A stretch of 64,000 bases of DNA from Halobaculum limi (GTDB taxonomy: Archaea; Halobacteriota; Halobacteria; Halobacteriales; Haloferacaceae): contig NZ_CP120468.1 of assembly GCF_029490015.1 (NCBI RefSeq), positions 1,054,001-1,118,000 on the forward strand, in the 5' to 3' direction. Both the position numbers and the translations under genes were made by a program. Position 1 is the stretch's first letter; every line of letters begins with the position of its first letter. This document shows, in pieces, positions 1 through 64,000 of the stretch. The notes under the pieces are model-generated. The model saw only the letters and a list, made by a program, of their open reading frames with translations. It was not told where the DNA came from and made no database searches.

Positions 1-45
1 GGAACCGACGGTACGCGCGCAGTGAGGCCAGCGTGATCACCCAGG

Positions 46-402
46 TTACGCGTCCGAGACCGGGATGGTGTGTTCGGGCGCGGCCGCACGCTTGGGTAGA
101 CGGACCGTCAGCACGCCGCGGTCCATCTCCGCGAAACTCTCCTCGTGGGTCGCGTCCGGCGGCAGCGGAATCTCTGCGTCAAGGAACAGCGGCCGGTCCT
201 CCTCGACGTAGCTGAAGTCGGCGTCTGCGGCCTTCTCACGGCGTGCCTCGATGTGGAGGCGGCCCCGTTCGAGCCGAACGTCCGTCGTTTCCGCGCTGGC
301 TCCCGGCAGGTCGACGACGAGGAGGTACGCGTCGTCGCTCTCCAACAGATCCGCGAACACCGGTTCGGGCAGGTCCCGCAGTGCTTCGCGTAGCTTCGAC
401 AT
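46..402 (-). CDS. hsp20: Hsp20-family small heat-shock protein
   Basis: This 118-aa protein fits a small heat-shock chaperone, an ATP-independent holdase in the cytoplasm. What I see is an alpha-crystallin-type core (about residues 20-105) with the typical pieces: a beta-rich 'YLLVVDLPGAS' near the start, an acidic loop, 'GVLTVRLPK' at the end of the core and a C-terminal 'IPV' of the I-x-I/V kind used for oligomer docking. The reading frame stays open much further upstream, but the ATG at 402 gives the usual N-terminus, and translation above it looks non-coding. Monocistronic, divergent from the small gene at 509. Family assignment is firm; the exact paralogue is not known. Confidence 0.9.
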   Translation of the reverse strand: MSKLREALRDLPEPVFADLLESDDAYLLVVDLPGASAETTDVRLERGRLHIEARREKAADADFSYVEEDRPLFLDAEIPLPPDATHEESFAEMDRGVLTVRLPKRAAAPEHTIPVSDA

Positions 403-508
403 AGATGGGTGAAAGAGCGGCGCGTCGAAAAAGGCCGCGGTGACGGAGCCTCTCGTGCGTGTCAACCTCACCCATAGATTTTTGAAGACCGATGTGGTGG
501 ACACGCGT

Positions 509-751
509 ATGTCAGAGGCGAGCGAGGACCCGGATACGGCCGCGCCGACAGACCGTGGAGGCGACCCGGCGGCGGTCGTTCGCATCGAACCGGACGCGGC
601 AGTGGTGTCGTGGAACGCACCGGTCCCGCCGGACGGCCACGAGGAGGTTCCGGTCGCGTTCCGACCGCTCGCGACCGTGCGGGCCGTGGGCGCTCGGCTT
701 CGAACGCTGTTCACTCGTCGCGGTCGGCGGCGCTCGGGTCCACGGAACTGA
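509..751 (+). CDS. Small uncharacterised haloarchaeal protein
   Basis: 80-aa protein that I do not recognise. The N-terminal 30 residues are acidic and disordered-looking (Asp, Glu, Ala, Pro, Thr). The middle has a short beta-like stretch, 'AVVSWNAPVPP', and the C-terminus is strongly basic, ending in an Arg-rich tail. Codon use is typical of the neighbours, with G or C in nearly all third positions, which is the main reason to call it. The ATG at 509 is preferred over the in-frame start at 440 because the region between contains an AT-rich promoter-like stretch (about 474-485) at a good distance. Divergent from hsp20. Confidence 0.6.
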   Translation: MSEASEDPDTAAPTDRGGDPAAVVRIEPDAAVVSWNAPVPPDGHEEVPVAFRPLATVRAVGARLRTLFTRRGRRRSGPRN

Positions 752-823
752 TCTACCGCCGTTCGCCGTCCCGCAACTCCCCCGACTGCCGTGCTTTTTA
801 TCGCGCGGCCGTAACGTCCGTGT

Positions 824-2077
824 ATGAGTCACGACCGCACGCGCTCGGGGTTCAAACAGCGCACTCGCGTCGCCGCCGCCCGCGAGCGACTGCTCTCGGC
901 CGTCGACCCGCACGGTCGGACGGAGACGGTGTCGCTCGCGGCCGCGGACGGCCGGGCCGTCGCCGCCGCGACGACCGCGCCGACGCCCGTTCCGGGGTAC
1001 GACCGCGCCGCAATGGACGGGTGGGCCGTCCGCGCCGCCGACACCTTCGGCGCCTCCGGGAGGTCACCCACCGTGCTGTTCGCCGTCGACGAGGAGGTCG
1101 GCCCGGAGGAAGCCGTCCGCGTCCACACGGGGAGTGAACTCCCACCCGGTGCCGACGCCGTCGTCAAAGTCGAGCAAGCCGACGAGGTCGGCACAGAGGT
1201 CGAGGTGTTCGACGCCGTCGCCGAGGGCGAGAACGTCGGCCCGACCGGCGAAGACGTCGCCGAGGGACAGACGCTGTACGAACCGCCACACCGCCTGCGC
1301 CCGTCCGACCTCGGCTTGCTCCGCTCGGTCGGGATGGACGAGGTGACGGTGGCCGAACGCCCGCGCGTGTCGGTCGTCCCGACCGGCGAGGAACTCGTCG
1401 AGTCCGACCCCGCCCCCGGCGAGGTCATCGAGACGAACGGCCTCACCGTCTCTCGACTGGCCGAGCGCTGGGGCGGCGACGCCACCTACCGGGACATCGT
1501 CACCGACGACGAAGACGCTCTCCGCCGGGCGATCGAACGCGACCTCGACCACGACGTGGTCGTCACCACCGGCGGGTCGTCGGTGGGCGAACGCGACCTC
1601 ATCCCCGAAGTCGTCGACGAGATAGGTGAGGTGTTGGTCCACGGCGTCGCCCTCAAGCCGGGCCACCCGGTCGCACTCAGCGTCGTCGAGGAGACACCGG
1701 TGATTATGCTGCCGGGCTATCCGGTCGCGTGCATCGTCAACGCCGTGCAGTTCCTCCGGCCTGTGGTCCGCGAACTCGGGTCGCTCCCGCACGACCCACC
1801 GCCGACGCGACGGGCGACGCTGACGCGGAAAGTGTCCTCGGAACCGGGCGTGCGGACGTTCGCCCGCGTGAAACTCGACGAGACAGACGACGGTGACGGC
1901 GGCGATGGCGACGCTGCCGACGGCCCGACCGTGGCGGCGACGCCGACGCGCGCCTCCGGGTCGGGGATGCTCTCGTCGGTCGCACTGGCCGACGGGTGGG
2001 TGGTCGTCCCCGAGTCGCGTGAGGGCATCGACGCCGGCGAGACGGTCGACGTCGAACTGTGGGAGGTGAACGAATGA
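824..2077 (+). CDS. moeA1: Molybdopterin molybdotransferase MoeA (first paralogue)
   Basis: 417-aa MoeA/gephyrin-E-domain protein that inserts molybdate (or tungstate) into adenylylated molybdopterin. Visible family motifs in order: 'DRAAMDGWAVRA' (about 60-71), 'LPPGADAVVKVE' (about 107), 'PTGEEL' (about 186), 'TTGGSSVGERD' in the MoCF/MogA-like nucleotide-binding domain (about 247) and 'LPGYPVACIVN' (about 295). A low-complexity Asp/Gly insert near residue 355 precedes the C-terminal beta domain. The length is normal for MoeA. Its stop overlaps the start of moeA2 by four bases (ATGA), so the two are very likely cotranscribed and translationally coupled. Confidence 0.93.
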   Translation: MSHDRTRSGFKQRTRVAAARERLLSAVDPHGRTETVSLAAADGRAVAAATTAPTPVPGYDRAAMDGWAVRAADTFGASGRSPTVLFAVDEEVGPEEAVRVHTGSELPPGADAVVKVEQADEVGTEVEVFDAVAEGENVGPTGEDVAEGQTLYEPPHRLRPSDLGLLRSVGMDEVTVAERPRVSVVPTGEELVESDPAPGEVIETNGLTVSRLAERWGGDATYRDIVTDDEDALRRAIERDLDHDVVVTTGGSSVGERDLIPEVVDEIGEVLVHGVALKPGHPVALSVVEETPVIMLPGYPVACIVNAVQFLRPVVRELGSLPHDPPPTRRATLTRKVSSEPGVRTFARVKLDETDDGDGGDGDAADGPTVAATPTRASGSGMLSSVALADGWVVVPESREGIDAGETVDVELWEVNE

Positions 2078-4011
2078 GCGACCGCAAGGAGTTCCGCGAC
2101 CTCGCAGACCCCGAGGAGGCGCACGAGGCCATCGAGTCGCTGGATCTGACCCCCGTCCCCGAGACGGTTCCCCTCGACGACGCCCGCGGCCGCGTGTTGG
2201 CCAAACGGATCGACGCCGAACTCGACGTGCCGGGGTTCGATCGGGCGTCGATGGACGGCTACGCCGTCCGCGCCCGCGACACCTTCGGCGCGGACGAAGC
2301 CGACCCCGCGACGCTCGATCTGATCGGCGCGGTCCACGCGGGCGCGACGCCCGAGGTGACGGTCGACCCGGGCACCTGCGCGGAGATATCGACGGGTGCG
2401 GTGATGCCCGACGGCGCGGACGCGGTCGTGATGGTCGAGCGAACGACCGAGATGACGGGCGAGGACGGCGACGACCGCATCGAGATCCGCACGTCGGTCG
2501 CACCCGGCGACCACGTGATGTTCGCGGGCGCCGACATCGCCGCAGGCGGTCGGGCACTCGGCCCCGGAACCGAGATCACACCCCGTGAGATCGGGTTGCT
2601 GTCGGCGCTCGGCGTCGACGAGGTGCCCGTCCGTGGGAAGCCGACCGTCGGCATCGTCTCGACGGGCGACGAACTCGTCCGTCCCGGCGACGACCTCCAC
2701 AGCGAGCGCGGACAGATCTACGACGTGAACAGCTACACCATCGCCGCGGGCGTCGAGGAGGCCGGCGGCGAGGCGCGACTGTACCCCCACGCGGGCGACG
2801 ACTATGACGAGATGGAGCGCCTGCTCGTCGAGGCCAGCGAGGAGTGCGATCTGGTGTTGTCGTCGGGGTCGACCTCCGCCTCCGCCGTCGACGTCATCTA
2901 CCGCGTCATCGAAGACCGGGGCGAACTCCTCCTCCACGGCGTCTCGGTGAAGCCGGGCAAGCCGATGCTCGTCGGACGGGTCGGCGACTCCGCGTACGTC
3001 GGTCTCCCCGGCTACCCGGTGTCGGCGCTGACCATCTTCCGCACGTTCGTCGCGCCGGCGATTCGGGGGGCGGCCGGGAAGCCCGAACCGCGAACCGCGA
3101 CCGTGACCGGCCGGATGGCCGTCGAGGAGCGCTACTCGGAGGGGCGGATGCGACTGATGCCCGCGGGACTGGTCAACGACGAGAGCGGCGAGACGCTCGT
3201 CTACCCCGTCGACAAGGGGTCGGGAGCGACGACGAGCCTCGTGGAGGCGGACGGCGTCGTCGTCGTCGACGCCGACACAGAGTACCTCGCGGCCGGCGAG
3301 GCGGTCGAGGTGACGCTGTTCTCGCCGGACGTGCGCGCCCCGACGCTGCTCGGCGTCGGCGAGGACGACCCCGCGCTGTCGCGACTGCTCGACCGCGTCG
3401 AGCGCCCGCGCTACCTCCCGGTCGGCTCTCGGGAGGGCCTGCGTCGCCTGCGCGACGGCCTCCCGGACGTGGCCGTCGTCGCCGGGCCGACGAGTCGCGA
3501 CGCCGTCGCCACGCGTGACCCAACCGGGAACGGCGACCCCGAACCCGCCGAGACGCTCGGCGCGTGGACCCGCGAGTGGGGGCTCGTCGTCCCGACGGGC
3601 AACCCCGACGACGTGACGGGTCTCGCGGACTTGGTCGACCGCGACCTGCGGTTCGTCAACCGCGACTCGAACTCCGGACTTCGGGTCAGCCTCTCGAACG
3701 CACTCGCGGACCTTGCTGAAGAGCGCGGAACGACCCGCCGCGAGGTGACGGAGGCGGTCGACGGCTTCGACCGCGCGGTCCGCGCCCACGAGTCGCCCGC
3801 CCGGCGCGTCCTCGCGGGCGACGCCGACGCCGGCCTCGGCCTCCGTGCGACCGCCGAGCGACTCGGCGCGGGGTTCCTCTCGCTGGGCACACAGGAGGTT
3901 CGTGTGTACGCCAACCCCGGCCGGACCGGGAAGCCGGGCGTTGACCGCCTGCGAACCGCCATCGCCGACGCCGACGACGTGTTCGCGTCGCTGGCGGGGT
4001 ACGAGCGATAG
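2074..4011 (+). CDS. moeA2: MoeA fused to a periplasmic-binding-protein-like domain (second paralogue)
   Basis: 645-aa fusion. Residues 1 to about 400 form a full MoeA: 'DRASMDGYAVRA' (about 56), 'STGDELV' (about 196) and 'LPGYPVSALT' (about 311). Residues about 420-645 resemble the PBP-like/LysR substrate-binding domain found fused to one class of archaeal MoeA, including 'NRDSNSGLRVSL'. The loop that reads TTGGSSVG in moeA1 reads 'SSGSTSASAVD' here, so the two paralogues differ in the nucleotide-binding loop. The ATG at 2074 overlaps the moeA1 stop; an in-frame start 15 bases upstream is less likely. In other archaea the paired MoeAs are thought to divide the Mo and W or MPT-processing work; which does which here is unknown. 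Confidence 0.92.
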   Translation: MSDRKEFRDLADPEEAHEAIESLDLTPVPETVPLDDARGRVLAKRIDAELDVPGFDRASMDGYAVRARDTFGADEADPATLDLIGAVHAGATPEVTVDPGTCAEISTGAVMPDGADAVVMVERTTEMTGEDGDDRIEIRTSVAPGDHVMFAGADIAAGGRALGPGTEITPREIGLLSALGVDEVPVRGKPTVGIVSTGDELVRPGDDLHSERGQIYDVNSYTIAAGVEEAGGEARLYPHAGDDYDEMERLLVEASEECDLVLSSGSTSASAVDVIYRVIEDRGELLLHGVSVKPGKPMLVGRVGDSAYVGLPGYPVSALTIFRTFVAPAIRGAAGKPEPRTATVTGRMAVEERYSEGRMRLMPAGLVNDESGETLVYPVDKGSGATTSLVEADGVVVVDADTEYLAAGEAVEVTLFSPDVRAPTLLGVGEDDPALSRLLDRVERPRYLPVGSREGLRRLRDGLPDVAVVAGPTSRDAVATRDPTGNGDPEPAETLGAWTREWGLVVPTGNPDDVTGLADLVDRDLRFVNRDSNSGLRVSLSNALADLAEERGTTRREVTEAVDGFDRAVRAHESPARRVLAGDADAGLGLRATAERLGAGFLSLGTQEVRVYANPGRTGKPGVDRLRTAIADADDVFASLAGYER

Positions 4012-4056
4012 CGTACGAGAGAGAAAAGTAACTGCGTCGAACGGCGTTCGCGAGGC

Positions 4057-5118
4057 TTACGGCGTCGGTGCGGCCTTCTGGAGGGCGGTCTCTGCGATGT
4101 TGCCGCCGTAGTCGGCCGAACGAGAGACGGAGTCGACGATGAGGCCGAGCAACTGCGCTTGCGCCGGATCGAGACCGCGCAGGAGTTCGTCGATCTCACG
4201 GGCCCGTTCGTCGACGCCGCGGACCGCGGCGCGGGCGTCGTTCGCCAGCGTCGTCGCCTCGGCGCTGTCGTCGGCGAACAGCGCCTCCATCGCCTGGTCG
4301 ACGACTTCACGGGCGTCCTCGTCGAGTTCTCGCAGCGCCTCGACGAACTCCTCGGGGAGGTCGGTGATGTTGCCCTCGGGCGTCCGCGGCTCTTCGTCAC
4401 CGACGACCGCCGCCTCCTCACTACCGAGGAGTTCGAGCGTGAGGTGGGCGATCTTGGTCGCGTGGTCGGCCACCCGCTCCAACTGGCGGGCACTGGAGTG
4501 GTAGTCGAAGCAGATCTCCCGCGAGAGACCGATGTCCTCGGCGGCCTTCGGCGTCCGCAGGGTCGCACGGAAGATACGCGAGACGACCATGTACAGGCGG
4601 TCGACGTCGTCGTCGCGCTGGATCACGTCGAGCGCCATATCCTCGTCGCTGGTGGTGAGCGCGTCGACGGCGTCCTCGAGCATCGAGACGGCGATGAGGC
4701 GCATCCGAGAGACGGCGTTGTGGATCGACAGTTCCGAGGAGTCGAGCAGATCGCGGATGACGACGCGGTCGCGCGTCTCCTCCAGTACCTCTAGGCCGAC
4801 GAGGCTCTGGACGGAGTCGCGGATCGTGCGCCGCTGGTCGTTCGTGATCCGGGGAGCCTCCAACGCGATAATGTCGAACCCTGAGACGTACATCGTCATC
4901 ACCGCGCGGGTGAGTTGGTCGCCTGTGAGGTCGCCGACGTCGAGCGTTCCCTCGGTTCGCCCCTCTTCGGTCACGGGCGTCAAGAACAGCGAGTCCCCCT
5001 CGGGGTAGAACTCCACCTCGGTCCCCGCGCTCACGTCGTTGTCGGTGGCCCACTCCTTCGGAATGGACACCGTGTACGTCGACCCACCGGTGACTTGCAC
5101 CTTCCGTGTCTCGACCAT
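4057..5118 (-). CDS. AbrB/SpoVT-PhoU domain phosphate-signalling regulator
   Basis: 353-aa protein. The first ~48 residues form a swapped-hairpin AbrB/SpoVT-type DNA-binding domain ('GGSTYTVSIPKEWA'). The rest is helical and carries two PhoU-type repeats with acidic helices and 'QLERVADHATKIA', a PhoU metal-binding signature. This architecture is a known archaeal PhoU variant, presumably coupling phosphate state to transcription. The ATG at 5118 is chosen because it begins the AbrB domain; the open frame above reads through an AT-rich promoter. A TATA-like tract lies at 5159-5172. No pst transporter genes are near; two lipoproteins and a plain PhoU follow. Confidence 0.88.
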   Translation of the reverse strand: MVETRKVQVTGGSTYTVSIPKEWATDNDVSAGTEVEFYPEGDSLFLTPVTEEGRTEGTLDVGDLTGDQLTRAVMTMYVSGFDIIALEAPRITNDQRRTIRDSVQSLVGLEVLEETRDRVVIRDLLDSSELSIHNAVSRMRLIAVSMLEDAVDALTTSDEDMALDVIQRDDDVDRLYMVVSRIFRATLRTPKAAEDIGLSREICFDYHSSARQLERVADHATKIAHLTLELLGSEEAAVVGDEEPRTPEGNITDLPEEFVEALRELDEDAREVVDQAMEALFADDSAEATTLANDARAAVRGVDERAREIDELLRGLDPAQAQLLGLIVDSVSRSADYGGNIAETALQKAAPTP

Positions 5119-5158
5119 TGTCGGACGTTCGCATCGGTTGCAACTTAACTCTACCGAG

Positions 5159-5182
5159 TATCTATATATATTTGGCAGCAGT
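5159..5182. repeat. AT-rich direct repeat, copy 1 (also TATA-like tract)
   Basis: The element begins TATCTATATATAT and ends GGCAGCAGT. A very similar element lies at 5351-5371. It sits 41 bases above the AbrB-PhoU start and its TATA tract could serve as that gene's promoter on the minus strand. Confidence 0.5.
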
Positions 5183-5350
5183 CGACGTGTTTCGATCAAC
5201 CGCTATTCCTGGTGCCGATCTCTCGAACCTGGCTTGCTATCTCGATGCAGTCTATTGATCACGACTCCAGAGTCTTCCAGAGGTGTAGATATCTCGCCCG
5301 GTGAGGCGCGATAATCAGCCAAATCCGGGGCAACACGGTTATCGTCTGGT

Positions 5351-5371
5351 TATCTATATATTTCCAGCAGT
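5351..5371. repeat. AT-rich direct repeat, copy 2
   Basis: Reads TATCTATATATTTCCAGCAGT, matching copy 1 at 5159 except for two missing bases in the AT tract and a GG/CC change. It lies just beyond the stop of the lipoprotein gene at 5375. The 168 bases between the copies are clearly less GC-rich than the flanks and contain no plausible gene. Confidence 0.45.
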
Positions 5372-5374
5372 GTC

Positions 5375-6469
5375 TCAGGTCGACGGGCCGAGCGGTCTGA
5401 CCGTCACCGAGACGCCCGCATCCGTTCGGGTGACGACCACGGGGCCGACAGGCGGACACAGGGCCCAGTCGATCCGTTCGGTTCGGCCGTCGTACTCCAG
5501 TCGGAAGGTGTAGCGGGTCGCCGGTGGAACGACTGCCCGCGCGACCGTGTCCGAACCGCCGCGCAGCGTCACCGAGTCCTCGAAGCGGTCGACGCCGTCG
5601 GCTTCGACCACGACGCCGACGGTCGTTGCGGTCGTTCGGTCGTTGCGAACGCGCAGGTCGCGGACCAGCAAGTCGCACAGGAATCGCGGTCGCTCACCAA
5701 GATGGAGGACCAAGACGCCGTCGACGAGCGGTTGCCACCGAACTGGCTCGACGTCACTCCCGTCGACGGTCGCGACGAGTCGCACGGGCGACTGTGGTAC
5801 CCGCAGCGGCAACAGAAGCCGACTTCGGCTGGGAACGTCGATGCTGGCGCTCGGTGGGTCGTCGCCGTCGGCCATCGCCACCGTGACGCGCCGCGCTGAC
5901 CCCGGGTTGTCTACGAGTAACCGGAGCGACCACCCCTCCTCGGTGACCAACTCACCGCTCGACTCCGCGACGAACGACAGCGCTCGCTCGGTGTCGAACG
6001 CGTCGAAGTGACTGATTCCCGCGTCAAGGTCGACGCCGAGGTGCCCGGCGTCGTCGGTCGCACTCCACGCGAACGAGGCGTCGCGCCCGTCGGCTGCGGC
6101 CACACGCACTGCGTACGTTCGGGCCGCACCGAACACGCCCGAGAGCCGTCGTTGTATCGCGCCAGGCACGCGAACCGCTCGGTCGAAGACTGTCTGTTCG
6201 CCGTCAGTGACTCGCACGCGGACGCGAATTGCGGTGAGTCTACGATTTCCGAGAATCAGGTCACGAGGTTGGTCGAGGGCGTCCGACGCGTCTGCGCCGT
6301 ACGGCGTCGGCGTCGCCGTCGCGGTCGGCGTGTCCGTCGGCGTCGTCTCCAGCGCTGGGTTGACCGTCCGAGCGCCGTCGCCGTCTCGGTCGCCGATTCC
6401 GGAACAGCCGGCGAGTGCCGTGCCGGTCAGCGTCGCGAGGCTCGCCCGCAGGACGCGCCGCCTGTGCAT
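5375..6469 (-). CDS. Tat-exported lipoprotein, uncharacterised (paralogue A)
   Basis: 364-aa predicted surface lipoprotein. The N-terminus has an RRR Tat-type signal, a hydrophobic stretch and the lipobox 'LAGC' with Cys22 as the lipidated residue. A Thr/Pro-rich linker (about 40-62) follows, then a beta-rich body. It shares clear blocks with the adjacent gene at 6490: 'ARTVNPAL', 'GVFGAARTY', 'HLGVDLDAGIS', 'LCDLLVRDL' and a late 'PPATRYTF'. It lies 20 bases downstream of that gene, so the two form an operon. I do not recognise the family. The location between two PhoU-type regulators hints at phosphate-related function but does not prove it. Confidence 0.8.
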   Translation of the reverse strand: MHRRRVLRASLATLTGTALAGCSGIGDRDGDGARTVNPALETTPTDTPTATATPTPYGADASDALDQPRDLILGNRRLTAIRVRVRVTDGEQTVFDRAVRVPGAIQRRLSGVFGAARTYAVRVAAADGRDASFAWSATDDAGHLGVDLDAGISHFDAFDTERALSFVAESSGELVTEEGWSLRLLVDNPGSARRVTVAMADGDDPPSASIDVPSRSRLLLPLRVPQSPVRLVATVDGSDVEPVRWQPLVDGVLVLHLGERPRFLCDLLVRDLRVRNDRTTATTVGVVVEADGVDRFEDSVTLRGGSDTVARAVVPPATRYTFRLEYDGRTERIDWALCPPVGPVVVTRTDAGVSVTVRPLGPST

Positions 6470-6489
6470 ACCCGTGTCTCGGGCCGCGG

Positions 6490-7710
6490 CTACAAGAAGC
6501 CGCCCCGCCCGAACGACTCACTCGCCGTCTCGGTTGCGTTCGCCGTCTCGCTGGGCGGTTCCGTGACGGCGTCCGGCGGCGTCCCCGTCGGCGTCTCGCC
6601 TTGCTGTTCCCCGTCCGATGGCGACCCGACGGACCTGCTCTCGACGGCGATGCCGTCCTCGCCGACGGTGACGACGAACGGACCGTCGGCTGGACACCGA
6701 CTGAGCGTCCGCCGGGCGTCGAGCCTCCCGTGACGAACGCTGACGACGTACGTTCCCGCCGGCGGAACTGCTGTCGGGATACGGACGTTCCCGCCTGGGG
6801 GTGGATACGTGGTTCGGTCGAGGACTCGCTGTCCGTCGGCGTCGACGGTGATCGTGACGCCGTCTCCGGGGCCGCTCCCAGTGGCGTTCTCGACGACGAC
6901 GTCACGGATGAGCAGGTCACAGACGAGTCGCGGCGCCGAGTCGAGGACACAGTACAGCGCGCCGTCCTCGAACGGTCGCCACCTCCGGCGGTCCGTCCCG
7001 TCGGGCGTCTCGGCGGCGACGACGAGTTGCCCTCGGGGGACCGACAGCGGAAGCGGGACTCGTGATCGGGGTGGGACGCGGAGGTCGATTCCGGCCGAAC
7101 TGTCGCCGTCGGAGGCGGTGAGTCGCAGGCGGCCACCGTCGCCGGGCGTGTCGACCACCAGCAACGCGCCGGCGGTGGCGGGCGTGTTCGCCAGTAATCC
7201 GCCGGTCGACCCCTCGATGAACTCCCCGGCGGCCGACACCGGAAACGTGTCGCGGACGCTGATGCCGCCGTCGAGGTCGACGCCGAGGTGGTCACCGCCG
7301 GGACCGGGTCGCCAGTCGAAGCGCCGTGCACGACCGTCGGCGGTGGTGACCGAGGCGGTGAACGTCCGGGCGGCCCCGAAGACGCCGCCGACGGTCCGGC
7401 GAGTCGCCGGCGGGACGCGAAGCGTCTGCTGGAAGACGGGTGTGTCGGACTCGCTGATTGACACTGTCACCCACTCCGGGCGGACGAGTTGGTTCGTCAC
7501 TACCAGTGACCGAGACCGCTCCAGACTGTCGGCGTCGCCAGCCCCGAACGCCGTCCGTGCAGGCGTCGCGGTCGGCGTCTCAGTCGGCGTCTCTCGCAGT
7601 GCCGGGTTCACCGTTCGCGCGTCGTCTCCACCTGTGCCCGAACAGCCAGCGAGTGCAGTGAGTCCTGCCAGTCCCGCGGCAGCAGTCCCGAGGAACCGGC
7701 GTCGCTCCAT
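6490..7710 (-). CDS. Tat-exported lipoprotein, uncharacterised (paralogue B)
   Basis: 406-aa predicted lipoprotein, first gene of a two-gene operon. The ATG at 7710 gives 'MERRRFLG', a clean Tat motif, with the lipobox 'LAGC' and Cys23. The same linker and beta-rich body as the gene at 5375 follow: 'ARTVNPAL', 'GVFGAARTF', 'HLGVDLDGGIS', 'LCDLLIRD', 'PPAGTYVVSV'. It differs by a C-terminal Thr/Pro/Glu-rich extension of about 45 residues ending in 'FGRGGFL'. The two genes are a tandem duplication that has diverged strongly but kept gene order and signal type. Ligand and role are unknown. Confidence 0.82.
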   Translation of the reverse strand: MERRRFLGTAAAGLAGLTALAGCSGTGGDDARTVNPALRETPTETPTATPARTAFGAGDADSLERSRSLVVTNQLVRPEWVTVSISESDTPVFQQTLRVPPATRRTVGGVFGAARTFTASVTTADGRARRFDWRPGPGGDHLGVDLDGGISVRDTFPVSAAGEFIEGSTGGLLANTPATAGALLVVDTPGDGGRLRLTASDGDSSAGIDLRVPPRSRVPLPLSVPRGQLVVAAETPDGTDRRRWRPFEDGALYCVLDSAPRLVCDLLIRDVVVENATGSGPGDGVTITVDADGQRVLDRTTYPPPGGNVRIPTAVPPAGTYVVSVRHGRLDARRTLSRCPADGPFVVTVGEDGIAVESRSVGSPSDGEQQGETPTGTPPDAVTEPPSETANATETASESFGRGGFL

Positions 7711-7826
7711 ACTGTTGGTACGTGGTCCCCCCACATCAATTCACAGACGTATCGTAGCCATCGGGAACGGGACTGGGCGTTCACCGAAGCCGAACCTTTA
7801 CACGCTGGCGGCGGGCCATTTCAGCT

Positions 7827-8498
7827 ATGCCCAGACAACAGTATCAAGAACAACTCGAGGAACTGCGCGAGGACGCACTCTATATGAGCGAAATCGTCGC
7901 AGAGCGCCTGCGGATGGGGATGGATGCACTCGCCGACAAAGACGAGGACCTCGCCAACCGGGTCATCGACGAAGACGACGAGGTGAACCAACTGTACCTC
8001 GAACTCGAACAGGACTGCGTCGACCTCTTGGCGCTCCAACAGCCAGTCGCGGGTGACCTCCGATTCATCGCGGCGACGTTCAAGATCATTACCGACCTCG
8101 AACGCATCGGCGACCTCGCGACGAACCTCGGGGAGTACACCCTGCAGGCCGAACGCGACGTGTTCCCCGACGTCGACGTCCAACGAATCGGCGAGGCGAC
8201 GCTCGATATGCTCGACCACGCGATGACGGCCTACGCCGAGGAGAACCCCGACGCCTGCTTCGCCGTCGCCGCGGACGACGACGACATCGACGAACTCTGC
8301 TCGGTCGCGAGTACAGACGTGATGCGCGAACTCATCCAGCGCGAGGGCGTCACCGAAGACGACGTCGAGCAGATGATGACGGACGTCTCGCGCCTGCTCC
8401 TCACTATCCGTGACCTCGAACGCGTCGGCGACCACGCGGTCAACATCGCCGCGCGGACGCTGTACATGATCGAGAACAACGACGAACTGATCTACTAA
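7827..8498 (+). CDS. phoU: PhoU-family phosphate signalling protein
   Basis: 223-aa two-repeat PhoU, the usual length. Each repeat carries the metal-cluster motif: 'DLERIGDLATNLGE' (about residues 91-104) and 'DLERVGDHAVNIAA' near the C-terminus. PhoU normally links the Pst phosphate transporter to its sensor or, in archaea, to transport control. No pstSCAB genes are visible here, so it either acts in trans or serves another transporter. It is divergent from the lipoprotein operon, with about 115 bases between starts that could hold a shared control region. Confidence 0.92.
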   Translation: MPRQQYQEQLEELREDALYMSEIVAERLRMGMDALADKDEDLANRVIDEDDEVNQLYLELEQDCVDLLALQQPVAGDLRFIAATFKIITDLERIGDLATNLGEYTLQAERDVFPDVDVQRIGEATLDMLDHAMTAYAEENPDACFAVAADDDDIDELCSVASTDVMRELIQREGVTEDDVEQMMTDVSRLLLTIRDLERVGDHAVNIAARTLYMIENNDELIY

Positions 8499-8672
8499 CC
8501 GACCGCGTTTTCCGGGGCTTCGTGCGCTTCCGGCGCCCTCTGGCCCGGCATACTCACTCGCTGCAAGCAGACTCTGAGCGTTCGACTCCGACGGAGCCCA
8601 GCAGAGCGACTCTGTTGCTGCGAGATGGGTGGCCCGGGATCCTCGCCCGACCCCACCCGACTCGGCGTGGAC

Positions 8673-9422
8673 TCAGATGAGCGCGACGATGATGCTGTAG
8701 GCGACTGCGCCGGCGACGAACGATAGGAACCGACCCCGTTGCGGGTGCGGAAGCTCCTCCTTGATGACGTTGAGGATGATGCCGCCGGAGACGAACGCGA
8801 ACAGCCCGGTGATGACGAGTGGCCGACCCAGCGTGGCCAACCCCACCGCGGCACCAACGAGGGTCGCACCCGCGAGCACCCACCGCCCTACGCGATCATA
8901 CGCTGCTTCCAGGTGCCGACGTATCCCGTGATCGGTGATGCTGAAGTGCAGTCCCATCGCGACCGTGTACAACAGGAGGTTGAGGACGCCCGGGAGCTCT
9001 TGGTGAAACAGCAGATAGCCGATGAGAGCGCTGTAGAGGGCAAACACCCCGATGTAGCCCCAGAGCACGGCCGGCGGCGCCGCTGACCGCTCGGGCGTGT
9101 ATCGCGCGATGATGACCTCCAACCCATAGAACACGATGAATCCGGCGAGTGCAACCCCGTAGATGGCCTCCTCGGTGAGCGTGCCCGCGGTAACGCTCGG
9201 ATGCTCGGCCGCGAAGTGTGCGACTTCGGGCAGCAGCAGGACGAACACGTAGGCGACGGCCGCGCCTCCGGCGGCCGACAGCGCCGATCGACCCGGTCCC
9301 GTATCGGCATCAACTCCCTCGCCGACGAGCAGGTGGATCGTCGCCAGGGCGACGGCTGACAGCGCGGCCACGATCGGGAGCGACTCGAACGGTATCCCCG
9401 GACCCTGTGACGCCCACAACAT
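8673..9422 (-). CDS. Multi-pass membrane protein, ZIP-like in appearance
   Basis: 249-aa integral membrane protein with about seven to eight hydrophobic segments. The first ('IVAALSAVALATIHLLVGEG') is followed by an Asp-rich loop; later come 'VLLLPEVAHFA' and 'MGLHFSITDHGIRRH'. Paired His/Glu residues inside or beside helices, and the last pair of helices with 'GGIILNVIKEELP', recall ZIP metal transporters, but the similarity is weak and I would not assign a substrate. The ATG at 9422 is preferred; the open frame upstream reads through a Pro/Arg-rich stretch without hydrophobic character. Confidence 0.75.
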   Translation of the reverse strand: MLWASQGPGIPFESLPIVAALSAVALATIHLLVGEGVDADTGPGRSALSAAGGAAVAYVFVLLLPEVAHFAAEHPSVTAGTLTEEAIYGVALAGFIVFYGLEVIIARYTPERSAAPPAVLWGYIGVFALYSALIGYLLFHQELPGVLNLLLYTVAMGLHFSITDHGIRRHLEAAYDRVGRWVLAGATLVGAAVGLATLGRPLVITGLFAFVSGGIILNVIKEELPHPQRGRFLSFVAGAVAYSIIVALI

Positions 9423-9631
9423 TTCTGCTACGTGACTTGTCGCCTTCGGAGATAGTCTTTGACCCGCTCGTCGGTGGGGGCCGCACGCCGAGAGCACGCG
9501 TCGACGTGGCCGAGTATCCCCTTACCTCGCCAGTCAGTAATAAGCAGTGCCACGGGTGTCGAGCGAGGCGACGGCCTGCGAGAACGTGAAAACGCGCTGC
9601 GACCGAAACGCGGTGGTACCGGAACGCAGTG

Positions 9632-11857
9632 CTACTGGAAGCCGATCCGCCCGCTGCGGTCGGCGCGGAGGCTGTCGGTGCCGCCGCCCTTGAACTGCTC
9701 TTCGATGTCCGCGTAGTAGTCCAAAATCGCCTCGGAGATGGTCGGGCGAACCGACTCCATCGCCTTCTCGAAGTGGCGCATCTGGACCGCCTCGGCGTCG
9801 TCGTCCTCGCGCAGTGCCTGAATGGCGGCCTCGCGAGCGATCGACTCCAGGTCGGAGCCGACGTAGCCGTCGGTTCGCTCTGCGAGTTCACGCAGGCTCA
9901 CGTCCGTCCCCAGCGGCGTATCGCCGGTGTGAATCTTGAGGATCTGTTCGCGACCCTCCTCGCTGGGCTGACCGATCATCACGAGGCGGTCGAACCGCCC
10001 CGAGCGGATGAGGGCCGGGTCGATCATGTCGGGGCGGTTCGTCGCGCCGATGACCATCACGTTGCCCATCTCTTCGAGGCCGTCGAGTTCCGTGAGCAGT
10101 TGGTTGACGACACGCTCAGAGACGTTGTTCCCCATCTCCTGTCCCCGACTCGGAGCCAGCGAGTCGAGTTCGTCGAAGAAGATGATCGTCGGCGAGACCT
10201 GCCGCGCCTTGCGGAACGTCTGCCGGATCGCCTTCTCCGATTCACCCACCCACTTCGACAGCAGTTGCGGGCCGCGCACCGAGATGAAGTTCGCGTTCGT
10301 CTCGTTGGCGACGGCCTTCGCCATCAGGGTCTTCCCCGTCCCCGGCGGGCCGTACAGGAGGACGCCCTTCGGGGCCTCGATGCCCATCCGCTCGAACTTC
10401 TCGGGCGTGGTGAGCGGCCACTCGACGGCCTCTTTCACCTGCTGTTGGGCGTCGTCGAGGCCGCCCACGTCCTCCCACGTCACCTTCGGGAGTTCGACGA
10501 GCACCTCCCGCATCGCAGACGGCTCCACCTCCGCGAGGGCGCTCTGGAAGTCCGTCCGTTTGACGATCATCCGGTCGATGAGGCTCGGCGGGATGTCTTC
10601 CTCGTCCAGATCGATTTCCGGAAGGTAGCGCCGCAGTGCCTTCATCGCGGCCTCCTTCGTCAGGCTCTCGATGTCGGCCCCGACGAAGCCGTGCGTCTCG
10701 TCGGCGAGACGGTCGAGGTCGACGTCGTCCGACAGCGGCATCCCGCGGGTGTGAATCTGGAGGATCTCTTTGCGACCCACCTCGTCGGGGACGCCGATCT
10801 CGATCTCGCGGTCGAAGCGACCGGGACGACGGAGCGCGGGGTCGACGCTGTCGACGCGGTTCGTCGCCGCGATGACGATGACCTGCCCGCGCGTCTCTAG
10901 GCCGTCCATCATCGTCAGCAACTGAGCGACTACGCGGCGTTCGACCTCGCCGGTGACGTCCTCGCGTTTGGGTGCGATGGAGTCGAGTTCGTCGATGAAG
11001 ATGATCGACGGCGACTCGTCTTTCGCGTCCTCGAATATCTCGCGTAACTGCTGTTCGGACTCGCCGTAGTACTTCGAGATGATCTCGGGACCGGCGATAG
11101 AGAAGAACGACGCGCTGGTCTCGTTGGCGACGGCCTTCGCGAGGAGGGTCTTCCCGGTGCCGGGCGGGCCGTGGAGGAGGACGCCCTGCGGGGGTTCGAT
11201 CCCCAGTTTCTTGAAGATCTGGGGGTGTTTCATAGGCAGTTCGACCATCTCGCGGACGCGCTGGATCTCCTGTTGGATGCCGCCGATGTCCTCGTAGGTG
11301 ATGCCACCGCCAGTCTTCTCGAATCCGGAGATTGGCTCCTCGCGGAGTTCGACCTCGGTGTCCTCGGTGATCAGACAGACGCCCTCGGGTTCGGTGTCGA
11401 CGGCGATGAGCGGGATAGCCTGCCCCGGAGAGCGCATGAACGGGTGGTTCGTGCTGCTCATCACGGGGACGATGTCGCGTTCGACGACGGGCCGCTTGAG
11501 GATCTGGCGTTTCACCATCCCCGCGGCGTCGGAGCCGAACTGGACGGACGCCTCCTCGGGCGGCGCGAGCGTCAGTTTCTCCGCCTTCTTCGCCTCTGCC
11601 TTCCGGATCGTGACGCGTTCGCCGATACCGACGTCGGCGTTCTGCCGCGTGAAGCCGTCGATGCGGACGGTGTCGGTGTTCCAGTCCTGTCGGTCGGCAC
11701 GCCACACCTTCGCGGCGGTCGTCTCCGCACCCTCGATCTCGATGATATCGCCCGGCGAGAGCTTCAGGTGTAACAGCGTGTCCGGGTCGAGGCGAGCGAT
11801 CCCTCTGCCGGAGTCGTTCGGGTATGCCTTTGCGACTTCGAGTTGAACTTCATTCAT
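9632..11857 (-). CDS. cdc48: Cdc48/VAT-type AAA+ ATPase
   Basis: 741-aa Cdc48/p97/VAT homologue, a hexameric unfoldase that feeds the archaeal proteasome. Residues 1 to about 180 form the double-psi barrel and Cdc48 N-terminal substrate domains ('[17 protein letters not shown]'). Two AAA domains follow, with Walker A 'GPPGTGKT' near 228 and 501, Walker B 'IIFIDELD' and 'IIFFDELD', and arginine fingers in 'RRPGRFDR' and 'RSGRFDR'. The C-terminus 'GRIGFQ' is short and aromatic, reminiscent of a hydrophobic proteasome-docking tail, though a full HbYX motif is not seen. Monocistronic. Haloarchaea often have several paralogues; which one this is cannot be told. Confidence 0.96.
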
Positions 11858-12097
11858 GATCTGGTGACGGGGGTTCGTTCAGGATACGTCGGTCCGGACG
11901 GCGGTTAAGCCCTCCGCTGCGCACCGTGCGGCCGGAACGTGGTGATTCGCTTGCCGCGACGGCGACGCAGGACGTGCTAGACTATCGCACGATATGTGGT
12001 GGGGACTGAAAACACCACCGACGAGACAGTCCACCCGGCACGGGGTCGCCCACCTCGTGGCGGTAGCGACTTGACGACGCGCGGCTACGTCCCACGT

Positions 12098-13474
12098 ATG
12101 CGAACTATCGCCTTCGACGGTCGGATGGGCGCCGCCGGCGACATGCTCTTGGGTGCACTCGTCGCCGCCGGCGGTGACCCGGACGTCCTCGCGTCTGTCG
12201 AGGACGCTGTCCCGGTCCGCTACGAGTTCGAATCGGTCGACAGAAACGGTATCGCGAGCACCCGGGCGCGGGTCCGCCACCGCGATGCGGAGACGGAACA
12301 CACCGATGCGGACGACGCGGGCGACGCCGGAGAGGACGACCATCACCACTCCGATGGGCACGACCACTCTCACGACGACCACGACCATTCTCACTCGCAC
12401 AGTCACGACGACTCGCACGACCACAACCACAACGCCGAGGGCCACGGTCCACAGCGAACGTACGCCGAGGTCGTCACACTCGTCGAGGGGATGACGATAC
12501 CCGAGACCGTCCGCGAAGACGCACTCGCCGTCTTCGAGATACTCGGTGAGGCGGAGGCGGCCGTCCACGGCTCCGACCTCGACTCGACCCACTTCCACGA
12601 GGTCGGCGCAGACGACGCTATCGCGGACGTCGTCGGCGCGTGCTTGCTGTTCGACGACTTGGACCCCGACCGCGTCGTGACGACGCCGCTGGCGACCGGG
12701 GGCGGCGAGGTGGAGTTCAGTCACGGCGTCTACCCCGTCCCGGTCCCAGCGGTCGTCGAGGTGGCCGAACGCGCCAAGTGGTCGCTGCGCGGCGGCCCGG
12801 TCGACGCGGAACTGTTGACGCCGACGGGCGCGGCCATCCTCGCACACTTCGCCGAGGGTGTCGAGCGCCTCCCGTCGCTTCGGGTCGAGCAGTCCGGCTA
12901 CGGTGCGGGTGGGTGGACGTTCCCCGAGCGACCGAACGTCCTCCGCGCGGTCGTCGGCGAGGCCGAACGCGGCGACCTCGCTCGCGACGACATCGCCGTC
13001 TTGGAGACGAACCTCGACGACGCCCCGCCGGAACTGCTCGGCGGTCTACAGGAGACACTCACGGACGCCGGGGCCCGCGACGTGACCGTCGTGCCGACGA
13101 CGATGAAGAAGTCCCGTCCGGGCCACCTCGTGAAAGTGATCTGCAAGCCGGAGGACGCCGACCGCGTCGCCCGCCGACTCGCCGAAGAGACGGGGACGCT
13201 CGGCGTCCGCGAGGGCGGCGCGACCCACCGCTGGGTCGCCGACCGCGCGTTCGAGACAGTCGCGGTCGACCTCGACGGCGACGCGCACGAGGTGACGGTG
13301 AAGGTCGCGAGTGACGCCGAGGGCGTCGTGTACGACGTGAGCGCGGAGTACGACGACGCCGCCACGGTCGCACACGAGACTGGTCGCCCAATTCGGGAGG
13401 TGAGTCGCCGGGCAGAGGCCGTCGTCCACGACCGGATCGATGCGGCGGGAACCGAGGAGACGAGCAAGGACTGA
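12098..13474 (+). CDS. larC: LarC-type nickel-pincer cofactor protein with His-rich insert
   Basis: 458-aa LarC (formerly DUF111). LarC inserts nickel into the pincer nucleotide of lactate racemase-type enzymes. The N-terminal motif 'FDGRMGAAGDMLLGAL' fixes the start at the ATG at 12098. Residues about 81-112 are a run of His and Asp (H-D-H-S repeats), probably a Ni/Zn-binding store. Later motifs: 'DSTHFHEVGADDAIADVVG', 'LTPTGAAIL' and 'ETNLDDAPPELLG', then 'TTMKKSRPGHLVKV'. Length is normal once the insert is discounted. larA, larB and larE are not within the window. Confidence 0.92.
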   Translation: MRTIAFDGRMGAAGDMLLGALVAAGGDPDVLASVEDAVPVRYEFESVDRNGIASTRARVRHRDAETEHTDADDAGDAGEDDHHHSDGHDHSHDDHDHSHSHSHDDSHDHNHNAEGHGPQRTYAEVVTLVEGMTIPETVREDALAVFEILGEAEAAVHGSDLDSTHFHEVGADDAIADVVGACLLFDDLDPDRVVTTPLATGGGEVEFSHGVYPVPVPAVVEVAERAKWSLRGGPVDAELLTPTGAAILAHFAEGVERLPSLRVEQSGYGAGGWTFPERPNVLRAVVGEAERGDLARDDIAVLETNLDDAPPELLGGLQETLTDAGARDVTVVPTTMKKSRPGHLVKVICKPEDADRVARRLAEETGTLGVREGGATHRWVADRAFETVAVDLDGDAHEVTVKVASDAEGVVYDVSAEYDDAATVAHETGRPIREVSRRAEAVVHDRIDAAGTEETSKD

Positions 13475-13490
13475 ACAACGGAGGGCGAAT

Positions 13491-13685
13491 ATGAGCACGA
13501 ACGACGACATCCACGACACCGACGACACCGAGGCGTACACCTGCGACAACTGTGGCACCCGATTCAGTCGGTCGGATGCGACACGGACAGAGACGATGGG
13601 CGGCTTGGACGCCGACACGTGGCAGACGCTGTGCTGTCCGGTCTGTGGGGCGCGAGTGAAGACGGTGTTCGTCCGCGACTCCTGA
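13491..13685 (+). CDS. Small zinc-ribbon protein
   Basis: 64-aa protein with two CxxC knuckles: 'CDNCG' near residue 18 and 'CCPVCGA' near residue 49, with about 30 residues between, so a single zinc ribbon. The N-terminus is acidic and flexible. The ATG at 13491 sits 16 bases after the larC stop, so it may be cotranscribed with larC. A possible role in metal handling or nucleic-acid binding is inference only. Such tiny zinc ribbons are very common in haloarchaea. Confidence 0.75.
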   Translation: MSTNDDIHDTDDTEAYTCDNCGTRFSRSDATRTETMGGLDADTWQTLCCPVCGARVKTVFVRDS

Positions 13686-13707
13686 ACGGTCGGTCGCGAC
13701 TCTCCTG

Positions 13708-14448
13708 CTACGACTCCCGGTGACTGTCGACGGCCTCGCCGAGTGTCACCTCTCCCAACGCGACCTGCCGAGCGAGGTTGTCGTCGATGGTGAGGTCGCC
13801 GCCGGAGCGGTCGCGCGACTCGGCTTTGATCCGCTGGAGTTCGCCCGCGGTCGGTTCGACGTCGCGCGATTCCACCGGATCGCCCTCCAGTCGGGCGATG
13901 TTGACCGCCGCGAGAACGTCCGCCATCCCCTTGCCGCTCGCGCCGCGCCCGAGGGTCGGCGTCGTCCCCGACTCGTCGACGAGTTCGACCGCGGCGTCGT
14001 CGAGGGCGTTGACGATGCGAGCGCTCCGCAGACGGTCGCCGTCGCCCACGCGGACGAGGGCGTCGGGTTCGCTTTCGATTTCCCGGCAGATGGTGTCGAC
14101 CGTCTCGGCGAGGGGGACGTGGAACGCCGCGACGACCGTCTCACCGGCACACACCGCGATCCCCGGCTGTTCACCGGGGTCGACGCCGACCACGATCCGG
14201 TCGTCGCCGTCGCGAAGGCCACCGAGTGCCTCCTCGACGCCCACACGAATGTCGTCGGCGGTGGTGGTCACGTGCGCGACTGACTCCTCGCGGTAACTGA
14301 GTCGGTCGTGGGGTGCAGAGATGACCACGGACGCACGCTCGGGAAGATCCGTTTCCGGTTCGCAGGTGGTGAACGTCGCGCCACGCTCGCGGAGTTCGTT
14401 CACCGCCGCGTGGTACAACGCAAAGTCGTCTGTGACGACTACGATCAC
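13708..14448 (-). CDS. RNase H-fold (RuvC/DUF460-like) protein
   Basis: 246-aa protein with two parts. Residues 1 to about 75 form a small alpha/beta domain ('MIVVVTDDFALYHAAVNEL'). Residues about 85-200 look like an RNase H/RuvC-type fold: 'IVVGVDPGEQPGIAV' supplies the first catalytic-type Asp, and 'VRVGDGDRLRSARIVNAL' fits a later strand and helix. The C-terminal ~45 residues are charged and helical. This matches an archaeal family related to the DUF460 N-terminal region, but the naming is from memory. Convergent with the zinc-ribbon gene. Confidence 0.72.
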   Translation of the reverse strand: MIVVVTDDFALYHAAVNELRERGATFTTCEPETDLPERASVVISAPHDRLSYREESVAHVTTTADDIRVGVEEALGGLRDGDDRIVVGVDPGEQPGIAVCAGETVVAAFHVPLAETVDTICREIESEPDALVRVGDGDRLRSARIVNALDDAAVELVDESGTTPTLGRGASGKGMADVLAAVNIARLEGDPVESRDVEPTAGELQRIKAESRDRSGGDLTIDDNLARQVALGEVTLGEAVDSHRES

Positions 14449-14598
14449 AGCCTCCGATAGGGTGGTCGGTGGCTTGACCGTGTCGTCGCGATCTGGGGTG
14501 ATGGCCGACCGAGACGTGAAAAATCTGTCACTGCGAGTTGCAGCCGCGATAATTTGGAAGGTACTGTTAAACGGTCGCTTTGGAGATTGCCGGTAATT

Positions 14599-17022
14599 AT
14601 GGGAGAAAAGTCGGGGTCCAGCGTGGGGGCGAAACTCGTCCCGGACCTGATCAGAGGCGGGATTATGCGGAAGTTCGCGGCGGTGTTGCTCGTCCTCGTC
14701 ATCGCGACCGGCGCAGTCGGCGCGTACACCGTCACCGAGTCAACGGCGGAGATTCACGACGATGTCCACACCGAACTCTCGATGGTCACCGCGTTGGAAG
14801 CGGGTGAACTCTCCGAGTGGATGGGTAACCGCGAGACGGCGACGCGAATGATCTCTGAGTACCAGGACGTCCGCGAGGGCAACCTCGGGAAACTCCAGCC
14901 CGTGTTCACGGCGGAACTCCGGTCGCTTCCCGACGACGTACACGCGATCCACTACGTCGACACGGAATCGGGAACGGTGCTCGCGTCGAGTGAGCGGTCG
15001 CTCGAGGGTGAGTCGATCGCCGCGGCGAACGTCGCGTGGGCACCCGACCTCGCGCCCGCGTCGGCCGACCGGACGGCGACCTCCTCGGTGTACGAGACCG
15101 ACGAGGGGTCGATGGTCGGGTTCGTCAGTTCCGTCCCCTCTGCACCGCACCGAGCGGTCGTTCTCGTCGCCAGCGTAGAACAGATCGCCTCGGGCTTCCA
15201 CAACCCGATCGAGGGTGGATTCACGCAGGTCATCTCGAAAGACGGGACGGTGCTGATGGCCGAGGACGGCGACGCTGTCGGTGAGGCCTACCTCGGCGCG
15301 AGCGACGACGCGTTCCGCCGCGCACTCGGCGGCAACGAGGTCGTGACCGAGGAGTCCTCGCTGGAAGGCGCACTCGACACCGAACTCGTCGTCGCGTACA
15401 CCCGCGTACCCGGGACGACGTGGGTCATCGCGGCGCACGCGCCGGCGGCCCAGGCGTTCGCGCTGGCGGGTGCCGTCCGCCTCGACATCCTCCTGCTCAT
15501 CGGGACGGCACTCGCCGGGTTCCTGCTGATGGGTGTGCTCGTCGCCAAGCCGACTGGTGACGCCCTCGACGACCTCAGCGACCGGGCACGAGCGCTCGGA
15601 TCGGGTGACTTGGACGTCTCCGTCTCGACCGGCCGTATCGACGAGATCGGAACGCTGTACGGCGCCTTCGGCGATATGCGCGACGACCTCGACGAGCGGA
15701 TCGAGCAGGCGCGAACCGAGCGCGAACGCGCTGCCGAGGCGAAGGCGGAGGCGGAGAGCCTCGCAGAGTCGCTGGAGCGTCGCGCGGGACAGTACGGCGA
15801 GGCGATGTCGCAGTGCGCCGACGGAGATCTCACCGTCCGCCTCGACGAGGGCTCCGACCACGAGGCGCTGGCGGACATCGCTCGCGCGTTCAACCGGATG
15901 GTCGACGACTTAGAGGAGACGGTCGGCACCGTCCGGGCGTTCGCCGACGAGGCCGACGAGCGCTCCGCGGCCGTCGCCACCGGCGCGGATCAGATCGAGT
16001 CCGCGAGCACGTCAGTCAGCCGTGCGATGACCGACGTGGCCGCCGCCAGCGACGAACAGGCCGACCGTCTCGGCGAGGTGACTGGCGAGATGAGCGGCCT
16101 CTCGGCGACCGTCGAAGAGATCGCTGCCACCGCCGCGGACGTGTCGGAGGTCTCGTCGCAGGCGGCCGACAGTGCGACCCGCGCGGGCGACGCCGCCGAG
16201 GACGCACTCGACGCGTTCGGCGAGGTCGCGGACCACACCGACCGCACGGCCGAGGAGGTCGACCGCGTCGCCGCCGAGATGGAGGAGATCACCGAGGTCG
16301 TCGACCTCATCGACGGCATCGCCGAGCAGACGAATCTGCTCGCACTCAACGCCTCCATCGAGGCCGCCCGCGCCGGCGACGAGGGCGACGGCTTCGCCGT
16401 CGTCGCCAGCGAGGTGAAGACGCTCGCTGAGGAGACGAGCGAGGCGACCGACGACATCGCAGACCGCATCGAGACGCTCCGCGAGGCGTCGGCGGCCGCC
16501 GCCGAGGATATGGCCGCGACCGAGGCCGTCGTCGAAGACGGCGTCGAGGTCGTCGAAGACGCGCTATCGGCGGTCGAGACCGTCGAGGACCGCATCGAAG
16601 ACGCCAACGACGGCGTCGGCTCGATCGACACCGCGACCGACGACCAAGCGGCCACCACGGAGGAAGTCGTCGCGATGGCCGAGGAGGTGGCCGACATCGG
16701 CACGCAGACCAGCGACGACATCGACGACGCTGCGGCGGCCTCACAAGAACAGACCGCGGCGGTCGCGGAGGTGAGCGACGCCGCCGAGACGCTCTCGGGC
16801 CGGGTCGAAGACCTCCGAGCGCTCGTGGAGCGGTTCGAGGTGGACGACGTGAACGACGACCTCGTCGACGCTGAGGCGGGAACGGCGGCGGACGTGGTCG
16901 ACGGCGCCGGTTCGGCGGCGGCACCGGCCGAGAGTGGGTACGACTCTGGCGTCGCGATGACCGACGGCGACGGCTTCGAGTTCGGCCCCGACCGCGCCGA
17001 CGGCGTCGACAGCGACGACTGA
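14599..17022 (+). CDS. Methyl-accepting chemotaxis transducer (Htr)
   Basis: 807-aa membrane transducer. TM1 is about 22-43, then an extracellular sensor region of roughly 250 residues of Cache-like character, TM2 about 293-316, HAMP about 317-370, a second HAMP-like stretch around 405-455, and a cytoplasmic signalling tip near 565-605 with '[23 protein letters not shown]' in part, the CheA/CheW-binding hairpin. The C-terminal tail is Asp/Ala-rich. The ATG at 14599 is preferred to an upstream in-frame TTG. No che or arl genes are nearby, so it is an orphan receptor; the ligand is unknown. Codon use matches the neighbours. Confidence 0.93.
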
Positions 17023-17105
17023 CTGACGCGACCGCGACGACTGGCTGACTCCCGTCACGCCGCGCACTCGGGAGGTTTTTGCCCGGTGACGACTCAGCCT
17101 CGTCC

Positions 17106-17798
17106 GTGACCGAGTTCCTCACGACCGGCAGTGCCGCCCTCGACGACCTCCTCGGCGGAGGCATCGAGCGTGGCGTCGTCACGCAACTGTACGGCCCGCC
17201 GGCGTCGGGGAAGACGAACCTCGCGCTGACCGCGGCCGCCGAGGTCGCCGCAGACGGCGGATCCGTCCTCTACATCGACACCGAAGACCTCTCGATGACG
17301 CGCTTTCGCGACATCGCGGAGGCCCGCACCGACGAAGCCGTCGAGACGGTCGCCGGGCGACTCGTCGTGAGTCAGGCGCTGAGTTTCGAAGAACAAGGCG
17401 AGGCGGTGAAAGACGCCGAGGGCCTCGCCGACGGCGTCGACCTGATCGTCCTCGACTCCGCGACCGGGTTCTACCGACTGGAACGCACCGAGGACTCCCG
17501 CGGCGGCGAGTCCGTCCGTGAGGTGGCCCGCCACGTCACGCACCTGCTGTCGCTGGCGCGGAAACACGACCTCGCTGTGCTCATCACGAACCAGGTGTTC
17601 ACCGACCCCGACGCCGACCGCGACCGACCGCTCGGCGGCAACACGCTCGAACACTGGACCGGCGTGATCCTCCGACTGGAGCGGTTCCGCGGCGGCAACC
17701 GACGGGCGACGCTGGAGAAACACCGCTCTCAGCCGGCGGGTGGCTCTGCTCGCTTCCAGATCACCGAGGCGGGCGTCGAAGACGCTACGGAACCGTGA
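17106..17798 (+). CDS. radB: DNA repair and recombination protein RadB
   Basis: 230-aa RecA-family paralogue RadB, which modulates RadA-mediated recombination. Starting at the GTG gives the typical 'TTGSAALDDLLGGGIERG' opening. Walker A is 'GPPASGKT' (30-37) and Walker B 'LIVLDSATG' (about 114). The length and the absence of the RadA N-terminal helix-hairpin-helix domain separate it from RadA. An upstream TTG would add nine residues but falls inside the T-rich promoter-like stretch at 17074-17080. Stands alone between the transducer and S8e. Confidence 0.93.
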   Translation: MTEFLTTGSAALDDLLGGGIERGVVTQLYGPPASGKTNLALTAAAEVAADGGSVLYIDTEDLSMTRFRDIAEARTDEAVETVAGRLVVSQALSFEEQGEAVKDAEGLADGVDLIVLDSATGFYRLERTEDSRGGESVREVARHVTHLLSLARKHDLAVLITNQVFTDPDADRDRPLGGNTLEHWTGVILRLERFRGGNRRATLEKHRSQPAGGSARFQITEAGVEDATEP

Positions 17799-17953
17799 GG
17801 GGCCGTCGTAGCGGTCGCGGACGACACTGCGTGCTGACGCCGCGAGCGTCGACGCGTCGTCCTCGTCGCGCGCGTCGTTCCCCGGGGACGCCCGCGAGCG
17901 GCCGTGTGGTTCGATTCGAGCGATTCAAGTAGCCGCGTAGGGTTCTACCGGCT

Positions 17954-18331
17954 ATGAAAGATCAGAGCGGACGCAGGAAGCGGAAGCGGACCGGCGGTCG
18001 ACGACGACCCTCCAGCAACAAGAAGCGACACGAACTCGGCCGCGAACCCGCCGAGACGACCGTCGGTGAGCCGCGATTCCAGGTCATCGACTCCCGCGGC
18101 ACCAACGAGAAGACCCGCGCGCTCTCCACGAACGTCGCGCAGGTCGCCACTGGCGGCGAGACCGTCGAAGCCGAAATCGAGGGCGTCGACGAGAACCCCT
18201 CGAACGTGAACTACGTCCGCCGGAACATCATCACGAAGGGCGCGGTCATCTCCACCAGCGAGGGTCAGGCCCGCGTCACCTCCCGTCCGGGGCAGACCGG
18301 ACAGGTCAACGCCGTCCTCCTCGACGAGTAA
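17954..18331 (+). CDS. rps8e: 30S ribosomal protein S8e
   Basis: 125-aa ribosomal protein of the small subunit, restricted to archaea and eukaryotes. The basic N-terminus ('GRRKRKRTGGRRRPSSNKK' region), the 'NPSNVNYVRRNIITKGA' block and the C-terminal 'VTSRPGQTGQVNAVL' are diagnostic. It is unusually basic for this acidic proteome, as expected of an rRNA-binding protein. Monocistronic, with about 155 bases upstream in which I see no gene. Confidence 0.97.
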   Translation: MKDQSGRRKRKRTGGRRRPSSNKKRHELGREPAETTVGEPRFQVIDSRGTNEKTRALSTNVAQVATGGETVEAEIEGVDENPSNVNYVRRNIITKGAVISTSEGQARVTSRPGQTGQVNAVLLDE

Positions 18332-18419
18332 GCCGTTCCGTCTCCGTTTCTCCGCAGACTCACGGTCCGACCAGCGACGGCACTCGCTCGTCTCAGATGC
18401 GTGTCGAGGTTCGATCGCT

Positions 18420-19259
18420 TCACTCGACGTCCGCACGGGCGAACCGCCAGTATCCCAACGCCAGTGGGACGACGATCCAGGCCACGAGAATCGGAATCCC
18501 GACCCAGTCTTGGACGTACGCCGAGCCCTGACTCGGGTAGAACGTCAGATCGCGATACGCGGGGATCGCCGCCCGCGACGCCTTCATGAAGGCGGTCGAG
18601 GGGTTGAGCATCCCGAGGAAGTTGAACCAGTCGGGGAATCCGCCTGCGGGTGGCTCCCCACCGTAGAACACGCCCTGGATCAGATACAGGCCGATGTCCC
18701 ACCCGATGATGAACAGCGCGTAGAGACCGCCGGCGACGCTCAGCGCGTCGAGTCGCGACGACATCGCACACGACGCGCCGGTCGCGATAGCGACGTACAC
18801 GCCGCCGTAGACGACCGTGAGGACGGCGTACCCCACGAACACGCCGACCGCGAACGACTCGTACGTCGCCAGCGCGATGGCCGCGACCACCGCGTACCCC
18901 GCGAGGACGCCGACGGCGACGACGGCCGTCCGCCCGACGAACTTGCCGAGCAACACCTCGCCTCTCGCGTTTGGCAGTCCGAGCAACAGGCGGAGGCTCC
19001 CGCTCTCGCGCTCTCCCGCGACGGTGTCGTACGCGACGAGTAGTCCGATCAGCGGGATCAACAGCACCGCTGGCTGACGCATACTGTTCAACAGCGCCAG
19101 CGTCGCCGGGTCGATGGGACTGTCGCGGTACGGTCGCGGGATCCACTTGATCGCCGCCTGGAAGCCGGCGAACGCGACAAACAGCAGTGTCGTGGAGGCG
19201 AGGACGAACGACCGGATCGAATCGGCGAAGTCCTTGCGGACGACCGCGGTGAAGGGCAT
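18420..19259 (-). CDS. ABC-2-type transporter permease
   Basis: 279-aa permease of the ABC-2/NosY type with six hydrophobic segments. Visible features are an N-terminal cytoplasmic amphipathic stretch 'AVVRKDFADSIRSF', an extracellular loop with an Asp/Pro cluster, 'YDTVAGERESGSLRLLLGLP' (the coupling helix motif of this family) after TM2, and four more TM segments. No ATP-binding subunit is adjacent, although one is normally needed, so the ATPase must be encoded elsewhere. The substrate is unknown. Start is the ATG at 19259, 26-30 bases below a modest AT-rich region. Confidence 0.85.
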   Translation of the reverse strand: MPFTAVVRKDFADSIRSFVLASTTLLFVAFAGFQAAIKWIPRPYRDSPIDPATLALLNSMRQPAVLLIPLIGLLVAYDTVAGERESGSLRLLLGLPNARGEVLLGKFVGRTAVVAVGVLAGYAVVAAIALATYESFAVGVFVGYAVLTVVYGGVYVAIATGASCAMSSRLDALSVAGGLYALFIIGWDIGLYLIQGVFYGGEPPAGGFPDWFNFLGMLNPSTAFMKASRAAIPAYRDLTFYPSQGSAYVQDWVGIPILVAWIVVPLALGYWRFARADVE

Positions 19260-19328
19260 TACCGTACGGTAGATGTATCTACAGTTTGAAACTACCGGAG
19301 ATCGGACGGGGCGGCGGTATCTGTCGCC

Positions 19329-19664
19329 TCAGCCGCTCCCGGGAAGCGGACAGAGACTCGCGGTGAACGCGACGACCTCGTCCGTCTCGTTTCGCGCGCC
19401 GTGAACGTCGCCGCGTTCGTGGAGGACGACGCCCGGCGCATCGATCGCTTCCTCGTCGTCGTCGCGCACGACCGTCACCGTGCCCTCGAGGACGTGGAAG
19501 ACGTTGGTGCTGTCGGCGTGTTCGTGCGGGTCGAGTTCCGCGCCGGGGCCGAGTGCGAACAGTTTCACGAGGACGTCGTCGGTGACGACCAGTTCCGCCG
19601 TCTCGATTGCTCCTTCGTCGGGAGCGAGGTCGGCGAGTGCGTCCGCGTACACGTCGAGTGTCAT
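19329..19664 (-). CDS. Cupin-domain protein
   Basis: 111-aa single-domain cupin. Motif 1 is 'PGAELDPHEHADSTNVFHVLEGTV' in shortened form: H-x-H then a downstream E and G, giving two His and one Glu as metal ligands. Motif 2 includes 'PGVVLHERGDVHGARNETDE', with the fourth ligand His. Such stand-alone cupins bind a metal and a small molecule or act as isomerases or dioxygenases; the reaction here cannot be read from sequence. Divergent in position from the gene-free stretch at 19665-20018. Confidence 0.85.
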   Translation of the reverse strand: MTLDVYADALADLAPDEGAIETAELVVTDDVLVKLFALGPGAELDPHEHADSTNVFHVLEGTVTVVRDDDEEAIDAPGVVLHERGDVHGARNETDEVVAFTASLCPLPGSG

Positions 19665-20018
19665 AGTCGAACGTCACCGCCGGGTGACAAAAGCGTGCGG
19701 AACGGGGAGGTGCTATCCGATCCGCTCCCTCCCGTTCCACTCCGATGTGTGTCGCCGTCCCGTGTGCGTGGTGAGCCACTCGTCTCGCGTTGGCTCCGTG
19801 TTCCGTCGTGGGAAACGGGTGACAGCCGTCCCCGTCGTGTGCCTCTCTGGTGGCAGTGTCCGGGGGTTCGGTTCCCCGGTCGCGTGTGTCAGCGTCGACG
19901 GCGGCCGCCCGGCGCGTCGCCGAACGGGTGCGTGACCTGGCATTCCCGAAGGAACGTCGGTCGCGCAGTCACCGTCTCGAGTCGTGGAGGGCGCTCGTCA
20001 GCAGGTGGGTCAGACTAC
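19665..20018. other. Gene-free stretch
   Basis: 354 bases between the cupin start and the acidic protein stop. Short frames exist on both strands, but their composition (Arg, Thr and Pro-rich translations, no G/C third-position bias) argues against coding. The only structure I see is a GC-rich stem-loop at 19860-19879. An unannotated RNA cannot be excluded. Confidence 0.5.
19860..19879. other. GC-rich stem-loop
   Basis: Six-base arms CCGGGG and CCCCGG enclose a short loop containing TTCGG. There is no T-run after it on either strand, so it is not a typical archaeal terminator. It might be part of a structured RNA or chance. Confidence 0.3.
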
Positions 20019-20957
20019 TTACCGGCCGTTGCCGTTGCCGTTGTTGCCGCTGTTACCCTGCGCCTCGTCGTCATCGTCGTCCTCTTCCTCGTCGTCTTCT
20101 TCCTCTTCCTCGTCATCGTCCTCCTCTTCGTCAGCCTCGTCGGCTTCGTCGGTGTCGGACTGCTCGCTGTCGTCCTCGTCGGCTTCGTCGGTGTCGGACT
20201 GCTCGCTGTCGTCCTCGTCGGCTTCGTCGTCAGCGTCCGGACCCTTGTTCTCCGGCGGGCCGCGGTCATCGTCCTTCGGACCAGCGTCCTCGGGCGGGCC
20301 GGTCTCGCTGTCGTTCTGCGGGCCGACGTCGTCGGGCTTGCCAGCGTCCTCGGGGGCGTTCCCGTTGCCAGCGACCGCGCTGACGGCCTCACCGAGCGTC
20401 TCGGCGTCGCTGTCGCCGTTGAAGTAGTCGGTGATCGCCTGCAGGACCGACTTCGCGTTGTCTGAGGCGTCAGCGGGCAGGTCGAACGACGGGCCCTCGC
20501 TCTCCTCCGTCTCGTTCTCTTCCGTCTCGTTCAGGTCGGTCTCGTTGGTGTCTGTCTCGTTCTCCTCAACGTACGCGAACTCGCCATCGACGAACGTGAG
20601 CGAGCCATTGTCCAGTGCGTACGTGAACTCGGCCGTCACGTTGTCGCCGGTGGCGACCACGGTGAAGTTCTCCGTCTCGGAGTCGTTCACGTCGAAGGCC
20701 ACGCTCCCGTTCGCGTCGGTCGTCCCGACGGACGCACCGTCGACGGTGACGCCGAGTCCGGAGACGCCCGAACTGTTGTTCGTCACGGTGAACGTCACCG
20801 TCCCGTTGTCGTACGACGCGGTCGCCGCGTAGTCGTCGACGTCCTCGGCGGTCGCAGCGGTCGTCGCCCCTGTACTCGAACTCGTCGCGGCCGCGCCCAC
20901 ACCGGCGCTCACGAGGAGCGCAGCGAGGCCGACCGCGAGCAGTTTCCTGGCGTTCAT
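20019..20957 (-). CDS. Secreted hyper-acidic protein with tandem repeats
   Basis: 312-aa predicted exported protein. Residues 1-24 are a Sec-type signal ('LLAVGLAALLVSAG'). About 40-120 is a beta-sandwich-like domain rich in Asn/Ser/Thr with many N-x-S/T sites, suggesting N-glycosylation. About 130-160 is 'NETDTNETDLNETEENE', then a short helical segment, then about 110 residues of almost pure Asp/Glu with Ser, Gln and Pro. The acidic tail holds a 13-residue unit, 'DEADEDDSEQSDT', twice in tandem. No membrane anchor is seen. Family not recognised; a cell-surface or extracellular-matrix role is inference. Confidence 0.82.
   Translation of the reverse strand: MNARKLLAVGLAALLVSAGVGAAATSSSTGATTAATAEDVDDYAATASYDNGTVTFTVTNNSSGVSGLGVTVDGASVGTTDANGSVAFDVNDSETENFTVVATGDNVTAEFTYALDNGSLTFVDGEFAYVEENETDTNETDLNETEENETEESEGPSFDLPADASDNAKSVLQAITDYFNGDSDAETLGEAVSAVAGNGNAPEDAGKPDDVGPQNDSETGPPEDAGPKDDDRGPPENKGPDADDEADEDDSEQSDTDEADEDDSEQSDTDEADEADEEEDDDEEEEEDDEEEDDDDDEAQGNSGNNGNGNGR
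20141..20218. repeat. Two tandem 39-base repeats inside the acidic protein gene
   Basis: Copies at 20141-20179 and 20180-20218 appear identical and encode the 13-residue acidic unit; a partial third copy begins at 20219. The unit is a multiple of three, so copy-number change keeps the frame. Confidence 0.8.
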
Positions 20958-20980
20958 CTCGATTCAGCCCACGACCTCCG

Positions 20981-20988
20981 GTATAAAG
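20981..20988 (-). promoter_or_regulatory. TATA-like box of the acidic protein gene
   Basis: GTATAAAG on the plus strand (CTTTATAC on the coding strand), 24-31 bases above the ATG at 20957, the spacing expected for a leaderless archaeal transcript. Confidence 0.55.
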
Positions 20989-21147
20989 AAGGGGATTCAC
21001 GCCCAACTCGGATTTCTAGGTTTGAAGCGCTGTGAAGCCGAATTAAGTCGAATTAAGCAGTCGGGAGCGGTAGGTTCGGGTTACGTGCCCGGGTGGGCGC
21101 CGCAACGCGGCGGTTCGGTCGGCCGAGACCTGCGGCGCGGCCAGCGT

Positions 21148-21483
21148 TCACTCGGCGCTGGCGAGTTCGTCGGCGACGACGTCTGCGGTGAGGAGGTCAG
21201 GGTCGACCGCGAGGTCGGCCTGCCCTTTCGCGTACTCGGGGAGGGAGTCGGTCGAGTAGACGACTGCGCGGACGTCGGGGTTGCGCTCTTTCGCGACGGC
21301 GATACCCGTCGCCTCCTCGAGGTCGGTGAGGACGAACAGCGACGTCTCCTCGATGCCCGCGTCGTCGAGCCTGCCGCCGGTCACCGGGCCGTCGATGCGG
21401 GTGACGGGCACGTCGAGCGACTCCAGTTCCGTGCCGAGGCCCTCCGTATCGGGCCCGGCGACGATGGCAGAATGGTCGGTCAT
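21148..21483 (-). CDS. Small Rossmann-like protein of the pyrG-guaA neighbourhood
   Basis: 111-aa alpha/beta protein resembling half of a TrkA-N/RCK-like nucleotide-binding fold: 'IVAGPDTEGLGTELESL' at the N-terminus, 'SLFVLTDLEEATGIAVAKERNPDVRAVVY' in the middle in strand-helix-strand order. Databases often label such haloarchaeal proteins 'CTP synthetase' because of their place beside pyrG; it has no synthase or glutaminase motif. It follows guaAb on the same strand after about 210 bases. A regulatory, nucleotide-sensing role would fit but is inference. Confidence 0.75.
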   Translation of the reverse strand: MTDHSAIVAGPDTEGLGTELESLDVPVTRIDGPVTGGRLDDAGIEETSLFVLTDLEEATGIAVAKERNPDVRAVVYSTDSLPEYAKGQADLAVDPDLLTADVVADELASAE

Positions 21484-21696
21484 TACCGGGTGGGAGTCCG
21501 CCGTCGGGGATAAGTCTCGTGTCTCGACTATGATCAGTGGACCGTGCTGCTGACGGTGACACCGTGTTCGTGACGGGCAACACCGCGGAAGCCCCGCGGT
21601 CGGACGGGCGGGCGTCGCGGCTGCTCGCTTGGCGTGTACGAACCGCGGTCGGCGGAGATGGACGCGGAGAAAGCGGAGAACGGACCGTCGACCGAG

Positions 21697-22613
21697 TTAC
21701 TCGTACTCGATGGTCGCGGGCGGCTTGTGCGTCACGTCGTAGACGACACGCGCCACGTCGTCGTTCTTCCCGGTGATGCGCGACTGGATGCGCTGGAGCG
21801 TCTCCCACGGGAGGTTCTGCGCCCGCGCGGTCATCCCGTCGCGCGACTCCACCGAGCGAACGGAGACGACCCAGCCGTGGACGCGGTTGTCGCCTTTCAC
21901 ACCAGTCGCTTTCCCGATGACGGCGGCAAACGCCTGCCACGGGTCGTGTTCTTCGACTTCCTCCTCGACGATGTGGTTCGAGTCGCGAGCGACGCGGAGC
22001 TTCTCCTCGGTCACCTCGCCGATGATGCGGACGGCGAGACCGGGGCCGGGGAAGGGCATCCGCTCGGAGATGACGGCTTCGAGGCCGAGTTCGCGAGCGA
22101 CCGCTCGCACCTCGTCTTTGTACAGGTCGCGCACGGGTTCGACGATGCCGTCGAAGTCGACCACGTCGGGCAGGCCGCCGACGTTGTGGTGGGACTTGAT
22201 GTTGCCCTCGCTCTCGATGCGGTCGGGGTAGATGGTACCCTGCACGAGGTACTTCGCGTCCGTCTCTTTCGCCTCGCGTTCGAACTCACGGATGAACTGC
22301 TCGCCGATGGCGTGGCGCTTCTCCTCGGGGTCGGTGACGCCCGACAGGGCGTCGAGGAAGCGCTCTTGCGCCTCGACGACCTCCAGCGACTCCATGAACG
22401 CGAACGTCTCGCGGATCTGCTCGGTCTCGCCTTTCCGCATCAAGCCGGTGTCGACGTACACCGGCGTCAGTTGCTCGCCGATGGCCTCGTACGCCAGCGC
22501 CGCCGCAACCGACGAATCGACGCCGCCCGACAGGGCAATGATGGCGTTCGCGTCGCCGACGGCTTCCCGAATTTCCTCGGTCGCCTCCTGGATGAACGAG
22601 TCGACGTCGACCA

Positions 22614-22614
<1 letters not shown>
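21697..22614 (-). CDS. guaAb: GMP synthase (glutamine-hydrolysing), subunit B
   Basis: 305-aa ATP-pyrophosphatase subunit of two-part archaeal GMP synthase, which converts XMP to GMP using ammonia from a separate glutaminase subunit. The PP-loop 'SGGVDSS' is at 29-35. Further signatures: '[13 protein letters not shown]', '[11 protein letters not shown]', '[20 protein letters not shown]', '[11 protein letters not shown]' and the C-terminal dimerisation domain ending in 'KPPATIEYE'. No class I glutaminase domain is attached, and guaAa is not in this window. Its ATG overlaps the pyrG stop by one base (TGATG), so it is cotranscribed with pyrG. Confidence 0.96.
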
Positions 22615-25429
<2,815 letters not shown>

Positions 25430-25511
25430 TCGTCTCACCGAGTAGCAGCCCGTCGACCACGACTCGTAAGCCTCTCCTACCGTCGCGGTTGAGTCTTCCT
25501 GCTGACAGTAC

Positions 25512-25534
25512 GTGATAAACCTGTTATATATCAC
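25512..25534. promoter_or_regulatory. Inverted repeat in the AT-rich region above cetZ1
   Basis: Six-base arms GTGATA and TATCAC with an 11-base centre. It lies in a strongly AT-rich stretch (about 25500-25580) upstream of cetZ1. It could be an operator or a short terminator for the preceding gene; no T-run makes the choice. Confidence 0.35.
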
Positions 25535-25649
25535 TTTTATACCAGATATTGACCAATAAAGAGCAACAAAATTTTCCTGCCGCAGTCTGTCGATTTTCAC
25601 CGTTTCGCGGGTGGATTTGACTCTCGTCGTTGATAGCCCCATCAGAAGG

Positions 25650-25656
25650 TTTATAT
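25650..25656 (+). promoter_or_regulatory. TATA box of cetZ1
   Basis: TTTATAT, with transcription expected to begin about 26 bases on, near 25678-25682. That leaves a leader of only about 20 bases containing a strong ribosome binding site, GGAGGGGA (25686-25693). Confidence 0.65.
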
Positions 25657-25681
25657 CCGTTCTCTCTCTGATTCTGCCCTA

Positions 25682-25702
25682 ATGAGGAGGGGAGACGTAT
25701 GA
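25682..25702 (+). other. Six-codon upstream ORF overlapping the cetZ1 start
   Basis: ATG AGG AGG GGA GAC GTA TGA would encode MRRGDV. The ribosome binding site of cetZ1 lies inside it and its TGA overlaps the cetZ1 ATG (ATGA). It could be translated from an almost leaderless mRNA and be coupled to cetZ1, or be a chance by-product of an ATG before the binding site. Confidence 0.35.
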
Positions 25703-26880
25703 AACTAGCACTCATTGGATTTGGGCAAGCGGGGGGGAAAATCGTCGACAAGTTCGTCGAGTACGATCAGCGTACCGGCAGCGACATCGTCCGTGCCGCA
25801 GTCGCCGTCAACACGGCGAAAGCGGACCTTATGGGACTCACGAACATCCCGAAGGACCAGCGGGTACTCATCGGGCAGTCCCGCGTCAAGGGCCACGGCG
25901 TCGGCGCAGACAACGAACTCGGCGCGGAAGTCGCCGAGGAGGACATCGACGAGGTGCAGGGGGCCATCGACTCGATTCCGGTCCACGAGGTGGACGCGTT
26001 CCTGGTCGTCGCCGGTCTCGGCGGCGGCACGGGGTCGGGTGGCGCGCCGGTGCTCGCGAAGCACCTGAAGCGCATCTACACCGAACCCGTCTACGGCCTG
26101 GGCGTCCTGCCCGGGTCCGACGAGGGTGGCATCTACACGCTCAACGCCGCGCGGTCGTTCCAGACGTTCGTCCGTGAGGTCGACAACCTCATGGTGTTCG
26201 ACAACGACGCGTGGCGCAAGACCGGGGAGTCGGTGTCGGGCGGCTACGACGAGATCAACGAAGAGATCGTCAAGCGCTTTGGCATCCTGTTCGGTGCCGG
26301 CGAGATCGACCAAGGCCAGGAAGTCGCCGAGTCCGTCGTCGACTCTTCTGAGATCATCAACACACTGTCGGGCGGCGGCGTCTCGACGGTCGGCTACGCC
26401 AGCGAGGAAGTAGAGGAGGCTGCCGGCGGCGGCGGTCTGCTCTCGCGCCTCACCGGCGACAAGGGTGACGAAGACCTCGACACCGCGCACACGACCAACC
26501 GGATCACGTCGCTCGTGCGGAAGGCGGCGCTCGGTCGCCTGACGCTCCCGTGTGAGATCGAGGGCTCCGAACGCGCCCTGCTCGTAATGGCTGGTCCGCC
26601 CCAGCACCTCAACCGGAAGGGAATCGAGCGCGGCCGCAAGTGGCTCGAAGAGCAGACCGGGTCGATGGAGGTCCGCGGCGGCGACTACCCCGTCAGCGGC
26701 TCCGGCTTCGTCGCGTCGGTCATCCTGCTGTCGGGCGTGACGAACGTCCCGCGGATCAAGGAACTCCAGCAGGTGGCCATCGAGGCGCAGGAGAACATCG
26801 ACGACATCCGTCAGGAGAGCCAGAACAATCTCGACAGCCTCATCAGCGATGACGAGGACGAACTTGAGTCGCTGTTCTAG
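25699..26880 (+). CDS. cetZ1: Tubulin-like cell-shape protein CetZ1
   Basis: 393-aa FtsZ/tubulin-superfamily GTPase of the CetZ group, which controls rod shape and motility in haloarchaea. It begins 'MKLALIGFGQAGGKIVDKF', has the tubulin signature 'GLGGGTGSG' (107-115), the T5/T6 region with 'NDAWRKTGESVSGGYDEIN', and a conserved C-terminus 'EAQENIDDIRQESQNNLDSL' ending in 'DEDELESLF'. A short Gly-rich variable loop lies near 245-262. Length and sequence closely match CetZ1 as I remember it, rather than FtsZ. A strong ribosome binding site precedes it. The following gene starts inside its last 32 bases. Confidence 0.95.
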   Translation: MKLALIGFGQAGGKIVDKFVEYDQRTGSDIVRAAVAVNTAKADLMGLTNIPKDQRVLIGQSRVKGHGVGADNELGAEVAEEDIDEVQGAIDSIPVHEVDAFLVVAGLGGGTGSGGAPVLAKHLKRIYTEPVYGLGVLPGSDEGGIYTLNAARSFQTFVREVDNLMVFDNDAWRKTGESVSGGYDEINEEIVKRFGILFGAGEIDQGQEVAESVVDSSEIINTLSGGGVSTVGYASEEVEEAAGGGGLLSRLTGDKGDEDLDTAHTTNRITSLVRKAALGRLTLPCEIEGSERALLVMAGPPQHLNRKGIERGRKWLEEQTGSMEVRGGDYPVSGSGFVASVILLSGVTNVPRIKELQQVAIEAQENIDDIRQESQNNLDSLISDDEDELESLF

Positions 26881-27640
26881 GCTCACCGCGGTCCTCGCAG
26901 TCATCGCCCTCTTGCTCGCGGCGGTCGCCCCAGCGGCGGCCGTCTCCGTCGGGCAGACCGACGTTCCAGAGGAGGGTGAAGTGGGGTCGCAGGTGACGGC
27001 CACGGTGACGCTGACGGAACTGTACGACACCTACGAGACGTGGCAACTCGCCGGGTCGACCGGGCTTCAGGACGTGACGTGGACCGTCACGTTCGTCAAT
27101 CAGGCCGGGAACCAGGTGCGCCAGGAGTCGTTCGACGGACAGAACTTCTCCGGCGCGACCGTCGACATCAACGAGGGCACCGCCGAGGTGCGCGTTCGCG
27201 TGACGGGTACCGTGCCCGAAATCGAGGAGTACAGCTACGACCCACAGCAGTCGTTCACGCTGTTCGCACTCGATCAGACCCGCGAGGGCGGCACCTCGAA
27301 CGCGCTCTCGAACGTCTCGGCCGCCCAGTACACGGGTGACAGTCAGGAGGCACGCGAGGCGCTCGAATCCGCCCGGTCTGCCATCGACGCCGCGGGCAAC
27401 CCTGACACCGCCGAGGAGTCGTTCGCCAGCGCGGTCAACGCCTACGAGGCCGGCAACTTCGACAACGCCGTCACCCTCGCCGAACGCGCCGAGACCGAGG
27501 CGAACCAGGCCGAGAGTTCACAACAGCAGACCCAACTCATCATCTACGGCGTCGCAGCAGTCGTCGTGTTGGCACTCGTCGCTGGTGGGGTGTTCCTGTT
27601 CCTGCGGAGTCGCGACAGCGGCTACGACAAACTCGGCTGA
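26849..27640 (+). CDS. Signal-peptide, C-terminally anchored membrane protein overlapping cetZ1
   Basis: 263-aa protein. A signal peptide (about 12-32, 'LTAVLAVIALLLAAVAPAAA') precedes an extracellular beta-sandwich-like domain (about 35-145, 'VTATVTLTELYDTYETWQL'). Next is a helical region (about 160-225) with TPR-like spacing ('ARSAIDAAGNPDTAEESF', 'AYEAGNFDNAVTLAERAE'). A C-terminal TM ('IIYGVAAVVVLALVAGGVFLFL') leaves a short basic cytoplasmic tail. It overlaps cetZ1 by 32 bases in another frame, so it is almost certainly translated from the same mRNA. Later in-frame starts would destroy the signal peptide. Function unknown. Confidence 0.85.
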   Translation: MTRTNLSRCSRLTAVLAVIALLLAAVAPAAAVSVGQTDVPEEGEVGSQVTATVTLTELYDTYETWQLAGSTGLQDVTWTVTFVNQAGNQVRQESFDGQNFSGATVDINEGTAEVRVRVTGTVPEIEEYSYDPQQSFTLFALDQTREGGTSNALSNVSAAQYTGDSQEAREALESARSAIDAAGNPDTAEESFASAVNAYEAGNFDNAVTLAERAETEANQAESSQQQTQLIIYGVAAVVVLALVAGGVFLFLRSRDSGYDKLG

Positions 27641-27661
27641 GCGTCTCCCTCGTTTTCTGCC

Positions 27662-28297
27662 GTGGTCGACCGCATCGACACGCTCGTTCCGTTCTCTCCC
27701 GACCGTCCGAAGACGCGGCTCTCAGATACGCTCTCCCCCGACGAGCGCCGCGCGTTCGCGGACGCGATGTTGACGGACGTGCTCGATGCGCTCGACGGCG
27801 CGGGCTTTTCGCCGCGACTCCTCACGACGGAGGCGACCGATCGGGCGGTGCCCGAGACGGTCGACGACCGGCCGCTCACGCCGGCGGTCAACTCCGCCAT
27901 CGACGCGCACGACCCGTCGCCAGCGTCACCACTCGCGGTCGTGATGGCGGACCTAGCGTTGGCGACGCCGCGGGCACTGAGCGGCTTGTTGGAGTCCGGT
28001 GATGTCGTCCTCGCGGCGGGTCGCGGCGGCGGGACGAACGCCCTGTTGACGCGCCACCCCGACTTCCACGTCGACTACCACGGCGCATCGTATCGCGACC
28101 ACCTGCGGATCGCACACGACGTCGGCGCGAGCGTTCGCGAGGTGGACTCACGACTGTTGGCGACGGATATCGACGAGCGAGCAGACCTCGCAGAAGTGTT
28201 GCTCTCGGGCGACGGTGCCGCGTGCGATTGGCTCCGCGACGCTGGCTTCGAACTCGACGTTGGCGACGGTCGCGTGTCGGTCGTGCGCGAGACGTGA
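27662..28297 (+). CDS. cofC: 2-phospho-L-lactate guanylyltransferase CofC
   Basis: 211-aa nucleotidyltransferase of coenzyme F420 synthesis, which activates 2-phospholactate (or phosphoenolpyruvate in some lineages) with GTP. Family signatures: 'LVPFSPDRPKTRLSDTLSPDERRAFA' in parts, with the Lys/Arg loop near residues 17-20, 'VVMADLALATPRAL' where a metal-binding Asp lies, and 'GRGGGTNALLTRHPDFHVDYHGASYRDH' with the GGTNAL signature. GTG start at 27662, 21 bases after the previous stop, so likely part of the cetZ1 transcript or close to it. cofG is two genes downstream. Confidence 0.92.
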   Translation: MVDRIDTLVPFSPDRPKTRLSDTLSPDERRAFADAMLTDVLDALDGAGFSPRLLTTEATDRAVPETVDDRPLTPAVNSAIDAHDPSPASPLAVVMADLALATPRALSGLLESGDVVLAAGRGGGTNALLTRHPDFHVDYHGASYRDHLRIAHDVGASVREVDSRLLATDIDERADLAEVLLSGDGAACDWLRDAGFELDVGDGRVSVVRET

Positions 28298-28306
28298 GGC
28301 GACTCG

Positions 28307-28969
28307 TTACGCCAGGTCGAGGCTCGTGATCATCGCCTTCGCCGCGCTCAGTTCGTCCTCGTTGACGCCGTGGCCCATCCCCTCGTAGATACGTTCGTCC
28401 ACGTCGGCACCCAGTTCCTCCAGCACCTCGGTCGTCTCGTTCACCCGCTCCAGCGGGATGTGCGGGTCGACGTCCGAACAGCCGAGGAACGCGGGCGTCC
28501 CGTCGAGCGACCCGTCGTACTCGCGGGGCGTCCCCTCCGGTCCGATGAGTCCACCGGAGAAGGCGACGAGGCCGCCGTAGGTGTCGGCGTTGCGTGCGAG
28601 CCACTCCGAGGAGAGACACGCGCCCTGTGAGAAGCCCAACAGGAGGACCTTCTCGCGGCCGACGGCGTCCGCGGCGGCGTCGACGACGGCACCGACGAAC
28701 GCGAGCGCGGAGTCGAGGTGTGGCTGGTTCTTTCCCATCTCCTCCATGAACGAGTAGGGGTACCACGTGTTGCGACTCGCGGCGGGCGCGAGGTAGGCGA
28801 CGCCGTCGGTGCCGAACTCACCGGCCATCCCGAGGATGCTGTGAGCGGTCGCACCGCGGCCGTGTATCATCACGACCGCCGCGTTCGCGTCGGCTAGGTC
28901 CGCACCCGCGTGGCGCACTGGCTGGTCGCCGTGGGGACCCTCGACGTCGGAGGTGTCGATTTCTGTCAT
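28307..28969 (-). CDS. Alpha/beta-hydrolase (phospholipase/carboxylesterase family)
   Basis: 220-aa hydrolase of the acyl-protein thioesterase-like group. Catalytic triad: Ser in 'LLGFSQGACLS' (about 121), Asp in 'CSDVDPHIPLERV' and His in 'YEGMGHGVNEDE' (about 202). 'VVMIHGRGATAHSILGMA' supplies the oxyanion-hole region. The ATG at 28969 is preferred since the frame above lacks family character. It lies on the opposite strand between cofC and cofG, ending ten bases after the cofC stop; a role in F420 metabolism is not implied. Substrate unknown. Confidence 0.9.
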   Translation of the reverse strand: MTEIDTSDVEGPHGDQPVRHAGADLADANAAVVMIHGRGATAHSILGMAGEFGTDGVAYLAPAASRNTWYPYSFMEEMGKNQPHLDSALAFVGAVVDAAADAVGREKVLLLGFSQGACLSSEWLARNADTYGGLVAFSGGLIGPEGTPREYDGSLDGTPAFLGCSDVDPHIPLERVNETTEVLEELGADVDERIYEGMGHGVNEDELSAAKAMITSLDLA

Positions 28970-29078
28970 TGTCCGCTCTAGCGACTGCCGCGGGGGTATC
29001 GGTTGTGGTGTCGGAACTTCGGTGTCCGCGTTGCCACCGACCGCGCCGCTTTTGCCACTCCGTCGGTGACTCCACCTC

Positions 29079-30230
29079 GTGTTCCCCGGCGCGGCCGAGT
29101 ACGACGTCGATATCGAGGTGGCTGACAGCGACGTGGAGCGGATGCTGTCGGTGACACCAGACGACGTCTCGGCCGCGTCGGAACTCACGTTCGCCCGAAA
29201 CGTGTTCATCCCGCTGACGACCGCCTGCCGCTACACCTGCACGTACTGCACATACTACGACGTGCCCGGCGAGGCGAGTCTCCTGTCGCCCGAGGAGGTG
29301 CGCGAGCGGTGTCGCGTCGGTGCCGACGCCGGGTGTACCGAGGCGCTGTTCACGTTCGGCGACAAGCCGGACGACCGCTACACTGCGGTCCACGAGCAAC
29401 TGGCCGAGTGGGGGTACGACTCCATCGTCGACTACCACGAACGCGCCTGCGAAATCGCCCTAGAGGAGGGGTTGCTCCCGCACTCGAACCCCGGCGACCT
29501 CACGGAAGCCGAGTTCCGTCGCCTGCGCGAGGTGAACGCCTCGATGGGCGTAATGCTGGAGACGACCGCCGAAGTGGACGCTCACGCAGGGAGTCGCCGC
29601 AAGACGCCGGGCCAGCGCCTCAAGACGATCCGCGCGGCCGGCGAGGCGCGGGTCCCGTTCACCACGGGCATCCTCGTCGGCATCGGCGAGGACTGGCGCG
29701 ACCGCGCGGAGTCGCTGCTCGCGATCGGTGCGCTCCACGAGCGATACGGCCACGTCCAAGAGGTGATCGTTCAGCCAGTCGTCCCGAACGAACGCTCCGA
29801 CTACGACGCCCCGTCGACCGCGACGATGCGGCGGGTGACGGCGATGGCGCGGGCGGCGCTCCCCGCCGAAGTGTCGGTGCAGTCGCCGCCGAACCTCGCG
29901 CCCGTCCGCGACCTGCTAGACTGCGGCGTCGACGACCTGGGCGGCGTCTCGCCGGTGACGGACGACTACATCAACCCCGACTACGCGTGGCCCGCGCTGG
30001 CGGAACTCCGCGAGGTCGCCGACGCCGGCGGCGTCCCCCTCTACGAGCGTCTCCCGACGCACGACCGCTACCTCCCGGCGTCGTACCGTCACCCTGACTT
30101 CGGGAGCGACGGCGTCGCTGCCGACGGCGACTGGTTCCACGGACAGATTCCGGCGGCGCTGGCCCGCGAGGACGTACACGGCGAGCGATTCCGCGCGGTC
30201 GCCCGCCGAGACGGCCCACTGTCGACGTAG
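29079..30230 (+). CDS. cofG: 7,8-didemethyl-8-hydroxy-5-deazariboflavin synthase subunit CofG
   Basis: 383-aa radical-SAM enzyme that, with CofH, forms the F420 chromophore Fo from a pyrimidinedione and tyrosine. The radical-SAM cluster is Cys50, Cys54 and Cys57 in 'CRYTCTYC'. Other landmarks: 'EALFTFGDKPDDRY', 'HSNPGDLTEAEF' and 'TGILVGIGEDWRDRAESL'. The GTG at 29079 gives the typical 'PGAAEYDV' N-terminus; a later ATG at 29142 would remove conserved residues. cofH is not in the window. Pairs functionally with cofC upstream. Confidence 0.95.
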   Translation: MFPGAAEYDVDIEVADSDVERMLSVTPDDVSAASELTFARNVFIPLTTACRYTCTYCTYYDVPGEASLLSPEEVRERCRVGADAGCTEALFTFGDKPDDRYTAVHEQLAEWGYDSIVDYHERACEIALEEGLLPHSNPGDLTEAEFRRLREVNASMGVMLETTAEVDAHAGSRRKTPGQRLKTIRAAGEARVPFTTGILVGIGEDWRDRAESLLAIGALHERYGHVQEVIVQPVVPNERSDYDAPSTATMRRVTAMARAALPAEVSVQSPPNLAPVRDLLDCGVDDLGGVSPVTDDYINPDYAWPALAELREVADAGGVPLYERLPTHDRYLPASYRHPDFGSDGVAADGDWFHGQIPAALAREDVHGERFRAVARRDGPLST

Positions 30231-30311
30231 TCAACTCGAGAACGACTGTCGAGAACTGTCCGGGGCCAGTAGGTTCTTACTGGTCTCGGCCATATCGCGC
30301 CGATAGTGAGT

Positions 30312-31223
30312 ATGGACTCTGTCGTGTTACAGACGACTGTCGACGAGTTGCTCGCCACGTTCTCGGGCTACGTGACGAACGTCATCGGCTTCCTCGTCGG
30401 CTTTCTGGCGACGTACCTGATCGGGAAGTTCGTGCTCGTGCCGCTGATCAGACGGGTGCTCAAGCGGCGCGGCTTCGACCGGACCGTGTTGAGCCTGGGA
30501 GACAGCGTGATGAGCGCGGTCGTGGTCGTCCTCGCGCTGTCTATCGGCTTTATGAGCGCCGGCTTCCCTCGATTCCTGACGGCGGCGGCGACGCTCGGCG
30601 GCGCTCTCGCGTTGGCCATCGGGTTCGCCGCACAGGACCTCATCGGCAACTTCGTGGCAGGCATCTTCATTATCAAGGACAAACCCTTCGAGGTGGGCGA
30701 CTGGATCGAGTGGGACGGCAACGCGGGTCGTGTCGAGGACATCGACCTGCGCGTCTCGCGCGTCCGCACCTTCGACAACGAACGCATCACCGTCCCCAAC
30801 GGTGATCTGGCGAACAACGCCATCACCAACCCGGTCGCGTACGACACGCTCCGGCAGAAGTTCGTCTTCGGCATCGGCTACGACGACGACATCGACCACG
30901 CGACCGACTGTATCCTCGAGGAGGCCGAAGACGTCGACGGCATCCTCTCGGATCCCGCGCCTTCGGTTCGCGTCACGGAACTGGGCGACTCGGCGGTCGG
31001 CCTCCAGAGTCGCTTCTGGATCGACGACCCCTCGCGCGCCGACTTCGTCGGCATCCGGTCGGAGTACGTCCAGGGTGTGAAGGAGCGCTTCGACGACGAG
31101 GGGATCGATATGCCGTACGTCCACCGGCAACTCACCGGCGAGGTGGAGGTGCTGGAGTCGGTCGCCGACGGCGTCGCGGGCGAGCAGTCGGTCGAGGCGA
31201 CCGGCAACGGGTCGTCCGACTGA
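30312..31223 (+). CDS. mscS: MscS-family mechanosensitive channel
   Basis: 303-aa small-conductance channel that releases solutes on osmotic downshift. Three TM segments: about 15-45, 65-85, and the pore-lining TM3 about 93-125 with Gly/Ala packing ('TLGGALALAIGFAAQDLIGN') followed by 'FIIKDKPFEVGDWIEW', the hallmark of MscS. The cytoplasmic beta domain has 'ITVPNGDLANNAITN'. The C-terminal ~25 residues are acidic and variable. GTG at 30306, two codons upstream in frame, is an alternative start. Single gene. Confidence 0.93.
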   Translation: MDSVVLQTTVDELLATFSGYVTNVIGFLVGFLATYLIGKFVLVPLIRRVLKRRGFDRTVLSLGDSVMSAVVVVLALSIGFMSAGFPRFLTAAATLGGALALAIGFAAQDLIGNFVAGIFIIKDKPFEVGDWIEWDGNAGRVEDIDLRVSRVRTFDNERITVPNGDLANNAITNPVAYDTLRQKFVFGIGYDDDIDHATDCILEEAEDVDGILSDPAPSVRVTELGDSAVGLQSRFWIDDPSRADFVGIRSEYVQGVKERFDDEGIDMPYVHRQLTGEVEVLESVADGVAGEQSVEATGNGSSD

Positions 31224-31303
31224 GGGCGACCGGCCGACTCCGCTCACGGTTCGCGACGCGTCGCTCGCAAGACACATATCCTATCGGTGTCACACGTCGG
31301 GTA

Positions 31304-32248
31304 GTGACCCTCCGCTCGCGCATCAGCGACCTGTTCGACGGTGCCTACGAGCGAGTGCTCCACCACGAAATCGGCGACGGCCCCGACCACGTGGCGATCA
31401 TCCAGGACGGCAATCGACGGTACGCCCGCCGGAAGGGGAGTGAGGCCCCCGACGGCCACCGGGCGGGCGCAGACACGACCGAACGGGTGCTCGACTGGTG
31501 TGCGGAGTTGGGCGTCGAGGAACTCACGCTGTACGCCTTCTCGACGGAGAACTTCGACCGGCCCCAGGAGGAACTCGACCCGCTGTTCGACCTGCTCGAA
31601 CGGAAACTGCGGGAGTTCGCCGACGCCGACCGCGTCCACGAACAGGGCGTGTGTATCCGCGCGCTCGGTGAGGTGGACCGTCTCCCCGACCGCGTGCGCG
31701 AGGCCGTTCGCTACGCCGAGGAGCGAACCGAGGGGTACGACGACTTCACGCTCAACATCGCGCTGGCGTACGGGGGCCGCAACGAACTGCTCGGGGCGGT
31801 GCGAGCGGTCGCCCGTGACGTGGCCGACGGCGACCTCGCCGCCGACGAGGTGGGCGTCGCCGAAGTCGAGTCGCGGTTGTACCGCCGCCCCGTCCGCGAC
31901 GTGGATCTCATCATCCGCACCGGCGGCGACGAGCGTACGTCGAACTTCCTCCCGTGGCACGCCAACGGCAACGAGGCGGCAGCGTACTTCTGCTCGCCGT
32001 ACTGGCCGGAGTTCTCGAAGGTCGACTTCCTGCGTTCTATCCGCACGTACGAGGCCCGCGAGGAGTCGTGGCGACGTGCCCGGACGAAGCGGGCGGCGGC
32101 GCTCGTCCGAGCGGTCGCGGAGGTCGAACTCGACGAGGCGCGGGCGGTCGCCGCCCGCCTGCGCGACCGCCTGCCGGGCGAGACGAGCGAGGTGGACGCG
32201 GCGCTGGAGGCGGGCGGCACGACGGGTGCGGGCGAGACGGCGGACTGA
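31304..32248 (+). CDS. uppS1: Cis-prenyltransferase (polyprenyl diphosphate synthase)
   Basis: 314-aa enzyme that extends an all-trans allylic diphosphate with isopentenyl diphosphate in cis configuration to make the long polyprenyl (dolichol-type) glycan carrier. The catalytic motif 'QDGNRRYAR' with Asp35 is present, as are 'LTLYAFSTENF', the FPP-binding-type 'NIALAYGGRNELLGAVR' and 'RTGGDERTSNFLPW' near residue 206. GTG start. The C-terminal ~45 residues are Ala/Arg-rich and look dispensable. All catalytic residues appear intact, in contrast to the paralogue at 32488. Confidence 0.94.
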   Translation: MTLRSRISDLFDGAYERVLHHEIGDGPDHVAIIQDGNRRYARRKGSEAPDGHRAGADTTERVLDWCAELGVEELTLYAFSTENFDRPQEELDPLFDLLERKLREFADADRVHEQGVCIRALGEVDRLPDRVREAVRYAEERTEGYDDFTLNIALAYGGRNELLGAVRAVARDVADGDLAADEVGVAEVESRLYRRPVRDVDLIIRTGGDERTSNFLPWHANGNEAAAYFCSPYWPEFSKVDFLRSIRTYEAREESWRRARTKRAAALVRAVAEVELDEARAVAARLRDRLPGETSEVDAALEAGGTTGAGETAD

Positions 32249-32261
32249 CGCTCGACGCCGC

Positions 32262-32426
32262 TCAGGTGCTCGCGACCGCGTATCCCACGAGTCCAGTTCC
32301 GAGCGCCACACAGATCCCCGACAGCAGCGCTCCGGCGTCCGTTCCGGTCCCCGCGTGCTGATAGACGACGACGCTCACGAGCGTGAGTTGCAGACCTGCG
32401 ACGGCGACCGACGTGTCGGTGTCCAT
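32262..32426 (-). CDS. 54-aa small membrane protein
   Basis: Short gene, read by hand: M-DTDTSVAVAGLQLTL at the start, then 'VSVVVYQHAG', 'ALLSGICVALGTGLVGYAV' and a stop. It has two hydrophobic segments joined by a short Gly/Thr/Asp loop, so probably a hairpin in the membrane. Codon use is typical. It lies 62 bases after the stop of the degenerate cis-prenyltransferase on the same strand and could be its operon partner. No family recognised; conservation would decide whether it is real. Confidence 0.6.
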   Translation of the reverse strand: MDTDTSVAVAGLQLTLVSVVVYQHAGTGTDAGALLSGICVALGTGLVGYAVAST

Positions 32427-32487
32427 ACGGCTACGGATCGATGGACCAGCAAAAGTTGGCCGGTCGTCGACCGAGACTATCGGCGGC

Positions 32488-33120
32488 TCACCGCCCGAAG
32501 CGACGCTGTCGGTTCTGGTAGTCCAGTACCGCCCGGAGGTAGTCGCGCTTGCGGAAGTCTCGCCAGTTCACGTCGGTGAAGTACAGTTCCGAGTAGACGG
32601 ACTGCCAGATGAGGAAATCCGAGAGGCGTTCCGCGCCGGTTTTGATCACCAGATCCGGTTCCTCGGGGAAGACGAGTCGCTGTTCGATGTCGGCTTCGGC
32701 GACGTCGTCGGGGTCCAACTCGCCGGCCTCGACGGCGGCGGCGATCTCTTTGACCGCGGCGGCGAACTCCCGCTTGCCACCGAGACCGATGTTCACTCGG
32801 ATTGGCGCGTCGGCGCGGGCGGTGTCGGTGGGCGTTCGCACGGCCACATCGTAGGGGGTGTCGAGGTCGGCGAGTTCGCGTGCCAGCGTGTCAACCACCG
32901 CCTCGTCGAGGACGGAGACGGAGACGGTAACACGCTCGGCGCCGAACTCGAACGCCCAGGCGAGAAACTGTTCGAGCGTGGCGTACGCGCCCTGTTCGAG
33001 CAGGTCGCGCTCTGTGATCACGAGTGCGACGTGCGCCGGCGGGTCGCCGGGATTGCGCCGGTGGCGGATGCCCAGATACGCGTCGTACAGTCCCACGTGT
33101 CGGCCGAATCTGGGCCACAC
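32488..33120 (-). CDS. uppS2: Cis-prenyltransferase homologue lacking the catalytic DGN motif
   Basis: 210-aa member of the UPP synthase family. The C-terminal half is well kept: 'IKTGAERLSDFLIWQ', then 'YSELYFTDVNW'. At the site where uppS1 has 'AIIQDGNRR', this protein has 'ALVITERDLL', so the catalytic Asp, Gly and Asn are all replaced. It is also about 100 residues shorter. This is the pattern of the non-catalytic partner subunit in heteromeric cis-prenyltransferases (eukaryotic Nus1/NgBR; archaeal examples are reported in Methanosarcina). A partner of UppS1 is the natural inference; a distinct enzyme remains possible. Confidence 0.88.
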   Translation of the reverse strand: MWPRFGRHVGLYDAYLGIRHRRNPGDPPAHVALVITERDLLEQGAYATLEQFLAWAFEFGAERVTVSVSVLDEAVVDTLARELADLDTPYDVAVRTPTDTARADAPIRVNIGLGGKREFAAAVKEIAAAVEAGELDPDDVAEADIEQRLVFPEEPDLVIKTGAERLSDFLIWQSVYSELYFTDVNWRDFRKRDYLRAVLDYQNRQRRFGR

Positions 33121-33236
33121 TGCCGGAAAGCGTTTGCGCTCGGCGGCGACGCGTGCGGCCGCGTTCCGTCGCCGTCGGCGGGCACGCCGGCCCCCGTCCC
33201 GGGACCGTTAAGTGGTCGTCGGGGATACTCCCGGCC

Positions 33237-34688
33237 GTGAGACACCGACTCCGGCGTGCCGGTGGGTTCGCCGTCGTCGCCTCCGCAGTGTTGGCCGCGC
33301 CAGCGCTGGGGCCCGCCGCCGCCGTGCCGTTCGCCGCGGTCGCCGTCCTCGCCGCGTTCGTCGTCGAGGAGGGTCGGATCTTCGACCTGTTCGCGCGGCC
33401 CGGCGACTACGAGGACCGCCGACTCAACGGCCTCGCGGGGTTCGCGCTTGCGGCGACTGCACTCGGCGTGTTGACCGCGCTGCCACAGGCACCGATGCCG
33501 ACGACGGTGTTCGCCGCGGCGGTCCTCTCGCTCGCGTACGGCGTCGTGGGTCGGGAGTTCGTCCGCGAGTCCACCAGCGACGAGTTCGCCACGACGACGG
33601 CGTTCACGGTCGCTGCGTTCCTCGCGGCGACGCTCGGGCAGGCAGCGGTCGCCGTCGCCGCCGGTGGGTTCACGCCGTCGTCGCTGCCGACGTACGTCTT
33701 CCTCGCAGCGACGGCGGCGCTCGTCGCCGCCCTCCTCCGTTCGGTGTTGTTCCCCCGCGACGACCCGCTGGTGATGGTGTCGGTGGGCGTCCTCCTGTGG
33801 CTGTTGTCGGCGCTCATCGCCGCCGGCGGCGTCACGGTTACCCCGACGCTCGTCGCCGCCGGACTCGCGGTGACGGTCGGTCTCGGCATCGTCTCGTACG
33901 TCCTCCGAACCGCTTCGGTCTCCGGGATGTTGACCGGCGTGTTGCTGGGCTTCGTCACCGTCGTCTTCGGCGGCATCGGCTGGTTCGCGGTCCTCATCTC
34001 GTTCTTCGGCATCGGCGGCCTCGCCGCCAAGTTCCGCTTCGAAGAGAAAGACGCCCGCGGCGTCGCCGAAGGCAATGACGGCGCGCGCGGCGCGGGTAAC
34101 GTCCTCGGCAACTCCGGCGTCGCGTTGCTCGCGGTCATCGCGTACGCCGCGAGTCGGGCGGTCGTCCCCGAGACGACGGTCCAGCCACTCCTGGCGTTCG
34201 CGTTCGCCGGGTCGGTCGCGACCGCGATGGCCGACACGCTCTCCTCGGAGTTCGGCGGCCTGTTCGACACGCCGCGACTCGTGACGACGCTTCGGCCGGT
34301 CGCCCCCGGCACCGACGGTGCGATCACCTGGCAAGGCGAAGTTGCGGGCGTCGCGGGCGCGGCGCTGGTGGCGCTCATCGCGGCGGTCGCGATGCCGCTG
34401 GGCGTGTCACCGCTGGCCCCGTCCACCGAACTACTCTCGTTCGTAGTCGCGGTCACCGCCGCGGGGTTCGTCGGGATGAGCGTCGACAGTCTGCTCGGTG
34501 CGACCGTCGAGGGCGACCGCCTCGGTAACCAGTCCGTGAACACGCTGGCGACGCTGTCCGGGGCGGTCGCGGGCGTCGTCCTCGCGGTCGTGACCGGCGC
34601 GACGGGGTTGCCGACGGCGACGACGCTCGGGACGGCCATCGAGTCGCTGGCGACGGTGCTGGCGCTGTTCGCACCAATCGTCTCGTGA
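33237..34688 (+). CDS. DUF92 membrane protein (phytyl-phosphate/dolichol kinase-related)
   Basis: 483-aa polytopic protein with about 12-14 hydrophobic segments. The C-terminal half is the DUF92/TIGR00297 domain: 'GFVTVVFGGIGWFAVLISFFGIGGLAAKFR', 'RGAGNVLGNSGVALL' and 'ATAMADTLSSEFGGLF', then 'TWQGEVAGVAGAALVALIA' and 'SVDSLLGATVEG'. The family includes plant VTE6 phytyl-phosphate kinase and is related to CTP-dependent polyprenol kinases. The N-terminal half is an extra multi-TM region. GTG start at 33237 follows a promoter-like stretch. The next gene begins within its stop codon. A role in phosphorylating an isoprenoid alcohol is inference from family and neighbours. Confidence 0.85.
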   Translation: MRHRLRRAGGFAVVASAVLAAPALGPAAAVPFAAVAVLAAFVVEEGRIFDLFARPGDYEDRRLNGLAGFALAATALGVLTALPQAPMPTTVFAAAVLSLAYGVVGREFVRESTSDEFATTTAFTVAAFLAATLGQAAVAVAAGGFTPSSLPTYVFLAATAALVAALLRSVLFPRDDPLVMVSVGVLLWLLSALIAAGGVTVTPTLVAAGLAVTVGLGIVSYVLRTASVSGMLTGVLLGFVTVVFGGIGWFAVLISFFGIGGLAAKFRFEEKDARGVAEGNDGARGAGNVLGNSGVALLAVIAYAASRAVVPETTVQPLLAFAFAGSVATAMADTLSSEFGGLFDTPRLVTTLRPVAPGTDGAITWQGEVAGVAGAALVALIAAVAMPLGVSPLAPSTELLSFVVAVTAAGFVGMSVDSLLGATVEGDRLGNQSVNTLATLSGAVAGVVLAVVTGATGLPTATTLGTAIESLATVLALFAPIVS

Positions 34689-35116
34689 CCGTTCGCCGCG
34701 GTCGCCCGGCTGACGAACCCACGATTCGCAGCCTCCAGTCGCTGCTCCGCGAACCGAGTCCGTCGCTGGTCACACACGCACTCCACAGCGGCGGCGTCCT
34801 CGTCGACTGTGCGGGCGGTCCCGACGGCCCGCCGGTCGGCTACCTCCTCGCGGTCGATGGCGACGGCGCACATATCGCAGAACTCGCGGTCGCGCCAGAC
34901 CACCGACGCGAGGGCCGCGCGACGCGACTGTTGACCCGACTGCTCGACGGGGCAGACGGTACGGTGACGCTGTACGTCGCCGCCGACAACGAGGCGGCGC
35001 GGCGACTGTACGCGAGACTTGGGTTTCGCCAGCGAGCGCGCCGGCCAGCCTTCTACGACGACGGGACGGACGCGCTGGTGTTGGCGTGTGACCCCGGTCA
35101 GGTCGACGAGCGGTAG
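34685..35116 (+). CDS. GNAT-family N-acetyltransferase
   Basis: 143-aa acetyltransferase. Motif A, 'AELAVAPDHRREGRATRLL' in part, gives the acetyl-CoA pyrophosphate loop (R/Q-x2-G-x-A/G), and motif B is 'VAADNEAARRLYARLGFRQRARRPAFY', as in RimI-type protein N-terminal or small-molecule acetyltransferases. GTG start at 34685 overlaps the DUF92 stop (GTGA), so translation is coupled. The 3' end overlaps the convergent VTT gene by 19 bases. Substrate unknown. Confidence 0.9.
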   Translation: MTVRRGRPADEPTIRSLQSLLREPSPSLVTHALHSGGVLVDCAGGPDGPPVGYLLAVDGDGAHIAELAVAPDHRREGRATRLLTRLLDGADGTVTLYVAADNEAARRLYARLGFRQRARRPAFYDDGTDALVLACDPGQVDER

Positions 35117-35775
35117 TGGCGGTAGGCGGGACCGACGAGCAAGAGCAGTCCCGCGAGCCCCGCGGTCGCGACCAGCCGGACGTCGAACACGCCCGAGAGG
35201 CCGGCGTCTGCGATCCGACCCGCCGAGGCTCCGGCGACGGTCCCTGCCACCGCCCAGGGGAGTTCACCGATTGCGCTCCCGACGACGAACGGGACCGCAC
35301 GGACGCCCGAGAGGCCGGCGGCGACGCTCACGACGTCCGAAGGGAACGGCAGGAGTCGCGAGGCCGCGATCGAACGGGTCCCGCCGGCGACGGACACCGC
35401 GCGTTCGCCCGCACCGACCACTCGCCCGACGAGTTCGCTCGCCCGGTCGCCGCCGGGGACGGCGGCGAAGTCGCGGGCTCCGTCCCTGCCGCGTCGAGCG
35501 ATGAGGTACGGCGGCATCGACGTACACACCATCAGCGCGAGCGCCAGCGGCGCGCCGGCGAGTCCGAAGCCGTAGCCGGTCACGACGGCGACGAGCGTCA
35601 CCGGCCACGCGAGGAACGGGCGAACGACCGCGAGTGCAACGAGCACGGCCAGCAGTCGGAGTGGGTCGGCGACGACCCACCCGGCCCGGTTGAGGACCGC
35701 CGCTGGCGACGTGAGGAGGGCGGCGGCGACCACCGTGGCGGCGACGAGGCCGCCTGCAACCACACGGCGATTCAC
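35098..35775 (-). CDS. VTT/TVP38-type (DedA-like) membrane protein
   Basis: 225-aa protein with about five to six hydrophobic segments. The core matches the VTT (SNARE-associated/DedA) domain: a first re-entrant region 'AWPVTLVAVVTGYGFGLAG', then 'ASRLLPFPSDVVSVAAGL' near 136-153, with the R-x-x-P and Gly features of this family, and 'VGSAIGELPWAVAGTVAG'. Bacterial DedA-family proteins have been shown to flip undecaprenyl phosphate, and VTT proteins are lipid scramblases; activity here is inferred. Convergent overlap of 19 bases with the GNAT gene. Confidence 0.85.
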   Translation of the reverse strand: MNRRVVAGGLVAATVVAAALLTSPAAVLNRAGWVVADPLRLLAVLVALAVVRPFLAWPVTLVAVVTGYGFGLAGAPLALALMVCTSMPPYLIARRGRDGARDFAAVPGGDRASELVGRVVGAGERAVSVAGGTRSIAASRLLPFPSDVVSVAAGLSGVRAVPFVVGSAIGELPWAVAGTVAGASAGRIADAGLSGVFDVRLVATAGLAGLLLLVGPAYRHYRSST

Positions 35776-35909
35776 GGTTGCGCTCCGTTCGTCGGGCGAA
35801 TAAGCGGCCCGGTCCCAGCGAGAGACGCAGCGCTTCGGTCGACGGCCGTCCCACTACGGACGGCCGGTCCCGTCGTGCTTATGAGCGACGCCGGGCAACC
35901 CTCGGCGAC

Positions 35910-36293
35910 GTGAGCTCCGACGACGCCCCGACGCGGACTCGCGAGGAGACGGTCGCCCTCGGCGTCGAGTTGGTCGCACACCTCGACGACGACGAACTCG
36001 GCCTCCCGGACCTGATCGACCGACTGGAGTCGGTCACGTCGAGTCCGGCCGTCACTCGCGAGATCCTCGAGGAAGCCGAGCGACAGGGCGTCATCGACCG
36101 GGAGGACGCGGTCGTGCGCGTCCACGGGTCGGGCATCGTCCGATTCGACTCGCAGGTGATCACCCGCGAGGGTGACTTCTCGTGCCGTCGCTGTGGGGCG
36201 GGCATCTCGACGGGCCACTTCCTCCGCCTCGACGCTGGCGAACTCGGGCCGTTCGGCTCTTCGTGTATCCGGAAAGTCACCGGCAGAGAGTGA
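35910..36293 (+). CDS. Winged-helix plus zinc-knuckle protein (DUF5830-like)
   Basis: 127-aa protein. Residues about 8-65 look like a small helical DNA-binding or scaffold domain ('LGVELVAHLDDDELGLPDLIDRL', 'REILEEAERQGVIDRED'). The C-terminal part holds 'CRRCGAGIS' and a later Cys in 'GPFGSSCIRKV', a zinc-binding arrangement. GTG start at 35910, chosen because in-frame coding character begins there. I recall this as haloarchaeal DUF5830, without certainty. Function unknown. Confidence 0.72.
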   Translation: MSSDDAPTRTREETVALGVELVAHLDDDELGLPDLIDRLESVTSSPAVTREILEEAERQGVIDREDAVVRVHGSGIVRFDSQVITREGDFSCRRCGAGISTGHFLRLDAGELGPFGSSCIRKVTGRE

Positions 36294-36336
36294 GATCGGC
36301 CTCGGGGTCGTGACGACGGCGCCACGGTCGACCGCC

Positions 36337-37401
36337 TCAGCGGCCGCGACGAAGTTCTTCGATGAGTTGTTCGATCAGTTCGCGCTGGCTGTCGAGGCGC
36401 TCGTTCTGCCGTTCGACCGCCTCCCGAAGCGCCGCGACCTCGTCGGCAAGGTCGTCGGTCGGTTCGGCTGGCTCGAACCCGGTGTCGCCGAAGGCGTCGT
36501 CGCTCGCGGTCTCAGAGGCCACGGCCGCGTCGGCGCCGGCGTCAGCCTGCGAGACGGCTGCCGTCGTCGACTCCTCGGCCACGTCGCCCACCTCGCCCGC
36601 GTCGGTTTCCTCGCCGGTGGCCAGCGGGTCCGTCCGCGTCCCGTTGTGCTCGTCGACCTCAGAGGGATCCGCCGAGAGCGGGTCCGGGCCGTCGCCGAAG
36701 TCCGTGCGGTCGACCGCCGCAGCGTCGACGGCGTCGTCGTCGGCTTCGTCCTCGCCTTCGGCCTCCGCGGAGAGGGCGCGGAACGCAGACAGCGAGTCGA
36801 CGCCGTAGTACGCCAGCAGCGCGCTCGTGAGCGTCTCTTCGATCTCACGAGAGCGGTCGTTCGGGGCTTTGAACCGCTCTTGGCGACCGTTCGCGGTGAG
36901 CACGAGCGTCGTCGCGTGGCTCCCTTTCTCGACTTCGAGGTCGGTCACGTCGTCGTAGTGGAACTCCTCGAAGTCGTCGTCCCAGACGGCCGCACCGACG
37001 TGTTTCACGAGGCGAGTCGAGGTGACGACGAGCGTGAGTTCCGAGAAGCGGAAGGTTCGCTCGACGGTCTCGCCCGGTTCGGTGATGCCCGAGGCGGCGA
37101 GGACGCCCGCGAGGACGGGGTGGAGGACTTCGTCGATCTTGCTTCGAGGGACGGAGAACGACTGACTCCCGTCGAGGCCGTACTCCAGCGTGAACTTGGC
37201 CTTGCGACGGCCCTCGGAGACGGCGACGCGTTCGGCGTCGTGGGCGTGTTCCTCGACGGACTCGTCGGAGAGCAAGCCTTCGGCGCGGTAGATGAGGGTG
37301 CGGGTCGGGGTGACGAACAGTTCGTCGTCCCCACCGAGGTGGACGCGAGCGACGGGGTCCTCGCCGCCCAGTTCCCCTCGGATCAGGTCCGGCAGACTCA
37401 T
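36337..37401 (-). CDS. Haloarchaeal protein with PH-like N-domain and coiled-coil C-terminus
   Basis: 354-aa protein. Residues about 1-200 are a beta-rich domain with two similar halves ('GDDELFVTPTRTLIYRAEGLL' and 'ELTLVVTSTRLVKHVGAAVW'), suggestive of PH-like/bacterial PH-domain units. About 205-310 is a long disordered Asp/Ala/Thr linker. The last ~45 residues form an amphipathic helix with coiled-coil periodicity ('EVAALREAVERQNERLDSQR', 'LIEQLIEELRR'). The ATG at 37401 is followed at once by 'SLPDLIRGELGGED'. Possibly an oligomeric scaffold; family name not recalled with confidence. Confidence 0.8.
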   Translation of the reverse strand: MSLPDLIRGELGGEDPVARVHLGGDDELFVTPTRTLIYRAEGLLSDESVEEHAHDAERVAVSEGRRKAKFTLEYGLDGSQSFSVPRSKIDEVLHPVLAGVLAASGITEPGETVERTFRFSELTLVVTSTRLVKHVGAAVWDDDFEEFHYDDVTDLEVEKGSHATTLVLTANGRQERFKAPNDRSREIEETLTSALLAYYGVDSLSAFRALSAEAEGEDEADDDAVDAAAVDRTDFGDGPDPLSADPSEVDEHNGTRTDPLATGEETDAGEVGDVAEESTTAAVSQADAGADAAVASETASDDAFGDTGFEPAEPTDDLADEVAALREAVERQNERLDSQRELIEQLIEELRRGR

Positions 37402-37559
37402 ACCAGCGTTTCGCCGTGGGCACGGCTTAAACCCGGCGGGTATGCTGTCCCCGTCGTCGCGCGTGCGTCGGACGCCGCCCGCCCGTGGGCGTGTCTCGGC
37501 GTGTCGCACCGACCGTGGATGAGAAGCTTCAAGAGTACGACCGCCCGACGTGGACGTGA

Positions 37560-37708
37560 GCCGGGGTGGCTTAGCTGGACATAGCGCCGCACTCATAGGG
37601 TTTCGAGATTCGGTGCGGAACGCCTTGGAAGCCTCCGCCCCAACGGGGCCCGCCGAGCCTCGTACCTGGGCTATGCGGAGATCGTGGGTTCGGAGCCCAC
37701 CCCCGGCA
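37560..37708 (+). tRNA. tRNA-Met(CAT), elongator, with intron
   Basis: Exons 37560-37597 and 37673-37708. The acceptor arms GCCGGGG (37560-37566) and CCCCGGC (37701-37707) pair fully, followed by A as discriminator. The anticodon stem is CCGCA/TGCGG (37587-37591 and 37674-37678), anticodon CAT at 37594-37596. The T arm is GTGGG-TTCGGAG-CCCAC (37684-37700). The CCA end is not encoded. An intron-bearing elongator tRNA-Met is a known haloarchaeal feature. Confidence 0.97.
37598..37672 (+). other. tRNA-Met intron (75 bases)
   Basis: Inserted between tRNA positions 37 and 38, the canonical archaeal site, and removed by the splicing endonuclease at a bulge-helix-bulge. The boundaries were set by requiring a seven-base anticodon loop and a full CCGCA/TGCGG stem. 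Confidence 0.85.
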
Positions 37709-37745
37709 TCGTTCTACGCGACACACCGTCCCCGTGAGTGGCCGC

Positions 37746-38390
37746 TCAGACGTTCGCTCGGATCAGTTTCTTCACGCCCCGTCGGAACCGCTCGGAGGCG
37801 GAACTCTGGGAGATGCCGAGTCGCTCGCCCAAATCCGCGAGCGAGACCGCTCGTGGGATGTCGAGATAGCCGCTCTCCACCGCCTCTAACAGCAGTTCCC
37901 GCTGTGGCTCGGTGAGCGTCGACTCGCCGGACGTCTGTTCGCTCGTCTGTTGATACATCCGCTCGAACGTGAACGGGATGTCGTGGTCGCGACAGAACTG
38001 GTACACCCGACGATACCCCTCCCGTGTCGGGAAGTGAACGCGACACCGCCACCCCTCTGCGGTCCCCGTCGCCGCCTCCAACACGCCGGCGACGTCGATG
38101 AGCTCGCTCATCAGGTTCGTCCGGTCGCCCTCCTCGGTGAACCGGACGCGATAGAGTCGACGATCCGGGACCGTCGCGAACAGCGTGAGGTCGGTGACGG
38201 TATCCAGACGGGCGACCGCCTCCTCGAACGCCACGAATTCGTCATCCGTCTCGGCACGCAACCAGAACAGCATTCGTGTGCCTGCGACGCCGTCGGTGTA
38301 CGTCTCCTCCCACTCGGCCTCGACGCGGGGAACCACGCGCAACGCCCCGCCGAGGATGGGGTGATCGATGGTGAATTCGCAGATCAACAT
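37746..38390 (-). CDS. HTH-10 (Bat-type) transcription regulator
   Basis: 214-aa regulator. Residues 1 to about 150 are a Bat-like sensor domain ('MLICEFTIDHPILGGALRV', 'RLYRVRFTEEGDRTNLMSELIDVAGV'). The C-terminal 55 residues are the HTH-10 DNA-binding domain: 'LTEPQRELLLEAVESGYLDIPRAVSLADL' with 'LGISQSSASERFRRGVKKLI' as recognition region. No PAS or GAF domain is attached. It is divergent from a damaged HalOD1 gene, with two perfect palindromes in the shared upstream region, so autoregulation is likely. The signal is unknown. Confidence 0.92.
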   Translation of the reverse strand: MLICEFTIDHPILGGALRVVPRVEAEWEETYTDGVAGTRMLFWLRAETDDEFVAFEEAVARLDTVTDLTLFATVPDRRLYRVRFTEEGDRTNLMSELIDVAGVLEAATGTAEGWRCRVHFPTREGYRRVYQFCRDHDIPFTFERMYQQTSEQTSGESTLTEPQRELLLEAVESGYLDIPRAVSLADLGERLGISQSSASERFRRGVKKLIRANV

Positions 38391-38419
38391 TCGGTAGTAC
38401 CTGATCCTATTCGGTGGTC

Positions 38420-38435
38420 ATAGTATATATACTAT
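38420..38435. promoter_or_regulatory. 16-base perfect palindrome
   Basis: ATAGTATATATACTAT is its own reverse complement. It lies 30 bases above the regulator start, so it covers the TATA position of that gene, and abuts a second palindrome. Good candidate operator. Confidence 0.6.
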
Positions 38436-38447
38436 CGAAATATTTCG
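38436..38447. promoter_or_regulatory. 12-base perfect palindrome
   Basis: CGAAATATTTCG is its own reverse complement and begins at the base after the 16-base palindrome ends. Two palindromes back to back are unlikely by chance in such GC-rich DNA. Confidence 0.55.
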
Positions 38448-38506
38448 GGTCTATGTGGATGTAGGCTGACGGCGTCAGAGAGGCGTGTACAAGGATCGCG
38501 AACGCG

Positions 38507-38820
38507 ATGAACAATAAGTCAATATTTCGACACGAAAGCCCACCGAATCCCTGCCGAGTCTGGCGGTCGTCACGGCGGTCGGGGCCGAAGCCGGGGTCGA
38601 GCTTAGCGACCTCAAACCGCCGCTGTACGAGGTGGTCGACCCCGATGCGCTGGACACGCTGTTTCAAGATACGACTGGCACTGTCTCCTTCGAGTACCAC
38701 GGTTCGGTCGTCAGCGTCGACCACACCAACGCCGTCACCCTAGCGTCGACCGACGACGGCGACACGCACCCGACCGACTCCACCTCCGCGGACGACGACC
38801 CACGGGCGCAGCGGCCGTAG
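38507..38820 (+). pseudogene. HalOD1 output-domain gene with apparent frameshift
   Basis: The frame ending at 38820 encodes a HalOD1 domain: 'SLAVVTAVGAEAGVELSDL', 'PPLYEVVDPDALDTLFQ' and 'TGTVSFEYHGSVVSV', then an acidic tail. Reading that frame upstream I find no ATG, GTG or TTG before a TAA at about 38515. A proper ATG at 38507 starts another frame, 'MNNKSIFRHESPPNP', that would join the HalOD1 frame after a one-base change near 38550. So the gene is either frameshifted (strain mutation or sequencing error) or restarts at the GTG at 38632, giving 62 aa without the domain's first half. Confidence 0.65.
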
Positions 38821-38877
38821 TCGCCCGCCGGACGCTCCCGAATAGCGGTCGGCCAGAGACGGGCCGCCGCCGGAGCA

Positions 38878-39036
38878 TCACTCGGTCGACTGCCCCTCGC
38901 CCGCGTCCTCCACGTCCTCCTCGTCGGAGAGGTGCTCCCACACCTCCGCACAGCCACAGCCGTCTTCCAGCCCCTCCAGGTGCGCCCGCTCGACTTCTTG
39001 CTCATCTTCGCCGTCGTCGACTGCCTGTTCTGCCAT
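38878..39036 (-). CDS. 52-aa acidic small protein with a CxC
   Basis: Found by hand. It starts 'MAEQAVDDGEDEQEVERAH', continues 'LEGLEDGCGCAEVWEHLSD' and ends in an acidic tail. The Cys-Gly-Cys in the middle could bind metal or form a disulphide. Codon use is strongly typical, and the acidic composition is what a real haloarchaeal protein should have. The other frames here are Arg-rich. Family not recognised. Confidence 0.75.
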   Translation of the reverse strand: MAEQAVDDGEDEQEVERAHLEGLEDGCGCAEVWEHLSDEEDVEDAGEGQSTE

Positions 39037-39253
39037 CGTCCCACTGCACACGCCCGGACGTCATAACGGGGTCCACACGGTCAATCGTGTCCGGCGCTCC
39101 CCGATAGGGCTGAAAATTGCCGGCGTCTCACACGACGGCGACCGGTCGAATCGCGGAGCTGTCTTGCGATTTGGGATCGGATCCCGCGTCACCGGAAGCG
39201 TCCGCGGTTGCGTTCGACGACGCCGGTATGCCGGCGGTCGGCGTACTCCGGGT

Positions 39254-39604
39254 ATGAGCGTCGCCCTCCGAGTCCTCGACGACGGCGCGTGGGTGTCCGT
39301 CGACGACGAACGGCGCGTCAGCGTGAGCGAACTGTGGCGCGTCGCCGCCGTCTGTGACTGTGTCTGTGCCGACTTCGTCGTCGAGGGGTTCACCGCCGTC
39401 GGCGTCGACGGGCGAGTCGTCACGGCCGACGTGTACGGGCAGTGCATCCGGTGTGGCAAGACGCCGAGCGTACGGGGCGTGCCGGTCGGGCGCGTCGTGG
39501 ACGGCGTGTTCCGCCCGTTTGCGGCCGATGTCGTGCGGTTCCCGCGAGGCGGCCTCGCGGCCCCGCAACGCTTGCCGGCGTCCAGAAGCGCCGGGGAGGA
39601 TTGA
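39254..39604 (+). CDS. Cys-rich small protein upstream of nirA
   Basis: 116-aa protein with a beta-rich body and two Cys groups: 'CDCVC' near residue 35 and 'CIRCGK' near residue 65, giving up to five Cys for zinc or an Fe-S centre. The ATG at 39254 begins the coding-like part. It ends 47 bases before the nitrite/sulfite reductase start on the same strand, so cotranscription is plausible. I do not recognise the family. Confidence 0.7.
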   Translation: MSVALRVLDDGAWVSVDDERRVSVSELWRVAAVCDCVCADFVVEGFTAVGVDGRVVTADVYGQCIRCGKTPSVRGVPVGRVVDGVFRPFAADVVRFPRGGLAAPQRLPASRSAGED

Positions 39605-39651
39605 CGGCGAGGCTCAGTTTAGGGAGGTGGCGCTTCTCGGCGTAGCCACGA

Positions 39652-41418
39652 ATGCCCACGGACGTCGAGAACTGGAAATCGGAGGTGTACGGCAACGAGA
39701 TCAGGGACCACCTGTTCGAGTTCGCTGAGGAGGGGTGGGAGTCGATCCCCGACGACGAACGAGACGCGTGGTTCGAGCGCTTCAAGTGGTGGGGGCTGTA
39801 CCACCAGCGAAACGGCCAGGAGTCGTACTTTATGATGCGGATCGGGACGCCGAACGGCGTCCTCGACCCCGGCCAACTGGAGGTCGTCGCGGACATCGCC
39901 GACGAGTACGCGCGTGGCCCCGCGGAGAACCCCGAGTTCGGCGCGGCCTACTGCGACTGGACCACTCGGCAGTCGATCCAACTCCACTGGATCCGTCTGG
40001 AGGACGTCCCCGAGATATTCGAGCGACTGGAGGCGAACGGCCTCTCCACCCAGCAGGCGTGCGGCGACTCCTGGCGCAACATCGTCGGCTGTCCCGTCGC
40101 CGGCAAAGACTCCGCGGAGTTCGTCGACGCCCTCCCCGTGGCCTTGGACCTCCACGACACGTTCAAAGGTGATGAGGAGTACGCGAACCTCCCGCGCAAG
40201 TGGAAGGTGAGCGTCACCGGGTGTACGGAGGGCTGCGGGCAGGGCGATATCAACGACCTCGCGTTCGAACCGGCGGAGAAAGACGGCGTCAAGGGGTTCA
40301 ACGTCCGCGTCGGCGGCGGCCTCTCGCGTAACGAACCGCGCCTCGCCCGCTCCATCGACGTGTTCGTCACGCCCGAGGAGGCCGACGAGGTCGCCGCGGG
40401 CCTGTCGGCGTTGTTCCGCGAGTACGGCGACCGCGAGGACCGCTACAACGCCCGGATGAAGTTCCTCACCGACGAGTGGGGAACCGAGAAGATTCGGCGC
40501 GTCCTCCAGGAGGAGTTCGTGGACTTCGACCTCTCCACGGCGGGTGAGGACCTGCGCGAGGAGTACACGTACAACTCCGGCCGCAACGACGCGGGCCACC
40601 ACGACCACGTCGGCGTCCACGAGCAGAACGACGGCGACTACTACGTCGGGCTGAACGTCCTCGTCGGCCGGATGGGCGCGGACGACACGCGCGAACTCGC
40701 CCGCATCGCCGACGAGTACGGTTCCGGCGAGGTCCGACTCACTCAGCGGCAGAACGTCATCGTCACTGACGTTGCCGAGGAGAATCTCGACGCGCTGCTC
40801 GCGGAGGACCTCCTCGACACGTACGAGCCAGACCCACATCCGTTTATGCGCGGCTCTATCGCCTGTACGGGGACGGAGTTTTGCTCGCTGTCTATCGTCG
40901 AGACGAAGAACCGGCAGGTGCGGTACGCCCGCTGGCTCAAGGAGAACGTCCCGGTGCCCGCGGGCGTCGAGGACTTCCACATCCACCTCTCGGGGTGTAC
41001 GGCCTCCTGTGCGCAGCCACAGATCGCCGACATCAGCCTGCGCGGGATGAAGACCCGGAAAAACGGCGAGGCGGTCGAGGCCCTCGACATCGGCCTCGGC
41101 GGCGGTCTCGGTGAGGACCCGCGGTTCGCGGAGTGGGTCGAACAGCGCGTGCCCGCCGACGAGGTGCCCGGCGCCATCGCGAACCTCCTCGCGAACTTCG
41201 AACAGCGCCGCGAAGGCGACGAGTCGTTCCGCGACTTCGTCGAGCGAACCGACGAGGAGACCTTAGCGAGCCTCGTCGAACCCGAGGAGACCGACTACGA
41301 TGATCCGTACATGCACAACACGAAACTGACGTGGTACCCGTACGCCGACGAGGACGAGATGGACGACTCGCCCGCGCCGGCCAGCGCCGACGGGACGCCC
41401 ATCACCTCCGACGACTGA
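39652..41418 (+). CDS. nirA: Ferredoxin-dependent nitrite/sulfite reductase
   Basis: 588-aa siroheme and [4Fe-4S] enzyme that reduces nitrite (or sulfite) by six electrons in assimilation. It has the two-repeat architecture: 'GAAYCDWTTRQSIQLHWI' and 'GCPVAGKDS' in the first, and 'SGEVRLTQRQNVIV' in the second. Siroheme-proximal cluster ligands are in 'CTGTEFCS' (about 405) and 'SGCTASCAQPQ' (about 447). 'SVTGCTEGCGQGDIND' in the first repeat looks cluster-like too. Sequence alone does not separate nitrite from sulfite as substrate. A small gene follows after four bases. Confidence 0.92.
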   Translation: MPTDVENWKSEVYGNEIRDHLFEFAEEGWESIPDDERDAWFERFKWWGLYHQRNGQESYFMMRIGTPNGVLDPGQLEVVADIADEYARGPAENPEFGAAYCDWTTRQSIQLHWIRLEDVPEIFERLEANGLSTQQACGDSWRNIVGCPVAGKDSAEFVDALPVALDLHDTFKGDEEYANLPRKWKVSVTGCTEGCGQGDINDLAFEPAEKDGVKGFNVRVGGGLSRNEPRLARSIDVFVTPEEADEVAAGLSALFREYGDREDRYNARMKFLTDEWGTEKIRRVLQEEFVDFDLSTAGEDLREEYTYNSGRNDAGHHDHVGVHEQNDGDYYVGLNVLVGRMGADDTRELARIADEYGSGEVRLTQRQNVIVTDVAEENLDALLAEDLLDTYEPDPHPFMRGSIACTGTEFCSLSIVETKNRQVRYARWLKENVPVPAGVEDFHIHLSGCTASCAQPQIADISLRGMKTRKNGEAVEALDIGLGGGLGEDPRFAEWVEQRVPADEVPGAIANLLANFEQRREGDESFRDFVERTDEETLASLVEPEETDYDDPYMHNTKLTWYPYADEDEMDDSPAPASADGTPITSDD

Positions 41419-41422
41419 TCCG

Positions 41423-41710
41423 ATGCCCGACCGACTCATCCGCGTCAACGCCTACACGACGTTCGACTTAGTCGACGGCTTCGCCCGCGGCCACGACTTC
41501 GAGGAGGAGGCTGTCGCCGTCCTGAACGTCACCGCGCCACGCGAAGACCCCGACGAGGTGACGATCGAACTCGAACTCGACAACGGCCAACTGGAGACGC
41601 TTCCCGCCCACGCCGAGGGTGTCACGCTGTCGGCGGCCGAGGCCCGCGAACTCGCGGGCGAGTTGGAAAAATACGCCGCCTGCGTCGACGCCGCCAGCGA
41701 CGACGGGTAG
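41423..41710 (+). CDS. Small acidic protein in the nirA operon (DUF6360-like)
   Basis: 95-aa acidic protein, 'RVNAYTTFDLVDGFARGHDF' then beta strands 'EVTIELELDNGQL' and a final helix 'AAEARELAGELEKYAACV'. It starts four bases after the nirA stop, so it must be cotranslated with it. I recall a haloarchaeal DUF6360 with this look. A chaperone or electron-transfer helper role for the reductase is possible but not shown. Confidence 0.8.
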   Translation: MPDRLIRVNAYTTFDLVDGFARGHDFEEEAVAVLNVTAPREDPDEVTIELELDNGQLETLPAHAEGVTLSAAEARELAGELEKYAACVDAASDDG

Positions 41711-41794
41711 CCGGAGAACACGCTGGACCGCGCTGTTCTCACGCCCGAGAGTCGGGGACGAACCCTTTTGTCACCCCGAAGGCGAGCGGCAGGT

Positions 41795-42031
41795 ATGTGG
41801 GTCCGGGAACGCGACGCCATCGACTATCTCGGTGTCTCTGTCGTGACGCTGTTGGCGTGGCTGCACTTCCCGTACCAGACGTTCGTGTACACGCAACTGC
41901 ACTACTGGGCGTGGTGGCTCCAGCGGTGGGTCGACAACTCGCCCGACCAGGCGGTCGGTCTCGCGGTCGTCGCGTGTGCAGTCGTCGGCGGCGCCTTCCT
42001 CGCGGGGATGGTTCGCTCGGCGTCATCGTAG
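41795..42031 (+). CDS. Small membrane protein
   Basis: 78-aa protein with two hydrophobic segments ('YLGVSVVTLLAWLHFPYQ' and 'AVGLAVVACAVVGGAFLAGM') joined by a Trp-rich loop ('HYWAWWLQRWVD'). The ATG at 41795 fits; an in-frame start nine codons upstream has an Arg-rich prefix. The aromatic belt suggests interfacial packing. Family unknown. Confidence 0.75.
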   Translation: MWVRERDAIDYLGVSVVTLLAWLHFPYQTFVYTQLHYWAWWLQRWVDNSPDQAVGLAVVACAVVGGAFLAGMVRSASS

Positions 42032-42093
42032 CCGCGAGTCGTCGACTGCACGGTTCCTCGGGGCTTGATGTGGGTTCGCCACACAGCGTCGCT

Positions 42094-42906
42094 ATGGACG
42101 AGTCTTCGACGAGCGACGAGGTCGCCGGCTTCCGAGCGACGCTTCGCTCGAACCCCGCGGGACACTGGCTGTCGACGCCGTCGCCGCAGGTCGCAGAGCA
42201 ACTGGCATCGACGGACGCCGACTTCGTCGTGGTCGACACCGAACACGCGCCGACCGAGATGGAGTCGGTCGAGGCGGCCGTCCGCGCGGTCGACGCCGCG
42301 AACGGGCGCGGTGAGAGCGGCGACGCCGACGGTGACGCCGACACCGCTGCGGTCGTCCGCGTCGCGTGGAACGACCACGTTCGCATCAAGCGCGTTCTCG
42401 ACACGGGCGCGGCGGGCGTGATGGCCCCGCAGGTGAACACGGTCGACCAAGCCGAGTCGTTCGTCGAGGCGGCCCGCTACCCGCCCGCGGGCCGCCGCGG
42501 GGTCGCGGGCACACGCTCGTCGGGATACGGAACGGATCTGGACGACTACTACGCGACCGCAAACGACCGCGTCGGCACCATCGCACAGGTGGAAACCGGC
42601 GAGGCCGTCGCGAACGCGGGCGACATTTCGCGGGTCGAGAGCCTCGACGCCCTCCTCGTCGGTCCTGCCGACCTCTCGGCGGATTTGGGCGTGTTCGGCG
42701 CGTACGACGACGAGACGTTCGTCTCAGCGGTCGAGACGGTCGTCGACGAGAGCGCGGTGCCGGTGGGCACGCTGGCGACGTCGCTCGCAGAGGTGGAGTA
42801 CTGGAGTGAACTGGGCTACGACTACCAGATCGTCGGCGTCGACGCGGGCTACCTCCAGTCGGGCGCACGGGCGGCGCTGGAGCGGTATCGAGCGTCGAAG
42901 AACTGA
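42094..42906 (+). CDS. HpcH/HpaI-type aldolase/citrate-lyase family protein
   Basis: 270-aa TIM-barrel aldolase like 4-hydroxy-2-oxoheptanedioate or 2-keto-3-deoxy-sugar acid aldolases, which cleave to pyruvate and an aldehyde. Visible: 'DADFVVVDTEHAPTEMES' with the catalytic/base region, 'GAAGVMAPQVNTVDQAESFV', 'AARYPPAGRRGVAGTRSSGYG' and 'VETGEAVANA' with the metal-binding Glu, 'DALLVGPADLSADLG' with the Asp ligand. A 20-residue acidic insert lies near 72-85. Start at the ATG at 42094. Substrate unknown. Confidence 0.88.
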   Translation: MDESSTSDEVAGFRATLRSNPAGHWLSTPSPQVAEQLASTDADFVVVDTEHAPTEMESVEAAVRAVDAANGRGESGDADGDADTAAVVRVAWNDHVRIKRVLDTGAAGVMAPQVNTVDQAESFVEAARYPPAGRRGVAGTRSSGYGTDLDDYYATANDRVGTIAQVETGEAVANAGDISRVESLDALLVGPADLSADLGVFGAYDDETFVSAVETVVDESAVPVGTLATSLAEVEYWSELGYDYQIVGVDAGYLQSGARAALERYRASKN

Positions 42907-42922
42907 TTGGTTCGGGCGGCGG

Positions 42923-43099
42923 TCAGACGGCGCGACCCTTCTCGCTCGTGCCGACGAGGTACGTGCCGTACGTGAGCAGCACCGCCGCCGGGAGCAGCGC
43001 CAGCGTGGCGAGTTGACTCGCACCGGGGAGCAGTCCCGGGAGGAACAGCACCGTGCCGACGACCATGAGGACCGCGCCGATCATCGCCTTTCGTTTCAT
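42923..43099 (-). CDS. 58-aa two-TM membrane protein
   Basis: Small protein: a basic start 'MKRKAMIGAVLM', TM1 'VVGTVLFLPGLLPG', TM2 'LATLALLPAAVLLTYGTYLV' and a short basic tail. The ATG at 43099 is chosen because the basic cap and TM1 begin there. Convergent with the aldolase gene. Family not known. Confidence 0.72.
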   Translation of the reverse strand: MKRKAMIGAVLMVVGTVLFLPGLLPGASQLATLALLPAAVLLTYGTYLVGTSEKGRAV

Positions 43100-43186
43100 A
43101 GTCGGTATCAGCGCCCCGCCGGTACTAAGGATTACTTTCTGGACATCGGCGACGCCCGTCGACACGACCACGCGTCACCACGTCGT

Positions 43187-43762
43187 TCACGACAGGTCGG
43201 GGTCGCGTTCGCCCGCCGGGATCGCGACTTCGAGCCAGTTGTCCGTCGGCGGGAGCGGGCAGGCGAACGCCTCGGAGAACGCACAGAACGGCGTGTACGC
43301 GAGGTTGAAATCCAGCGTCACCGTCTCCACCTCGTCGAGGTCCCCGTCTGGGTGGAGGTCCATGTAGCGGCCGCCGTCGTACGTCTGCTGCCCGGTCGTC
43401 TTGTCGCGGAAGGGGAGAAACAGCGCCGCAGAGCCCTGCGCACGTAGTGCCGCTAGCGTCTCCTCGACGGCCTCGCCCTCGGCGTTCGGCAGCGTGAACG
43501 AGAACGTCGCGACGTGGTGGAACCGTTCGGCGCTCCCGTTGCGGACGGTCAACTCCAGCGCCTCGGGGTCGTCGTGCACCTCGACGTCGGCCTCGACGCG
43601 ATACGCCGGGTCCGGGTCGAAGTAGTCGAGGCCGTCGAACGCCTCCCGAAGGTCCGGGTCGACGGGCGACTGCCGGTCGGAGGCGAGGAACTCGTCTTTC
43701 TCCGCGCGCATCTCGCGCACTCGGCGCTCCCACTCGGCGGCGTCTCCGGCGTCGGCGGTCAT
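43187..43762 (-). CDS. DUF1684 family protein
   Basis: 191-aa protein of the DUF1684 family. Key features: helical N-terminus ('WERRVREMRAEKDEFLAS'), 'FDGLDYFDPDPAYRV', 'LFLPFRDKTTGQQTYDGGRYMDL' and the Cys-containing signature 'NLAYTPFCAFSEAFACPLPP'. The family is widespread in bacteria and haloarchaea with no established function. The ATG at 43762 is preferred; ten codons upstream in frame lack conservation features. Confidence 0.9.
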   Translation of the reverse strand: MTADAGDAAEWERRVREMRAEKDEFLASDRQSPVDPDLREAFDGLDYFDPDPAYRVEADVEVHDDPEALELTVRNGSAERFHHVATFSFTLPNAEGEAVEETLAALRAQGSAALFLPFRDKTTGQQTYDGGRYMDLHPDGDLDEVETVTLDFNLAYTPFCAFSEAFACPLPPTDNWLEVAIPAGERDPDLS

Positions 43763-43903
43763 ACCCGACGGTTGCGCGTCGGCGCGGTTCAATCCCGCGT
43801 TCCCGATCGCACGGCCACAGCGCTGGTTGGGAGGTGACGATGGAAAACGGCCCGCGGCGGTCGACGACTCGATGCGACTGTGTGCGACCCTCGGCGTCTG
43901 AGT

Positions 43904-44509
43904 CTATCGGCGCGCGAGGAGCGCAGCACCGACGAGGGCGACGAGGGCGGCGACGACAGAGAAGCCGGGCCCGGTCGTCTCGGTGGGCGTGCCGGTCGCG
44001 TCGTCACTCTCGGTCGCGGTCGCCGTCTCGGTAGCCGTGGCGGTCGGCGTCGCAGTCGCCGTCGCGGTCGTTCGCGAGAACTCCTCGCTGGCGACGTACG
44101 CGGTGCTGGCGATGGCCTGGCCGTTGTCGTTCGTGTACGCCGTGTCCGCGGAGGCGTTGAACGACGTCGACCCGTTGTTGCGGTGGGCCTCGGCGATGAC
44201 GACCTGGCTTCGCGAGAGCGCCGGGTCGACCGCGATGGTGACGTTCTCGTGGGTGCCGGCCTCGAGGTACTGGCTGTGACCGACCAGCGCGCCGGAGGAG
44301 TTGTAGACGGTCACGAAGCCGCCGTCGGGGAGCGTCGCGGACTGAACCGTGACCTCCTCGACGCCGACTTGATCGTCGAAGGTGATGTCGGCGGAGGCGT
44401 TCGCAGTCTGTGCAGCGGCGGTGCCGGCGGCGAGGCCGCCCGCGAGGGCGACGGCGCCGACCAACACGGAGAGCAGTACGGGTGCGGGAACAGTAGTACG
44501 TGCGTTCAT
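43904..44509 (-). CDS. Secreted surface protein with GPGF C-terminal sorting signal
   Basis: 201-aa exported protein. Signal peptide about 1-34 ('LLSVLVGAVALAGGLAAG'), then a beta domain (about 38-145, DUF7282-like: 'VTVQSATLPDGGFVTVYNSSG', 'QYLEAGTHENVTIAVDP'), a Thr/Ala-rich low-complexity stalk likely to be O-glycosylated, and a C-terminal 'GPGF' followed by a TM and Arg-Arg. That end is a PGF-CTERM signal processed by archaeosortase A, which leaves the protein lipid-anchored at the surface. Function of the domain is unknown. Confidence 0.87.
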   Translation of the reverse strand: MNARTTVPAPVLLSVLVGAVALAGGLAAGTAAAQTANASADITFDDQVGVEEVTVQSATLPDGGFVTVYNSSGALVGHSQYLEAGTHENVTIAVDPALSRSQVVIAEAHRNNGSTSFNASADTAYTNDNGQAIASTAYVASEEFSRTTATATATPTATATETATATESDDATGTPTETTGPGFSVVAALVALVGAALLARR

Positions 44510-44686
44510 CTGAGAGCAACGCTCGCGGCAACGAAGTACCGGAGCTACAACGTCGTCGGATCCTGCGAGGAAAGAATCCGTCGCTCCCGAACGTGAACGA
44601 TCACCATACGGCGTGGGGATCGATACCGTTCTTCGCGGTGTAGAGACGGGCGTCGCGTTTTAGTCACCCGCCGCCTCCGATGGAGT

Positions 44687-45871
44687 ATGCTCACCTGCTA
44701 CGCCTGCGGTGCCCGCACCGCCTCGGGCCAGCGGTGCGACTGCGGTGAACCGCTGTGGTTCGACACCGACCCGGCCGGATTCGAGTGGCCGGCCCGCGAC
44801 GGCGTGTGGGCGTTCGCCGACCTCCTCTCGGTCGACCGCCCCGGCGACGGCCTCGCGGCGACCGCCGGAGCGACACCGCTCGTCCGCACGCCCGGCCTCG
44901 ACGCAGACGGCGCGCGCGTCCACGTGAAACTGGAGGGGACGAACCCCACGGGGTCGTTCAAAGACCGCGGGAGCGCAGTCGGCGTCGCCGCCGCCCTCGC
45001 GGATGGCGTCGAGACGGTCGGCACCGTCTCACACGGCAATATGGCCGCGTCGATGGCCGCCCACGCCGCCAGCGCCGACCTCGACTGCGTCGTCCTCGTC
45101 CCCGCGGACATCTCGGAGGCACGCCTCGAACGCATCGCCACCTACGGGCCGCGTCTCGTCCGCGTCGACGGCGACTACGGCCGCCTCTACCACGACGCAC
45201 TCGACTTGGGACCCCAGGCGGGTATCGAGTTCGTCAACTCCGACTCGCCGCTGCGGGTCGCCGGACAGAAGACGACGACGCTGGAACTCCTGCGGGCGTT
45301 CGCCGCCGGTGAAGCGGGCGCAGACGCCCCCGCCGCACCCGACGCTGTCGTGATGCCGGTCAGCAGCGGTGGCCACGCCAGCGCCGCGTGGAAAGCGGTG
45401 CGCGAGGCGACCGCCGCGGGCCTCCTCGACGACCCGCCGCGCCTGTACTTCGTGCAGGCGGCGGCGTGTGCACCGGTCGCTCGCGCGTTTGACCGCGGCG
45501 ACGACTCGGTGACCCGTCTCGAACCTGCGGAGACGGGCGAGACGGTCGCGTACTCCATCGCCAACGCCGACCCGCCAAGCGGAACACGCGCGCTCCGGGC
45601 CGCCCGCGACACCGACGGTGCCATCCTCGCCGTCGACGACGACGCCATCCTCGACGCCCAGTGCGACCTGGCGGGCGCGGGCCTCCGCGTCGAAGCGGCA
45701 TCGGCGACCCCGCTAGCGGCACTCCGTCGGCTCCGAGAGACTGGTGAGATCGACCGCGGTGAACACGTCGCGCTCGTCGCCACCGGCGTCGGGTACGGCG
45801 GCGGCGGAGCGTCGGTCGACGCGGAGACGGTGACGCGCGAGAGCCTCCCGGCGGTGCTCGGTGTCGACTGA
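44687..45871 (+). CDS. thrC: Threonine synthase
   Basis: 394-aa PLP enzyme that converts O-phosphohomoserine to threonine. An N-terminal zinc-ribbon-like segment ('CYACGARTASGQRCDCG') precedes the fold-type II domain. The PLP lysine is Lys92 in 'TGSFKDRGS'. 'TVSHGNMAASMAAHAA' gives the substrate/cofactor Asn loop, and 'VMPVSSGGHASAAWKA' the phosphate-binding loop. Archaeal paralogues of this type exist, so a threonine dehydratase-like activity cannot be excluded. Single gene. Confidence 0.85.
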   Translation: MLTCYACGARTASGQRCDCGEPLWFDTDPAGFEWPARDGVWAFADLLSVDRPGDGLAATAGATPLVRTPGLDADGARVHVKLEGTNPTGSFKDRGSAVGVAAALADGVETVGTVSHGNMAASMAAHAASADLDCVVLVPADISEARLERIATYGPRLVRVDGDYGRLYHDALDLGPQAGIEFVNSDSPLRVAGQKTTTLELLRAFAAGEAGADAPAAPDAVVMPVSSGGHASAAWKAVREATAAGLLDDPPRLYFVQAAACAPVARAFDRGDDSVTRLEPAETGETVAYSIANADPPSGTRALRAARDTDGAILAVDDDAILDAQCDLAGAGLRVEAASATPLAALRRLRETGEIDRGEHVALVATGVGYGGGGASVDAETVTRESLPAVLGVD

Positions 45872-45945
45872 GGTCGGGCGCGCTCGGCCGGGGAACGCCG
45901 ACCGCGGCGACTGGACTTAACTCGGTCCCGGTCGTCACCCGGACG

Positions 45946-47046
45946 ATGGACCGACAGTCACCGCCCGATGCCGACCGGAGGCCGTCGACCGACGGTGGGA
46001 GCGTCGCCCACGAGCGGTCACCGATCGGTCGCCTGCGCCGGTGGGTCCTCCTCACCGGCGACCGCCGCGCGGTCGCAGCGGCGTTCGTCTTCACCGTCCC
46101 GGCGGTCGTCGTCCCGTTGTCCGTGGGCTTCGGCGTCGACGTGACTGCGCTGTTCACCCGTACGAACACGAGCAGACTGTTCGACACGATGTTGTCTGGC
46201 GTCATCCTCCTCGTCTCCATCGTCGTCTCGGTCGCCTCGCTCGTCGTCTCCCAAGAGTTGTCGTCGGTCGGCCAACAGCGCGACCGGATCGAGCGCGCGG
46301 CCCAGTTTCGCCGCGAGACCGAGGACTTGCTGGAGACGCCGATGGCGCCCGCGCGCATCGACGACTTCCTCCGGGCGGTCGCGGGCGCAGTGCTGTCGGC
46401 CGCACAGGACCTCCAATCTGCCGTCGACGCCAACCCCGGCCATCCCGGCCTCGACGAGGCGACTGGCGGCGACCCGGCCGACGCCGTGGCCGACATCGTC
46501 GCTCGCGCGGACACCGAATCCGAACGGGCGGCACAGTCGCTCTCGGGGACGCAGTCGGGCGGTATCGACGTATTTCTGGCCGCCCTCGAGTACGACTACG
46601 CCGCACAACTGCACGGCCTGCGCGGGTTCCGCGCCCGCCGCGGGGAGGAACTCCCGGCGGCCGCGGCCGACGCCGTCGAGGAGATGGTTGAGGCGCTCCA
46701 GCGGTTCGCTGCCGCCCGCGAGTTCGTGAAGTCGCTGTACTTCGAACGGGAGTTCGCCCGCCTCGCTCGCGACCTCCTGTGGGTGTCGATTCCCGTCATC
46801 GTCGGCATCTCCTACGTCGTCCTCGCGGTCGACGTGGCCGACCTCGACGGACGTGCCCTGGGCGTGCCGACGCTGCTCCTGTTTATGACGGCTGCGTACA
46901 CCGCGGCGCTCGCGCCGTTTATGACGCTCGCGGCGTACGTCCTGCGGGCGGCGACGGTGACGCTGCGGACGCTGTCTGCGGGTCCGTTCGTCCTCGACAC
47001 GGACGGCACCGTGCCCGACGGCTCGTACGTCGGCGGCGACGACTGA
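45946..47046 (+). CDS. Uncharacterised four-TM membrane protein
   Basis: 366-aa protein. A charged N-terminus (1-40) precedes TM1 ('AAFVFTVPAVVVPLSVGF') and TM2 ('MLSGVILLVSIVVSVASLVV'). A long helical cytoplasmic region follows (about 105-275), Ala/Glu/Arg-rich with coiled-coil character. TM3 and TM4 lie near 280-345. The arrangement suggests a membrane-anchored helical bundle. I do not recognise the family; it looks specific to haloarchaea. No obvious operon partner. Confidence 0.82.
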   Translation: MDRQSPPDADRRPSTDGGSVAHERSPIGRLRRWVLLTGDRRAVAAAFVFTVPAVVVPLSVGFGVDVTALFTRTNTSRLFDTMLSGVILLVSIVVSVASLVVSQELSSVGQQRDRIERAAQFRRETEDLLETPMAPARIDDFLRAVAGAVLSAAQDLQSAVDANPGHPGLDEATGGDPADAVADIVARADTESERAAQSLSGTQSGGIDVFLAALEYDYAAQLHGLRGFRARRGEELPAAAADAVEEMVEALQRFAAAREFVKSLYFEREFARLARDLLWVSIPVIVGISYVVLAVDVADLDGRALGVPTLLLFMTAAYTAALAPFMTLAAYVLRAATVTLRTLSAGPFVLDTDGTVPDGSYVGGDD

Positions 47047-47129
47047 GCGGGTGCGGTCACTCGCGGTCGAGTCGGTGAAAAATCGGGGGTCGAGCGACCG
47101 AGACGGCGGAGGTCGGCTGGTGCGCCGCG

Positions 47130-47999
47130 TTACAGGAAGTCTTCGATGTGGTCGGCGACCTCGTTGGGCGTGTCGCCGACGGGGACGCCCGCGTCGTTGA
47201 GCGCGCCGATCTTCGACTCCGCGGTGCCGGTGCCGGAGCCGCTGACGATAGCGCCCGCGTGGCCCATCCGCTTGCCCGGCGGTGCCGTGCGGCCGGCGAT
47301 GAAGCCAGCGACCGGCGTGTCCATGTTCTCGGCGATGAACTTCGCGGCCTCTTCCTCGTCTTCGCCACCGATCTCACCGCACATCACGACGGCCTTCGTG
47401 TCGGGGTCGTTCTCGAACGCCTCGAGGGCGTCGACGAACGACGTGCCGATGATGGGGTCGCCGCCGATGCCGATGGCGGTCGTCTGCCCGATACCGCGTT
47501 CGGTCAGGTTCGAGACGACCTGGTACGTCAGGGTACCGGAGCGGGAGACGAGACCGACGTCGCCCGACTCGAAGATGTTGCCGGGGAGGATACCGAGTTT
47601 CGCCTCGCCGGGCGTGATGATGCCGGGGCAGTTCGGTCCGATGAGGCGGGTGTCGACCTCCGAGAGGCGCTTGTTCACCTTCGCCATGTCCTGGGTCGGG
47701 ATGCCCTCGGTGATGGCGACGACCAGGTCGAGGTCGGTGTCGAGCGCCTCGAAGATGGCGTCGCCGGCGAACGCCGGCGGGACGAACACGACGGAGGCGT
47801 CGGCGTCCTCGGCTTCGACGGCCTGGTCGACGGTGTCGTAGACAGGGACGCCAGCGACTTCCTGGCCGCCCTTGCCGGGCACCGCGCCCGCGACGACGTT
47901 CGTGCCGTACTCCAGCATCTGTTCGGTGTGGAACTTGCCTTCTCCGCCCGTGATGCCCTGCACCACGACGCGGGTGTCGTCGTCGACGAAAATGCTCAT
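47130..47999 (-). CDS. sucD: Succinyl-CoA ligase, alpha subunit
   Basis: 289-aa TCA-cycle subunit that binds CoA and carries the phospho-histidine. '[21 protein letters not shown]' starts the CoA-binding Rossmann domain. '[18 protein letters not shown]' and '[11 protein letters not shown]' follow, and the catalytic His is in '[10 protein letters not shown]' near residue 252. Length and motifs are standard. Overlaps sucC by four bases (ATGA) and is cotranscribed after it. Confidence 0.97.
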
Positions 48000-49141
48000 T
48001 GGGTCACCTCCTCGGCGTTCTTCACTGCACGCTGTACCGCGTCCTCAAGGGTACTCTCGACTTGCACGAGGTCCTCGTTGAGGATCTCCATCCCCTCGGC
48101 GGCGTTCGTCCCCGCGAGGCGGACGACAACCGGCTTGGGAATCTCGTCGAACTGTTCGAGCGCCTCGTTGATCCCCTTGGCGACCTCGTCGCCGCGGGTG
48201 ATGCCGCCGAAGATGTTGAACACGACGCTGTCGACGTTCTCGTCGGAGAACACCATGTCCAGCGCGTGCGTCACGCGTTCGGCCTTCGCGCCGCCACCGA
48301 TGTCGAGGAAGTTGGCGGGCTTGCCACCGTAGTAGTCCACGAGGTCGAGCGTCGTCATCACGAGACCCGCGCCGTTGCCGATGATGCCGACGTTGCCCGA
48401 CAGACGCACGTAGTCGAAGCCGTACTCGTTGGCCTTCGCCTCCAGTTCGTCGCCCGCGGCCTCGTCTTCCATCTCCGCGAGTTCTGGCTGACGGAACAGG
48501 GCGTCCTCGTCGATGTTCATCACCGCGTCCGCGGCGACGACCTCTCGGTCCGAGGTGATCATCACGGGATTGATCTCGATCTCGGAGGCGTCCTTCGACT
48601 CGTACAGGTCGTACAGCGTCGAGAGGATCGAGGCGACGTCCAGCGCCACGTCGCTCGGGATACCGGCGTCGTAGGCGATCTTACGGGCCTGGTACGGGTG
48701 CAGGCCGAACGCGGGGTCGATGTGCTCGCGAGCGATCTTCTCGGGCGTCTCCTCGGCGACCGACTCGATGTCGACGCCGCCCTCGGTGGAGACCATCGCG
48801 ACGGGTTTGCCCTCGCCGCGGTCCATCGTGATGCCCACGTACAGTTCGTTCTCGAAGTCGACGCCGGCCTCGACGAGGACCTTGTCGACCTCGTAGCCTT
48901 TGAGGTCCATCCCGATGATGGACTCGGCGGCCTCGCGTGCCTCCTCCTCGCTGGTGGCGATCTTGATGCCGCCGGCCTTGCCACGCCCGCCGACGTGGAC
49001 CTGCGCCTTGATGGCTGCCGGGTAGCCGATCTCGTCGACCGCGTCCATGACCTCCTCGACCGTGGACGCGAGTCGCGAGTCCGGGGTCGGAATCCCGGCG
49101 TCGGCGAAGACTTGCTTCGCCTGGTACTCGTGAAGTCTCAT
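47996..49141 (-). CDS. sucC: Succinyl-CoA ligase, beta subunit
   Basis: 381-aa nucleotide-binding (ADP-forming type) subunit. ATP-grasp domain from the N-terminus ('[19 protein letters not shown]', '[19 protein letters not shown]'), '[18 protein letters not shown]' with the metal ligands, and the C-terminal CoA-ligase domain with '[19 protein letters not shown]' and '[16 protein letters not shown]'. Complete. First gene of the sucCD operon. Confidence 0.97.
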
Positions 49142-49242
49142 GCGTCTGAATACCTGCCCCTCTCGGGGTTAAATCCCGCCGATTCCGGCCGCGTTCGCGA
49201 GGGCACCGCCGTCCCGTGTCCAGCCCCGTATTTCGCCCCGCG

Positions 49243-49527
49243 TCAGTTCCCCGTCGCCTGTCCGACGCCCGCGAGAACGAGACCGAGGACGCTCACGACG
49301 CCGGTCCACAGCACGGACGGCCGCAGCGTGATGTCGTTACAGCCGTCGGTGTACAGCAGCGTCGGCGGCCACGCCTGCACGCCGCGGAGAGCGAACTCCG
49401 CGAGTCGGCGGGGTCCCGCACAGAACGCATCCGTCGAGGCGGCGACCGGGCCGACCGTCACGAGCAACACCGTACACGCGAGCAGTCCGGCACCGAAGGC
49501 GGTCGCGCCGACGTGTCGCAGGGACAT
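49243..49527 (-). CDS. Small membrane protein with a Cys pair
   Basis: 94-aa protein with two hydrophobic segments: 'ATAFGAGLLACTVLLVTVG' and 'VLWTGVVSVLGLVLAGVG'. The loop between them is hydrophilic with two Cys ('AFCAGPRR' and 'YTDGCNDITL'), which may form a disulphide on the outer face. Codon bias supports coding. Family unknown. Confidence 0.7.
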   Translation of the reverse strand: MSLRHVGATAFGAGLLACTVLLVTVGPVAASTDAFCAGPRRLAEFALRGVQAWPPTLLYTDGCNDITLRPSVLWTGVVSVLGLVLAGVGQATGN

Positions 49528-49648
49528 ACCCGACCGCTACCCCCGGCGGCACTTTCACTCCTCCGGTCACACTCGCGGGACAGTCGGGCGTCTACCCCGA
49601 CTGCCGACGCCGCTGGAGGTAAGTCGCCTCGCCGGGACGGTGGTAGCG

Positions 49649-50608
49649 ATGCGAGCAGTACGCTTCCACGAACACGGCGACGAATCGGTGCTACAGGTGG
49701 AGGAGGTCGACCGCCCCGAGGTCGACTCCGACGAGGTGCTCGTCGAGGTGGCGTCTGCGGGCGTCAACCCCGTAGACACCTACTTCCGCGAGGGATCGTA
49801 CGAACCGTACGGCCTGCCAGCGATCCCCGGCGTCGACGCCGCGGGCACCGCGGTCGAGGTGGGCGACGCCGTCGGGGGGATCGAGGAAGGCGACGCTGTG
49901 TACGCCACCGGCCTGTCGAGTACGATTCCCGGCGGCTACGCCGAGTTCGTCGCGGTGCCCGACGACCGAATCGCGGTCCTGCCCGACGACGCCGACCTCG
50001 TCGCTGCGGGCGGCGCGGGCGTCGCCGCCGTCACCGCCTGGCGCGCGCTGATCCAGCACGCGAACCTCCGGCCCGCCGAGTCCGTCCTGATCCACGGTGG
50101 CTCCGGCGGCGTCGGCCACGCCGCGGTGCAGGTCGCCGCCGCGACCGGTGCGACCGTGATCGCGACGGCCGCCCCAGAGTACCACGACGCGGTCGCCGAC
50201 CTCGGGGCGGACGCCGTCCTCGACTACGACCGCGACGACCTCGCGGACGCCGTCACGGAGGTGGCGGGCGGCGGCGTGAACGTCGTTCTCGACCACCGCC
50301 TCGACGAGTACCTCGGCTTCGACGCGGAGGTGGCCGCCCAGTCTGCACGCGTCGTCGGCATCGGCGAGAACGACCCCGAGATCGGGTTCCCCGTGTCGGC
50401 GGCCGCCCGTGGGAAGGACCTGAACCTCCAACTGATGTCGATGTTCAACACGCCAAGTCTCGCGGACGCCCTCAACGACCTGGCGTCGCTGTGGGGCGAC
50501 GACCTCACCATCGAGGTGGCTCGGAGCTACGACTTGGAGGAGGCGGCGGCGGCACAGTCGGACGTGATGACCGACAGTTTCCTCGGCAAACTCGTCATCG
50601 AACCGTGA
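49649..50608 (+). CDS. NADPH:quinone reductase-like MDR protein
   Basis: 319-aa zinc-free medium-chain dehydrogenase of the QOR group. The N-terminal GroES-like domain has 'VASAGVNPVDTYFREGSY' and 'IPGVDAAGTAVEVG'. The NADPH Rossmann motif is 'GGSGGVGHAAVQVA' near 150. The Cys/His zinc ligands of alcohol dehydrogenases are absent, as expected for quinone reductases. Start at the ATG at 49649. Single gene, convergent with the Bat-type regulator. True substrate unknown. Confidence 0.92.
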   Translation: MRAVRFHEHGDESVLQVEEVDRPEVDSDEVLVEVASAGVNPVDTYFREGSYEPYGLPAIPGVDAAGTAVEVGDAVGGIEEGDAVYATGLSSTIPGGYAEFVAVPDDRIAVLPDDADLVAAGGAGVAAVTAWRALIQHANLRPAESVLIHGGSGGVGHAAVQVAAATGATVIATAAPEYHDAVADLGADAVLDYDRDDLADAVTEVAGGGVNVVLDHRLDEYLGFDAEVAAQSARVVGIGENDPEIGFPVSAAARGKDLNLQLMSMFNTPSLADALNDLASLWGDDLTIEVARSYDLEEAAAAQSDVMTDSFLGKLVIEP

Positions 50609-50638
50609 CGCGCGGGTAGCCACCCGAGTTGAACCCCG

Positions 50639-52948
50639 TCACTCCTCGCAGAACACCGCGTCGAACACCTTCGCCTGCCCGGTTCGGAGATGCTGGTGGA
50701 GCGTGGACGCGGCGATGCCGAGCGAATCGGCGACCTCCTCGGCTGTCGCGTCGCGCGGCCACGAGAAGTAGCCCGCGTGAAACGCCGTCGCGAGCGCCGT
50801 CCGCTGGCGGTCGGTGAGGGCGTCTATCGACGACTCGATGCTCACCTCCGTCCGATCGACCTGTTCGCGACGCAGCAGCGACGCGTCGGGGTACGTCTCG
50901 CGCATCACGTCGATCACCCGACGAGCGTCCGCGTTCGGCGAGAGGCACACGGTCACCTGTGAGTCGCCGTCCTCGATGACGACCTGTTTGAGTTCCCCAC
51001 CCTGGGCGGCGACCGCCGAGAGCACCGGGAGGTCCGTCACCGTCAACTCGAACCGCTGTGGGTCGCCGTCCGAGCGGACGACGACCTCCTCGTACAGCGG
51101 GTGGGTCTCGACCGCTTCCTCGAGCGTCGCCATCCCCGCGGTCGTCGTCCGACCGAACAGGACGAACTCGCCGTCGTTTCGCGGCGCCGCGTGGTCGAGG
51201 TAGATGGGGTCGGTCGACGGACCGACCGCTGCCGGGTCGAACACGTCCGTAATGAGAAATTCCAGTTCGACGACCTGATCGCCCAACAGCGCCTGTTTGC
51301 GATCGGCGGCGGCGATTGCGTGGCCCACCACTTCGCCGAGTTGGGCGATTACCTCCCGCTCGCGGCCGACGAACGCTCGCTCCCGCTCGGAGTACACGTT
51401 CAACACGCCGTAGACGGTGCCGTCGTGAACGATCGGGATCGCCGCAGACGAGCGGTAGCCGTAGGTTGCTACCTGTTCGTCCCACGGGTCCTGACGGGGG
51501 TCGGCGGCGGCGTGTTGGGTCGTCTGGACGGTCCCCGTCTGGTAGGCACGGCCGGTCGGCCCCCAGGCGTGGTCGTCATCCGGGTCGACCGAGATGCGGG
51601 TCCCGTCGAGGTAGCCCTCGACACCTGCCTCTGCACGGACGCGTATCTCTCGGCTGGCCGCGCCGACGTCGCCGATCCACGCGAACTGGTAGGAGTCGGC
51701 CGTCGCCAGTCGCTCGCAGGTGACGCGTTCGATCTCCTCGCGGGTCGACCGCTCGACGATCGCCCGCGACACCTTTCGGACCACCCGGTTGACGCTGTTG
51801 AGTGCGGCGAGTTGGGTTCGCTGGTGTTCGACCTCACGCTCGTGGCGGGCGCGTTCGATCGAGGAGGCGAGGACGTTGGCGACCGACTGGACGAACGCCG
51901 CGTCGTGATCTGTGAGGGCCGCAGGCGCCGTGTCGTGGGTGCCCAGGATTCCCCACGGCGACTCCGGTGAGCCGATGATCGTGCTGATCCCGCTGCGGAC
52001 GCCGTGCGACGTGAGGAGGTCGGGGCCGCTGAACCGCCGCTCTTCGTCGAGGTCCTCGACGACGACTGGCTCTGCGGTCCGGAGCGTGTACGCCGCCTGC
52101 GAGTCGTCTTCGACGGCTGAGACGGTCGCAGAGCCGACGATCCCATCGTCCCAGCCGACGCCTTGCCGGAGCAGGAGTTCGTCGGTGTCTGCGTTGAGGT
52201 CGAGCACCTTGCAGTAGGTGTGTCCGAGCGTCTCGGCGACGACTCGGGTCGCCTCGGCGAACAGGTCGTCTACGTCCGCTACCTCGAGTGCACGCTGGCC
52301 CAGTGCTGCGACCGCCTCCTGTTGCCGAATGCGGGCTTCCAACTTCTGTTGGTACGCTCGCCGCGCGGTGACCTCCTGCGACATCCCCAGCGCCTCGAAC
52401 ACTCGCCCGTCGTCGTCCCGGACGGGGTAGAAGTGGAAGCGGTACGCTTGGTCGTCGACGGTCGCCTCGAACGTCGACACGTCGCCGTCGAGCGCGCGCT
52501 CGTATCCGGGGATCACGACGTCGGCTATCGACGGCGGGAGGGCCGTCGCCAACCGCTCGCCCTCGAGGTCGTCGCTCGTGAGGGCTGTGGTCCCCTCGGG
52601 CGATCCGCCGAACGTCGTGTAGCGCATCCGCTCGTCGACGAGTGCGAGCGCCCCGTTGGGGAACTGCTCGACGAGCGTGCGGTAGCGGTGCCGGGCTTCC
52701 CCGTTCTCGTCCGTGTCCGGTCGCTCGTCGTCCTCGTCGGCGACGGGTCGCCACCAGACGCGACCCCCGGAGCCGACCTTCTTGCTCTCGATCCGCCCGA
52801 CGGCTTCGAGGCGGCGGAGACGGTCGTACGTCCCGCGGCGGCCGACCCCGAGGTTGGCTGCGATCTCGGTCGTCGTCAGCGGCTGCCCGCGGCGCGGGAA
52901 CGCCTCCAGCGTCTCGTGGAGCGCCGCCGACAGCACCTCCGAACTCAT
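50639..52948 (-). CDS. Bat-type multidomain sensor-regulator (HTH, PAS, GAF, GAF, Bat, HTH-10)
   Basis: 769-aa cytoplasmic sensor-regulator. In order: an N-terminal winged helix (about 15-70, 'TTTEIAANLGVGRRGTYDRL'), a PAS domain (about 85-195, with 'ALGMSQEVTARRA' closing it), a first GAF (about 215-375), a second GAF (about 390-545, 'GYRSSAAIPIVHDGTVYGVLNVY'), a Bat domain (about 555-700) and HTH-10 (about 705-765, 'LTDRQRTALATAFHAGYFSWPRDATAEEVADSL' in parts). Such proteins resemble the bacterioopsin activator and respond to oxygen, redox or light in some cases. The ligand here is unknown. Divergent from the DUF7344 gene at 53151. Confidence 0.93.
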   Translation of the reverse strand: MSSEVLSAALHETLEAFPRRGQPLTTTEIAANLGVGRRGTYDRLRRLEAVGRIESKKVGSGGRVWWRPVADEDDERPDTDENGEARHRYRTLVEQFPNGALALVDERMRYTTFGGSPEGTTALTSDDLEGERLATALPPSIADVVIPGYERALDGDVSTFEATVDDQAYRFHFYPVRDDDGRVFEALGMSQEVTARRAYQQKLEARIRQQEAVAALGQRALEVADVDDLFAEATRVVAETLGHTYCKVLDLNADTDELLLRQGVGWDDGIVGSATVSAVEDDSQAAYTLRTAEPVVVEDLDEERRFSGPDLLTSHGVRSGISTIIGSPESPWGILGTHDTAPAALTDHDAAFVQSVANVLASSIERARHEREVEHQRTQLAALNSVNRVVRKVSRAIVERSTREEIERVTCERLATADSYQFAWIGDVGAASREIRVRAEAGVEGYLDGTRISVDPDDDHAWGPTGRAYQTGTVQTTQHAAADPRQDPWDEQVATYGYRSSAAIPIVHDGTVYGVLNVYSERERAFVGREREVIAQLGEVVGHAIAAADRKQALLGDQVVELEFLITDVFDPAAVGPSTDPIYLDHAAPRNDGEFVLFGRTTTAGMATLEEAVETHPLYEEVVVRSDGDPQRFELTVTDLPVLSAVAAQGGELKQVVIEDGDSQVTVCLSPNADARRVIDVMRETYPDASLLRREQVDRTEVSIESSIDALTDRQRTALATAFHAGYFSWPRDATAEEVADSLGIAASTLHQHLRTGQAKVFDAVFCEE

Positions 52949-53150
52949 CGCCGGCCCTCTCGCGTCGGCGCGGGTCAATGTTCCGCCCACGGAGGGTGTT
53001 CGGCGCCATCTTGAGGACATTCGCTACGATCCGGTCGACGGACGGGAGCCGCCTCGTTGCCATCGGACATCGATCGGGAATGCGAGCGTCACGACGGTGC
53101 CTACACACTGGCCCCTCGGTCTTACGGTGCGCGCGTCGTTCCAGACAGAT

Positions 53151-53489
53151 ATGCCCGCAGATGAGACCCTCTCTGGTGTGACCGACCGCCCGGCAACCGT
53201 CGACTCGGCCGACAGATACCCAGCGACGGCGAACCTCGACGAGAGCGCCCGCCACCGACTGCTCTCGGCTGCTCGACGGCGACACGCCCTGGACGTGTTC
53301 GAGATTCGGTCGAACCCGGTCACGCTGCGTGCGCTGGCGGCCGCCATCGCTGCCCGAGAGGATGTCGACCCGGCAGACGAAGCCGAGCGGCGCAGCATCG
53401 CGATCGCGTTGCACCACGTCCACCTCCCGATGCTCGCCGACTACGGTGTCGTCGAGTACGACTCCGAAGAGAAGACGATCTGGGCGTAG
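53151..53489 (+). CDS. DUF7344-type small HTH protein
   Basis: 112-aa protein with a winged-helix-like domain in the C-terminal 75 residues: 'LLSAARRRHALDVFEIRSN', 'VTLRALAAAIAAREDVDP', 'IALHHVHLPMLADYGVVEYD' and 'EKTIWA'. This matches the haloarchaeal DUF7344 pattern. The N-terminal 35 residues are disordered. Start is the ATG at 53151. It is divergent from the Bat-type regulator (about 200 bases between), so the two may share control sites. DNA targets are unknown. Confidence 0.82.
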   Translation: MPADETLSGVTDRPATVDSADRYPATANLDESARHRLLSAARRRHALDVFEIRSNPVTLRALAAAIAAREDVDPADEAERRSIAIALHHVHLPMLADYGVVEYDSEEKTIWA

Positions 53490-53530
53490 CCCAACGACGG
53501 CTACCGCCCGCCCGACCAGTCACTCAGGCG

Positions 53531-53677
53531 TCAGTTCTTCTTCGCACGAACCGTCTTGCCGCGCCGAACCATGTCCTCACAGTGTGGGCAGGCGCGGGGT
53601 TGGGTCACTCCCTCCGGCTCGAACACCTTTACGTATCGTTCCGTCACGAACGACTGACAGTTCTGGCACGTCGGCAT
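53531..53677 (-). CDS. 48-aa zinc-finger protein (DUF7563-like)
   Basis: Short protein with two CxxC pairs: 'CQNCQSF' at 4-7 and 'CPHCED' at 31-34, separated by 'VKVFEPEGVTQPRA', ending in a basic 'GKTVRAKKN'. This is a small zinc ribbon of a kind (DUF7563) common in haloarchaea. The ATG at 53677 starts directly at the first knuckle; the 60 codons above have no such character. Function unknown. Confidence 0.82.
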   Translation of the reverse strand: MPTCQNCQSFVTERYVKVFEPEGVTQPRACPHCEDMVRRGKTVRAKKN

Positions 53678-53851
53678 ACAACGGCGGGGGTCCAGCGGAG
53701 ATAAACGGATTTCGGTCGACGGCGTCTCAGTCACTCGGTCACGTACGACAGGTCTCGGACACCTGACAGGGGTAGACGAGCGCTCCGCTTCCTGGGAATC
53801 GACTCGTGGGTTCACAGCCCACACCGACGCATCTCCAGTAGGCGAATCGTG

Positions 53852-54214
53852 ATGCACTGTTCGGCGGAGTCGAGCGCCGACCAGCGACGTGCATTCGCCA
53901 ACGCGGCGAATCTGCTCGGCGACAGCACCGCCGACGTGGACGCACTCGTGGTCGTGCTCAACGGCGACGGCGTCTCCGCGGCCCGCGCCGACTCTCCCGT
54001 CGCCGACGAGGTTCGTGGCCTCCTCGCGCGAACGCCAGCGGAAGCGACCGACGCCGACGCCTCGGCGGTCGAGGTGTGTGTCTGTGGCAACTCACTGGCG
54101 GCCCGAGACATCCCCGAAGACAGTCTCGTGTACGGTGTGGAGGTCGTCTCCAGCGGGATGGGTGAGATCAGTCGCCGCGAGGCGGACGGCTACGGCTACA
54201 TCCGGGTGCCGTAG
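53852..54214 (+). CDS. DsrE-like sulphur-relay family protein
   Basis: 120-aa protein with a DsrE/YchN-like fold: 'ALVVVLNGDGVSAARADSPV' in strand 1-helix, 'AVEVCVCGNSLAARDIPEDSL' with two Cys, and 'VYGVEVVSSGMGEISRREADGYGYIRVP' at the end. The Cys pair 'CVCGNS' is where DsrE-type proteins hold the sulphur-carrying Cys. GTG at 53849, one codon upstream, is an alternative. Followed after four bases by the SDR gene; likely cotranscribed. Confidence 0.85.
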   Translation: MHCSAESSADQRRAFANAANLLGDSTADVDALVVVLNGDGVSAARADSPVADEVRGLLARTPAEATDADASAVEVCVCGNSLAARDIPEDSLVYGVEVVSSGMGEISRREADGYGYIRVP

Positions 54215-54218
54215 GCCG

Positions 54219-55079
54219 ATGCTCGCCCGTGCGGTGTCCTCGTTCGTGGACGCCCGCCGACGACCTGGCGGGCCGGCCCCCGACGGCAGCGGACTCGTCG
54301 TCGTGGTCACCGGCGCGAACGAGGGAATCGGCCACCACATCCTCCGAACGCTCCTCGAAGATGGCTATCGCGTCGCCTGCCTCGACGTCGACGGGTCGAA
54401 CGTGGAACCGCTGGCCGAGGATTGTCCCGACCGAGTCGCAGTCTACGAGTGCGACGTGACCGTCGACGCCGACGTGACACGCGCGGTCGACGCGGTCATC
54501 GACGAGTGGGGCCACATCGACGTCCTCGTCAACAACGCGGCGGTGTTCGAGTTCGGCCCGTTCGAAGAGACGAGCCTCGAACAGATCCGTCGTGAGTTCG
54601 AGGTGAACTACTTCGGGTACGTCCGCCTCATCCGGGCAGTCCTCCCACATATGACCGCCCGTGGTGGTGGGATCGTCCACAACGTCAGTTCCGGCGCGGG
54701 GGTCACCGGCCACCCTAGTCTCTCGGGGTACGCCTCGACGAAGGGTGCGGTCGAGGCGCTCGCGCGGTCACTCCGACTCGAACTCGCGCCGAAGAACGTC
54801 GCCGTGACGCTGATGCATCCGTCGCTCGCGGCGACGCGGTCGGCATCCCGAATCGGCTATCCCGCCGCGGCGATGAACGACCCCGCCGACGTCGGGCGCG
54901 GCCTCGCCAAGCAGATTCGCTCGACGGACCGCGTCATCTACGCGGATTGGGGCGCACGGGTCGGCATCCCGCTCGTCAGGCTGGTGCCGGCCATCAACCG
55001 CTGGGCGACGAGGCGGTTCGTGCCGAGTGCCGACGACGCCGAGGAGACTCCCTCCGCGGCGGCATCGACGCGGAAGTAG
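54219..55079 (+). CDS. Short-chain dehydrogenase/reductase
   Basis: 286-aa classical SDR. 'TGANEGIG' (about 31-38) is the cofactor loop, 'DVTVDADV' marks the adenine pocket, 'VLVNNAAVFEFG' the NNAG-type motif, 'NVSSGAGVTG' the catalytic Ser, and 'YASTK' (Tyr about 171) the Tyr/Lys pair. An Asp after strand 2 ('CLDVDGS') favours NAD over NADP. The C-terminal ~60 residues run past the SDR core with two hydrophobic stretches ('IYADWGARVGIPLVRLV'), suggesting membrane association. Substrate unknown. Confidence 0.9.
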   Translation: MLARAVSSFVDARRRPGGPAPDGSGLVVVVTGANEGIGHHILRTLLEDGYRVACLDVDGSNVEPLAEDCPDRVAVYECDVTVDADVTRAVDAVIDEWGHIDVLVNNAAVFEFGPFEETSLEQIRREFEVNYFGYVRLIRAVLPHMTARGGGIVHNVSSGAGVTGHPSLSGYASTKGAVEALARSLRLELAPKNVAVTLMHPSLAATRSASRIGYPAAAMNDPADVGRGLAKQIRSTDRVIYADWGARVGIPLVRLVPAINRWATRRFVPSADDAEETPSAAASTRK

Positions 55080-55088
55080 CGTCGCTGG

Positions 55089-55997
55089 TCACTTCGAGAG
55101 CCGTGCGGTCACGGTGTCGTCCTCCTCTGCGACGGCGACGAGTCCGTCGTCCGCGAGGTCGGTCACGAGGCCGCGAAGCCACTCGCGGCCGTACTCGCCG
55201 TCGGGCGCGTAGTCGACGCGGACGCGCGGTCCCAACTCGTCGAGCGCCAGTTCGTCGTGACTGCCGAGCGCCCGGACCACACGCCCACGGAACTGTCGGC
55301 GACTCCCCTCGAAACTCGGCTGTTCGGGCACGTCCGGCGCGGTGAAGTCGCCCGTCTCGTAGGCGCGACACCAGCGGCGCCACGGACACCCCGCCTCGTC
55401 ACAGCGGGGGGACTGCCCGCAGGCGACTCCGCCGAGTTCCATAATCGCGTTGTTCCACACGCGCGACTCGCCCTCGGGCAGCAGGTCAGACGCCGCCTCG
55501 GCGAACGCCGCGTCGTCGTCGGGGACGCCGAACGCGCGGTGGAGCACGCGCTTGACGTTCGTGTCGACGACGGCGTCGCCGTTGTTGAACGCGAAGGAGG
55601 CGACGGCGTTGGCGGTGTACGGACCGACGCCCATCAGTTCCTGCAGTTCCTCGGGCGACTCCGGGAACTGACCGTCGTAGTCTTCGGTGACTTGCGTGGC
55701 CGCCTCGTGGAGGTACTTCGCGCGGTTGTTGTACCCTAGCGAGTGGCCCGACCAGAAGGAGACCACCGCGCCTCGATCGGCGGCCGCCAGGTCCGCGGCG
55801 GTCGGCCACTCGTCGAGGAAATCGGCGTACGCCTCCTCAACGCGGGACAACTGCGTCTGCTGGCTCATCACCTCCGAGACGAGGATGCGGTAGGGGTCGT
55901 CGGTGCGTCGCCACGGGAAGTCCCGGTGGTCGTCCTCGTACCACTCGATCAGCGCCTCCCGCACGGCGTCGGCGTCGTCGGGGAGGTGGTCGCTCAT
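55089..55997 (-). CDS. mutY: A/G-specific adenine glycosylase MutY
   Basis: 302-aa base-excision repair enzyme that removes adenine opposite 8-oxoguanine. The catalytic Glu lies in 'SEVMSQQTQLSRVEEAY', the helix-hairpin-helix is 'LMGVGPYTANAVASFAF' and the catalytic Asp is in 'VVDTNVKRVLHR'. The [4Fe-4S] ligands are four Cys in the 'CGQSPRCDEAGCPWRRWC' segment, spaced 5-4-5 rather than the usual 6-2-5. There is a short C-terminal extension instead of a full MutT-like domain. Start at the ATG at 55997. Confidence 0.92.
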   Translation of the reverse strand: MSDHLPDDADAVREALIEWYEDDHRDFPWRRTDDPYRILVSEVMSQQTQLSRVEEAYADFLDEWPTAADLAAADRGAVVSFWSGHSLGYNNRAKYLHEAATQVTEDYDGQFPESPEELQELMGVGPYTANAVASFAFNNGDAVVDTNVKRVLHRAFGVPDDDAAFAEAASDLLPEGESRVWNNAIMELGGVACGQSPRCDEAGCPWRRWCRAYETGDFTAPDVPEQPSFEGSRRQFRGRVVRALGSHDELALDELGPRVRVDYAPDGEYGREWLRGLVTDLADDGLVAVAEEDDTVTARLSK

Positions 55998-56114
55998 TAC
56001 CCGATCCATCGCTGCGGGGCGAAAAGCGCTGACGGTTCGGCCGGGTCGCGTCCGGTGGCCGTGGCGTCGGACCACGGGAGAAGGCATTTACCGTCTCCTT
56101 GACTCGCGCCGGGT

Positions 56115-56417
56115 ATGCGACAGGACTTGGTCCTCCTCTCGATGTTCGCCGGCCTCGCGGTCGTCGTCCTCCCAGTCGTCTTCGTGTTCTTCTTGGCGCT
56201 CGGGCCGGCCGGATGGCTCTTCACCGGTGTCAGCATCGTCGTCGTCGGTGTAGTCGTCGCGGCGAAGGCGGACGACGACGCAGACGAGACGCCCGCCAAG
56301 ACGAACTGCCCCGAGTGTGGGTCACGCGTCCAAGTGAATGCGCCCACCTGTGACTACTGTGGGCACGCGTTCGACGGCCCCGCCCCTGACGACACTCCCG
56401 ACCCATCGGCACCGTAG
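56115..56417 (+). CDS. Membrane-anchored zinc-ribbon protein
   Basis: 100-aa protein with two TM segments (about 5-27 and 31-54) followed by a cytoplasmic zinc ribbon: 'NCPECGSRVQVNAPTCDYCGHAF', with Cys at roughly 65, 68, 79 and 82. The acidic, Pro-rich tail is disordered. Such proteins are common in haloarchaea. Function unknown. Transcribed in the same direction as the next two genes. Confidence 0.85.
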   Translation: MRQDLVLLSMFAGLAVVVLPVVFVFFLALGPAGWLFTGVSIVVVGVVVAAKADDDADETPAKTNCPECGSRVQVNAPTCDYCGHAFDGPAPDDTPDPSAP

Positions 56418-56454
56418 CGTAACGGGTATCCCCGCGCCGACACTTCCGCCGGAC

Positions 56455-56775
56455 ATGGGACTCGACGACCTCGACGCGGCAGTCACCGACGCGTACGGCG
56501 ACCTCGACGACGAACTCGGTGTCGGCCTCGACCGGGAGACGAAACACGAACTCGCGCTATTGGCGGCGGCGCTGGGAACCGACCGCGAGGAACTCGTCCG
56601 TCGCGGAATTCACGCCTTGTTCCGGCGCACGCTCGAGACGGGCGACCTCGACTTCCACCTCCGGCAGGCGTTCGACGTGACCTACGACGAATACTTGTCT
56701 GGGATGACGTACGACGAGATGACGGGCCAGTCGAACGTGCCGCAACCGAGCGACGAACGGCGCTACCAACAGTAG
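56455..56775 (+). CDS. Haloarchaeal helical protein, uncharacterised
   Basis: 106-aa acidic, mostly helical protein: 'DLDAAVTDAYGDLDDELGV', 'KHELALLAAALGTDREELVRRGIHALFRRTLETGD' and 'FHLRQAFDVTYDEYLSGMTYDEM'. The central helix-turn-helix-like pair could be a ribbon-helix-helix or a simple bundle. ATG at 56455 chosen; upstream in-frame codons lie in the previous gene's 3' end. Family not known. Confidence 0.8.
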   Translation: MGLDDLDAAVTDAYGDLDDELGVGLDRETKHELALLAAALGTDREELVRRGIHALFRRTLETGDLDFHLRQAFDVTYDEYLSGMTYDEMTGQSNVPQPSDERRYQQ

Positions 56776-56876
56776 TCGCTCGGGTCCCGCAGGCCGCCGC
56801 ACTCGGCTATCGCCGACGGATTCTCACTCGCTGGAACGGTGGAAACGGCCTTGCCTTCAGGAGTCGACCCTCTTGT

Positions 56877-57434
56877 ATGGCGCTCGAAGTCGAGGTACCC
56901 GAGTCACCGTCGCTGCGTGGGCCACAGAGCCGCGGCGAGTACGACGCGGTCGACGTCGGCGACGAGGAAGTGACCGACGACTACCGTCGTGCCGAAGTGC
57001 GAACCGCACTCCGCGCGGGTGCGTGGCGCGACGGATTCGAAGAGTGGGCGGAAACGACGTACCTGACGACAGAGGAGTTCGAGACGGTCCGGGACCTGCG
57101 ACTGTTCGAGGAGTTCGACTTCTACTGGGTTCCCGCGAGCGGCGACGTGGGCTATCGCGCGCCGACGGTGCCCGACGACAACCGCGACCGCTTCCCCGAC
57201 GGCGGTGCGAACGGCGTCGACGAGGAACTCGACGGTCTCGGGCGAACCGTCTCGGCGGTGTTGGAGTCGGAGGCGTATCTCGGCGGCGACGAACTCTCCT
57301 TCGAGTTCTTCGCAGAAGACGAGGACCGCGAGGCCGAACGACAGGAAGCGGCGCACGACGCCGAACTCGAAGCAGAGGCGGACGCGGAGGCAGACGCGGA
57401 AGCGAACGAGGCCAACGAAGAACCGATGCCGTAG
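56877..57434 (+). CDS. Uncharacterised acidic protein
   Basis: 185-aa very acidic protein. A folded core is likely over residues 25-140 ('DYRRAEVRTALRAGAWRDGFEEWAE', 'LRLFEEFDFYWVPASGDVGY', 'LGRTVSAVLESEAYLGGDELSFEFF' in parts) and the last ~35 residues are Ala/Glu/Asp repeats. No motif I can name. The ATG at 56877 begins directly below a short AT-rich stretch. Confidence 0.8.
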   Translation: MALEVEVPESPSLRGPQSRGEYDAVDVGDEEVTDDYRRAEVRTALRAGAWRDGFEEWAETTYLTTEEFETVRDLRLFEEFDFYWVPASGDVGYRAPTVPDDNRDRFPDGGANGVDEELDGLGRTVSAVLESEAYLGGDELSFEFFAEDEDREAERQEAAHDAELEAEADAEADAEANEANEEPMP

Positions 57435-57455
57435 CCCGCGACAGATCGACCCCGG

Positions 57456-58805
57456 TCAGGCGGCGTCGTGTGCCGCCTCGGCCAGGATGGTCGCGCCCAT
57501 CTCGATTTCGCGCTCGGTCACGTCCAGCGGTGGGAGGAACCGGATCACCTTCGACCCGCACGCGAGCGTGAGGAGGCCGCGCTTGAGCGCCGCCTCCAAC
57601 ACCGCGTCGCGGCGGTCGCTCGACTCGAACTCGACGGCGAGCATCAGGCCCTTCCCGCGCACGTCGGCGACGCCTGGGAGGGCGGCGTCGCGGACGGTCT
57701 CTTTGAACTGCTCACCGCGGACGACGGCGTTTTCGAGGAGGTCGTACTCGTCGATGGCGCGGAGCGTGAACACGCCCAGCGCCGAAGAAACGATGTCGCC
57801 CGCGCCCCACGTCGACGAGAGGCGCGAGCGCTCGTCGGGGAACGTGTCTTCGCTGGCGATGGTCGCGCCGACGCGCATTCCCTTCGCGCCGGTGATAACG
57901 TCCGGTTCGATGGGATAGTGGTCCGACCCCCACATCTCGCCGGTGCGACCCATCCCCGACTGAATCTCGTCGGCGACGAGGGGCACGTCGTGTTCGTCCG
58001 CGAGCGCCGCGACCTCCTGCATAAACGCGTCGGAGGGGAACCGGTAGCCGCCCTCGCCCTGAATCGGCTCCATAATGATGTACGAGAGGTTCTCGGTGGC
58101 GATGTGGCCCGTCTTCGGGTCGAGTTTCTCTCGGAGGATGGAGGTGTCGCCGTCGTCGACGAAGAAACCGCACGAACACGTCTCCGGCGAACACGCGCGG
58201 TCGTCGCAGTAGGGCACGTCGTGGACGCCGGGAATTTCGGGGTAGTCGCGGCGGTACACCGACTTCGAGCGGTTCAGCGAGAGCGCACCGAGCGTGCGCC
58301 CGTGGAACGCGCCGTCGAAGGTGACGCCGTACTTCCCGCCGCCGGAGGCGTCGTAACAGATCTTGATGGCGTTCTCGACGGCCTCAGCGCCGGAGTTCGA
58401 CAGGAACACCGTGTCGAGACCGTAGTGCCCCGTCCGGTCGACGAGTTCGTGCATCAGGTCGGCGGGACCGGGGAGGTCCGACTCGCCAGGCTCGGCACCG
58501 TCGGAGACGTAGAAGTCCTGTCCGGCGATCTTGGTCGGGTCGACCATATCGAACGCCTCCATCGGGTCGGTGATCTTTGGGTTGTTGTACCCCAACGGCG
58601 CGGCGGCGACGTGCGAGGTGAAATCCAGGAGGACGTTGCCGTCGACGTCGGTGCAGAACGGCCCCTCCGCGTCCTCGGTTATGTCCCAGACGAAGTCGTA
58701 GACGTAGGTCGTCGTCGCGGCCACGTCACGGTGGTACTCGGCCCACTCCCGGGCACGAGTGCCCGGCATCTCCGTGACTCGTACCTCGGCCGTGTCTCGG
58801 TTCAT
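57456..58805 (-). CDS. Class III aminotransferase (4-aminobutyrate-type)
   Basis: 449-aa PLP enzyme of the omega-aminotransferase group (GABA, acetylornithine and related). 'NSGAEAVENAIKICYDAS' holds the PLP-phosphate binding site, 'FDGAFHGRTLGALSLNRSK' follows, 'MEPIQGEGGYRFP' and 'VADEIQSGMGRTG' (Asp to the pyridine N), and the Schiff-base lysine is Lys308 in 'TGAKGM'. Cys200, Cys205, Cys210 and Cys212 form an unusual cluster inside the 'YCDDRACSPETCSCGFF' insert. A clear TATA box lies above the ATG. Substrate not certain. Confidence 0.92.
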   Translation of the reverse strand: MNRDTAEVRVTEMPGTRAREWAEYHRDVAATTTYVYDFVWDITEDAEGPFCTDVDGNVLLDFTSHVAAAPLGYNNPKITDPMEAFDMVDPTKIAGQDFYVSDGAEPGESDLPGPADLMHELVDRTGHYGLDTVFLSNSGAEAVENAIKICYDASGGGKYGVTFDGAFHGRTLGALSLNRSKSVYRRDYPEIPGVHDVPYCDDRACSPETCSCGFFVDDGDTSILREKLDPKTGHIATENLSYIIMEPIQGEGGYRFPSDAFMQEVAALADEHDVPLVADEIQSGMGRTGEMWGSDHYPIEPDVITGAKGMRVGATIASEDTFPDERSRLSSTWGAGDIVSSALGVFTLRAIDEYDLLENAVVRGEQFKETVRDAALPGVADVRGKGLMLAVEFESSDRRDAVLEAALKRGLLTLACGSKVIRFLPPLDVTEREIEMGATILAEAAHDAA

Positions 58806-58826
58806 ACCCGTGGATGTGGTCGGAAA

Positions 58827-58835
58827 TTTATAAAA
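58827..58835 (-). promoter_or_regulatory. TATA box of the aminotransferase gene
   Basis: TTTATAAAA on the plus strand, read as TTTTATAAA on the minus strand, 22-30 bases above the ATG at 58805, the usual distance for a leaderless haloarchaeal promoter. Confidence 0.7.
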
Positions 58836-58909
58836 CAGTGGTACGTGTTGTCGTTAGGTTCAATCGTTCCGGGAGTCCGTTGGGGACGGGTTCAATGCGT
58901 GTGGTTCTC

Positions 58910-60199
58910 TCACACGAGCGTCACAGCGAGTGCGACCACGCTCGAGACGACGACGAGGAGGACGCTGAACGCGGCGACGCGGCGAGCGAATCGGCGGGGT
59001 CCGGCGGCCGCGAACGCCGCCTTCACCGCGACGCTTGCGACCGTCGCCAGCAACACCGCGAGCGTCGCCTCCTCGGCCGCAACCGTCCCACCGCGGTACA
59101 GGAGGACCGCAGAGGTCGTCGCGCCGGCAGACGACACCGCGCCGGCGGCGACCGCAGAGGCGTACAGTCCGGCGGTCCCAAACTGGCTCTGTGCGACCGC
59201 ACTGACGGCCAACACGAGGAGGAACACGGCACCGAACCCGAGCGCGTTTCGCAGCGAGAACGGCGACTCGAGATTCATCGACACGGGTTCTTGCCAGTTC
59301 GCCGTCACCGCCGACACCCCGACAGCCGTGAGTGCGAGTGCTCCGAGCGGAGCGGCGATGCGAAGGAGTCCGGGCGTGTTGATGCCGACGGTGAACGCCA
59401 AGGCGATGACGAGGTTGCGCACGGCCATCGCCGCGTCCGCGAGGAGGACGCCTGCGACCGCGTACGATGCGGCCTCGGGCCGGGAATTCGCGTGGTCGAG
59501 CATCGTCCCGACGACCGCGGTAGAGGAGGCGAGGCCACCGAAGAACGCGGTGACGGCGATTCCTCGACTGCCGTACGTCTGGACCACCGCGTAGTTGACG
59601 ATGCCGATGGCGGCGACGGTGACGACCATCAGCCACGCGACCCGCGCCTCCAACGGGACGCCGAAGACCACTTGCTCTCCGGCGGGCAAGAGCGGATACA
59701 CGACGAACGCCAACACTGCGAACTCGATCATCGATCGAAGTTCTGCGCGGTTGAGTTCACCTGCAAACGAATGTAGCTCTCGCTTCAACACCAACAGCGC
59801 CGACGAGACGAACGCGACGACGACGCCCTCCAACACGTAGCCAGCGCCGACCGCCGCACCGACGCCGTAGGCGGCCAACAGCGACACCGCCGTCGTCAGC
59901 GATAGCGGGTCTCGGTCGCCTTCGCTGCGAAGTCCCTGTATCGCGAGGAGGACGCCTTGCACCACCACGAGCAGTCCCCCGACCGCGAGCAACGCCTCGC
60001 CGTAGGAGTCGTCGGCCGCGATGACGGCGAACACCGCACCACCGATGCTCGTCAGCGAGAACGTCCGGATGCCCGCGGGTTTCTCCGACCACTCCCGCTC
60101 CAACCCCATAAACAGCCCCAGCGTCGCGGCTAACACGATGCGTGCCGCGGGGACCGACAGCAACGAAACACCGGACGGGTCGGTCCCGAGTCCCTGCAT
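58910..60199 (-). CDS. MgtC/SapB-DUF4010 membrane protein
   Basis: 429-aa protein with about 12-13 TM segments. Residues 10-150 match the MgtC/SapB N-terminal domain ('RIVLAATLGLFMGLEREWSEKPAGIRTF'), including the R/E pairs and a following GG. Residues about 185-425 match DUF4010 ('IVNYAVVQTYGSRGIAVTAFFGGLASSTAVVGTML', 'AAGAVSSAGATTSAVLLY'). Bacterial relatives relate to magnesium or acid stress; function in archaea is unknown. Not obviously in an operon. Confidence 0.9.
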   Translation of the reverse strand: MQGLGTDPSGVSLLSVPAARIVLAATLGLFMGLEREWSEKPAGIRTFSLTSIGGAVFAVIAADDSYGEALLAVGGLLVVVQGVLLAIQGLRSEGDRDPLSLTTAVSLLAAYGVGAAVGAGYVLEGVVVAFVSSALLVLKRELHSFAGELNRAELRSMIEFAVLAFVVYPLLPAGEQVVFGVPLEARVAWLMVVTVAAIGIVNYAVVQTYGSRGIAVTAFFGGLASSTAVVGTMLDHANSRPEAASYAVAGVLLADAAMAVRNLVIALAFTVGINTPGLLRIAAPLGALALTAVGVSAVTANWQEPVSMNLESPFSLRNALGFGAVFLLVLAVSAVAQSQFGTAGLYASAVAAGAVSSAGATTSAVLLYRGGTVAAEEATLAVLLATVASVAVKAAFAAAGPRRFARRVAAFSVLLVVVSSVVALAVTLV

Positions 60200-60314
60200 G
60201 CCACGATATCACTCTGACGACAGTTAACAGTTCGTCGGCTCCCAGCGACGTGGACACGACCGCCGGGTGTCAGTTACGCGATACGCTTTAGTCGGTCCGC
60301 GAACCCGTACTCGT

Positions 60315-61538
60315 ATGAGCCTCGCCGACGTCGACTGGTCTCGAACGGCGTGGTGGGGAGTCGGTGCGGTCCTCGCCGCCGCGCTCACGTTCGTCGTCTA
60401 CTCGTTCGTCGGAACGTTCGTGTTCGGCGTCTTCATCTACTACGCGACGCGGCCCATCTACAACCGGATCCGCAAGCGGATTCCGCAGTCGAGTCTCGCC
60501 GCCGCCGTCGCACTACTCTCGATGGTGTTGCCTGCGCTGTTGCTCGCCGGTTACGCTCTCCTCATCGTCGTGAACCAGGTGCAAGACCTCGACATCGTTG
60601 CCAACGGCTACCTCGACCGCCTCCCGTTGACCGAGACGAACCTCGATTTGGTCACCGACCCCGCGAGTCTCGCGGCGCTCGACTGGGAGCAGTACGTCAC
60701 CGCCGAGACGCTGTCGGGTGCAGTCGACTCCGTGGGACAGGCCGCCGGGACGGTCGCGTTCCTCGGAACCGGAGCTATCCACCTGTTCGTGATGCTCGCG
60801 GTCGCGTTCTACCTCCTCCGTGACGGCAGTCGACTTGGACGGTATCTCGTCCGCTTCACCGACCAGGGCGGCATCGTCGACGCCTACGGCCTCGCCGTCG
60901 ACCGCGACCTGAAGTCCATCTTCTTCGGCAACATCCTCAACGCAATCGTCACCGGCACCATCGCCGTCATCGTCTACTCGGTGTTGAACGTGTTCGCGCC
61001 CACGGGCGGGTCAATTCCGGCGGCCGCACTCGTGGGGTTGCTCGCGGGTGCCGCCAGTCTCATCCCCATCGTCGGGATGAAACTCGTGTACGTCCCCGTC
61101 GCCATCGCGATGGCGATTCGCGCGGTCGCCAACGACGTGACCGGCGGCCTCGTGTTCGTGCTCGTGTTCGCGGTGGCGTCGCTTGTGGTCGTCGACACCA
61201 TCCCGGATCTGGTGTTACGCCCGTACGTCTCCGGGCGGTCACTCCACGTCGGCGCAGTGATGCTGGCGTACACGCTCGGTCCCTTGCTGTTCGGGTGGTA
61301 CGGCATCTTCCTGATGCCCGTCTTGCTCGTCCTCGTGGTGCACTTCGTCCGGATCGTGTTGCCGGAACTGCTGGCGGGCGAACCGCTCCGTCCGTACGCG
61401 GTCGATCCGACGCACCTCACGGCCGAGGCCGACCCCAACTTGGAACCGCACGTCGAAGCAGAGGTGGCCGACCTAGGGGAGTCAGCCGAGACCGACGGCG
61501 GAGACGGACCGTCGCGCGACGACTCAGAAGACGAATAA
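60315..61538 (+). CDS. AI-2E/TqsA-family permease
   Basis: 407-aa membrane protein with about eight TM segments of the AI-2E transporter (UPF0118) family. Characteristic blocks: 'FGVFIYYATRPIYNRI' near the N-terminus, 'AVAFYLLRDGSRLGRYLVRF' before the periplasmic-type loop, 'IVGMKLVYVPVAIAMAI' and 'LVVVDTIPDLVLRPYVSGRSLHVGAVMLAYTLGPLLFGWYGIFLMPVLL' in parts. The acidic C-terminus (about 370-407) is disordered. The ATG at 60315 fixes TM1; an upstream GTG would add 16 residues. Substrate in archaea unknown. Confidence 0.92.
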   Translation: MSLADVDWSRTAWWGVGAVLAAALTFVVYSFVGTFVFGVFIYYATRPIYNRIRKRIPQSSLAAAVALLSMVLPALLLAGYALLIVVNQVQDLDIVANGYLDRLPLTETNLDLVTDPASLAALDWEQYVTAETLSGAVDSVGQAAGTVAFLGTGAIHLFVMLAVAFYLLRDGSRLGRYLVRFTDQGGIVDAYGLAVDRDLKSIFFGNILNAIVTGTIAVIVYSVLNVFAPTGGSIPAAALVGLLAGAASLIPIVGMKLVYVPVAIAMAIRAVANDVTGGLVFVLVFAVASLVVVDTIPDLVLRPYVSGRSLHVGAVMLAYTLGPLLFGWYGIFLMPVLLVLVVHFVRIVLPELLAGEPLRPYAVDPTHLTAEADPNLEPHVEAEVADLGESAETDGGDGPSRDDSEDE

Positions 61539-61564
61539 GCAGGCGCAGTCGCCGCGGTAGTCGC

Positions 61565-61843
61565 TCACTCGAAGTCGACGTACTGAGCCTCCCACTCGCG
61601 GCGGGCGTCAATCTCGCGGCCCCCGCGTGCGGTGAGGGTGTAGAAGTTCGTCCGCTGGTCGTGACGACCCTTCTCGATGAGCCCCTTCTCGACCAACGTG
61701 TCGAGATTTGGATAGAGGCGACCGTGGTGGATCTCCTTCTCGTAGTACCCCTCGAGTTCCTCTTTGATCGCGAGGCCGTGTGGCTCATCGCGCCCGGCGA
61801 TCACGTATAGCAGATCACGTTGGAATCCTGTCAAGTCGTACAT
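61565..61843 (-). CDS. PadR-family transcription regulator
   Basis: 92-aa winged-helix protein: 'MYDLTGFQRDLLYVIAG', 'PHGLAIKEELEGYYEKEIHHGRLYPNLDTLVEKGLIEKG' in parts, then a basic wing 'RHDQRTNFYTLTARGGREI'. This is the compact PadR DNA-binding domain, without a longer dimerisation tail. Convergent with the AI-2E permease. Its upstream region (61844-62052) could hold operator sites shared with the amphi-Trp gene. Confidence 0.92.
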   Translation of the reverse strand: MYDLTGFQRDLLYVIAGRDEPHGLAIKEELEGYYEKEIHHGRLYPNLDTLVEKGLIEKGRHDQRTNFYTLTARGGREIDARREWEAQYVDFE

Positions 61844-62052
61844 CCGGGATATCTACGTGTGAATTGCCAGTGGACGAGAATAAGTATGTCGGCACTTGAA
61901 GCGCCGAAATCGTCGGCCCAGTCCGCCAGTTCGGGAACTGTGTGGCGATGTGTGTAAACTGTCAGACGGAGGTGCCATCTGTGATCGGGTCGGGATACGC
62001 ACACAGTTCACGTCGCCGACCACTTTTTGTTCGTAGCCAGCGTGGATCAGGT

Positions 62053-62331
62053 ATGCCCGAAGAAGTGCTGTTCAAAACCGAATCTCGCGAAGACCGCGCC
62101 GCAATCGCCGCGCACCTCCGGAGCGTCGCCGACAAACTCGAGGCCGACGGGGAACTCACGCTGTCGGGTGCGGGCGACTCGCTAACGATGCAGGTGCCCG
62201 CGTCGGCGACGTTCGAGGTGAAAGCCGAGCGTGAGACCGGGTCTGGCCCCGCCGAGTTGAGCGTCGAGTTCGAACTGGAGTGGAACGAGGGCGCTGACGC
62301 TGACGACGCCGGTGGACTGTCGATCGAGTAA
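62053..62331 (+). CDS. Amphi-Trp domain protein
   Basis: 92-aa acidic beta protein, 'EEVLFKTESREDRAAIAAHLRSVADKLEADGELTL' in parts, 'AGDSLTMQVPASATFEVKAERET' and 'SVEFELEWNEGAD'. This is the amphi-Trp domain, common in haloarchaea and of unknown role. The last bases, including the stop codon, are duplicated immediately downstream (62336-62363). Start ATG at 62053 follows an AT-rich promoter-like stretch (about 62024-62031). Confidence 0.88.
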   Translation: MPEEVLFKTESREDRAAIAAHLRSVADKLEADGELTLSGAGDSLTMQVPASATFEVKAERETGSGPAELSVEFELEWNEGADADDAGGLSIE

Positions 62332-62363
62332 GAGCGCCGGCGGACTGTCGATCGAGTAAGAGC
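62308..62363. repeat. 28-base tandem duplication at the 3' end of the amphi-Trp gene
   Basis: 62308-62335 and 62336-62363 differ at one base only (T to C at unit position 6). The unit contains the final codons and TAA of the gene, so the second copy is untranslated. Confidence 0.85.
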
Positions 62364-62536
62364 CGCGTCGCTCGCTGATCTGTGCCTGTGACCTGAGAAC
62401 GAACGGGGGCACGCCGCGGAAACACCCACGGCGTGCCACCCGGATCGGTCCCCGCTGACGCTTCGGCCCTCCAGACGAAGCGTCAAGTAGTTCTACCGCC
62501 GGAATTGGGATAAAACTACCGGGGAATCGCTCCCGC

Positions 62537-62683
62537 TCAGATGTACTCCTCCTCGAGGACCCACCCGAGCGCCCGCTTGTAGTGGGTGAACATCTGTCTG
62601 ATACTCTCGTGGCGCATCTCCTCGTCATCCAACTGTTCTGCGAGGAACTCGTACTGCTCTCTGATCTCAGCCTCGTCGCGCAT
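62537..62683 (-). CDS. 48-aa conserved-looking small protein
   Basis: Found by hand: 'MRDEAEIREQYEFLAEQ', 'DDEEMRHESIRQMFTHYK', 'RALGWVLEEEYI'. Almost entirely helical and charged, with good codon bias. The C-terminal Trp/Tyr residues are typical of a folded helical hairpin. Similar short proteins occur in haloarchaea as I recall. Family and function not known. Confidence 0.72.
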   Translation of the reverse strand: MRDEAEIREQYEFLAEQLDDEEMRHESIRQMFTHYKRALGWVLEEEYI

Positions 62684-62773
62684 ACACAGTCGTACGCCGG
62701 CGACGGACTTCAAACGTCGCCGCGGCGTCGTGACTCGGCGACGGGGAAGATGGGTAGAACGAAAGTGGCAGCC

Positions 62774-63592
62774 TTACGCGCCAAGTGCGGTCGGTGCGGC
62801 GAGGGATGCGCTACTGTTGTCGCTGGAGCCGCTGGAGTCGCCGCCAGTCTGGTTGTCGACGAACTGGTCGTAGGTGGACTGGTCGACGACGATGACGGTG
62901 AAGTACATCTTCGAGTGGGCGACGCCACAGTACTCAGTACAGTAGCCCTGGTAGACGCCGGTCTCCTGTGCGACCGTCTTGAGCGTGTTCTGCTGGCCGG
63001 GGATTGCGTCCTGCTTCAGGCCGAGGGCGGGAACGGAGAAGCCGTGGATGACGTCCTCGGAGGAGCTAGTGAAGTAGAGGTCCTGCCCCTCGGGGACGAC
63101 TATCACTGGTCCTTCAACTCCCTCGGCTTCCGGGATCAGCCGGGTGTTGATGTCGCTGGCGGTGAGTTGGGTGATGTTCGAGGTCTGGTAGTTCATCCGC
63201 CAGTTCCACTGGTAGGCGACGGTCTCGACGTGCACGTCACCGTCGGCGGCGTCGATTTCGCTGCCGGTGTAGGTCACGTCGGGGCTCGCCAACACGCCGT
63301 AGGAGGCGGCACCGACAAACAGCAGAACGATCGCGGTCGCGATCGTCCAGGTGATCTCGAGACGCCGATTCTCCCGGGTCGGTTTCGGCTCGTCGTTGTT
63401 CCTGAACTTCAGGACGGCGTAGATGAGAATGACCTCGACGAGGATCGTGATCGGGATCGCGACGTACAGCAGTCGACCGTTCAAATCGTTGATGAGTCCT
63501 GCTGTCGTGGAGGGCTGTGCGGCCGCCGGGACCGCGAACAACAGTAGCCCGACGAGCCCGACCAGCAGGCTCCCCAGTCGCGTAGCCTTCAT
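62774..63592 (-). CDS. coxB: Cytochrome c oxidase subunit II
   Basis: 272-aa terminal-oxidase subunit. A signal/TM start ('LVGLVGLLLFAVPAAA'), two further TM segments around residues 40-105 ('LLYVAIPITILVEVILIYAVL' and 'TIATAIVLLFVGAASYG'), then the extracellular cupredoxin domain with 'VAYQWNWRMNY', and the CuA site 'YCTEYCGVAHSKM' with an earlier His in 'DVIHGFSVPALG'. The Ser/Asp-rich tail is variable. Divergent from the ctaB-like gene, so heme-copper oxidase assembly is controlled from this region. Complete. Confidence 0.95.
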   Translation of the reverse strand: MKATRLGSLLVGLVGLLLFAVPAAAQPSTTAGLINDLNGRLLYVAIPITILVEVILIYAVLKFRNNDEPKPTRENRRLEITWTIATAIVLLFVGAASYGVLASPDVTYTGSEIDAADGDVHVETVAYQWNWRMNYQTSNITQLTASDINTRLIPEAEGVEGPVIVVPEGQDLYFTSSSEDVIHGFSVPALGLKQDAIPGQQNTLKTVAQETGVYQGYCTEYCGVAHSKMYFTVIVVDQSTYDQFVDNQTGGDSSGSSDNSSASLAAPTALGA

Positions 63593-63794
63593 TACAAGCG
63601 CGCTTAGCGCAGGCGACGTAAATACCTACTGTTGTCGCTCGAACCACCAGACGAGACCACCGCCCACGCGGCCGGTACAGACCGGGTTCGAAGCGAGACT
63701 GTGGCCGAGCGTGTCGACCGATTTCGGTGCGTCAGGGCGACAGTCGAGCCCGGAAAACGCGGGGTTGATATGCGATCGGACGAATGTCGAACTA

Positions 63795-64000
63795 GTGACT
63801 TCGAAGCGGTTTCCGGGACTGCTCGCGGCCACCGCGATGGGCGTGTACCTGTTGCTGGTGGTCGGTGCGACGACGACAGTCACGGACGCGGCGGCGGCGT
63901 GTACCGCGTGGCCTGCCTGCGGCGACGGCTTCGCGCTTCCCACAGCGTCGGCTGGGTGGGTCGCGCTGGGCCATCGAGCCGTCGCGTTCGCTGTCGGTCT
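63795..64000 (+). CDS. ctaB: CtaB-like protoheme IX farnesyltransferase, partial (5' end)
   Basis: Runs off the window after 68 codons. GTG start, then 'SKRFPGLLAATAMGVYLLLVVGATTT', a TM, 'TDAAAACTAWPACGDG' with a Cys pair and 'WVALGHRAVAFAVG', a second TM with a His that resembles the heme-binding His of CtaA/COX15 proteins. Haloarchaeal CtaB proteins carry such an extra N-terminal domain ahead of the UbiA-type domain; a stand-alone CtaA is the alternative. Divergent from coxB, supporting heme O/A synthesis for the oxidase. Confidence 0.75.
   Translation, partial: MTSKRFPGLLAATAMGVYLLLVVGATTTVTDAAAACTAWPACGDGFALPTASAGWVALGHRAVAFAVG

Follow-up and report, generated by a model that had tools for sequence, protein, structure and literature searches.

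Genes and features of the locus

The window, a 64,000-nucleotide stretch of the Halobaculum limi genome, contains an HTH_10 regulator gene and a divergently oriented HalOD1 reading frame, and two adjoining palindromes lie between them (Table 1). The regulator protein was matched by the HTH_10 domain PF04967 (57.5 bits; cut-off 23.1) and by the BAT-associated domain PF15915 (37.2 bits; cut-off 25.8), while no PAS or GAF domain was matched in it. In the genome, 17 places match this HTH_10 protein.

Table 1. Features of the divergent locus, with positions in the window
Feature	Position	Strand	Basis
HTH_10 regulator with BAT-associated domain, 214 aa	37746..38390	-	Pfam domain matches
16-bp palindrome ATAGTATATATACTAT: TATA box plus flanks, symmetry unconserved	38420..38435	.	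sequence comparison
TATA box of the HTH_10 gene, TATATATA; 3 nt separate it from the 14-bp motif	38424..38431	-	sequence; spacing in homologues
14-bp conserved motif instance CCGAAATATTTCGA, oriented toward the HTH_10 gene	38435..38448	-	motif model
12-bp perfect palindrome CGAAATATTTCG, core of the candidate conserved inverted-repeat operator	38436..38447	.	de novo motif in homologous promoters
HalOD1 reading frame; no usual start codon ahead of the domain, a TAA at 38515-38517, and the ATG at 38507 out of frame	38518..38820	+	

The HalOD1 frame is irregular in this genome. After the TAA at 38515, no ATG, GTG or TTG was found ahead of the HalOD1 domain in its frame; an in-frame GTG at 38485, 36 nt from the 14-bp motif, is followed by the TAA, and the nearest ATG (38507) lies 58 nt from the motif. 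Because no in-frame start codon precedes the domain and this ATG is out of frame, the HalOD1 gene of the window is probably disrupted, or the assembly contains an error. On the other side of the regulator gene, Rfam matched a tRNA gene at 37560-37708, which was missed by ARAGORN and, judging from its length of 149 nt, probably contains an intron. This tRNA was the single Rfam match within 37400-38600, and an RNA element at the palindromes was therefore rejected.

An inverted repeat beside the TATA box of the regulator gene

A 16-base and a 12-base perfect palindrome, back to back in GC-rich surroundings, were described in an earlier note on this DNA, and both are present as described (G+C of the window, 67.6%). 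Perfect palindromes are not unusual in themselves, since their counts in the window do not exceed those of 100 first-order Markov simulations: 28 were found with a length of at least 12 bp (simulated mean, 46.8), and 3 with at least 16 bp (simulated, 4.46). The lengths are thus unremarkable; what sets the site apart is that the two palindromes abut and that the DNA here is rich in A+T. One abutting pair was found in the window when a gap of at most 5 nt was allowed, against 0.07 per simulation at a gap of at most 2 nt, and the sole 28-mer of the window with at least 80% A+T starts at 38418. In the whole genome, the 16-mer has one exact copy and two copies with 3 mismatches, and the 12-mer one exact copy and one place with 1 mismatch.

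The two palindromes differ in their conservation. The earlier note placed both over the likely TATA region of the regulator; it is the 16-mer that contains the TATA box of the HTH_10 gene. When three Halobaculum species were set side by side, the 16-bp symmetry was present in the species of the window alone and absent in the other two (G087 and G108), while the half-sites of the 12-mer and a TATA-like box 3 nt away were common to all three. The closest orthologue, in G087 (69% identity), has an intact divergent HalOD1 gene and carries CGAAGAACTTCG, including the CGAA-N4-TTCG half-sites, at the same place as the 12-mer. In G108 (Halobaculum litoreum) the pattern search found CCGAAATACTTCGA, and the element there is CGAAATACTTCG; its HTH_10 orthologue (L145 1039-1862) is a remnant cut down to a portion of the N-terminal half, and the candidate operator is kept together with an intact divergent HalOD1 gene.

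In a wider comparison, the 12-mer proved to be the H. limi version of an inverted repeat that is conserved with the consensus CGGGAATATTCCCG. Homologous HTH_10 regulators were found at E <= 1e-36 in 48 of the 391 genomes sampled from the class (21 of 86 genera). The class survey, a contig search and earlier family matches together gave 68 upstream regions, and the removal of 6 identical ones left 62 distinct regions. A palindromic motif search of these 62 regions yielded CGGGAATATTCCCG de novo from random seeds; its log-likelihood was 201, and none of 25 dinucleotide-shuffled sets exceeded 48. A score of at least 7 was reached by 39 of the 62 regions with close relatives excluded from training, and by 4.4% of 2076 control stretches under a model for which 57 of these regions served as the training set; the site in the window ranks third among all window positions under the 57-region model, which contained no Halobaculum sequence, and both kinds of model were seeded with the all-sequence consensus and are therefore not fully blind. 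In 32 of the 39 regions a TATA-like box starts exactly 3 nt from the motif (2 nt in 4, 4 nt in 1, none in 2), and the window locus is arranged in the same way, its 14-bp repeat being followed after 3 nt by the TATA box of the regulator. Control TATA sites numbered just 22, none with the motif, and are too few to weigh. In a profile anchored on 42 sites (effective number 29), TTTAT stands out strongly toward the regulator, and a TA step is conserved toward the partner.

Our comparisons indicate one operator plus a core promoter at the divergent pair, because the 12-mer matches a conserved repeat while the 16-mer holds the TATA box and its symmetry is missing in relatives. The double operator of the earlier note is thus not supported. 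The search of orthologous upstream regions that it suggested recovered the 12-mer element and, in the two Halobaculum loci, no 16-mer symmetry; its idea of an operator-like palindrome at the HTH_10 promoter, common to the divergent side, is borne out by conservation in related loci.

Divergent partners and local specificity

The gene facing the regulator was DUF7344-like in 41 of the 62 homologous loci and a HalOD1 frame in 3 (L001, L009, and L051). Partner genes were picked by a reading-frame search and a profile, and Pfam confirmed ten partner proteins, one of which, the HalOD1 protein of G108, is outside the 62. The motif was found in 36 of the 44 loci with a divergent DUF7344 or HalOD1 gene, against 3 of the 18 without one; L010 and L059, which rank among the nearest non-Halobaculum homologues, belong to the 8 paired loci that score below 7. 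In 31 of 41 cases, 36-40 nt separate the motif from the start codon of the partner, whereas the distance to the start of the regulator is variable; the count accepts any in-frame ATG or GTG within the first 45 codons and excludes the window. The conserved TA step falls about 28 nt before the partner start, where a weak TATA box would be expected if the transcript is leaderless. No intact partner starting at 36-40 nt was found in the window, and when 60 genomes were searched for HalOD1 (E <= 1e-12), one other place came up, in the same genome. The control of HalOD1 proposed in the earlier note is doubtful in this genome, because past the TAA at 38515 the HalOD1 frame has no usual start codon ahead of the domain.

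That the symmetry arose by chance in an A+T-rich core promoter, with no operator at all, is the least probable of the explanations we considered. The lack of an excess of palindromes of at least 12 bp in the window speaks for it, and it suits the 16-mer; for the 12-mer it is contradicted by the conserved motif, the fixed spacing, and the link to gene pairing.

Within the genome, the strict motif-plus-TATA pattern has 2 exact places, at the window HTH_10 gene and at a paralogue. In 11 Halobaculum genomes it has 6 exact places, all at these loci; the pattern was written from five of these six matches, so that the G108 site at 102696 alone is independent. Since the strict pattern is confined to these loci, the predicted operator is local by this criterion. 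The motif was not found at six other HTH_10 genes of the genome: their scores do not exceed 5.0, whereas the window site has 12.0 and that of the paralogue 15.5. Without the TATA box, the pattern matched 16 places in the genome and missed the window's own site, which ends in A. Fifteen of these were inspected: one is the promoter of the paralogue, and the other 14 fall inside open frames, of at least 295 codons in 12 cases, 208 codons in one and 113 codons in one (L183). The paralogous HTH_10 gene (G000:C1:1119981-1120607; 43% identity) is situated about 2 kb past the window end and 28 kb from the window regulator, and has a divergent DUF7344 gene and its own copy of the motif. The same two loci are about 28 kb apart in G087, and G108 has both sites. 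A plasmid search gave homologues all below 60% identity.

Candidate regulators of the probable operator and comparison with known systems

The HTH_10 protein is the most likely binder of the candidate operator, through which it would control its own gene and the divergent gene. A dimer formed by the neighbouring HTH_10 protein, or by the paralogue 28 kb away, would bind the 14-bp inverted repeat. One edge of this repeat is 3 bp from the regulator's TATA box, so that the repeat overlaps the TFB recognition element (BRE). The bound regulator could thus control the transcription of its own gene, blocking being the simplest mode. For the partner (DUF7344 in most genomes, HalOD1 in Halobaculum), the repeat immediately precedes a weak TATA-like sequence, and a regulator bound there could recruit TFB/TBP and activate. 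We infer the direction of control from this placement: an element that overlaps the BRE at the strong promoter and directly precedes the weak promoter fits autorepression with partner activation. Taken together, the 12-mer is probably the operator of a divergent promoter at which an HTH_10 dimer, own or paralogous, would control the regulator gene and could activate the partner, with the TATA box inside the 16-mer. We put forward more tentatively, as a possibility, that this is a widespread and as yet unnamed haloarchaeal module, in which a stand-alone BAT-HTH_10 regulator is paired divergently with DUF7344 or HalOD1, one 14-bp palindrome in the back-to-back promoter represses the regulator and activates the leaderless partner, and the partner acts as a co-regulator.

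Binding by another regulator, namely the DUF7344 protein where present, a paralogous HTH_10 protein, or an unlinked global regulator, seems unlikely. A DUF7344 member has a weak, sub-threshold ArsR-family match and could be the binder where it occurs, yet the Halobaculum locus has HalOD1 in its stead and keeps the element. The element next to the degraded HTH_10 gene of G108 and the related site in the paralogue's promoter also point to another binder, and the two exact strict-pattern places, both at HTH_10 genes, speak against a global regulator.

The half-sites of the 12-mer raise the question of a NarO-type site, which would make the promoter part of a regulon for oxygen or nitrate. Known counterparts are the NarO/DmsR-type HTH_10 regulators and CGAAYATDKTYG, a motif of haloarchaeal denitrification promoters (PMC10062603, PMC11218638), and a related CGAA-N4-TTCG motif is reported to be required for full nos and nor activity in denitrification promoters (PMC10062603). 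These half-sites, the same as in the motif mutated in the nos, nor, and nir promoters of H. mediterranei, are present in the window, but the centre differs from CGAAYATDKTYG by 3 mismatches (counted by eye), and homologous sites mostly have CGG/CCG and not CGA. Moreover, the CGAA-N4-TTCG frame occurs at 166 places in the genome (21 for the reversed control pattern), so that the half-sites alone mean little, and a NarO site on this basis alone was rejected. We therefore regard a NarO-type site as very unlikely. The genome-wide excess over the reversed pattern probably reflects codon usage.

No description of the HTH_10-DUF7344/HalOD1 pair or its motif was recognised, and no mention of DUF7344 was found, in the open-access literature searched, which does not prove absence. 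Haloarchaea carry many HTH_10 regulators, and to our knowledge few of these have a known DNA site. The fixed-geometry motif predicts a binding site and a local target for one clade, and makes the roles of DUF7344 and HalOD1 testable.

Among better-known members of the family, Haloferax NarO has a cysteine motif, and Bat acts via the bop UAS just upstream of the TATA box. The sequence of this UAS differs from the window motif, and Bat/bop is not a divergent autoregulatory pair; Bat is likewise an HTH_10 protein and, unlike the window regulator, has sensor domains. The NarO/DmsR system resembles the locus in its protein family and in a promoter element of 12 bp, an inverted repeat whose half-sites are CGAA/TTCG, and NarO and DmsR are described in the cited text as having no PAS and GAF domains (PMC11218638), similar to the window regulator, in which these were unmatched. 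It differs in that the window site has another centre (clade consensus CGGGAATATTCCCG), lies in a divergent gene pair at a fixed 3 nt from the TATA box of the regulator itself, and occurs in its strict form at no more than two gene pairs of this genome. CsmR of Haloferax is described with a different semi-palindrome adjoining the TATA box (PMC13286277). At the gvp locus, the GvpE activation sequences between gvpA and gvpD are adjacent to the BRE, and their close spacing is reported to be essential (PMC4390858). This is similar to the window locus, with an element between two back-to-back promoters and spacing that matters, whereas GvpE is leucine-zipper-like and uses two overlapping 20-nt UAS in place of a single 14-bp palindrome (PMC4390858).
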